The translations under genes were made by a program, and so were the position numbers. 33,699 nucleotides of DNA, taken from the NCBI RefSeq assembly GCF_900167955.1, contig NZ_FUYK01000001.1:130782-164480 (forward strand). The letters run 5' to 3'. This DNA is from Candidatus Nitrosotalea bavarica. GTDB lineage: Archaea > Thermoproteota > Nitrososphaeria > Nitrososphaerales > Nitrosopumilaceae. This document shows, piece after piece, positions 1-33,699 of this stretch. Within the stretch, counting starts at the first letter, position 1; every line of letters starts with the position of its first letter. The notes beneath the pieces were generated by a model. It ran no database searches, was not told the origin of the DNA, and saw only the letters and a program-made list of their open reading frames with translations.

Positions 1-10
1 TTTTGATCGC

Positions 11-82
11 GGTGAGGTGGCAGAGTGGCTATGCGTTCGCCTGCAAAGCGAATCTATAGGGGTTCAAATCCCTTCCTCACCT
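11..82 (+). tRNA. tRNA-Cys (GCA)
   Basis: Perfect 7-bp acceptor stem GGTGAGG (11-17) with CCTCACC (75-81), followed by U73, the usual discriminator for Cys. The anticodon stem TTCGC/GCGAA (36-40/48-52) holds loop CTGCAAA with anticodon GCA at 43-45. The T arm contains GGTTCAAATCC. There is no intron and no encoded CCA; a T-rich run follows the 3' end directly and may stop transcription. The AIPR defence gene begins only 54 bases downstream. Confidence 0.96.
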
Positions 83-136
83 TTTTTATTATATCATAAT
101 AACCCGCTTTTCTAAATAGGGCAGTTTGTATACAGA

Positions 137-1894
137 GTGAATTTGGCAGAAAGTAATAATCTACTAGAATACATCCCAGGCGCAAAACCTATTTCATATC
201 AGAATACCGGCGGTCAACCGTTAGATGGTTTTGTACAAAATGTCAAAGATAGCATAAAAGAATATGCTGAAAGTGCACAAAATGAGGTTGAGAAGGGTCA
301 TAATTTTTTGCAGTGGGTACTTACCAGAGTCTTTGAGGCAACTGAAGATGATGCAACTGATGCAATAATTGATGGTGCAAATGATCTAGGAATAGATGCG
401 TATCTGCCAGTAGATTTTTCAGAAGACAAGATCTATCTATTCCAGTCAAAGTATGGAACATCTCATTCCATTGAAGCCATAGTAAAATTCAGAGAAGATG
501 TCAAAAGATTACAAGGTAAAGATATTGCAAAAATGCGTCCAGAGCTTGCACATCTTGTCACAAAGATTCAGGAAAAAAATCTCAAGATAGAGTGCATCTA
601 TGTTACAGACCAGAAGGTAGAGGATGAGAATTTTGAGTCTGTTGAAATTTATGATGTAGATGTCATAGTTAGAAAACTTTGGGATAGAATAAAAAAACCA
701 GCTGCTGGCAAAAAGGCATCCATCAAACTTGAAACTAAATTAAGATATCAAAATACACTTTTAGGTATTTTAAAATTAAGAGAACTTACTAATTTTGTTA
801 CAAAGAACAAGGACTATGTTTTTGAATCAAACATTAGACAATGGATGCAGTTCAAGACGACAGTAAACAAAGGATTAAGAGAAACTTTACAGGAAGTGCC
901 TCACAAATTTTTCTATTACAACAATGGAATAACCATAGTGGTAAGCGATTTTGAGGAATTGGAAGATAATTCCATAGTGTTACACTCACCTCAAATAGTA
1001 AACGGAGCACAGACGTCAAATTCTGTATTGGATCATGCAAGACGGACTCATAATTTGGATGGAAGTATAACTGTCACAATCATAAAAGCTGCAGATGAAC
1101 TTGATCAAAATAACATAACAAAGTATAGAAACTCTCAGAATGCAGTAAGAGGAAAAGATCTAGTATCGTTAATGGATTTTCATAAATCAATAAAGTCACA
1201 AATGGAAAACATACATTATTTTTATGAAATTCAAGGAGGCTCATTTGATACCAAGACAAAATCACATCAAAGTGAGTTTGTTGGTGATACCATTTACAAC
1301 AAATATCTGCCAGATAATCACAAAAAAGTCATAGTAGCAAAGGATGCCATACAGGCCTTTGTTGCAGGAACAGAACAACGACCTACTGAGGCATATAGTT
1401 CGCCTGCACAATTTTTACCTAGAGGCAGTAAATATGACGAGGTATTCAATGAGAAATTAAAGGACGATTTTAGACTGCTTCTTTATCCATATTTTATCAA
1501 AGAATATGCAAAAAAGTCATTAAATTATGGAAAGAAAGGAGGTCATAAGACAAAGAGGTATGCAACATTGTTTTTTGTTGCAGTATACTTTAAGATCCTC
1601 CATGAAAAGATTCTACTCTCAAAGGATGACTTTAAAGAAGACATATCCAAGCTAGAGCCAATATTCAAGAGTGTTAAACTAAATCAACGTATCCTAAAAT
1701 TGACAGATACCGTCGTGACAAAGTTCCTAGAAGACACCGTAGTAGATGATGAAATGACTGCTGCAAATACCTACCACAATTTCTTCTCTCACCATGTTTG
1801 GCAGGATTCCATGGTTCGTGTCATAGAGAAGAAGATAAAACAAGAAGAAGAAGAGATTGCAAGCATCCAAAAAGTAGTCCAAGATCTTTTTTAG
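137..1894 (+). CDS. AIPR-family (abortive phage infection) protein with nuclease-like N-terminus
   Basis: A 585-residue protein. The middle carries the AIPR signature: FFYYNNGITIV near residue 265, followed by PQIVNGAQTSNSV near 295, both typical of abortive-infection/phage-resistance AIPR proteins. The N-terminal part has D87 followed by a beta strand ending Q103-S-K105, which resembles the D...(E/Q)xK core of Mrr-like PD-(D/E)XK nucleases. The protein therefore probably combines a nucleic-acid-cutting domain with the AIPR domain. Family members act in phage defence; that role here is inferred. The start is GTG at 137. A TATA-like CTAAATA at 112-118 lies about 22 bases upstream, so the mRNA is probably nearly leaderless. 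No partner gene (methylase, helicase, antitoxin) adjoins it, so it would be a single-gene system. Its position directly behind tRNA-Cys fits acquisition at a tRNA gene, although no att repeat was found. Confidence 0.8.
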   Translation: MNLAESNNLLEYIPGAKPISYQNTGGQPLDGFVQNVKDSIKEYAESAQNEVEKGHNFLQWVLTRVFEATEDDATDAIIDGANDLGIDAYLPVDFSEDKIYLFQSKYGTSHSIEAIVKFREDVKRLQGKDIAKMRPELAHLVTKIQEKNLKIECIYVTDQKVEDENFESVEIYDVDVIVRKLWDRIKKPAAGKKASIKLETKLRYQNTLLGILKLRELTNFVTKNKDYVFESNIRQWMQFKTTVNKGLRETLQEVPHKFFYYNNGITIVVSDFEELEDNSIVLHSPQIVNGAQTSNSVLDHARRTHNLDGSITVTIIKAADELDQNNITKYRNSQNAVRGKDLVSLMDFHKSIKSQMENIHYFYEIQGGSFDTKTKSHQSEFVGDTIYNKYLPDNHKKVIVAKDAIQAFVAGTEQRPTEAYSSPAQFLPRGSKYDEVFNEKLKDDFRLLLYPYFIKEYAKKSLNYGKKGGHKTKRYATLFFVAVYFKILHEKILLSKDDFKEDISKLEPIFKSVKLNQRILKLTDTVVTKFLEDTVVDDEMTAANTYHNFFSHHVWQDSMVRVIEKKIKQEEEEIASIQKVVQDLF

Positions 1895-1907
1895 AATTTT
1901 AAATCAA

Positions 1908-1974
1908 TGCGGCAGAACGGTTGACCGATAGGTTCTCTTGCAGGAGGTCCACATTGGCCAGCCATCCTACCGCT
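1908..1974 (-). ncRNA. tRNA-like RNA or degenerate tRNA (minus strand)
   Basis: The gap after the AIPR gene contains a compact GC-rich block. Read on the minus strand it begins GCGGTAG (1974-1968) and ends CTGCCGC (1915-1909), a 7-bp acceptor-like stem with one G-U pair. On the plus strand the same position is a C-A mismatch, so the minus strand is the likely RNA. Inside is CTGCAAG, resembling the GCA anticodon loop of the nearby tRNA-Cys. A shrunken T-arm-like hairpin CGG-TCAA-CCG follows. The order CTGCAA...CCTAT..GGT..CAA..CC parallels the 3' half of tRNA-Cys with deletions. A TATA-like box sits 26 bases upstream of the predicted 5' end. It is too short and its D, anticodon and T arms are too irregular for a standard tRNA. 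It could be a decayed tRNA copy or an unrelated structured RNA. Confidence 0.4.
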
Positions 1975-1995
1975 ATTTTATTCTAGAATATGCTA

Positions 1996-2005
1996 GTATT
2001 TAACA
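1996..2005 (-). promoter_or_regulatory. TATA-like box for the tRNA-like RNA
   Basis: On the minus strand the sequence reads TGTTAAATAC, centred 26 bases before position 1974. That is the expected archaeal TATA-to-start distance for a transcript beginning at the acceptor-like GCGGTAG. Confidence 0.3.
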
Positions 2006-2056
2006 TACTATTTACAATCATGATTTTTATAACGAAGTCGGGCGACAAAGATCGAC

Positions 2057-2221
2057 ATGAAAGAGGTCGGACATTGTGCATTATGTAGCGGTCCTTTTGA
2101 TCATGTTTACGTTCCAATGCAATCATGGAACATAAAGGGTAATTTGTGCAGCAAGTGTTATTCTAAAAAAATCGGAGAACACTATCCAGGTACTCATGAA
2201 AGAGTAGGTAAATCAGACTAG
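2057..2221 (+). CDS. 54-residue zinc-finger-like protein
   Basis: ATG at 2057 opens a 54-codon frame ending in TAG at 2219-2221. The product has CALC near residues 7-10 and CSKC at 31-34, the spacing of a small four-cysteine zinc site. It also has a basic C-terminal half (YSKKIGEHYPGTHERVGKSD). The start is preceded by TTTTTATAACG at 2023-2033, a TATA-like box about 28 bases upstream, suggesting leaderless expression. Its 3' end overlaps the end of the convergent YkgJ gene by 9 bases. No function can be named; nucleic-acid or protein binding would suit the fold. Confidence 0.6.
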   Translation: MKEVGHCALCSGPFDHVYVPMQSWNIKGNLCSKCYSKKIGEHYPGTHERVGKSD

Positions 2222-2770
2222 AAACCAACCGTTTTCAATCAGATCTTTATCTTGCAATTCTCCCATACCTGTTGCATAACGCCAGATGTAAGGTGCATCA
2301 GTTTTCATCTTGTCTTTTATTTGAATTAATGATTCCAGTTCAGAATCTACATTTCCAGTAGGAGTATTACAGATTTCACAAAATTTACACTTGGAATCTA
2401 GAGTAAGTGGAGTAGATTCTATTACAGGATATGTCCTGCACGCGAGTGGACGGGAATCATAGATTTTACAAGTATATCCACCATGTGGTGATCTTTTACT
2501 AGATTTCATATCCAGAAAGGGACATGTATTACCATTGGGATCTTTACCCATCATCTGATATGCAAGTATGGTATCAGGCCCATCAGACTTTTCAGATATG
2601 CCTATTCTGGGCAGGATTGTAACCTTGATGCCATTTTTTTCTGCCAGTAACTCGATCTTTTTTTTCTCATCCGGTAAGATAAGAACACCCACCTTGCCAA
2701 ATTTCTTTGTTGGATAATACTCTCTTTCAATACAACACTTGGAACAGTCCTCTATACATGAAAAATCCAA
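2213..2770 (-). CDS. YkgJ-family cysteine-cluster protein
   Basis: 185 residues. The N-terminus has C5, C9, C12 and C13 (CIEDCSKCC), the hallmark of YkgJ/UPF0153 proteins. TCPFLD, then CKIYDSRPLACRTYPV, then CKFCEIC follow, so at least ten cysteines are placed for metal or Fe-S binding. The family is thought to be a zinc- or iron-chelating protein of unknown role. The ATG start encodes MDFSCIEDC, which puts the first cluster at the very N-terminus as usual for the family. It is convergent with the 54-residue gene and divergent from the winged-helix gene. Confidence 0.85.
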   Translation of the reverse strand: MDFSCIEDCSKCCIEREYYPTKKFGKVGVLILPDEKKKIELLAEKNGIKVTILPRIGISEKSDGPDTILAYQMMGKDPNGNTCPFLDMKSSKRSPHGGYTCKIYDSRPLACRTYPVIESTPLTLDSKCKFCEICNTPTGNVDSELESLIQIKDKMKTDAPYIWRYATGMGELQDKDLIENGWFLV

Positions 2771-2893
2771 TTATATCATACTATCAAAAAAGGGATAAAT
2801 TTCCTTTTATCGCAGAAAAATCCAGCCCTATAAGGTTTACAAAGAGGATAAATAGTAATACCCTTATATCACCAAATCTTATAATTTCTAACA

Positions 2894-3175
2894 ATGGTAG
2901 CATATAGAACAAGCATGCAGATAGTAAGAGATTTGCTTACTGTAACAGAAGAAAGCGGTATGAGCGGAATTAACGTAACATCACTTCTAACAAGGGCCAA
3001 TTTATCACATTCAAGACTATCCAAATTCGTAGACAACCTAACCGGTGCAGGTCTAATCAACAAGATAGAATTCGACGGAAAGAATACATTTGTCATAACA
3101 TCAAAAGGTAAGCAATATCTGCAGACATATGAAAGATTCCAGAGTCTTGCAGACTCTTTTGGCTTAGATCTTTAA
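2894..3175 (+). CDS. winged-helix DNA-binding protein
   Basis: A 93-residue protein spanning one winged helix-turn-helix. The N-terminal helix is YRTSMQIVRDLLTVTEE; the helix pair is INVTSLLTRANLSHSRLSKFVDNLTGAGLI; the wing is FDGKNTFVITSKGKQYL. The LT.ANLS..R..K.. recognition region and TSKG wing are typical of the small archaeal wHTH regulators that are abundant in Nitrososphaerota. TATA-like CTTATATC at 2863-2870 is about 27 bases before the ATG, so the transcript is probably leaderless. No ligand domain is present and its targets are unknown. Confidence 0.85.
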   Translation: MVAYRTSMQIVRDLLTVTEESGMSGINVTSLLTRANLSHSRLSKFVDNLTGAGLINKIEFDGKNTFVITSKGKQYLQTYERFQSLADSFGLDL

Positions 3176-3408
3176 GCCTCTTTACTTTTTATTATTTTAA
3201 TTTTAAAAATCACATATACAATATTTGGTTGAAATTTTCGAGACTTTTTTTAGAATTATTTTAAAATTGTATGCGATCTAAAATTATCAAAAAAGATCTT
3301 AAAATGAAATGAACAATAATTTTTAGATAAAAAAATTAGTTTTTGAGTCAGCGACCAGCAAACCGACAGATCTATAAAGGCGTAGTTTGGTTTATCAAAA
3401 GGGGAGTA

Positions 3409-3507
3409 ATGGTGGCAGAGACATTAGTATGGTGGAAGGGACTTGCAAAAGAACTTGAATTAGATATCGAATCCCTTGATGAAAAAGTAGAAGACACCAG
3501 ACTTTAA
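3409..3507 (+). CDS. 32-residue mini-protein with promoter and RBS
   Basis: ATG at 3409 begins a 32-codon frame ending in TAA. It encodes an acidic peptide containing LVWWKGLAKELELDIESLDE and ending KVEDTRL. It is a credible gene for three reasons. TCTATAAAGG at 3370-3379 is a good TATA box. GGGGAG at 3401-3406, three bases before the ATG, could be a short-spaced Shine-Dalgarno. The rest of the 233-base gap between the winged-helix gene and this frame is AT-rich and featureless. The peptide is predicted helical with a Trp pair near the start. I do not recognise a family. Confidence 0.5.
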   Translation: MVAETLVWWKGLAKELELDIESLDEKVEDTRL

Positions 3508-3545
3508 AATAATTAAAAAATCATTTCCTGTATTTACTTGATTAA

Positions 3546-3619
3546 AGCCTCGAGTGGGATTCGACCCCACGGCCTAACGCTTACGAGGCGTTCGCTCTAC
3601 CAGGCTGAGCTATCGAGGC
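3546..3619 (-). tRNA. tRNA-Thr (CGT)
   Basis: On the minus strand the 7-bp acceptor GCCTCGA/TCGAGGC runs from 3619 to 3547, with U73 at 3546. The anticodon stem AACGC/GCGTT holds loop CTCGTAA, giving anticodon CGT, which reads ACG codons (Thr). D arm AGCTCAGCCTGGTAGAGC and T arm GTGGGGTCGAATCCCAC are canonical. No intron and no encoded CCA. It is divergent from glmM and appears to share its TATA box. Confidence 0.95.
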
Positions 3620-3642
3620 AGTGGTTCGAAATGTAATTAGAG

Positions 3643-3650
3643 TTTATAAA
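3643..3650. promoter_or_regulatory. palindromic TATA box shared by tRNA-Thr and glmM
   Basis: TTTATAAA is its own reverse complement. It ends 24 bases from the 5' end of tRNA-Thr (3619, minus) and 23 bases from the TTG start of glmM (3673, plus). It is therefore correctly spaced for both transcripts, and no other TATA-like box lies in this 53-base gap. Confidence 0.6.
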
Positions 3651-3672
3651 AAGCCTTTGTGCTTTTGATTCA

Positions 3673-4971
3673 TTGAAGGTATCAATTTCTGGAGTTCGTG
3701 GAATTTTTGGTAATGACCTCAATCTTAAAGATATAATTCATTATTGTAGAAATTTTTCACCTCTGGTCAAGTCAAAAAAATGTGTTGTTGGAAGAGATAC
3801 AAGGCCATCAGGCGAGATTGTAACCAATGTTGCAGTTGCCTCTCTTTTAGAAAGAGGAATCTCAGTGTATAATCTAGGCATATCTCCTACACCTGTCATA
3901 TTCAGAGAAGCAAGAAAATATGGTAGCGGTCTGATTGTTACATCTTCACACAATCCATTAGAATGGAATGGTCTCAAGTTTATCCTAGAAGGCAGAGGAA
4001 TTAACGAGTCAGAATTAGAACAGTTGGTAAAGGAATACCAATTTCAAAGAGAAAAATTTGGGACTGAAACACAGGTTGAATCAAGCTATATCGATGAGGC
4101 AGCCAAAGTAATTGGAAGAATAAAAAAATCACCAAGGATAGTAGTTGACGTTGGTGGCGGTGCAGCATTTGAGGTTGCCCCACAGTTACTAAGAAAAATA
4201 GGTTGTAAGGTAAGTGTGATAAATGGAATACCTGGAAAATCGAATAGAGGTCCTGATCCTACTAGTGATAAATTATCAGGACTAGTCCAAGCTTCAAAAA
4301 AAGCAGAGATTGGTTTTGCTTTTGATTTGGATGGAGATAGACTAGTTATAGTAAAAGACGGCAAGAAAAAATCGCCTGATGTTACATTAGGTCTTGGCAT
4401 TGCAGGTGCACTTGAAAAGGGATACAAAAAATTTGTTCTCAGTATTGATACAAGTATTGCAATTGAAAAGTTCATCACAGATCAAGGTGGTATTGTTAAC
4501 AGATCCAAAGTCGGAGAGGCCAATGTAGTTGACATGATGTTAAAAACAAAATCTCAAGCAGGTGGAGAGGGAAGCAGTGCTGGATTTATTTTGCCAGAAT
4601 TTAACATGTGTAGAGATGGAATTTTGACAAGTGGTCTTATTGCATCAATGGTCGGAACAAAACAATTCAACGAGATAATAAAATTCATGGAAAGATATCA
4701 TCAAGTAAGAACCAAAGTAAGTGTAGATTCAAAACTCCACAAGAAAACACTTGGAACTTTATTGAAAAAGATGAAAAAACAATCTAGTCAGATTATAACA
4801 ATTGATGGTATAAAGTCCATAATAGATGAAGACAGTTGGGTTCTAGTGAGACAGTCAAATACTGAGCACATAATCAGGGTCTCTGTAGAGTCAAATGACC
4901 TCAATAAAGCAAAATCAATAGAAAAACAAATCACTATGCTGGTTAAACAAAGTTATGAAGAATCCAGATGA
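3673..4971 (+). CDS. glmM: phosphoglucosamine/phosphomannose mutase (alpha-D-phosphohexomutase)
   Basis: 432 residues, the archaeal length for this family. It interconverts hexosamine-6-P or hexose-6-P and the 1-phosphates, feeding nucleotide-sugar synthesis for S-layer glycans and lipids. Visible sites are the active-site serine loop TSSHNP (S92), the metal loop DLDGDR (D218, D220, D222), sugar-binding GGEGSSAG (about 297-304) and a C-terminal phosphate-binding region with RVSVES. The exact sugar preference (GlcN versus Man/Glc) cannot be read by eye. The start is TTG at 3673: the TATA box lies 23-30 bases upstream, leaving no leader, and KVSISGVRG aligns with the family N-terminus. The stop overlaps the thiL start by 17 bases, so the two are co-transcribed. 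Confidence 0.88.
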   Translation: MKVSISGVRGIFGNDLNLKDIIHYCRNFSPLVKSKKCVVGRDTRPSGEIVTNVAVASLLERGISVYNLGISPTPVIFREARKYGSGLIVTSSHNPLEWNGLKFILEGRGINESELEQLVKEYQFQREKFGTETQVESSYIDEAAKVIGRIKKSPRIVVDVGGGAAFEVAPQLLRKIGCKVSVINGIPGKSNRGPDPTSDKLSGLVQASKKAEIGFAFDLDGDRLVIVKDGKKKSPDVTLGLGIAGALEKGYKKFVLSIDTSIAIEKFITDQGGIVNRSKVGEANVVDMMLKTKSQAGGEGSSAGFILPEFNMCRDGILTSGLIASMVGTKQFNEIIKFMERYHQVRTKVSVDSKLHKKTLGTLLKKMKKQSSQIITIDGIKSIIDEDSWVLVRQSNTEHIIRVSVESNDLNKAKSIEKQITMLVKQSYEESR

Positions 4972-5911
4972 AAGAGAAATAATCAAGACATTTCAAAAAA
5001 GATTTGGCAAGACTGGGTTTCTTGCAGACGATGTTGAAGTTATAAAAATTGGCAGTTGCAAGTTTATTGCAAAATCTGACATGTTGGTTCAGAGTACTGA
5101 TGTGCCCCCAAGAATGAAGATTGCTGATATTGCAAGAAAGAGCATGGTGGCATGTGTAAGCGACTTTTCCTGTAAGGGAGTCAAGCCCCAATTTGCTACA
5201 ATTTCATTGTCAATACCCCGTGGTTTTACACAGAAAATGATCAATGATCTGGCAGACGGTTTTGCATCAGCCTCCAAAGAATTCGGGTTAAAAATAGTAG
5301 GCGGTGATACAAATCAAGGAAAGGAACTGGTCATCGAAGTATCCATGTTTGGAGCAGGTAACAAAAAGATACCATCAAGGGGTAGTGCAAAGATTGGAGA
5401 CATCATTGCAACATCCGGCCCTTTTGGATACTCTTCTTCAGGCTTGAAGATCATTTTGAACAAGTACAAAGCCAATCCAAGATTTTTGAAGAAATGTATG
5501 GGAAAAGTTATGAGGTCAACTCCAAGGTTACAATTTGGATTACAGGCAGCAAAATATTTTTCGTCATCAATGGACTCTAGTGATGGACTTTCCATAACAC
5601 TCAACGACATGAGTGAGCAGAGCAAAAAGAGATTTGTAATATTTGGTTTTCCAACAGAATATGACATAGTAGAATTTGCAGCAAAAAACAAAATTGATTT
5701 GAAAGACTTGGTTTTTTGCGGTGGAGAAGAATATGAAATGGTCTTTACGGTATCACCGCTTTATTTGCACCAAATCAGAAAAATGGCAAGAAAATTACAA
5801 GTACCTTTATTTGAAATAGGCTATGTAGCCAGGGGCAAAGATGTGGTTCTCATGGAGAAATTCAAGCCCAAGAAAATCAAAAGGTGTGGTTGGATACACC
5901 TCAGATCCTAA
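4955..5911 (+). CDS. thiL: thiamine-monophosphate kinase
   Basis: 318 residues of the PurM/ThiL ATP-binding fold. It phosphorylates thiamine monophosphate to thiamine diphosphate. Typical ThiL landmarks occur in order: ADDVEVI near 24-30, DMLVQSTDVP near 41-50, the VACVSDFSCKGVKP metal/nucleotide loop, VGGDTNQGKE, TSGPFG, and SMDSSDGLSITLNDMS near 207-222. The C-terminal VFCGGEEYEMVFTV matches the family end. The ATG lies inside the last codons of glmM (17-base overlap), so translation is probably coupled. The pairing with an aminosugar mutase looks like operon convenience rather than a shared pathway. Confidence 0.88.
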   Translation: MKNPDEREIIKTFQKRFGKTGFLADDVEVIKIGSCKFIAKSDMLVQSTDVPPRMKIADIARKSMVACVSDFSCKGVKPQFATISLSIPRGFTQKMINDLADGFASASKEFGLKIVGGDTNQGKELVIEVSMFGAGNKKIPSRGSAKIGDIIATSGPFGYSSSGLKIILNKYKANPRFLKKCMGKVMRSTPRLQFGLQAAKYFSSSMDSSDGLSITLNDMSEQSKKRFVIFGFPTEYDIVEFAAKNKIDLKDLVFCGGEEYEMVFTVSPLYLHQIRKMARKLQVPLFEIGYVARGKDVVLMEKFKPKKIKRCGWIHLRS

Positions 5912-5990
5912 TGTTTTTTAATCAACTGCAATCCAGTGGTCTAAACACAGATTGATATAAGATATTTGGAAACAAGCGAGTTTTCATTCT

Positions 5991-6848
5991 CTAATTACCA
6001 CTTGAATTACCAATAGTGGGGTTTGTAGCAACTATTACTATTCCCTTGAGCCATGGATGAATAACGCTATAGTAATGATATATGCCTGATTTATCAAAGG
6101 TATGAGTCCATGCATAGCCTGATTCAATCAAGCCAGACCTAAAAGATACAAAACTGCTTGTTATGTCATTTGTGACACTGTCCATGTTAATCCATCGTAC
6201 AGTATTGTTAGTTCCAATGACTACTTTTACAAGAGATGGCGTAAATGTAAAACCATTAGATTTGAGTGAAGAGTTTACAGGAATTATTATGGTTATTTCA
6301 GGACTTGTCATGGTAGAGACAGATTCCCTTGCCCATCCTCTTTCCGACAAAACATTTGCAGTTGGATATCTTACACAAACCGACAAGCCATCAGCTGTTT
6401 TTATCATTAATTCTAGACCCTCTTTACAAACAACATCTTTGGGGGTAATTCCTGTTTTGAGTTGTTGTAAAGGAGGTGGGAAATATGGATGTTCATCATT
6501 TAGACCACTTACCGAGCTTCTAAAGAATGGTGCTTGGTCATTTACATAATAATAACTCCAAACATTATAGTTTGATTGATTACCAGTTACCCAATCTTCT
6601 ATGGTACCATTTTTCATAGCCCCAATCATTTGTGTTTTCATCATCTCCATCCAGCTTGCTCCTTTGTATTGATAATATGGTGCCCACTCCTCTCGCTGTT
6701 TTTCCTTAGATGGTACAAAGCCACTATGACATGGTGCTGAAGACCAATCAGAATTTGGCATGCATAGTGCTTTAGCTGGATTGTGTATCATTGCAGGAAT
6801 TAGTAACAATATCGTAAAGGCGATTATCGAAAGATGTAGAGTTTTCAA
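5991..6848 (-). CDS. exported cupredoxin-like protein with a degraded copper site
   Basis: 285 residues. A signal peptide (hydrophobic 5-27, ending AKA) is followed by a Nitrososphaerota-type extracellular domain with Cys-bearing CMPNSDWSSAPC, and an aromatic-rich stretch around 85-110. The C-terminal 95 residues are plastocyanin-like: FTFTPSLVKVVIG, TVRWINMDS, GIYHYYSVIHPWLKGIVIV. In type-1 copper proteins the last strand reads Y.C..H..M. Here Cys is Ser261 and Met is Leu267, and the earlier His position after WxNxD is Asn227. Only H264 and H258 remain near the site, so classical blue copper is unlikely. Start is TTG at 6848 with TTTAAA (6876-6881) about 30 bases upstream. It probably sits at the cell surface; any electron-transfer role is doubtful. 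Confidence 0.8.
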   Translation of the reverse strand: MKTLHLSIIAFTILLLIPAMIHNPAKALCMPNSDWSSAPCHSGFVPSKEKQREEWAPYYQYKGASWMEMMKTQMIGAMKNGTIEDWVTGNQSNYNVWSYYYVNDQAPFFRSSVSGLNDEHPYFPPPLQQLKTGITPKDVVCKEGLELMIKTADGLSVCVRYPTANVLSERGWARESVSTMTSPEITIIIPVNSSLKSNGFTFTPSLVKVVIGTNNTVRWINMDSVTNDITSSFVSFRSGLIESGYAWTHTFDKSGIYHYYSVIHPWLKGIVIVATNPTIGNSSGN

Positions 6849-6950
6849 AATATAATATCATTCAACGTTCAAACTTTAAAAAACTGGCGTAGATTCTCTC
6901 AGTAAGATTCTTCCAAAATTGTGCCTATTCACATATTCCCGAACAAATGT

Positions 6951-6958
6951 TTTTTAAA
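6951..6958 (+). promoter_or_regulatory. TATA box of the uS11 gene
   Basis: TTTTTAAA lies 20-27 bases before ATG 6978. It falls inside the longer open frame that begins at GTG 6921, so it argues against that upstream start and for a leaderless uS11 message. Confidence 0.55.
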
Positions 6959-6977
6959 CCCGTTCGAGAGTCTTGAA

Positions 6978-7385
6978 ATGTTGTCCGAACAAGAGACTGC
7001 CAAGGAAAAATGGGGAATAGCTCACATTTTCAGTAGTTTCAACAATACCATAGTACACATCACAGATGTTTCTGGTGCTGAGACAGTAGCAATTAGCTCT
7101 GGTGGACGACATGTTAACGCAGACAGATACGAATCATCTCCTTATGCCGCAATGAAATCAACAGCAGCAGTTGTTGAGGCAGCACATGACAAAGGCTTCA
7201 CGGGTCTTCATATTAGAGTAAGAGCAGTAGGCGGAGTAGGTTCACGTGTTCCAGGCCCAGGTGCACAAGCAGCAATTAGGGCACTAGCAAGAGGCGGATT
7301 TAAGATTGGAAGAATTGATGATGTAACACCAATTCCTCATGATACCACAAGAAAGAAGGGTGGTAAAAGAGGAAGAAGAGTCTAA
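6978..7385 (+). CDS. rps11: 30S ribosomal protein uS11
   Basis: 135 residues from ATG 6978, the normal archaeal S11 size. The sequence is the archaeal/eukaryotic form: [67 protein letters not shown], and basic tail [11 protein letters not shown]. It binds 16S rRNA in the platform at the mRNA exit channel. An in-frame GTG at 6921 would add 19 residues, but the TATA-like box at 6951-6958 lies within that extension, so 6978 is chosen. The neighbours are not the usual S13-S4-S11-RpoD cluster. Its TAA interlocks with the TAG of the convergent gene (shared CTAA, 7382-7385). Confidence 0.97.
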
Positions 7386-7705
7386 GCATCTACAAGTTTT
7401 ACTTTTACTTTGGCATTTTTGGTTTCAAAAAATTCTGTCATAAAAGTTACAAATTTTTCTTCAACTTTCTTTCCTTTAGTTTTAGCAATCCGATCTCCGA
7501 ATTTTAAGTCTATTTCTGCAAGTAATTCTGTTTTTATCAATACTTTGAAAAAAGCCCAACCAAATCTTTCCATAGAATTACTTATCAGAAAACCTTCTTT
7601 GATACCACAGAGAGTTTGCATCTCTTCCATAGTAGTTGAAATAATCTCCCTATCAGTTTCATAGTTGGTTGTTGCAATTTGAAGTATAGTTGGTCTACCG
7701 TGCAT
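7382..7705 (-). CDS. conserved-looking hypothetical protein
   Basis: 107 residues from ATG 7705 (a TTG two codons earlier is an alternative). The protein opens [20 protein letters not shown] and has a mixed alpha/beta pattern. It includes [25 protein letters not shown] and a Lys-rich end, [20 protein letters not shown]. No signal peptide or transmembrane segment is seen. A TATA-like TTTATTATT (7731-7740, minus) is about 30 bases upstream. It converges on uS11 with interlocked stop codons. I do not recognise the family; the steady codon usage and the promoter support a real gene. Confidence 0.6.
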
Positions 7706-7795
7706 TAACAATCATCTAGCGTTATACACGAATAATAAACTTATTTTGAATATTTAGTCAAACGGTCTTAGTAATTTTAGAATTGTTCAGTAGAG

Positions 7796-8284
7796 TTAAG
7801 TATTTTCAGGACTTGATTGTCCAGAAGATTCGACAATGGATTCAGTCGAAGGCTCAGTAGCAGGTTCTGATGATTGTTCATATTCAGTTTTCACATCACC
7901 TTTTAGTTTATCAGACCAAGATACCAATTTTCCATCCTGTTCAACATTAATGGTAGTTTGCATTCTCACTCGAATATCAAGAGACCTAAACAAGGTCAAC
8001 AATTTTCCTCCATCTATGGTTTCAGAAACTTCTCCTCCTCGAATAAGCTCTGCAAGTTTTTCTATGACAACTTTGGACTCTTCTGGAAATTGAGCTTCGG
8101 CATTTTGAAGAACCTCAACTCCTCTATATCCAAGCTGTTTTACTACTAAATCGCGAGGAGAAATCTCTGGTTTTTTTGGTTCATTCTTTAATTCTTCAAT
8201 TTTCTGTTTTTGGGAGATATTTTTTTGCATCTCAAGCATCCTTTTTGCCTTGAGACGGTCTAGTTCTCGGTCTTCCTCGCTCAA
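7796..8284 (-). CDS. PDCD5-family DNA-binding protein with an acidic Ser/Glu tail
   Basis: 162 residues. The N-terminal basic helix (EEDRELDRLKAKRMLEMQKN) and the three-helix core (VVIEKLAELIRGGEVSETIDGGKLLTLFRSL, ending RMQTTINVEQDGKLVSW) match archaeal PDCD5-like dsDNA-binding proteins. Most archaeal members are about 110-120 residues. Here a linker near 30-50 and a Ser/Glu/Pro-rich acidic tail of about 30 residues (EQSSEPATEPSTESIVESSG) lengthen it. The start overlaps the end of rtcB by 4 bases (ATGA type), so the pair is translationally coupled. A role in chromatin, translation or protein folding is possible; none can be chosen from sequence. Confidence 0.75.
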   Translation of the reverse strand: MSEEDRELDRLKAKRMLEMQKNISQKQKIEELKNEPKKPEISPRDLVVKQLGYRGVEVLQNAEAQFPEESKVVIEKLAELIRGGEVSETIDGGKLLTLFRSLDIRVRMQTTINVEQDGKLVSWSDKLKGDVKTEYEQSSEPATEPSTESIVESSGQSSPENT

Positions 8285-9732
8285 CCCTTGATTACCCCAA
8301 TTGGAACAAGTTTTGCTACCTTTGTTGCTATTCCAAGTTCGTGGGATACGTTTGCAACAGCATCTACATCCTTGTATGCTTCAGGCGCCTCTTCTACTAC
8401 ACCTTCTCTTGTAAGAGCTTTTATGAAAATTCCTTTATCACTAAGAGTTTTTTGTACTTGACTTTCAGTAAAATCCCTTCTTGCAGCAGATCTTGACATC
8501 ATTCTTCCTGCACCATGTGCAGTAGAGCCAAAGCTTAGATCCATAGAATTTGGTTTTCCCAACAAGATCCAGCTACCAGTACCCATCGAACCTGGTATGA
8601 AGACTGGTTGACCAATATCTCTATACTTTTTAGGAATTTCTTCTCTTCCTTGTGGGAATGCTCTTGTTGCACCTTTTCTATGAACTACAACTGAACGAAG
8701 TTCACCATCTATTTTGTGTTTTTCAACTTTGGCAATGTTGTGAGCTACATCATAGATTAATTTCATGTCAAGATCAGATTCTGTTTGTTTGAAAACTCGC
8801 TCAAAGGCCTTTCTTGTCCAGTGAGTAATCATCTGTCTATTACTCCATGCATAATTCAATGCAGCAAACATTGCTCTTCGATATGATTCTCCTTCCTCTG
8901 AAGAATTTGGAACGCATGCAAGTTCTCTATCCACTAGATTTATTTTGTATTTTGAAAGTGCTTGTTCTGATACTCTAAGATAATCACTACAAACTTGGTG
9001 TCCAAATCCCCTAGAACCGCAATGAATCAGTACAGTAATTTGACCTTCATTGAAGATTCCCATTTTTTTAGCAGCTTCCTTGTCATGAATTTGATCAACT
9101 CGTTGTACTTCAAGAAAATGATTTCCTGAACCCAAGCTTCCTAGTTGAGGAGCGCCTCTTTTTCGTGCTGTGGGAGAAATTTTTGAAGGGTCGGCATTTT
9201 TTATCTGACCATTTTCTTCACATACGTCTGCATCATCTTTTGAACCATATCCATGATCAACTGCCCATTGCACTCCTTTTACAAGAACCTCATCTAGATC
9301 AGATGAAGATAATCTGACTGCACCTTTAGAACCCACACCAGACGGAATTGATGTAAATAACTCTGAGACAAGATCTCTAAGTCTTGGTCGAACCTCCTTT
9401 TCGGTAAGATTTGTCTTGATGAGTCTTACACCGCAGTTGATATCATAGCCTACTCCTCCTGGACTAATCATGCCTTCTTTGGCATCCATAGCGGCTACTC
9501 CACCAACAGGAAAACCATAACCTTCGTGACCATCTGGAAGAACTACAACGTGTTTTAGAACTCCAGGAATGGTGGATACGTTAATTGCTTGTTGAATTGT
9601 TCTGTCCGTAAGCATTTTTTGCAACAATTTTTCATCAGCATAAATTGTAACTGGAACTTTCATACCTTTTGATGGATCAGCTTCAATACGATATTCCATC
9701 TCTCGAATTTTCTTTGGAATTAGTGAGGACAT
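8281..9732 (-). CDS. rtcB: RtcB tRNA-splicing RNA ligase
   Basis: About 483 residues. RtcB joins 2',3'-cyclic phosphate and 5'-OH ends with GTP and Mn(II), sealing tRNA halves after intron excision. Active-site features are PDGH.GYGFPVGGVAA, DINCGVRL (metal-binding Cys), GSGNHFLEVQ, HCGSRGFGHQV, and STAHGAGRMMSR, which contains the guanylated His (residue 406 counted from this start). No intein is present, unlike some archaeal rtcB. A GTG at 9762 would extend the protein by 10 residues. TTTAAA at 9765-9770 would then touch the start codon, whereas it is well placed for initiation near ATG 9732, and SSLIPKKIREMEY aligns better with the known N-terminus. Its substrate is illustrated in this window by the intron-bearing tRNA-Trp. 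Confidence 0.95.
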   Translation of the reverse strand: MSSLIPKKIREMEYRIEADPSKGMKVPVTIYADEKLLQKMLTDRTIQQAINVSTIPGVLKHVVVLPDGHEGYGFPVGGVAAMDAKEGMISPGGVGYDINCGVRLIKTNLTEKEVRPRLRDLVSELFTSIPSGVGSKGAVRLSSSDLDEVLVKGVQWAVDHGYGSKDDADVCEENGQIKNADPSKISPTARKRGAPQLGSLGSGNHFLEVQRVDQIHDKEAAKKMGIFNEGQITVLIHCGSRGFGHQVCSDYLRVSEQALSKYKINLVDRELACVPNSSEEGESYRRAMFAALNYAWSNRQMITHWTRKAFERVFKQTESDLDMKLIYDVAHNIAKVEKHKIDGELRSVVVHRKGATRAFPQGREEIPKKYRDIGQPVFIPGSMGTGSWILLGKPNSMDLSFGSTAHGAGRMMSRSAARRDFTESQVQKTLSDKGIFIKALTREGVVEEAPEAYKDVDAVANVSHELGIATKVAKLVPIGVIKG

Positions 9733-9764
9733 CTCTTTCTGCGAAAAAAGGTACCCGTACACAA

Positions 9765-9770
9765 TTTAAA
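9765..9770 (-). promoter_or_regulatory. TATA-like box of rtcB
   Basis: TTTAAA (palindromic), centred 35 bases before ATG 9732 and only 5 bases before the alternative GTG 9762. It implies a transcript start near 9741 and a leader of about 9 bases, supporting the shorter RtcB. Confidence 0.4.
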
Positions 9771-9795
9771 TCATGAGTATGCGATTTCTATTATA

Positions 9796-9933
9796 TCATT
9801 TAATCAGCTTTGTAGTATGTCTGTACAAGTCATGTAATGTTTTGCCTTCAAGCAAGTCAGTCTTGTCTTCAGAATCATTGAAAACTTTGTCTTCTGTCAA
9901 GTTCTTTTTTTCTTGGTTTTTGTCAGAATTCAT
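9796..9933 (-). CDS. 45-residue hydrophilic mini-protein
   Basis: ATG at 9933 opens a 45-codon frame ending in TGA at 9796. The product is highly charged (MNSDKNQEKKNLTEDKVF...) and ends in a helix-like basic segment, LHDLYRHTTKLIK. On the minus strand CTTTTTTTATCC (9953-9964) is a T/A box centred about 26 bases before the ATG, as for the other leaderless genes here. It lies in the only gap between rtcB and purB, with the rtcB TATA box just beyond its stop. Function unknown; a small regulator or accessory subunit is possible. Confidence 0.5.
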   Translation of the reverse strand: MNSDKNQEKKNLTEDKVFNDSEDKTDLLEGKTLHDLYRHTTKLIK

Positions 9934-9996
9934 AGATGTAGTTTGCCCATGAGGATAAAAAAAGTGTCGATCTTAATCCCAGTTTGATACAAGTAG

Positions 9997-10005
9997 ATTT
10001 ATTTT
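9997..10005 (+). promoter_or_regulatory. TATA box of purB
   Basis: ATTTATTTT, centred 27 bases before ATG 10028. It selects the fifth codon of the longer frame (TTG/ATT region at 10016) as the true, leaderless start. Confidence 0.45.
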
Positions 10006-10027
10006 CCATGATCAATTGATCACATAC

Positions 10028-11389
10028 ATGCCAATTCTTCCAATTGATGGAGGTCGTTATGGTACTGAGGCTATGAAAGATATTTTTGATGACCAAAAAA
10101 AGATCTCGTATCAATTAGAAATCGAAGCAGCAGTAGCCCTATCCCAGTCAGAAATCAAGATGATTCCAAAAGATGTAGCTTTGAATATATCAAAAATGGC
10201 AAGGTCTGGAAAAATTTCAGTAAATAGAGTCAAACAACTAGAAGCAAAAAGTGATCATGATACTGCATCTCTTGTTGAGGCGTTAAGTGAGATATGCAAA
10301 ACATCTGCAAGACCCTGGATACACTATGGTTTGACAAGTAATGATCTAGTAGATACAAGTAACTCATTACAATTCCGCGATACTCTTAGAATCATAGAAC
10401 CAAAGGTAGCAAAATTAGCCATCATATTAGCAGATAAAGCCGTAAAATACAAAGGCCTGCCAGCAGTTGGGAGAACTCATGGTCAGCATGCAAGCATAAT
10501 TTCATTTGGTTTGAAATTTGCCAACTGGGCACTTGAGATGTCAAAGCATGTAGAAAGAATTGAGGAAGTAAAGAAGAGAATTTTGATTTGTAAGACACTT
10601 GGAGTTGTTGGGACTGGCTCCCTTATGGGTTCAAAAGCTTTGGAAGTACAAAGAAGAGTAGCAAAGAAACTTGAACTCTATCCTGCAGATGTTACAACTC
10701 AAGTTGTTCCACGCGAAAGATATGCAGAATATATTTTTGTCATGGCACTAATTGGTTCAACACTTGAAAAAATTGCTGTCGAGATCCGAAATCTCCAGAG
10801 AACTGAGATAGGCGAAGTCGCTGAACCCTTCAAAAAAGGTCAGATGGGAAGTAGTGCAGTTCCAGTCAAGAGAAATCCTGTAAAAAGTGAGCGTGTAACA
10901 TCACTTTCAAAATTATTACGTAGTCAGATCTCAGTAGCCTTTGAAAACATTCCATTATGGCATGAAAGAGACTTGTCAAACTCTGCAAACGAGAGATTCA
11001 TTCTTCCAACCACTGCAATACTTTTAGATGAAATGCTTGAAGCCATGACAAAGATTCTCAGTTCCATATTTGTAAATGAAGACAAGATTAGAGGAAATCT
11101 GGAAATAACAAGAGGTCAAATCTTTGCTGAATTTGTACTTGATGCATTAATCCAAAAAAGAGTTCCAAGATTTGAAGCATATAGAGACATTCAGAGAGTT
11201 GCATTTGCATCATCTTCAGAAGGAACAGACTTTAGAGACGCAGTAAGAAATGACAAGGTAATATCATCTCACTTGACAGACAACGAGATTGGAAAAATTT
11301 TTGTTCCTGAAAATCACCTTGGAGCATCATTTGATATAATTAAAAATGTATCAAACAAAGTTAAAAGTTCATGTTCCAAGTTTTCTTGA
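10028..11389 (+). CDS. purB: adenylosuccinate lyase
   Basis: About 453 residues of the fumarase/aspartase superfamily. It removes fumarate from SAICAR and from adenylosuccinate, acting twice in purine synthesis. Seen: HDTASLVEAL near the N-terminus, HYGLTSNDLVDT, the catalytic-His region GRTHGQHAS, the superfamily signature GSSAVPVKRNP (about residue 275-285), and WHERDLSNSANERFILP. The PILPIDGGRYGT start matches archaeal PurB, and the TATA box at 9997-10005 fixes ATG 10028. The last 29 bases overlap the end of the convergent asparagine-synthase-like gene, so readthrough of either would make antisense RNA. Confidence 0.93.
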   Translation: MPILPIDGGRYGTEAMKDIFDDQKKISYQLEIEAAVALSQSEIKMIPKDVALNISKMARSGKISVNRVKQLEAKSDHDTASLVEALSEICKTSARPWIHYGLTSNDLVDTSNSLQFRDTLRIIEPKVAKLAIILADKAVKYKGLPAVGRTHGQHASIISFGLKFANWALEMSKHVERIEEVKKRILICKTLGVVGTGSLMGSKALEVQRRVAKKLELYPADVTTQVVPRERYAEYIFVMALIGSTLEKIAVEIRNLQRTEIGEVAEPFKKGQMGSSAVPVKRNPVKSERVTSLSKLLRSQISVAFENIPLWHERDLSNSANERFILPTTAILLDEMLEAMTKILSSIFVNEDKIRGNLEITRGQIFAEFVLDALIQKRVPRFEAYRDIQRVAFASSSEGTDFRDAVRNDKVISSHLTDNEIGKIFVPENHLGASFDIIKNVSNKVKSSCSKFS

Positions 11390-12152
11390 CTTTTAAGAAA
11401 TTTTTGTGAATTAAAGAACCATACTGCATTGCTTTTTTTTGTTTTAGTGCAGACTCTTCTGGAACACCAATTGATAAAGCTAATTTTCGAACAATGTGTT
11501 TTCTCATCAAGTCATCCTTGTCCTTTATTTTTTGTTCCAATGGAACTGTCTTTGCAAACTCGATAAACTTCTCAGATAGAAAAGGCTGGACAATCTGGAC
11601 TCCAAACTCAGAAGTGACTTGATTTACTGCCTTCATCATACGTATTTCATTGTCTAACTTTTCTTTCATCAATCCAACAACTGCTTCTTCACCTTCTGGA
11701 ATAAAGTCTCGATAAGAGTTGTAACCACAAAATAATTCATCTATTCCATTAGCAGTTACGACTTTGGAAATATTATGCTTTTTTGCAAGTTTTGCAACAT
11801 AATAAAATGCAATACAGTTTTCATTCCAGGATAAATTGTCAACGTTAATCATGTCAGAAATTTTTCTTGCCATATCTGAGAATGTTTGTTCAGATATTAG
11901 TTCGATTTCATGTCGTATGCCAAGTGTCTTTGCCATAGTTTTTGAAAACTCTACATCATGTGAATCTGCAAAACCCATTGTTAAAAGCACAATATCATAG
12001 CCAAGATCTTTTGCAATTTTTGCTAAAAGTGAGCTATCCACTCCACCTGAAAAAGAAATTCCCACAGTTTTTGATTCTTTAACACTTTCTAAAGATTGTA
12101 CTATAATTTCATACAGTTCTTCTTCAAGACCTGACAAGATTACATTGACCAT
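11361..12152 (-). CDS. stand-alone asparagine-synthase C-terminal (PP-loop) domain protein
   Basis: 263 residues. An ATP-pyrophosphatase PP-loop SFSGGVDSSLLAKI lies near 33-46. ANGIDELFCGYNSYRDF follows near 152, the counterpart of the GADELFGGY motif of asparagine synthetase B, then QPFLSEKFIEFAKTVP and a C-terminal RKLALSIGVPEE..KQKKAMQYGS. The glutaminase half of AsnB is entirely absent, so the enzyme would need free ammonia or a separate amidotransferase. Such short forms are common in archaea and their substrates are not settled. It might make asparagine from ammonia, or adenylate another carboxylate. Start ATG 12152. Confidence 0.75.
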   Translation of the reverse strand: MVNVILSGLEEELYEIIVQSLESVKESKTVGISFSGGVDSSLLAKIAKDLGYDIVLLTMGFADSHDVEFSKTMAKTLGIRHEIELISEQTFSDMARKISDMINVDNLSWNENCIAFYYVAKLAKKHNISKVVTANGIDELFCGYNSYRDFIPEGEEAVVGLMKEKLDNEIRMMKAVNQVTSEFGVQIVQPFLSEKFIEFAKTVPLEQKIKDKDDLMRKHIVRKLALSIGVPEESALKQKKAMQYGSLIHKNFLKVKKTWNMNF

Positions 12153-12208
12153 TCCATAGTGGACTTGCTTTGAGAGTTAAATATAGGATTCCTTAAAAAA
12201 TAATACAA

Positions 12209-12490
12209 ATGATGAGACTGTCTGATGAACAAATTAAAACAGAATTGAGAGAATTGTCAGGATGGGGTGTAGTAAATGGAAAATTACACAGGGATTATGT
12301 GTTTGATGACTTTGTAGAGGCATTTGGTTTTATGACTAGAGCCGCAATTCACATAGAAAAGATGAATCACCATCCAGAATGGTTCAACGTATACAACAAG
12401 CTTTCAGTAGATTTGGTAACTCATGATGCTGGAGGAATTACACAAAATGATATTGTCCTTGCAAGGACTCTAAATTCACTCAAAAAGTAA
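12209..12490 (+). CDS. pterin-4a-carbinolamine dehydratase
   Basis: 93 residues, the full size of the PCD/DCoH family. The diagnostic pattern is present: [19 protein letters not shown], followed by [16 protein letters not shown]. The His pair and the later His of the THD motif form the catalytic site that dehydrates 4a-hydroxytetrahydrobiopterin. ATG ATG at 12209/12212 gives two nearly equivalent starts; AAATATAGG at 12178-12186 is a TATA-like box 27 bases upstream of the first. The next gene, 58 bases on, encodes a PTPS domain, so a pterin function shared by both is likely. Confidence 0.9.
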
Positions 12491-12548
12491 GAACTCTCAC
12501 TTTTCCACCTGTACAGAATTTATATACGGACTAGGCACATTTTTTCAA

Positions 12549-13370
12549 ATGTCAACTGGCTCTGCAATCTTGGATGCGGATTTTAAGTATATTGATGGAA
12601 AAGGAAATCTCTTAAGAAGTAGAACTGAGCTCTCAATTGCTCAGATGTTGGAATTTTTGCAAATAGAATACCAATATGATTATAGCGTTACGCTGAAAAA
12701 CGGTAACAAGATAAAAGTAGATTTCAAGACAGACAAGGGAATAATTGAAGTGATTGATGTTGAAAGTGACATAACAAAATACAAGGAACTCAAGCAAGAA
12801 TTAACAGATGTAAAAATAATAGCAATGGGTCATCCCAAGTTTGCAGCAAGACTATCAGAGCTACAAGATATCATACTTTACAAGACTCAGGAGGTGCAGA
12901 CAGGATCAATATTCATGGAGGATCCTGCATTTGCGTTTGATTATGCACACATTTTACCATTAGTTGAAAAGTGTTCAATATTACATGGCCACACATCATC
13001 TGTTACAGTAGAACTAGTCGGAGAGATGAAAAATAATTTGCTAATGGATTTTGGAGATGCAAAGAAGATAATCAAAGAAGTAATAGGAGTCATGGATCAT
13101 AAATTTTTCATCAATGAAAAATACTTGGTAAAAGAAGATGCAGAACATTATAGAATTGCATTTGATGGTCCAAAGGGACGATTTGATCTTCAGGTTCCAA
13201 AACATACAACTTATCTTTTGAGAGGAGAGGCAACGGTAGAAAATCTGTCCACAGAATTAATTAAACTGCTAGTTCCAAAGATGCCAAAAAATATCGAAGC
13301 AGTAGGTGTCTACATTTATGAGGGCTATAACAAGGGAGCCCATATCATATCACAGATCTCAAAGATTTAG
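12549..13370 (+). CDS. 6-pyruvoyl-tetrahydropterin synthase domain fused to an N-terminal nuclease-like domain
   Basis: 273 residues in two parts. Residues 122-273 are a PTPS/QueD domain: FDYAHIL (H134), catalytic EKCSILHGH (C142, zinc ligands H147 and H149), MDHKFF (D183, H184), and the pterin-anchoring E258 in VYIYEGYNKGAH. Residues 1-115 are extra. SRTELSIAQMLEFLQIEYQYDY, KIKVDFKTDKGIIEVIDVES and KELKQEL resemble a PD-(D/E)XK fold of the type used to bind or cut nucleic acid (E27, D58, E67), but the final Lys of the motif is not obvious, so it may be inactive. Canonical PTPS is about 120-150 residues. The product could be a tetrahydropterin (fits the PCD neighbour) or a 7-deazaguanine/archaeosine precursor. 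The stop is 3 bases before valS. Confidence 0.75.
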   Translation: MSTGSAILDADFKYIDGKGNLLRSRTELSIAQMLEFLQIEYQYDYSVTLKNGNKIKVDFKTDKGIIEVIDVESDITKYKELKQELTDVKIIAMGHPKFAARLSELQDIILYKTQEVQTGSIFMEDPAFAFDYAHILPLVEKCSILHGHTSSVTVELVGEMKNNLLMDFGDAKKIIKEVIGVMDHKFFINEKYLVKEDAEHYRIAFDGPKGRFDLQVPKHTTYLLRGEATVENLSTELIKLLVPKMPKNIEAVGVYIYEGYNKGAHIISQISKI

Positions 13371-13373
13371 GAC

Positions 13374-15689
13374 ATGGAACCAACTATCAAGGAAACTTCT
13401 TGGAATCCCGAGATTGAAAAACAGATACTAAAACAATGGGAGGAGACACACATTTATGATTTCAAGCCAGAGGGAGATGTCTTTGTAATTGATACTCCAC
13501 CGCCATATCCATCTGGAAGACCATGGCATATTGGAGCAGCTTCCCACTATGCACAGATAGACATGATTGCAAGAACTGCAAGAATGTCAGGAAAGAATGT
13601 TCTATTTCCAATAGGAATTGACAGAAACGGCCTTCCTGTTGAGATGTACACAGAGAAAAAGCACGGAATTAGAATGCATGAGACAGACAGGGCAGAGTTT
13701 CTCAAGCTATGCGAAACTGCGCTTGATGATTTAGAGGCAGAAATGATCCAGATAATGAAGAGTCTTGGCTTGAGTGGCAATTTTGCAGAATATTATAGAA
13801 CAGATTCTGAGAAATATCGCACTCTAACCCAGTCCACGTTTATTGACATGTGGAAACAAGGACAGATCTATCTTGCAAACAGGCCCAACAATTATGATTG
13901 GGTAACAGGTACTACCATAGCAGATGCCGAGATAGTTTACGAAGATATTCCTACAAAACTAGTCCACATGAAATTCCAAGTAAAAGATCCTCAGAGAACA
14001 ATTGTGATAGCAAGTACTAGACCTGAATTATTATGTGCATGTCAGACCATCATAGTAAATCCAGAAGATGAAAGATATACTGATGTTATTGGAAAAAAAG
14101 TAATCATTCCCCTGATAAACAGAGAAGTTGAGATAAAGGCGCATCCATCTGCTGAAAAGGAATTCGGCTCTGGTGCTGTAATGGTTTGTAGCTATGGTGA
14201 TCAAAACGACGTTGCACTATTTCGAGATCTAAAACTTGAAGAGATTGCTGCAGTTGGCATGAATGGAAGAATGAAAGAGGTTGCAGGATCATATGCAGGT
14301 CTTAAAGTAAAACAAGCACGGGAAAAAATAATTGAAGACTTGACAAACCAAGGCTTTGTTGAAAAGATTGACAATATCAATCACAGAACTCCAATATCTG
14401 AGAGAAGTAAGACTGCAATTGAGATAATATCCATGGAGGAATATTATCTAAAACAAAAAGACTCGGTTGATAAAATTAAAGAACTTGGCTCAAAAATTAA
14501 TTTCCATCCACCAATGCACAAGCAGATCTTGATGAACTGGCTAGAATCAATTTCAATTGATTGGCCAATATCAAGAAGAAGGTTCTATGGAACTGAAATA
14601 CCAATATGGTACTGCAAAAAATGCAACGAGCCACATGTTCCAGAACCTGGAAAATATTACAGACCTTGGAAAGATTCCAGTCCTATACCAAAATGTATGA
14701 AGTGTAATTCTACAGAATTTGTAGGAGAGCAGCGTACATTTGATACCTGGATGGACTCGTCCATATCGCCTCTTTATATAACAAAATACAAGCAAGATGA
14801 GGCTTTTTTCAATAAAACATATCCAACTACCATACGACCCCAGTCAAAGGATATCGTACGTACGTGGCTTTACTATACCATATTACGATGTGAGAAACTC
14901 ACCGGCAAGACTCCATGGACTGATGCATGGATTATGGGGTATGGTGTGGACGAGCATGGTGCAAAGATGAGTAAAAGCAAGGGAAATGTAATTGATCCTT
15001 TACCAGTCATACAAAAGTTTGGTGCAGATACTTTTCGATTCTGGAGTGCAAGTGAGATTAACATAGGATATGACTTTAGATGTTCTGAGCAAAAAATTGA
15101 GACTACAAAGAAATTCCTAAGTAAGCTTTGGAATGTTTCAAGATTTCTTTCTGGATTTTCCATAGTAAAATCTGGAAAACCAAGTGCTTCTGATAAGTGG
15201 ATACTTTCAGAGCTTGATAAAGTAATTTCAGAATGCAAAAAGGGGTATAGTGAGTATAATTTCTTTATTCCAGCTACGGCATTAAGAGAATTTACATGGA
15301 ATTTATTTGCAGCGCATTATATTGAAATGGTCAAGGGAAGAGCATACAGCTCTGACTTTACAGAAGAAGAGAGAGATGGTGCAATCTTTACACTACATAA
15401 AGTACTGTCTTCTGTTTTAATATTGCTTGCACCAATCACTCCATTTATTACAGATTATTTGTGGCAAAATCTTTATTCACAAAAAACAATACACCATGAA
15501 AAATTTGTAGAGCCAGAGGAACATGAAGACTGGACAAAATATACAAAAGAGATTACAGAGTTTAACTCTGAGGTGTGGAACAAGAAAAAGAGCATGAATT
15601 TATCCCTAAAGGATACCATAGAGATTGCAATTCCTCAAGGACTGGAACAATTTGCAAAAGACCTCAAAGCTATGCACAACATAAAATAA
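13374..15689 (+). CDS. valS: valyl-tRNA synthetase (class Ia aminoacyl-tRNA synthetase)
   Basis: 771 residues. Class I signatures are a HIGH-type motif, PSGRPWHIGAA (residues 47-56; the last His is replaced by Ala), and KMSKS at about residue 530 in DEHGAKMSKSKGNVIDP. The editing (CP1) domain is recognisable from TIVIASTRPELLCACQ to the HRTPISERSKTAIE region. A zinc-like CKKCNEPHVP...PKCMKCNSTEF lies before the catalytic core, and an anticodon-binding helical domain ends the protein. The DTPPPYPSG and GIDRNGLPVE segments fit the archaeal ValRS subgroup; IleRS and LeuRS are less likely but close relatives. It lies three bases after the PTPS fusion, so they share an mRNA. Confidence 0.85.
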   Translation: MEPTIKETSWNPEIEKQILKQWEETHIYDFKPEGDVFVIDTPPPYPSGRPWHIGAASHYAQIDMIARTARMSGKNVLFPIGIDRNGLPVEMYTEKKHGIRMHETDRAEFLKLCETALDDLEAEMIQIMKSLGLSGNFAEYYRTDSEKYRTLTQSTFIDMWKQGQIYLANRPNNYDWVTGTTIADAEIVYEDIPTKLVHMKFQVKDPQRTIVIASTRPELLCACQTIIVNPEDERYTDVIGKKVIIPLINREVEIKAHPSAEKEFGSGAVMVCSYGDQNDVALFRDLKLEEIAAVGMNGRMKEVAGSYAGLKVKQAREKIIEDLTNQGFVEKIDNINHRTPISERSKTAIEIISMEEYYLKQKDSVDKIKELGSKINFHPPMHKQILMNWLESISIDWPISRRRFYGTEIPIWYCKKCNEPHVPEPGKYYRPWKDSSPIPKCMKCNSTEFVGEQRTFDTWMDSSISPLYITKYKQDEAFFNKTYPTTIRPQSKDIVRTWLYYTILRCEKLTGKTPWTDAWIMGYGVDEHGAKMSKSKGNVIDPLPVIQKFGADTFRFWSASEINIGYDFRCSEQKIETTKKFLSKLWNVSRFLSGFSIVKSGKPSASDKWILSELDKVISECKKGYSEYNFFIPATALREFTWNLFAAHYIEMVKGRAYSSDFTEEERDGAIFTLHKVLSSVLILLAPITPFITDYLWQNLYSQKTIHHEKFVEPEEHEDWTKYTKEITEFNSEVWNKKKSMNLSLKDTIEIAIPQGLEQFAKDLKAMHNIK

Positions 15690-15739
15690 TCTTAGTGTAG
15701 TGTTTGAGATTTAAATAATATTAAAATTATTACTGTACA

Positions 15740-16108
15740 ATGCCGCGAATTACACATTTTGCTATTCCATCAGACGACCCAGAACGGGCACAAAAATTCT
15801 ATTCCGAAGTATTTGGATGGAAGTTTGACAAGTGGGACGGTCCCATGGAATACTGGATGATAAAGACTGGTGAGGATAACGAGCCTGGAATTAATGGGGG
15901 CCTTGCAAGAAGAATGCCAGGGCAGATAGGCATGACAAATACCATAGAGGTGCCATCCCTTGATGATTATACAAGTAAAATTGTGTCAAAAGGCGGTCAG
16001 ATACTCATACCAATGATGCCAATTCTAGGAATTGGGTATTTTGCAACATGCATGGATACCGAAGGAAATATCTTTGGAATGATCCAGATGGATAAGAGCG
16101 CCAAGTAG
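15740..16108 (+). CDS. VOC-superfamily (glyoxalase/bleomycin-resistance fold) protein
   Basis: 122 residues with the beta-alpha-beta-beta-beta repeat of the vicinal oxygen chelate fold. The N-terminal module is ITHFAIPSDDPERAQKFYSEVFGWKF; the second is MTNTIEVPSLDDYTSKIVSKGGQIL, ending GYFATCMDTEGNIFGMIQMD. The DPERAQKFY.EVFGW pattern is standard. Metal ligands are not obvious beyond the early His and late acidic residues, so the substrate is unknown. TTTAAATAA (15710-15718) is a TATA box 26 bases before the ATG, indicating a separate leaderless message from valS. Confidence 0.85.
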   Translation: MPRITHFAIPSDDPERAQKFYSEVFGWKFDKWDGPMEYWMIKTGEDNEPGINGGLARRMPGQIGMTNTIEVPSLDDYTSKIVSKGGQILIPMMPILGIGYFATCMDTEGNIFGMIQMDKSAK

Positions 16109-16126
16109 AAATCTTCGTTTTGTAAA

Positions 16127-16140
16127 AATTTACGTAAATT
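16127..16140. repeat. perfect 14-bp palindrome
   Basis: AATTTACGTAAATT reads the same on both strands. It lies 19 bases after the VOC stop codon, in the 315-base gap before the PepSY-like gene. It could bind a dimeric regulator. Confidence 0.4.
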
Positions 16141-16144
16141 AGAA

Positions 16145-16185
16145 CTGTAGAGAATATTTTCTTGGTAGGAGATATTTCTCTACAG
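16145..16185. repeat. long inverted repeat (hairpin)
   Basis: Left arm CTGTAGAGAATAT (16145-16157) pairs with ATATTTCTCTACAG (16172-16185) with one bulged base and a 14-base loop. The arms are far longer than chance would give in a gap this size. There is no T-run directly after it, so it is not a simple terminator. It may be an RNA hairpin at the VOC 3' end or an operator. Confidence 0.5.
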
Positions 16186-16361
16186 AACTACTAATCATTA
16201 CCAAATCAGTTATTAAAATAACATGTTTCGTTTGCAAACATCTGCAAACTCTTTTTCATTTTTTAAACTAGAAATATGTGCTCATTATTTTTAACAGGTA
16301 TTGTACCGTACACTTTAAGAAATTAATTTTGTTAATATATGCCTCATGCATTCTTGACAGA

Positions 16362-16376
16362 AGTAACATTGTTACT
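16362..16376. promoter_or_regulatory. inverted repeat upstream of the PepSY-like gene (operator candidate)
   Basis: AGTAAC-ATT-GTTACT, a 6-3-6 dyad, ends 19 bases before the TATA-like box at 16395-16402. That is a suitable place for a transcription factor to act. Confidence 0.35.
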
Positions 16377-16394
16377 GAACAATGTGTCACAATT

Positions 16395-16402
16395 CTTTAT
16401 AT
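16395..16402 (+). promoter_or_regulatory. TATA box of the PepSY-like gene
   Basis: CTTTATAT is centred 26 bases before ATG 16424 and lies inside the longer open frame starting at 16382, so it selects 16424 as the start. Confidence 0.5.
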
Positions 16403-16423
16403 CGAGTTTCCAGTAATTACGGC

Positions 16424-16924
16424 ATGAATACACAAAACCTAGCAGCACACAAAAAGATGCTTGCTATCATAATTGGTGTGGCAATATTTGCCACAGCAGG
16501 AATGGGCGCAGCGTCAGCACAAGTGTCTACAGGCACAACAAGTACAGCACCAAAAATCCAGGGTTCAATAAATATTGAACAGCTACTTATGTCAAAAGTG
16601 ACAGTAGACTTTTCTACTGCAGCAACCACTGCGGCAGGAGCAGTTACCAATGGCAAAGTAATTGGTGGAAGCTTGAAACCAATGCAAGGTTCTCTTGTAT
16701 ACTCCTTCAAAGTAATTGACAATAACAACATGGCATACTCCGTGATTGTCGATCCTTCAAGTGGAACAGTGCTTTACACCTCACCAGGCCACGCATTTCA
16801 TATGGGTGGATTTGGTGCAGGTCAAGCAGGAGGAATGAAGGGTGGTTTCAAACATGGTGGACAAGGATGGAATAAACAAGCTCCATCTGCCAGCACAGCG
16901 CCATCAGCAACTGGATCCCAATAG
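16424..16924 (+). CDS. exported PepSY-like protein with a Gly/His-rich tail
   Basis: 166 residues from ATG 16424. A signal peptide follows a basic start (NTQNLAAHKKMLAIIIGVAIFATAG) and ends ASAQ. The mature part has one PepSY-like beta-alpha unit: GAVTNGKVIGGSLKPMQGSLVYSFKVID, then AYSVIVDPSSGTVLYTSPG. The tail is rich in Gly, His, Gln and Ser (FHMGGFGAGQAGGMKGGFKHGGQGW), which could bind metal or polysaccharide. Small exported proteins of this build are common in Nitrososphaerota; PepSY modules are thought to inhibit or regulate extracytoplasmic proteases. A longer start at 16382 is rejected because the TATA box lies inside it. A GNRA-loop hairpin and T-run follow the stop. Confidence 0.7.
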   Translation: MNTQNLAAHKKMLAIIIGVAIFATAGMGAASAQVSTGTTSTAPKIQGSINIEQLLMSKVTVDFSTAATTAAGAVTNGKVIGGSLKPMQGSLVYSFKVIDNNNMAYSVIVDPSSGTVLYTSPGHAFHMGGFGAGQAGGMKGGFKHGGQGWNKQAPSASTAPSATGSQ

Positions 16925-16946
16925 TTTCGCAAGAAACTTTTTTTTC
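16923..16946 (+). terminator. intrinsic-type terminator with GNRA tetraloop
   Basis: AGTTTC-GCAA-GAAACT (16923-16938) forms a 6-bp stem capped by a GCAA tetraloop and begins in the PepSY stop codon. It is followed directly by a long T-rich tract, the archaeal termination signal. Confidence 0.6.
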
Positions 16947-16970
16947 TTTTTTATTTTTTAACTAGTTCTA

Positions 16971-16997
16971 TAAGACTAGATATAAAACTCGTTTTTC
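16971..16997. repeat. copy 1 of a short intergenic repeat
   Basis: TAAGACTAGATATAAAACTC followed by GTTTTTC. A near copy lies at 17593-17618. Both follow a gene end within a T-rich 3' region. Confidence 0.35.
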
Positions 16998-17115
16998 TTT
17001 TTTGCTAGTGATATTTCTAAAATAATCATATAGTAAATAATTCACTTCATATCTTATGTTGTTCTAATGATTCTATTGTCAATCTGTTTATGAGATTATG
17101 AAGTACAATAATGTC

Positions 17116-17562
17116 ATGAGTAAAACAGAGATGTTAAGCGAGAAGACAGGCAAGCCAGAGACCCGAGAAATCTATGCAGTATACAGACAAAATATTACCC
17201 GTTACTTTGAAGAAATCGAGAAAAATGTAACGCAATGCATGGACGCTATTTCTCAACTGCAGCAGGAGTTTATCTTGGTATGCAAGAATACAATAGATAA
17301 TACAATGGCATTCCAGCAAGAAATGGTAACAAAGAGTGGATTAGGATCAAATCTTCCCCAGTCTTATCTAAAATCAATCAACGATGCAACAGATGAGTTT
17401 GTAAAAACCAATTCTCTGCAGAACAAGGCGCTAATAACTGCAATAGATGCAACAAGACAGAACATGAAGACATTTCATGACAACTTGAAGGCATTTACAA
17501 CTATGGACACAAGCATAATCCAGTCATGGTTTTCATCTTGGAAGCCGGTACGAAATCCATAG
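17116..17562 (+). CDS. coiled-coil protein (phasin-like layout)
   Basis: About 148 residues, almost entirely amphipathic helix: YAVYRQNITRYFEEIEKNV, MDAISQLQQEFILVCKN, YLKSINDATDEFVKTN, KALITAIDATRQNMKTFHDNL, ending SWFSSWKP. There is no signal peptide or metal site. The layout resembles phasins, the granule-coating proteins of polyhydroxyalkanoate-storing cells, but this is structural similarity only. Frame start 17098 (ATG) is possible. ATG 17116 is preferred because GTTTATGA (17086-17093) is a TATA-like box about 26 bases before it. The gene stands alone between two T-rich regions that carry copies of the short repeat. Confidence 0.6.
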   Translation: MSKTEMLSEKTGKPETREIYAVYRQNITRYFEEIEKNVTQCMDAISQLQQEFILVCKNTIDNTMAFQQEMVTKSGLGSNLPQSYLKSINDATDEFVKTNSLQNKALITAIDATRQNMKTFHDNLKAFTTMDTSIIQSWFSSWKPVRNP

Positions 17563-17592
17563 ATTTTCCTTTTCTTTTTAATTCAAATATTG

Positions 17593-17618
17593 TAAGACTC
17601 GCTACAAAACTCTTTTTC
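17593..17618. repeat. copy 2 of a short intergenic repeat
   Basis: TAAGACTCGCTACAAAACTC followed by TTTTTC; matches copy 1 (16971-16997) at about 22 of 27 positions. It lies 30 bases after the coiled-coil gene. Confidence 0.35.
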
Positions 17619-17653
17619 CTAATTTTTTATTTTTTTACATATAAAGCAAATAC

Positions 17654-17773
17654 ATGGCTAGATCTCTTATAAAATATCCAATAATCAGGGTTCTGTACAA
17701 ATGGAGAGATATGGTTTCATCTATTTTTGTCAAGGTAAGAGTTAATTCTATTAGCGTATTGGAATTGTGTTAA
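17654..17773 (+). CDS. possible 39-residue basic peptide
   Basis: ATG at 17654 opens 39 codons ending in TAA (MARSLIKYPIIRVLYKWRDM... then VKVRVNSISVLELC). A T/A box lies about 24 bases upstream (TTTTTATTTTT). The peptide is basic and amphipathic. It overlaps the end of the convergent membrane-protein gene by 23 bases. The gap otherwise holds nothing, but chance cannot be excluded. Confidence 0.25.
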   Translation: MARSLIKYPIIRVLYKWRDMVSSIFVKVRVNSISVLELC

Positions 17774-18155
17774 ATTTTTCTTTAACTAAAACCATTTTTC
17801 CATCTCTGATTTTTATTAATCCATCATCATTTTCAGAAGCATGAGGTATGAGAAATGCCATACCTTCCTCCAATGCTAGACTTTTTTCGTAAAGATTTGA
17901 TCCATTTTCAAAAAGTGGAACGTCTCTAAATGTAACATTACATCTTGCCATAGATTTACTAGGTGAATGAAGTAATATTGACCATGACCCATCTCCGTAT
18001 CTAGTTCTTTGAAATTTACCAAAAATAGGAGTTCGATTTTTTCTATCTCGCATAGTCTTGTCAATATAGTATATTCCACCAATACCTATGGATATTATTA
18101 GAACGATTACTGAAAGGACTGCTAAAGAATCATGAAAATCAATCATATTTTCCAA
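17751..18155 (-). CDS. membrane-anchored hypothetical protein
   Basis: 134 residues. One N-terminal transmembrane helix (LAVLSVIVLIISIGIGGIYYI, about 11-31) is followed by a basic stop (DKTMRDRKNR) and a beta-rich domain of about 95 residues: FGKFQRTRYGDGSWSILLHSPSKS, CNVTFRDVPLF, GMAFLIPHASENDDG. The short N-terminus before the helix and the positive charges after it suggest the beta domain is cytoplasmic. Start ATG 18155. I recognise no family. Confidence 0.6.
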   Translation of the reverse strand: MENMIDFHDSLAVLSVIVLIISIGIGGIYYIDKTMRDRKNRTPIFGKFQRTRYGDGSWSILLHSPSKSMARCNVTFRDVPLFENGSNLYEKSLALEEGMAFLIPHASENDDGLIKIRDGKMVLVKEKFNTIPIR

Positions 18156-18261
18156 CTTGTTTGACTTGCATTTTTGAATTAGGACTATTCATGGACATTT
18201 AATTACGCAGAACTTGCTTTTATTTTTTATTTAAATAATAATTCCATCTTGGAAATATCAG

Positions 18262-19260
18262 TTGAAAGCAGTAGTAATTAGGAAACATGGTGGACCTGAG
18301 GTCTTGTCATATGAAAAAATACCAGATCCGGTACCTGAAAAAGGAGATGTCCTAGTCAAGGTAAATTATTGTGCAGTAAACCACTTGGATATTTGGGTAA
18401 GAAACGGGATTATAGGTAAAAAAGTATCATTTCCACATATTTTAGGTTGCGATATCAGTGGCACCTTGGTAGAAGGATTTTCAGGTTTCAAAAAAGGTGA
18501 CAAGGTAGTTGTATATCCTGCTTTTGACAGCAATGCACTACGAGTATCTTTTGGAATCATAGGCGGATTTGGGAAATATAGTGGAGGCTATGCTGAATTA
18601 ATTTCAGTTCCAAAAAGAAATATAATAAAAAAACCAGATTGGTTATCTGATAAGGAGGCTGCTTCAATCAATGTCTCTTATCTTACAGCTTGGAACATGT
18701 TAGAAAGATCAAGATGTAAAAAAGGTGATACAATTCTAATCTGGGGAGCAAACAGTGGAGTAGGCTCTGCAGCTATATTGCTTGCAAAAGCCAAAGGATT
18801 GCAAGTCATAACAATTGCATCAGATAAGAACAAAATAAAATTTGCAAAAAAACTAGGTTCAGATTTTGTAATAGATCGAAGTACTCAGGATATAACATTA
18901 CAAGTTTTAAAGATTACAAATCAAGTTGGAGTAGATGCAGTAATTGATCATGTTGGTGCAAAGACTTGGCCTGTAAGCCTTGAAGTTCTCAAAGTAAAAG
19001 GCAGAATGATTGTATGTGGTACCACAACAGGAGGGGAAGCTACAGTAAACATTAGAGCTTTTTACAGTAAAGAGGCTCAAATAATTGGTGCATATCTTGG
19101 TTCAAAGTCACAATTGATATCACTACACAAATTTATGAAATTAAAAAAGATCAAACCTGCAATTGATTGTGTTTTCAAACTAAAAGATGCTAAAATTGCA
19201 CATCAAAAGATGGAAAAAAGTAACCAGTTTGGAAAGATTTTGTTGCAAGTATCTAACTGA
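18262..19260 (+). CDS. zinc-independent MDR oxidoreductase (quinone-oxidoreductase-like)
   Basis: 332 residues of the medium-chain dehydrogenase/reductase superfamily. The catalytic half has KAVVIRKHGGPEVLSYE, NHLDIWVRNG in place of the C-HxD zinc motif, and GCDISGTLVEGFSGFKKGDKV. The structural zinc Cys cluster is absent. The nucleotide-binding half has the Rossmann motif WGANSGVGSAAILLAKAKG and VDAVIDHVGAKTW. This is the quinone-oxidoreductase/enoyl reductase branch, which reduces alpha,beta-unsaturated carbonyls or acyl-CoAs with NAD(P)H. Start is TTG 18262 with ATTTAAATAAT (18230-18240) 26 bases upstream. The stop overlaps the convergent 77-residue gene by 8 bases. The substrate cannot be read from sequence. 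Confidence 0.85.
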   Translation: MKAVVIRKHGGPEVLSYEKIPDPVPEKGDVLVKVNYCAVNHLDIWVRNGIIGKKVSFPHILGCDISGTLVEGFSGFKKGDKVVVYPAFDSNALRVSFGIIGGFGKYSGGYAELISVPKRNIIKKPDWLSDKEAASINVSYLTAWNMLERSRCKKGDTILIWGANSGVGSAAILLAKAKGLQVITIASDKNKIKFAKKLGSDFVIDRSTQDITLQVLKITNQVGVDAVIDHVGAKTWPVSLEVLKVKGRMIVCGTTTGGEATVNIRAFYSKEAQIIGAYLGSKSQLISLHKFMKLKKIKPAIDCVFKLKDAKIAHQKMEKSNQFGKILLQVSN

Positions 19261-19486
19261 CAAATTGTCTACAATCACAGTCTAGTACAAGACAAGTCTC
19301 GCTGTGTCTTATATGATCATACATGCCATGACCACAACTAACATTCTTACACGTATACCTGCTTTTTTCTCTCTCAACAACCTTGCGTGCAATCTCATTT
19401 GCCTGCTCTTTTGAATATCCCTTTTTATCAATATAATAATGAACTACTCTGTTGTAGAGTTCGTTGGGATCAAATGTATGACTCAA
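19253..19486 (-). CDS. small cysteine/histidine metal-binding protein
   Basis: 77 residues. A helical N-terminal part (NELYNRVVHYYIDKKGYSKEQANEIARKVVEREK) is followed by a compact Cys/His domain: YTCKNVSCGHGMYDH, then ETCLVLDCDCRQF. Six Cys and several His suggest one or two zinc ions. The CGHG.YDH...C.C..F arrangement recurs in small archaeal proteins; no function is known to me. Start ATG 19486. It could form a two-gene minus-strand unit with nothing upstream, as the next minus gene is downstream. Confidence 0.65.
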   Translation of the reverse strand: MSHTFDPNELYNRVVHYYIDKKGYSKEQANEIARKVVEREKSRYTCKNVSCGHGMYDHIRHSETCLVLDCDCRQFVS

Positions 19487-19532
19487 GGCTGATAGAAAAT
19501 AATGGTTCTCAAACTATTAGTTCTTGCTTTTT

Positions 19533-21815
19533 TTAGTTGGCCTGAGCTTCTCTTTCACGTAAAATATTCAAAGCAGAGCCTGCCTTGAACCACTTTATCT
19601 GGAAATCATTGTACGAGTGCTTTAGTAAAATCTCATCTTTTATTCCAGCCTTGTGGTATAAAATACATTTAATATTTTTTCCTGGCTGCATCTGGGATAA
19701 ATCTAGGATGCTAATTTTATCAGTCTCTTGTACCTTGTCATAATCTGCAGGATTTACAAAAGTAAGTGCTAGTACTCCTTGTTTTTTTAGATTGGTTTCA
19801 TGTATACGAGCAAAACTTCTTGCAACTACCGCACCGCATCCAAGATATCTTGGAGACATGGCAGCGTGTTCCCTGCTACTGCCTTCACCATAATTATTAT
19901 CACCTATAACAATCCATTTGAGTCCCTTGTCTTTGTACTGTCTTGCTATAACTGGAAATGATTCTGTATTTCCATTTAGTTCGTTCTTTCCTTTACCAAC
20001 TTCTCCAGTAAATGCATTAACTGCACCAAGAAATACATTATCACTTATTTTATCTATATGACCACGCAGTGACAGCCATGCACCTGCTGGAGATATGTGA
20101 TCTGTTGTACACTTGCCTTTAGCTTTTAGTAATAGTGGCAATTCAACAAAATCTTTACCGTCCCATTTCAAAAATGGTTCTAGTTTTTGCAATCTCCCAC
20201 TTGTAGGATTAATCACAACTGTAATCTCGTCTGGATTTGCTGCAGGTGGAACGTAAATGTCTCCTATATTTGAAAATCCCTTGGATGGAACTTCTGGTGC
20301 CTTTTTCGGAGGCTCTAGTTTGAACTCTTTTCCATCAGATCCCTTTAGAGTATCTTTAAGCGGATTAAATGATAATCTCCCACCAAGTGCAAGTGCGACA
20401 ATTAGTTCAGGACTACCCATGAAGGCCATCGTCTCTCTGCTACCATCATTTCGTCCAGGGAAATTTCGATTAAATGAAGTGATTATAGTATTTGGCTCAC
20501 CGGGTTTCATCTCAGGTCTATTCCATTGTCCTATGCATGGGCCGCATGCGTTTGCAAGAACAGTTGCTCCAATATCATTTAGAGTCTTCATCTGCCCATC
20601 GCGCTCAATTGTTGCACGAATTTGTTCTGAACCTGGAGTTACTAGAAGAGGAATTTTTATACTAATTCCATGAGACTTTGCCTGTTCTGCAACAGATGCA
20701 GCTCTTGTCATATCTTCATAAGAAGAATTGGTGCAACTTCCAATAAGAGCTACAGATACAGTATCAAGATAATTATTTTTCTTGACATCATCTGCAAGCT
20801 GAGATATGGGTCTTGCAAGGTCTGGAGTATGTGGACCTGCAATATATGGCTCTAATGTAGATAGATCAATTTCTATTACTTTATCAAAATATTTTTCTGG
20901 ATTTTGTTCAACTTCAGGATCTGCAACAAGAATTTCTCTATGCTTGTTTGCAAGTTGTGCAATTTCTCCACGATTAGTTGATTTGAGATAAACTTCCATT
21001 TTATCATCATATGGAAATACAGAACATGTTGCGCCAATCTCTGCACCCATGTTGGTTATGGTCGCTTTACCAGTACAGCTAATTGATTTTGTTCCAGGTC
21101 CAAAATATTCAACTATAGCATTTGTTCCACCTGATACGGTAAGCTTCATTGCTACATACAGTATGACATCTTTTGGTGCAACCCAGCCATTAAGTTCACC
21201 TTTGAGATGTATACCAATTCTTTTTGGATATAGAAGTTCCCAAGGAAATCCTGCCATTACCTCAGTTGCATCAAGTCCGCCCACACCAACAGCAAGCATA
21301 CCTAGACCCCCTGCGTTTGGCGTATGAGAGTCAGTTCCAATCATCAATCCTCCTGGAAAAGCATAATTTTCTAGTACAACCTGATGAATAATTCCTGCAC
21401 CTGGTTTCCAAAATCCAATTCCGTATTTTCTACAAGACGATTCAAGAAACTTGTAGACTTCGCTGTTCTCATCTAGTGCAACTTTGATATCGACATCTCC
21501 GCTAACTTTAGCACGAATGAGATGATCACAGTGTACAGTTGTTGGAAGTATACTTCGCTTAAGACCAGACTGCATGAATTGTAAAATAACCATCTGTCCC
21601 GTTACATCTTGTAATGCAACTCTGTCAGGTTGAAGAAATGAGTAGCTCTTACCAGGATCTAGATCCTTTGCGCTTTGTATATCATCAAGATGGCCAACTA
21701 GAATTTTTTCAGTCAGAGTAAGCGGTCTGTTGACAAGTTTTCTATATTTTGCAATATTTTCTTCAATTTTGGTGTAAACCTTTGAAACTAGATCAGGAGT
21801 TGTTTCTATTTGCAT
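19533..21815 (-). CDS. acn: aconitate hydratase (aconitase)
   Basis: 760 residues, the mitochondrial-type aconitase length. It interconverts citrate and isocitrate using a [4Fe-4S] cluster. The cluster Cys are in IGSCTNSSYEDM and ANACGPCIGQW. Substrate-binding motifs include TVHCDHLI, IGTDSHTPNAGGLG, SFNRNFPGRNDG and, in the swivel domain, GDNNYGEGSSREHAAMSPR. The domain order (1-3, linker with PSKGFSNIGDIY, domain 4) is normal and intact. Start ATG 21815. The enzyme feeds the oxidative/biosynthetic TCA arm that supplies 2-oxoglutarate. A TATA-like TATTAAATCC lies about 28 bases upstream on the minus strand. It is a single-gene unit. Confidence 0.96.
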   Translation of the reverse strand: MQIETTPDLVSKVYTKIEENIAKYRKLVNRPLTLTEKILVGHLDDIQSAKDLDPGKSYSFLQPDRVALQDVTGQMVILQFMQSGLKRSILPTTVHCDHLIRAKVSGDVDIKVALDENSEVYKFLESSCRKYGIGFWKPGAGIIHQVVLENYAFPGGLMIGTDSHTPNAGGLGMLAVGVGGLDATEVMAGFPWELLYPKRIGIHLKGELNGWVAPKDVILYVAMKLTVSGGTNAIVEYFGPGTKSISCTGKATITNMGAEIGATCSVFPYDDKMEVYLKSTNRGEIAQLANKHREILVADPEVEQNPEKYFDKVIEIDLSTLEPYIAGPHTPDLARPISQLADDVKKNNYLDTVSVALIGSCTNSSYEDMTRAASVAEQAKSHGISIKIPLLVTPGSEQIRATIERDGQMKTLNDIGATVLANACGPCIGQWNRPEMKPGEPNTIITSFNRNFPGRNDGSRETMAFMGSPELIVALALGGRLSFNPLKDTLKGSDGKEFKLEPPKKAPEVPSKGFSNIGDIYVPPAANPDEITVVINPTSGRLQKLEPFLKWDGKDFVELPLLLKAKGKCTTDHISPAGAWLSLRGHIDKISDNVFLGAVNAFTGEVGKGKNELNGNTESFPVIARQYKDKGLKWIVIGDNNYGEGSSREHAAMSPRYLGCGAVVARSFARIHETNLKKQGVLALTFVNPADYDKVQETDKISILDLSQMQPGKNIKCILYHKAGIKDEILLKHSYNDFQIKWFKAGSALNILREREAQAN

Positions 21816-21886
21816 TACTAATCCAGTATAATACGTATCTGGATTTAATATAATCGGTATTTTCTGTTATAGAATCTAAAAAATCC

Positions 21887-22504
21887 CTAATGCTTTGCTT
21901 TGATGAGATTTACAAAGTATTTGTGCAGTGACAAGTCACCTGTTAATTCAGGATGAAATGAAGTACCTAGGACGTTTCCTTGTTTTACTGCAATTATTTT
22001 TTCATTAAACTTTGACAAGATTTCTACATCTTTTCCTGTTTCTAGTATAGAAGGTGCTCTAATGAATACTCCTGGAAATTTTGAGATGCCAATTTTGTCA
22101 ATGGATATAACAGATTCAAATGAATCCTTTTGTCTTCCAAATGCATTTCTTTCTATTTTGACATCAAGAAAGTCTAACAATGGCTGGTCCATCTCTCCAA
22201 GTACTCTATCTTTTGCCTTTTTTGATAGCATAATCATTCCTGCACATATTCCAAAGACAGGCATTCCGCTTGCAATTTTTTCTTTAATTTTTTTTAGTGA
22301 ACCATTTACCATCGATAAAGTGCCAATTACTGTGCTTTCTCCGCCTGGGATAATCAATCCATCAATGTCTGAGATCTGCTCAGGGGTCTTGACCTCACTT
22401 ACTATACCCTCAAGGCCAAGTTCTTCTAGTGCCATCTTTGTTGCCATGATATTTTCTGCAACATCTCCCTGAACTGCCAATACACCTATACTAATTCCGC
22501 TCAT
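21887..22504 (-). CDS. pdxT: pyridoxal 5'-phosphate synthase glutaminase subunit
   Basis: 205 residues of the class I glutamine amidotransferase fold. It releases ammonia from glutamine and channels it to PdxS for PLP synthesis. Seen: [12 protein letters not shown] at the N-terminus, PGGEST, nucleophile region GICAGMIML (Cys near residue 79-80), and the C-terminal SFHPELTGD with the catalytic His-Glu pair. The length is normal. The ATG overlaps the pdxS stop (ATGA, 22501-22504), so the subunits are translationally coupled. Confidence 0.96.
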
Positions 22505-23469
22505 GCCGTGCTACCACGTTCTTGCATTCGAAGATCAAGATTCTTTGTATCTAGTCCCAACATTGATTGTCTCTCATCAATCATTTTTTGTGCTTCCTTT
22601 ACCTTGTCTGGATCTTCCCAAAATGTTGTTGCAAGTACAATAGCTTGAGCCCTCTCTTTTGCGTCATCTGCCTTGAATATACCAGAACCTACAAAGACTC
22701 CGTCACATCCAAGTGTCATCAAATATGCCGCATCAGCAGGAGTTGAAATTCCACCAGCTGCAAAATTTACAACAGGCAATCTGCCTAAACTTGCAGTCTC
22801 TTCTAAAATAGAATATGAAACTTTGAGTTCTCTTGCAACACTTATCAAGTCTTGCTCATCTCCTGCATCATAAATTGATTTTATGCGTCGTAGTTCTGTG
22901 TTGACATTTTTAATATGAATTACAGCTTCTGCTACATTTCCAGTACCAGGCTCTCCTTTTGTTCTAATCATTGCTGCACCTTCTTCTATTCTTCTTAATG
23001 CTTCACCGAGATTTCTTGCACCATTTACAAATGGTGTTGTAAAATCCCATTTCCATATGTGATGATTTTCATCAGCAGGAGTTAGAACTTCAGATTCGTC
23101 AATCATGTCAACATTTGTTTCTTGTAAAACCATTGCTTCGTACACATGACCTATTCTGCATTTTGCCATAACAGGAATTGTTACCGAGTCCATAATTTCT
23201 TGAATAATTCTAATACTTGCAGTTCTTGCAACACCGCCAGCTTTTCTAACATCTGATGGAAGTTTATCTAAAACCATTACTGCAACTGCACCTGCTTCTT
23301 CTGCAATCTGAGCTTGTTCTACAGTTGTAACATCCATCACAACTCCATTTTTTAGCATGTGAGCAAAACCACGTTTTAGAGTAGAAGTACCTCGTGTAGT
23401 TCCAAACGAGCCAACATTTTCCCTAACTACTCCCTTTGTGTTACCAATATCACCAGAAAGAGGAATCAT
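22501..23469 (-). CDS. pdxS: pyridoxal 5'-phosphate synthase lyase subunit
   Basis: 322 residues. PdxS builds PLP from ribose 5-phosphate, glyceraldehyde 3-phosphate and ammonia in a dodecameric barrel complex with PdxT. The active-site lysines are visible in [11 protein letters not shown] and [12 protein letters not shown], and phosphate binding in [12 protein letters not shown] and GVFVGSGIF. The N-terminus carries about 25 extra residues before [20 protein letters not shown], usual for archaeal forms. Start ATG 23469; a TATA-like AAAATAAATAG lies about 28 bases upstream on the minus strand. Confidence 0.97.
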
Positions 23470-23494
23470 AAATTTTGATCGTGCATTAGGCTAT

Positions 23495-24004
23495 TTATTT
23501 TGTTATTTCTACAATTATACCGTCTAGACTGGTTTGAACTTGGCTAATTAGTGGAGGAATAAATTGGTCAGTTGAATTCTGGTCAGGCCATGATATATTG
23601 ACTGATTTACCGTCCAGAGTAACTTGCAGTCCATACTTGTCATATTCATTTAGATCACTTTTTACTGGAATGGATGTTTGTGGAATCTCCATAAATCCGG
23701 TCTCTTTAACAAGAGCAGTCATACGTGTAACCTCTTCTTTTGGTAATTGATATTTCACATCAGGCGCAGAATAGCCATCTTTTGTTAAACTATAACTTGT
23801 CTGACCATCATTAGAGATAGTCAAAACTTCGGTTGTTTCAGCACCAATGTTCTGTGTAAGACCAAATGAAATTTTTTTCATGTGTTGTTTGCTGTATTGT
23901 ATAGAGATAACATCATCAGCATTGACTGCAACATTTGTAATTTCAGGTCTAAGAAGTGTTGGAACTACAATGAAAAGTGCCGCCAAAACTGGAATTGCTC
24001 CCAA
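23495..24004 (-). CDS. membrane-anchored hypothetical protein, start uncertain
   Basis: 169 residues from TTG 24004. The N-terminus is a transmembrane helix (AIPVLAALFIVVPTLL), followed by an extracytoplasmic beta-rich domain with repeated TVEVLTISNDGQTSYSL-like strands and VTLDGKSVNISWPDQNST. The frame stays open for 26 further codons upstream (to 24082) and reads LHQIKEWKNLVRPIIIIL. This is a good cytoplasmic stretch with the hydrophobic helix continuing, but it contains no ATG, GTG or TTG. An ATT at 24044-24046 is a possible start, since TATAATGA lies about 28 bases before it. No family is recognised. Confidence 0.6.
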   Translation of the reverse strand: MGAIPVLAALFIVVPTLLRPEITNVAVNADDVISIQYSKQHMKKISFGLTQNIGAETTEVLTISNDGQTSYSLTKDGYSAPDVKYQLPKEEVTRMTALVKETGFMEIPQTSIPVKSDLNEYDKYGLQVTLDGKSVNISWPDQNSTDQFIPPLISQVQTSLDGIIVEITK

Positions 24005-24171
24005 TATTATGATAATTGGACGGACTAAATTTTTCCACTCCTTAATTTGGTGTAGTTCAACGCTTAAAGTATCATTATACCATCAATAAATCTTCAGAAA
24101 CTTGAGTAAATTAAAATTCAAGTGCATTTATGTTCATTACGTGGGGTCGTAGCCTAGCCTGGTATGGCGAC

Positions 24172-24198
24172 AGTTTAGATCACATTGATCACCGCTAA
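24172..24198 (+). other. tRNA-Trp intron 1 (27 bases, between positions 28 and 29)
   Basis: GGCG (24166-24169) pairs with CGCT (24193-24196) as the 4-bp central helix. The 3-base bulges are ACA (24170-24172, cut after C) and AAG (24197-24199, cut after the second A). An inner hairpin GATCA-CAT-TGATC (24178-24190) caps it. This is a complete bulge-helix-bulge at a non-canonical position in the anticodon stem. Confidence 0.75.
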
Positions 24199-24207
24199 GG
24201 GCTCCAG

Positions 24208-24261
24208 TGGTTTCACAAGCTTCACTGACGTTAGGATGATGTACAGTTTGGAGCTGTAGTG
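24208..24261 (+). other. tRNA-Trp intron 2 (54 bases, position 37/38)
   Basis: Outer helix is the anticodon stem ACGGG/CCCGT. Central pairing is CTCC (24202-24205) with GTAG (24256-24259), with one mismatch. The inner helix is GGTTTCA (24209-24215) with TGGAGCT (24249-24255), including G-U pairs. Bulges are AGT and TGA. The central helix is weaker than in intron 1, so the cut could shift by one base (G at both borders). Confidence 0.65.
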
Positions 24262-24407
24262 ACCCGTGTGTCGCCGGTTCAATTCCGGTCGGCCCCACCA
24301 TCCGATCTCTCCTTTGACCTAACAGTTATAAGGAAAAAGGCTCCTAGTATTGTCGCTAGGGAATTGGGAATGAATTTTAAAATATTAAACGTTGGAGGTA
24401 AACTGAT

Positions 24408-25040
24408 TTGAGCAGAGGAAACTTTCCAACATTTGGAGCTTCAAAGACTGGAACTTTTGTCTCCACACTAAAAAATTATAATCTACCTCCTTTCATTTTA
24501 GAAAAAATTGCCGCTGATTGCAAATCTGATCTGGTTAGAAAAGGAAGAATTGAAGAACGTCTGCAAAGCATGAATGATTCAGCTCTTGAACTTTTGCACA
24601 AGGTTTTTGTTGATTGTCATGAAGATGCATCTGGTTCATATGCAAACTATCGATTTTTTGCATACATCTCAAGCATGTTTCATAAATGTGAAATTTTGTT
24701 GAACGAAAAAATTCCAGGCAATTCAGGCAAAGTCTACAAGGTTCCTATCGCAGTTAAAAATAACGGCATGTATATCGCAGTTGGTTTAAACAAGTCTTCA
24801 GGTGGCGCAGCATCAAAAAGAGAAGCAATCAAGTTTTATGAAATGGTTGATGATATCAAAAAAGGCGAGCATGGAAATCAGCTTGCCGAAGGAGTTTTCG
24901 GATCTTCAGTTGGATTTGACGGAGAAGCACTAGTTACTTTGGAAAAACTAAGTACAGCTCGCAAGAAAGATCCACAAAATAAAATTGATTTCAAGACAGC
25001 AAGTTTCCAAGACAGAATTTATTCTGTTACCAAGTGCTAG
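24408..25040 (+). CDS. hypothetical protein of 210 residues
   Basis: The start is TTG 24408 with a strong Shine-Dalgarno GGAGGT (24394-24399) 8 bases upstream. This is unusual here, where most genes look leaderless; TTATAA at 24326-24331 could be the promoter. The N-terminal half is helical (LPPFILEKIAADCKSDLVRKGRIEERL, ALELLHKVFVDCHED). The C-terminal half has YKVPIAVKNNGMYIAVGLNKSSGG, KFYEMVDDIKKGEHG, and FKTASFQDRIYSVTKC. The alternating strands with Lys-rich SKREAIKFYEMV might be a nuclease-like core, but I cannot confirm that. No family is recognised. Its TAG interlocks with the TAG of the convergent 38-residue gene (CTAG). Confidence 0.65.
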   Translation: MSRGNFPTFGASKTGTFVSTLKNYNLPPFILEKIAADCKSDLVRKGRIEERLQSMNDSALELLHKVFVDCHEDASGSYANYRFFAYISSMFHKCEILLNEKIPGNSGKVYKVPIAVKNNGMYIAVGLNKSSGGAASKREAIKFYEMVDDIKKGEHGNQLAEGVFGSSVGFDGEALVTLEKLSTARKKDPQNKIDFKTASFQDRIYSVTKC

Positions 25041-25153
25041 TGCTTTTTCTTAGCAGGGCAAAATTTTCCGTGTACTTGTTTTTCCACAGTTAGCGTGGTT
25101 TCATTTTCATGAAATAGTTTCTTACCACAATCAGGACAAGTAAATTCTGGCAT
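25037..25153 (-). CDS. 38-residue zinc-ribbon-like mini-protein
   Basis: ATG at 25153 opens 38 codons ending in TAG. The product begins MPEFTCPDCGKKLFHENE, continues TTLTVEKQVHGKFCPAKKKH, and has a CPxCG knuckle plus a later Cys and His residues that could complete a zinc site. The basic end suits nucleic-acid binding. GACTATAAGT (25173-25182, minus) is a TATA box about 25 bases before the ATG. It shares its stop with the convergent gene. Confidence 0.6.
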   Translation of the reverse strand: MPEFTCPDCGKKLFHENETTLTVEKQVHGKFCPAKKKH

Positions 25154-25214
25154 AAAAAATCTCTAAATTACTTACTTATAGTCTTTTATCGCCATTACAA
25201 ACAAATCGCGAATA

Positions 25215-25790
25215 CTAGGAATGCAGACTCGAAGCATCTAAAGTTGCAAAGAGTGCGTTATTTTCTGTTTGGGAATAATTTGAATCGTAATGCTCATACG
25301 GTAACGATGCAAAAAGATGCTTGTCCCATATTTCATGAACTATTTCTTTGTAATTTTTGTATCCAGCCTGTCTTAGAAATTCATGAGCTATCTCATGTGA
25401 TACTTTGGGGCAGTTAATCTCCATTAGATAATTGATATCATCTAGTTGCGGGCTCTTGGTCCACTGGACCATACCAAAATTATCTGCAAAGTATCCTTCA
25501 CATGTACAATCAGTCCAGATTGGCCTAAAGTAAGTGAGATAAAAATGAAAAATATCAGTTCCTCTGCTTTCATGGTCTAGCAGCAACGTTGGAGTATCGA
25601 CAATTCTAAATCGTCCACTAGTTTTTACTATCATCTCATCTGCTTGGACCTCGACTGTTCTAGAAAACGTTTTTTCTATCCAGGTCTTGTAGAATTTGGC
25701 CATTTTTTGTACATACTCAAACTCCCATCGTCTCGGTTCTAGTTCCTCTTCTTTTACTAGAAAAATAAAGTGAAGAAGCACATGGTGCAA
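25215..25790 (-). CDS. putative zinc metallopeptidase-like protein (HExxH)
   Basis: 191 residues. HEIAH (residues 132-136) in CPKVSHEIAHEFLRQAGY is a zinc-protease motif within a helix. Downstream IVHEIWDKHLF offers a possible third ligand (E153 or H158). Upstream are an aromatic-rich strand region (DIFHFYLTYFRPIW) and TDCTCEGYF. There is no signal peptide, so it would act in the cytoplasm. The frame opens at TTG 25790, but GTG at 25781 is also possible given TTTTAATT about 30 bases upstream. No known family is recognised with confidence; an isolated HExxH can occur by chance. Confidence 0.5.
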   Translation of the reverse strand: MHHVLLHFIFLVKEEELEPRRWEFEYVQKMAKFYKTWIEKTFSRTVEVQADEMIVKTSGRFRIVDTPTLLLDHESRGTDIFHFYLTYFRPIWTDCTCEGYFADNFGMVQWTKSPQLDDINYLMEINCPKVSHEIAHEFLRQAGYKNYKEIVHEIWDKHLFASLPYEHYDSNYSQTENNALFATLDASSLHS

Positions 25791-25884
25791 AGATTATAAC
25801 ACAATTAAAAGGTCTTTGCATAAAAATTAGAGAATCCTCTGGGATAGTTTTAAAAATATGAGCGGAAATTTTTCCACAGAGATT

Positions 25885-26124
25885 TTAGCTTTGACCTTCT
25901 ATGCCCATCAAGGTTAGAGTTGAACGAATCTTCTCTATTTTACGAATCTTCCAGGTGATAATCTCTCTTAGTGCTTCCACTGTTGGAGATTCTATCTTTG
26001 CTAGAATATCATAGGCCCCGAAGGTACCGTGAACTTCCTTGACTCCGTTAATTGCTTTGAGTTGCGAAATTATAGATTCTTCTGAGCCAAGTTCACAATT
26101 TATTAGCACATATGCTGTTGCCAT
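25885..26124 (-). CDS. Lrp/AsnC-type ligand-binding (RAM) domain protein
   Basis: 79 residues comprising only the effector domain of Lrp/AsnC regulators: TAYVLINCELGSEESIISQL, INGVKEVHGTFGAYDILAKIES, LREIITWKIRKIEKIRSTLTLMG. The beta-alpha-beta-beta-alpha-beta order and the V..v...G.YD...k.. motif are clear. There is no helix-turn-helix, so it cannot bind DNA alone. Such stand-alone RAM domains form dimers or octamers and may sense amino acids or join full-length Lrp proteins. Start ATG 26124; ATATAT about 24 bases upstream on the minus strand. Confidence 0.9.
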   Translation of the reverse strand: MATAYVLINCELGSEESIISQLKAINGVKEVHGTFGAYDILAKIESPTVEALREIITWKIRKIEKIRSTLTLMGIEGQS

Positions 26125-26280
26125 GCATTACCTATACAATGCAAATATATCAATGGATCTGTCGTTCTCGTACAAGGATCATTATACCACCATAGTTGAA
26201 TTAAGTTCTGATTTATTGTGTAAAAACTCAAAAATCCTTTTGATTGCAGATATTTTTAGAAAATATAGGTAAAAGAATGT

Positions 26281-26425
26281 CCCCCGGTTCTGACCCACAT
26301 AGAGTCATTGGTACGTTTAGCCTTAATCCTCATCTTGTTCTATTACCGGGGTGCCCTGTAGCACGGCTGGGTGGACCAAAAATCATCTTTCATCATCCCA
26401 GTCCGTCTGCGTGCATATTGGGGCG
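26281..26425. ncRNA. structured intergenic RNA candidate
   Basis: In this 509-base gap, one block of about 145 bases is much richer in G+C than its surroundings. CCCCGGT (26282-26288) pairs with ACCGGGG (26345-26351), enclosing TGAC/GTCA (26291-26294/26305-26308). GTGC/GCAC (26351-26354/26361-26364) forms a small hairpin. CGGCTGGG (26364-26371) pairs with CCCAG-T-CCG (26397-26405). There is no long open frame. TATA-like boxes suit either direction (26251-26257 for plus, 26427-26435 for minus), so strand is open. It lacks the conserved cores I know for RNase P, SRP or 5S RNA. Confidence 0.45.
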
Positions 26426-26567
26426 AATAATTATTTTCAAGTCAGTAATTTATTGTGATTGATTAGAATTTTGTCAATTTAGGCACAGGGATTGAAGGAA
26501 TTATAATAGAACAAGAAACTTACTCTACATCATATGTATCATAATGCGTATTTGGCTTCATGTATGT

Positions 26568-26603
26568 GTAATTAGTTTTGTTTACAAAAAACAAACTAAT
26601 TAC
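26568..26603. repeat. 15-bp inverted repeat upstream of the receiver gene
   Basis: GTAATTAGTTT(T)GTTT (26568-26583) and AAACAAACTAATTAC (26589-26603) pair along 15 positions with one bulged T and a 5-base loop. It ends 31 bases before the receiver start codon, so it could be an operator, an attenuator hairpin, or the end of the upstream transcript. Confidence 0.45.
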
Positions 26604-26633
26604 TAATAGAAGGCAAATAATCCCCATAAAAGG

Positions 26634-26991
26634 ATGGGAATTAATGCCATAGTTATTGATGATAACAAGGAACTGCTTGCGTGTTTTGTTGAATTACTCC
26701 AGTTTAGCAACATAAATGTCATAGACACAGGAAGAAATGGCAAAGAAGCTGTAGAGTTGTATCAAAAACACAGACCGGATATTCTTTTCATGGATATTGA
26801 AATGCCCCAATATGACGGATTCTATGGATTAAAAAAAATTAAAGAATGATCCAAATGCAACAGTAGTTCTAGTTACAGGCTCAGTCAATATTGAAGAAAA
26901 ATTAGAAGGGTATGGTGCTACTGCAATTCTTCCCAAGCCCTTTGATACGAATAAAATCAAGGACCTAGTAAACAAGATCTGCGTCCATTAA
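26634..26991 (+). pseudogene. CheY-like response-regulator receiver, frame broken at an A8 run
   Basis: The first frame (26634-26849) encodes 71 residues with the acidic pair IDDN, phospho-acceptor LFMDIEMP (Asp near 53) and DGFYGLKKI, then stops. The rest of a receiver domain continues without a gap in the next frame to 26991: NDPNATVVLVTGS (conserved Thr/Ser), ILPKPFD (conserved Lys), KIKDLVNKICVH. Dropping one A from the eight A at 26831-26838 restores one 118-residue receiver with all catalytic residues and no output domain. It may be a recent pseudogene, a homopolymer sequencing error, or a gene that relies on slippage. It lies behind a 15-bp inverted repeat. Confidence 0.8.
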
Positions 26992-27089
26992 AATTACGTA
27001 TAAAATACTCTCCATCATAATAGAGTGTATCGTGTTTGGAGTATCTGACACAGACTAATCTTTAAAAACAGTCTCCAAGTGCTTGTTGT

Positions 27090-27389
27090 ATGACAGAATA
27101 TTTTGATGAAGAAGGTCTACTTAAGGTAATTAAAATTTTCGAGTTATCTGGAGAGATTTCAAAACTTAACTGGGGTTGGAACAACCACCCTGAGCCCATC
27201 AGAAGAGCACATGAGCTTATGAACAAGGGACAAAAACTCTATGTAGAAATTTCTGAATATGAGCAAAGAATTGGTTCCAAGCTTGGCATGCAACAGAAGA
27301 AAAATATCGAAGATGCCATGGAAGAGATGGGAAAATTAATCCCTTATATGAAAAATAAGATCAAGCCTACTGAATTAACAACTAGTTAG
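27090..27389 (+). CDS. small helical hypothetical protein
   Basis: 99 residues, charged and mostly helical: EYFDEEGLLKVIKIFELSGE, a Trp-rich turn LNWGWNNHPEPIRRAHELMN, then QQKKNIEDAMEEMGKLIPYM and a Lys-rich end. No membrane segment or metal site. CTTTAAAAAC (27060-27069) is a TATA box about 25 bases before the ATG, so it is expressed on its own message. I recognise no family. Confidence 0.6.
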   Translation: MTEYFDEEGLLKVIKIFELSGEISKLNWGWNNHPEPIRRAHELMNKGQKLYVEISEYEQRIGSKLGMQQKKNIEDAMEEMGKLIPYMKNKIKPTELTTS

Positions 27390-27453
27390 TGAGAATTTAT
27401 TTTCAATAAATTTACTAAACTTGAAATAAAAAAATCTAGTATAGATATTCGAA

Positions 27454-27669
27454 TCAGGCATTAACTTTTTTTATTTTCAATTCTTTTATTGGGGAGACAA
27501 ATGGGGAATTGTGACCTTGAGATATATGTAAAATAAATTGGTAAATAGAGTGATTTTTTTCAATCTGATTAACCCAGTTAGAGTTGTCCTTTAACTGTGC
27601 CATCATGGTTTCACATACTTTACAAGGTTTGAAATCAAGTATTAATTCAACCACTGACACATTATGCAC
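27454..27669 (-). CDS. small CxxC hypothetical protein
   Basis: 71 residues from GTG 27669. A short N-terminal strand (VSVVELILDFKPCKVCETMM) holds a CxxC pair at about residues 16-19, followed by helix AQLKDNSNWVNQIEKNHSIYQFILHI and a basic end. The pair could be a redox or metal site; a single CxxC would need dimerisation to hold zinc. Codon use looks ordinary. A weak AAATTT box lies about 28 bases upstream on the minus strand. It is a modest candidate gene of unknown role. Confidence 0.45.
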   Translation of the reverse strand: MHNVSVVELILDFKPCKVCETMMAQLKDNSNWVNQIEKNHSIYQFILHISQGHNSPFVSPIKELKIKKVNA

Positions 27670-27765
27670 TTTCTAAATAATAAAGGATCTGTAAATTTCA
27701 TAGAATTTACGTATAACACAAAAATGATCATATTTTTCAATCAGTATAGCGTTAGTAAATAGAAC

Positions 27766-28452
27766 ATGGAATCGATCAAAACTGATAATATCATACCACT
27801 TATTGAAAAAGAAACCAATCTCCACGTAGCTAATTTTGTTGAAAGCGCAATAGAGTTGGCAAAAGAGGCACATGCTGGAGTAAAACGAGAGGATGGTACT
27901 TCTTCCTTTCTTGAAACTCACATTTGGCCAGTCACGATGGATGTGATAAGACATTACATGTCAGTAAATAGATCTGTGACAAGCACCCAGATAGTTTCTG
28001 CCATGTTACATGATATTTTGGAAGATGATGAACGAATTTTAGACCTGTATGCTTCAAAGACATATGGTTTTGATGCGTACTTTGAGCATAGATTTGGTTA
28101 TTATGTTAACAAGCTGGCTACAACTCTCAAGACAAAGCCATTAGAAATTTACCAGGGTTCTAACAATAAAGAACGCGAATTTGAAAGGTTCCACGATTAT
28201 TGTAATATTTTATCAAAATCAGATTACGATGTGAAGGTCGTTAAACTGGCAGATCGATTAAACAACATGAGATTCATTTCCAAAATTCCAGGGAATGAAA
28301 AAATTAAGAGGTATGTAAGAGAGGCCGAAGACTTTTACTTGGCATATACAATGCTAGACCCCGCAATGCCTGACTTTTATGCATATATCAGGGATGCATA
28401 TGAACAGCTACGAAAAATAGAAAAAAACACGCCTGACTTGATTACTAGATAA
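27766..28452 (+). CDS. HD-domain hydrolase of the Rel/Spo (MESH1-like) type
   Basis: 228 residues. The HD fold has the metal and catalytic motifs of ppGpp hydrolases: FVESAIELAKEAHAGV..DGTSSFLETHIWPVTMDV (first His), SAMLHDILEDDER (HD and ED), and VKVVKLADRLNNMRF (last Asp). In Rel/SpoT and MESH1 these hold Mn(II) and remove the 3'-pyrophosphate of (p)ppGpp or act on NADPH. No synthetase, TGS or ACT domain is present. Most archaea lack ppGpp synthesis, so the substrate here is open (alarmone from outside, NADPH or another nucleotide). Start ATG 27766. It is convergent with the fix operon. Confidence 0.85.
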   Translation: MESIKTDNIIPLIEKETNLHVANFVESAIELAKEAHAGVKREDGTSSFLETHIWPVTMDVIRHYMSVNRSVTSTQIVSAMLHDILEDDERILDLYASKTYGFDAYFEHRFGYYVNKLATTLKTKPLEIYQGSNNKEREFERFHDYCNILSKSDYDVKVVKLADRLNNMRFISKIPGNEKIKRYVREAEDFYLAYTMLDPAMPDFYAYIRDAYEQLRKIEKNTPDLITR

Positions 28453-28512
28453 ATCAAATCATTTGTAAAATATCCAATCTAAAAAAATTACAGATAATAA
28501 AAAATCTAGATT

Positions 28513-30381
28513 TTAGCCATATTGATATGTGATTCCCTTTTCTCCACGCGTATGTTTCCAATCTGTTTCTTCATAACATGTCCCACATTCAATGCACCCT
28601 TCATGTTGTATCATCACCTTATCGTTTTCTATAGAGTAACATCTTGTGGGACACAGTGTCACCATTTTTTTCATAAAGTCACTTGCTGGTTTTATTACTT
28701 TGATGTGAGACATCTCGTCATCGCTGAAATTTAGTTTTCCAATTCTTGTAGCAATAGACGGTATGCTCATAGTATAAGAAGAAGTAATCTTTTCGCCCAA
28801 TCTGTCGGCTAATTCCATTGGAACTTTGACATAGGTCTCTTCTGATTCGACTAGTGGCAATAATTTTTCATAGCCTAAAATATTTGCAAATCCTACTGAA
28901 AAATTTCTCAGAGTGTCATTTGACATCAGTTTGATAACCATGCCATATTTTGAACTTAGTATATCTCTTGGAATATCTTTTGCAGTATCTAGGAAGATCT
29001 TTAGGTAGTCTTTGTCTATCTCTTTCATATCTTTAGTATAATGACTTTCTTCTAAAGAGTTGGAATATGACTTGCCAAGATTATCATGAGACAAGTTATT
29101 TTTTTCTAGGGCGTCTGCAATAGTATTTGCGGCTCTTACTGCATCATCAATTCCTACGTTAAGACCTTCTATTTTTGGTCCAATGAATATTCCTCTACCA
29201 GCTGCATCGCCTGTAAATAAGACATTTTTAATGAAAGGATTTTTCATTCTGCCTCGCTTTCCATCAGGAATGAGTTTTGCGCTATATTCTACTTCTACGT
29301 AATCGGTCTCAAGTGTAACTCCATATTTGTCAGCCATCTGAGTTTGAAGTGAAGACAACTGTGTTCGTATTTCATCTTCAGAGGCATATTTTCCACTTTT
29401 GATTAGCCTGTCCCTACCACTTGAAGAAAGGACTGCGTCCCTTGTTTCCTGCCATGACTTGATTAGTTTAGTTGTTGCAAAGCGAATTCGAATTTGTTCT
29501 TCTTTCGATAGATTCTTGTCTATTTCTTTTTTTACAGGTACTTGATCTTTGACAAATTCACTTATCATTGGATTTTTCAGAAGAGCATTTATCATCTCAT
29601 ATGGCTCAACCGGATTTTCAAGCAAGGAATCCAAATGATAAACTCCGCCAACAGACAAGGTATTTTTATTGGTATAAACAAATCCTCCACCAATGTGATT
29701 TAGAGTGACATCTCCTGCAAATAGATGAGCTGCACCGTCTTGTGAGCTAACTCCAAATCTTTCATTGATTATATCTTCTGGTAATTTTACTACCACTTTT
29801 ACGCCTTGGTATAATTCACTTGGAGAGAATTTTTTTCTAGCACCTGTAATATTTGCAATTTCAGAATTTACTCCATCAGAGGCAATAACTGCACTTGCTT
29901 GAATCTCTTCAAGTTCATCAGTATAGATTATTGTTTTATCGCCATCCCATTTTATATCTCTGACATGTACTCCCGGGATAATTCCCCCACCGTATTTTTG
30001 AGCGCTCTCGTTTGCCTGATCTGCAAACCATTTGTTTAATTTATTCATAAGAACAGAATACCCAAAGTTTGCTTCATACTCATGAGCCGATGTCAAGTCC
30101 ATCGAAAAGACCTTGTCCTTTGAGGTAGAATGTAAAATGTATTTTGTAATTTTTCTCTCTACAGGAGCATCAGTAAGAAAATTTTCATAGACATCCTCAA
30201 CATTGTGTACATTTGCTTTCTTTGGTTTTTTTGAGTAGAGTATTCCTCCTGAGACACTCTTTGAACCAACCTTACCACCTGATTCCAAAAGAATAGCCTG
30301 TTTGCCTCTGTTTGATAACTGCTTCAGAGCTGCAAGTCCAGAAGAACCTCCACCAACAATTACAACATCATACTTTTCCAA
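28513..30381 (-). CDS. fixC: FixC-type ETF:quinone oxidoreductase fused to a FixX-like ferredoxin domain
   Basis: 622 residues. The N-terminal FAD Rossmann motif is DVVIVGGGSSGLAALKQL. The second FAD motif, LFTGDAAGRGIFIGPKIEGLNVG, lies near 390-412 and is typical of FixC/ETF-QO/geranylgeranyl reductases. The last 65 residues form a ferredoxin domain: LCPTRCYSIENDKV and EGCIECGTCYEETDW, matching FixX, which is a separate protein in many bacteria. Electrons from FixAB would pass to quinone through these centres at the membrane face. Two weakly conserved segments between them are likely substrate-domain insertions. Ten bases separate it from fixB. Confidence 0.85.
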   Translation of the reverse strand: MEKYDVVIVGGGSSGLAALKQLSNRGKQAILLESGGKVGSKSVSGGILYSKKPKKANVHNVEDVYENFLTDAPVERKITKYILHSTSKDKVFSMDLTSAHEYEANFGYSVLMNKLNKWFADQANESAQKYGGGIIPGVHVRDIKWDGDKTIIYTDELEEIQASAVIASDGVNSEIANITGARKKFSPSELYQGVKVVVKLPEDIINERFGVSSQDGAAHLFAGDVTLNHIGGGFVYTNKNTLSVGGVYHLDSLLENPVEPYEMINALLKNPMISEFVKDQVPVKKEIDKNLSKEEQIRIRFATTKLIKSWQETRDAVLSSSGRDRLIKSGKYASEDEIRTQLSSLQTQMADKYGVTLETDYVEVEYSAKLIPDGKRGRMKNPFIKNVLFTGDAAGRGIFIGPKIEGLNVGIDDAVRAANTIADALEKNNLSHDNLGKSYSNSLEESHYTKDMKEIDKDYLKIFLDTAKDIPRDILSSKYGMVIKLMSNDTLRNFSVGFANILGYEKLLPLVESEETYVKVPMELADRLGEKITSSYTMSIPSIATRIGKLNFSDDEMSHIKVIKPASDFMKKMVTLCPTRCYSIENDKVMIQHEGCIECGTCYEETDWKHTRGEKGITYQYG

Positions 30382-30391
30382 TATCCATCAC

Positions 30392-31576
30392 CTATGCTTG
30401 GACGACCTTTTTTTGTGTTTTAAGACTTTCAATTAATAGTGGAAGTACATCTTCCATTTTTCCTTTGATAAACATATCACATTCATCTTTTATTGGAGAA
30501 TTCTCATCAGGATTTATTGCAAGAACAAATTCAGAATCTTTCATACCAGCAAGATGTTGTATTGCTCCACTAATACCCACTGCAATGTACAACTTTGGAC
30601 TTACCTTTCTTCCACTACTGCCAATCACTCTGTCTGGAATAAAATATTTTGAATCAATTGTTTGATTGATTGAAATTGGCTTTTTTGACAACGGTAGAGA
30701 TATTCCAATCTCTGCATCTAATTCTGATGCAAGTTGTTCTATTAGTTTGACATTTTCTTCTGGAGATTCCTTGATTCCCCGACCAAAACTTACAATGGTT
30801 TTGCAGGCATCAAAATCAACTTCGCTTTTTATAATTTTACGATCAAGAATCTTAACCAATAGATCCTTTTGGTCAAATCTTGGAGAATACTCGATAACTT
30901 TACCATTTCTACTAGAATCAGCTTCTTTAGTTTCAAAAACTCCAGGTATTATACTACATGCCTGTGGATGATAATCTCTCTCAATGGTAGGATTTCTATT
31001 ATCAAGGCAGAGAATTGTAGTCCACAAAAAGCCTGAAAAATCAGGCCTATACATCTCAAGTGTTTTTTCATATATAAGAGGCTTACCTGCTGTTTTAATT
31101 TGGTGGGTTAGTGGAAGATCCTCGATTACAAGTTTGTTAATATCTGATGCAAGACCAGAATCAAGCTCGGCCATAACAGTGGAAGAAAGATGTCTTCCCA
31201 CACTATCTGCTGCAAAGAACATGTAGCGAGGCTTTTTGAAATTACCAACATCGACTGATTCAATTTTAGCTGCTACATCTTGGTCTGTTACAATCTGGGC
31301 AATCAACTTGGTGTAAATTGTATTTCTTACATAACGCAACTCAGGATTATCTACAAGTACTACAACATCTGCACCATGTTCAATAAGATCTTTTGAGATT
31401 TCTTTGACACCATCTCCTAGAAGCAGTGCAACAACTTTTTCTTTAGAAGAATATTTGATATTAAAATCATCCATGAGTCTTCTTGCTTCACAGAGCATCT
31501 CAAGACTTACTGGAACTAATTTTCCTTCTTCTTGTTCCATTACAACATATAGATGCCTATAATCTCCGTCTGTCAT
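30392..31576 (-). CDS. fixB: electron transfer flavoprotein alpha subunit (FixB)
   Basis: 394 residues. The N-terminal domain (YVVMEQEEGKLVPVSLEMLCEARRL) is the ETF fold. The C-terminal FAD domain is recognisable from CKTIVSFGRGIKESPEENVKLIEQLA through DRVIGSSGRKVSPKLYIAVGISGAIQHLAGM to FVLAINPDENSPI, the classic ETF-alpha flavin signature. It is longer than bacterial ETF-alpha (about 310-330). It pairs with FixA to move electrons from a dehydrogenase or NADH to FixCX. Its ATG overlaps the fixA stop by 4 bases (31573-31576), so the subunits are translationally coupled. Confidence 0.9.
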   Translation of the reverse strand: MTDGDYRHLYVVMEQEEGKLVPVSLEMLCEARRLMDDFNIKYSSKEKVVALLLGDGVKEISKDLIEHGADVVVLVDNPELRYVRNTIYTKLIAQIVTDQDVAAKIESVDVGNFKKPRYMFFAADSVGRHLSSTVMAELDSGLASDINKLVIEDLPLTHQIKTAGKPLIYEKTLEMYRPDFSGFLWTTILCLDNRNPTIERDYHPQACSIIPGVFETKEADSSRNGKVIEYSPRFDQKDLLVKILDRKIIKSEVDFDACKTIVSFGRGIKESPEENVKLIEQLASELDAEIGISLPLSKKPISINQTIDSKYFIPDRVIGSSGRKVSPKLYIAVGISGAIQHLAGMKDSEFVLAINPDENSPIKDECDMFIKGKMEDVLPLLIESLKTQKKVVQA

Positions 31577-32454
31577 TTTATCACCATCGTAGATAATGCT
31601 TGACGTAGCCTTGCAACAACTCTTCCCATCTCTTCCTTGCTAGAACCATCAACCACCTCTGCCTGTCTGCCAGCTTTTCCTTTTGGAATCTTTTCTACTT
31701 TGAATACAATAGTTGGAGAACCAGCTAGTCCTATGAGTTTTGGGTCTGCTCCAAGTTGTTCTGCATTTAAAACTTTGAGGTATTGTTTGAAATTTTGTGC
31801 TCTATCGTTTGCCTCTTTTTTATATTTTTCACAAGCTAGTCTTTGTGAAGCAGTATTGAATACAGACTTGTATGAAGGGTCAATTGCGATAAAGACTGGC
31901 AGTGGAGCCTCAACCTCTTCTATAATATCATGAAATCCCTGTAGTCGAATTGAGCGTTTGGCTCTTACAGTTCTTTTTTCTACATCTACTTCATAATCAA
32001 TAACATTGCCAAGAAATGTAAACCCGAGTTTCCATGCAGTCTGCGGTCCAACTTGGCCAGTCTCTCCATCGGAGGCTCTATGTCCTGAAAATACTAGATC
32101 CATCTTTCCCTGCATCTTTTGGATTCCAGCCTTTAGTAATTCGGCAGTGCCAAGAGTATCGGCACCTGCAAAAATTCTATCGCTGAAAAGGTAAGTCTCG
32201 TCTGCATCAGATATCTGCTGTGCGCTCTGAAGAATTAAATCGGCATTTGGAGGACCCATTGTTCCTATTGATACATGTGCTCCGTATCTTACCTTTGAAT
32301 AAAATGCAGCACTTGCAGCAAGAGCACTATGTGGACCTAGAATATTTTTAGTCTCAGCTCGATTAAGAGTTCCATCTGGATTGTAACTTACATTTCCTTC
32401 CGAGAAGTCTGGCTCTAACTTGACAATTACTGCAATATTTAGAGGTGTCAACAT
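31573..32454 (-). CDS. fixA: electron transfer flavoprotein beta subunit (FixA)
   Basis: 293 residues, first gene of the operon. Seen: IAVIVKLEPDFSEGNVSYNPDGT, GPHSALAASAAF, the nucleotide-site region DETYLFSDRIFAGADTLGTAELL, VFSGHRASDGETGQVGPQTAW, and a late ETF-beta strand, APLPVFIAIDP. The C-terminal extension after 230 is longer than in common ETF-beta (about 255). Whether it binds AMP (conventional) or FAD (bifurcating, as in Fix) cannot be settled by eye. Start ATG 32454; a T/A box ATTTTAC lies about 30 bases upstream. Confidence 0.88.
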   Translation of the reverse strand: MLTPLNIAVIVKLEPDFSEGNVSYNPDGTLNRAETKNILGPHSALAASAAFYSKVRYGAHVSIGTMGPPNADLILQSAQQISDADETYLFSDRIFAGADTLGTAELLKAGIQKMQGKMDLVFSGHRASDGETGQVGPQTAWKLGFTFLGNVIDYEVDVEKRTVRAKRSIRLQGFHDIIEEVEAPLPVFIAIDPSYKSVFNTASQRLACEKYKKEANDRAQNFKQYLKVLNAEQLGADPKLIGLAGSPTIVFKVEKIPKGKAGRQAEVVDGSSKEEMGRVVARLRQALSTMVIK

Positions 32455-32619
32455 TTATCGCCTTTTGTAACTATCATAGGTAAAATGTAATTTGAAAGTT
32501 TCTTGAACACTACATAAAAATTAAAATGCTATCATTTATAGTTGCTTTAAAATATCAAGATGAAAAACATGATTGGAGTCAAGACAGAAAGATCTTAGGT
32601 TTTTGCATATGGTATGTTT

Positions 32620-32639
32620 TATGTCTAAATTATGACATA
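32620..32639. promoter_or_regulatory. inverted repeat upstream of fixA (operator candidate)
   Basis: TATGTC-TAAATTAT-GACATA: two 6-base arms with an 8-base spacer in the 228-base gap between the CxxC gene and fixA. The rest of the gap is AT-rich, with a run of eight A (32657-32664) that is a T-run on the minus strand and could end the CxxC transcript. Confidence 0.3.
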
Positions 32640-32682
32640 GGTTAAGATTGAAATAAAAAAAATTGTTTAAGCGTCTTTCAGC

Positions 32683-32823
32683 CTAAAAGCGTGCTGGGCG
32701 ATGTTTTGGTAAACATTCTTTGCAATATACTGGTCTGCCTTCTGTTGGTTTGAAAGGAACCTGTGTTTCTTTTTTACAGTCTGCACATGTAGTAGGAAAC
32801 ATTTCTCTATCTATTGACGACAT
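32683..32823 (-). CDS. CxxC-x17-CxxC zinc-ribbon protein
   Basis: 46 residues from ATG 32823. TTCADCKKETQVPFKPTEGR and PVYCKECLPKHRP give two CxxC pairs exactly 17 residues apart, the pattern of the CxxC-x17-CxxC small zinc proteins found in archaea and some bacteria. The basic tail suggests nucleic-acid contact. A longer start at 32886 is possible, but GTTAATAC (about 32847-32854, minus) is a TATA box about 27 bases before ATG 32823, and the extra 21 residues look unlike the family. T-rich sequence follows the stop. Confidence 0.8.
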   Translation of the reverse strand: MSSIDREMFPTTCADCKKETQVPFKPTEGRPVYCKECLPKHRPARF

Positions 32824-33007
32824 GGTCTTTGGTGTTAGCCCCTGTGTATTAACTGTACATGTGATAATAGGCACGCTATATACCATAAATCATAGAAAAA
32901 GTATCTAGAACCACCGATTCAAACTATTTACACTACAATAGTTGCAAGTTGTGGCTATTAGAAGTTCAAGGTATATTTCTATTATATAACTATCTCTGAA
33001 AATAGTC

Positions 33008-33646
33008 TTAGACGTTATGCTCGGAGATAGAAGATTGACCTGCAGGCATTGATGGGAATCTGTCATTGACTGCTGCCTCTGCAACTGCCGAAGCCTCTTG
33101 AAGAATCTTCTCTGATTCTTCACTTGTAGCTTCTGAGTCAATTCCAAAGTCTCCACTGTGGAATGTATCTGTCATAAGACCACCTAGCATTTCAGTCATT
33201 CCAGATAGCTCATGGTCAGCTTCAGGCATGAATTTAACAAGCGAGGATCTTAGGTTCTTCATCAAGCCTATTGTTGGCATGATAGTTACTACAGTATCTC
33301 CCAGGTCATGGAATGTGGTAAGTCTAAGCTCAATCTGCTCAAGAGCAACTCTGGCATTTCCTAAGAGTTTTGTTACTTTTCTAACTTCGGATAATTCTTT
33401 TGATAAAACCTTACTTGTAGTAATATCGTGATTTTGTGTTGCAATTACAATTCTTTTGAATAACTTTTCATCTTTTTGTTTTAGTTTTGTAATCATTCCA
33501 TCAAGTTTTCCAACTTGAGCCTGGAGTCTTTTTATTCCATTCTCTAGTCTTGGTTTTAACGCTCCTTGTGGTTTTAGTGCATCATGAAATTTTTCACCAA
33601 TGCTTGGTGTTTGTGGCTTTTGCCAGTTATTTCCAAATGATGTCAT
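33008..33646 (-). CDS. cdvB: CdvB-type ESCRT-III (Snf7) cell-division protein
   Basis: 212 residues. CdvB-family proteins polymerise at mid-cell and constrict the membrane during division, with CdvA and the ATPase CdvC. The sequence opens FGNNWQKPQTPSIGEKFHDAL. The ESCRT-III helical core follows: LKPRLENGIKRLQAQVGKLDG, EKLFKRIVIATQNHD, and ELSEVRKVTKLLGNARVALEQIELRL. The C-terminal part after 150 holds an acidic region (DSEATSEESEKILQEASAVAEA) and a Pro-containing tail that may bind the CdvC MIT domain. The start is ATG 33646, with TTAAAAA-type box GAAATTAAAA (33669-33678) 27 bases upstream; GTG 33655 is less likely. Several CdvB paralogues usually exist; which one this is cannot be told. Confidence 0.9.
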   Translation of the reverse strand: MTSFGNNWQKPQTPSIGEKFHDALKPQGALKPRLENGIKRLQAQVGKLDGMITKLKQKDEKLFKRIVIATQNHDITTSKVLSKELSEVRKVTKLLGNARVALEQIELRLTTFHDLGDTVVTIMPTIGLMKNLRSSLVKFMPEADHELSGMTEMLGGLMTDTFHSGDFGIDSEATSEESEKILQEASAVAEAAVNDRFPSMPAGQSSISEHNV

Positions 33647-33699
33647 GAATATCACTAAAATAATTGGTTTTTAATTTCAGGTGTGAAATACGGTTCACA

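Follow-up and report, generated by a model that had tools for sequence, protein, structure and literature searches.

A split stand-alone receiver gene in Candidatus Nitrosotalea bavarica, probably a recent frameshift pseudogene

The window, i.e. the whole stretch of 33,699 nucleotides that was analysed, belongs to the draft genome (1.55 Mb, 19 contigs) of an acid-soil ammonia-oxidising archaeon of the genus Candidatus Nitrosotalea. At positions 26634-26991 of the forward strand it encodes a stand-alone (CheY-like) receiver domain that is distributed over two reading frames. The features of the locus are as follows.

26634..26849, + strand: N-terminal part of the receiver, 71 aa and TGA (Pfam, 53 bits; tblastn), with the start, DD (9-10) and phospho-Asp 54, up to helix alpha3
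26831..26838, + strand: run of eight A (A8), codons K-K-I, in register with the intact orthologues (DNA alignment)
26845..26846, + strand: frameshift site, 2 nt missing with respect to all aligned close orthologues (MAFFT, tblastn)
26848..26991, + strand: C-terminal part of the receiver in frame +1, with Thr82 and Lys102-Pro (tblastn)
26989-26991, + strand: stop codon TAA of the C-terminal part

The first frame (26634-26849 with the TGA included) yields the 71 amino acids of the N-terminal half, MGINAIVIDDNKELL...ILFMDIEMPQYDGFYGLKKIKE before the stop; its match to Pfam Response_reg scored 53 bits compared to 76 bits for an intact orthologue. The second frame, open from 26833, reads KKLKNDPNATVVLVTGSVNIEEKLEGYGATAILPKPFDTNKIKDLVNKICVH up to its stop, with the tail ...NDPNATVVLVTGSVNIEEKLEGYGATAILPKPFDTNKIKDLVNKICVH, and the peptide LEGYGATAILPK is a part of its stretch 26848-26988. 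The two frames overlap by 14 nt (26833-26846). All residues expected of a stand-alone REC (PF00072), the acidic pair DD, the phospho-Asp, the Thr and the Lys, were present, spread over the two frames; Lys102, as well as Thr or Ser at position 82, is found in 52 of 52 relatives. A single continuous frame was not found, as the TGA at 26847-26849 and a 2-nt gap with respect to the orthologues interrupt it. The genome has 18 receiver matches, 17 of them besides this one, and this gene was the only one flagged as interrupted. A search of the source genome for a close intact duplicate returned none; the top paralogue was 49% identical.

In a tblastn search, residues 1-71 of the orthologue from MAG BO56 matched positions 26634-26846 with 90% identity, and its residues 73-119 matched positions 26848-26988 with 79% identity. 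Since both halves matched one and the same orthologue with an E-value of 9e-53, a chance match was excluded. An earlier note, made from the sequence alone, had described a receiver with DD, phospho-Asp, Thr and Lys running across two frames, and these matches bear the description out. The A8 run that it reported at 26831-26838 is real as well, but the note had joined the frames at this run, and the alignments led to another place. We observed that frame 1 keeps the register of the orthologue through A8 and past it (...GLKKIKE, up to 26846), while frame 2 is in register from 26848 on. A DNA alignment with 16 relatives, made with MAFFT, placed a 2-nt gap at GA^ATGAT, at about 26845/26846 and 7 bases downstream of A8; the window sequence at 26844-26852 is GAATGATCC. 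Among the aligned relatives the gap was found solely in this gene, and in the protein it is located at the end of alpha3 or in the alpha3-beta4 loop.

Across A8 itself the alignment ran without a gap (AAAAAATATC in the sisters, AAAAAAAATT in the window). Codon 69, the next one after A8 in frame 1, codes for Ile in all 52 distinct relatives, and the spacing of 28 between phospho-Asp 54 and Thr/Ser 82 was the same in each of them (52/52). Therefore, the A-run has the length that homology predicts and the missing bases lie 3' of it. Judging from these comparisons, the lesion is a loss of 2 nt 3' of A8 rather than a change in the length of A8. A check of the reads for seven versus eight A, as proposed in the earlier note, is thus directed at the wrong place.

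The two nearest species, which also supplied the nearest named matches, both have an intact gene: Candidatus Nitrosotalea MAG_BO56 (G002), with 119 aa and 88% DNA identity, and Nitrosopumilales MAG GL140_3 (G009), with 85% DNA identity. Intact orthologues were also present in about 10 more distant members of the genus. The disabling change is species-specific and accompanied by intact orthologues, the combination that marks a pseudogene. The dN/dS values (Nei-Gojobori) between the window and BO56 were 0.14 for the N-terminal half and 0.30 for the C-terminal half. The corresponding values for BO56 against GL140, the two intact sisters, were 0.10 and 0.32; all of these were derived from small counts, with some 10 changes of each kind in either half. 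We found no measurable relaxation of selection on the second half; counts this small permit a break that spans a minor part of the branch. Derived amino-acid changes in the split gene were few (E59Q, N68K and M106T). Because purifying selection acted on both halves at the level seen in the intact sisters, the break is either young or not real, and the conclusion of the earlier note that a gene free of decay means a recent break or an error is upheld.

We estimate with a probability of roughly 60% that the gene is a recent frameshift pseudogene, limited to this one locus. A 2-nt deletion at about 26845/26846 would have recently destroyed the reading frame in this lineage, and the split gene would now give only the 71-aa fragment, which would end before beta4. 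The C-terminal half would stay untranslated: a search of the second frame for ATG, GTG, TTG and CTG found none in frame, so separate translation by usual initiation is not expected, and independent translation of the second half was rejected on this ground. As the fragment has neither the active-site Thr nor the active-site Lys, it is not expected to fold or to signal as a receiver, and we infer that it is inactive. Redundancy is plausible in view of the 17 further receiver matches of this genome.

It is highly improbable that the 71-aa fragment is instead selected for a new role, for example as a decoy of a histidine kinase. Such a role would agree with the DD and phospho-Asp kept in the N-terminal half and with the selection visible on it. 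The C-terminal half, however, is constrained as strongly as in the intact sisters, and a receiver deprived of beta4-alpha5 is unlikely to fold.

The near-absence of decay, on the other hand, fits an assembly error just as well as a young pseudogene, the species being represented by one assembly. The gap could be an assembly or consensus error in the draft and the organism could have an intact 119-aa receiver; we regard this as possible, although as the less probable of the two. The unrelaxed selection on the C-terminal half and the intact genes of the two nearest species speak for such an artefact. Against it, we detected no frameshift in 145 conserved genes (about 390 kb of the source genome) compared with G035, a member of the same genus, in a screen that required matches by both pieces and would miss short terminal shifts; the reciprocal test also gave 0. 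A search of the same type did find the split receiver when an orthologue served as the query. A generally error-prone assembly was rejected on the basis of 0 frameshifts in these 145 genes. Moreover, errors of this type usually arise inside homopolymers, and the gap lies outside one. Given an assembly that is not indel-prone and a gap that would be an unusual error, a real deletion is favoured, and we infer that it lies in the organism and not in the assembly.

A close homologue of the split receiver (L020, in G005:C211, at about 1627-1634) is interrupted by a 2-nt loss too. The loss is at another place, slightly further 3' than that of the window, and G018, a near relative of L020, is intact. 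Being independent, it makes the loss in the receiver family not unique; an error is equally possible in the G005 draft, which adds to the case for an artefact. Independent losses within the gene family could explain the two cases, and so could an error in each of the two drafts.

Recoding would allow both halves to be used. If one A were lost by transcriptional slippage at A8, or if the ribosome made a +1 shift within 26833-26846, a 118-aa receiver would be produced along with the 71-aa fragment. We consider this unlikely, and still more doubtful the particular outcome in which +1-type recoding (one A of A8 dropped by RNA polymerase, or the ribosomal shift in 26833-26846) restores a receiver one residue shorter. 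The position of A8 inside or beside the overlap, the uninterrupted 118-aa protein read with A7, the conservation of both halves and the use of A-rich slippery sites in the archaeal gene fucA1 (PMC8037382) are compatible with it. The reading frame is opened only by A7 or A10 (one A lost or two gained) or by a +1 shift; a -1 slip or one gained A leads to an immediate stop. However, the -1 programmed type is the only one that we found documented in archaea, and the -1 frame does not continue the protein here but reads KN and stops. The A7 product would have a spacing of 27 instead of 28 between D54 and T82, with Leu at the position where each of the 52 relatives has Ile.

The split arrangement is not conserved either: the intact relatives, which have no A8, need no shift, and neither a conserved slippery site nor split frames were found at this place among the aligned relatives. 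For a stimulatory RNA structure downstream, the MFE was -13.3 compared to -14.7 for shuffled sequences (z = 0.52, a test whose scope was structure other than pseudoknots), so that both hallmarks of frameshifting or slippage, the conserved slippery site and, for the ribosomal type, the structure, were missing. As A8 is frequent in intact, full-length conserved genes of the source genome, it is no mark of recoding here. We rejected A8 length as the cause, based on the orthologue alignment and the intact genes carrying A8; a fucA1-like -1 frameshift, which ends at a stop; and a stimulatory hairpin, as none was found. Slippage at A8, put forward in the earlier note, is thus not supported in view of the ungapped run, the commonness of A8, the broken invariants of the A7 product and the missing structure, and the comparison with sister genomes that it suggested goes the same way, with the closest orthologues uninterrupted and A8 not conserved. 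That two frames border on a homopolymer is no evidence of slippage, since orthologues place the lesion elsewhere. If +1-type recoding were true, it would be of a type that we did not find documented in archaea, and, if shown, would give the very short archaeal list a second mechanism.

A frameshift pseudogene remains more likely than an assembly error, and recoding is unlikely. Of the response regulators in Thaumarchaeota, about 75% are REC-only, and the majority of these occur without a conserved neighbourhood (PMC5847659); the loss of one such regulator is unremarkable. Like the stand-alone REC proteins of Thaumarchaeota (PMC5847659), the gene encodes a single receiver with DD, phospho-Asp, Thr/Ser and Lys, has intact orthologues of about 119 aa and belongs to a type with many copies per genome; unlike them, it has a 2-nt loss that interrupts the frame in this genome only. 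For fucA1 of Saccharolobus solfataricus, -1 programmed frameshifting has been shown (PMC8037382; review PMC8211752). In both cases one protein is divided over two ORFs that overlap close to an A-rich stretch, but the split receiver needs +1 (or -2) instead of -1, its site is not conserved, no structure was found, and the break is downstream of the A-run. With ordinary frameshift pseudogenes, as they occur in prokaryotic draft genomes, the split receiver shares a species-specific indel, intact sister orthologues and the presence of paralogues; it differs from them in being barely decayed, and it is therefore recent or an artefact. The event is an ordinary one; it means that Nitrosotalea can lose a receiver gene of a multi-copy kind, or that such a gene can be misassembled.

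Upstream of the gene we observed an inverted repeat, TTTTGTTTACAAAAAACAAACT, with its core at 26576-26597 (+) within 26563-26608 and with longer arms in the window. It sits 37 bases 5' of the receiver start codon, occurs once in the whole genome and is kept in the sister orthologues of BO56, GL140 and G007; it may be a site for a regulator, immediately 5' of the promoter.

Further upstream, a 155-nt Rfam tRNA match at 24143-24297 (+), missed by ARAGORN, probably represents a tRNA gene that contains a long intron. On the downstream side, positions 27090-27389 (+) hold a 99-aa ORF with no Pfam match. This ORF adjoins the receiver in BO56 and GL140 too, and it has DNA matches in G022 and G001.
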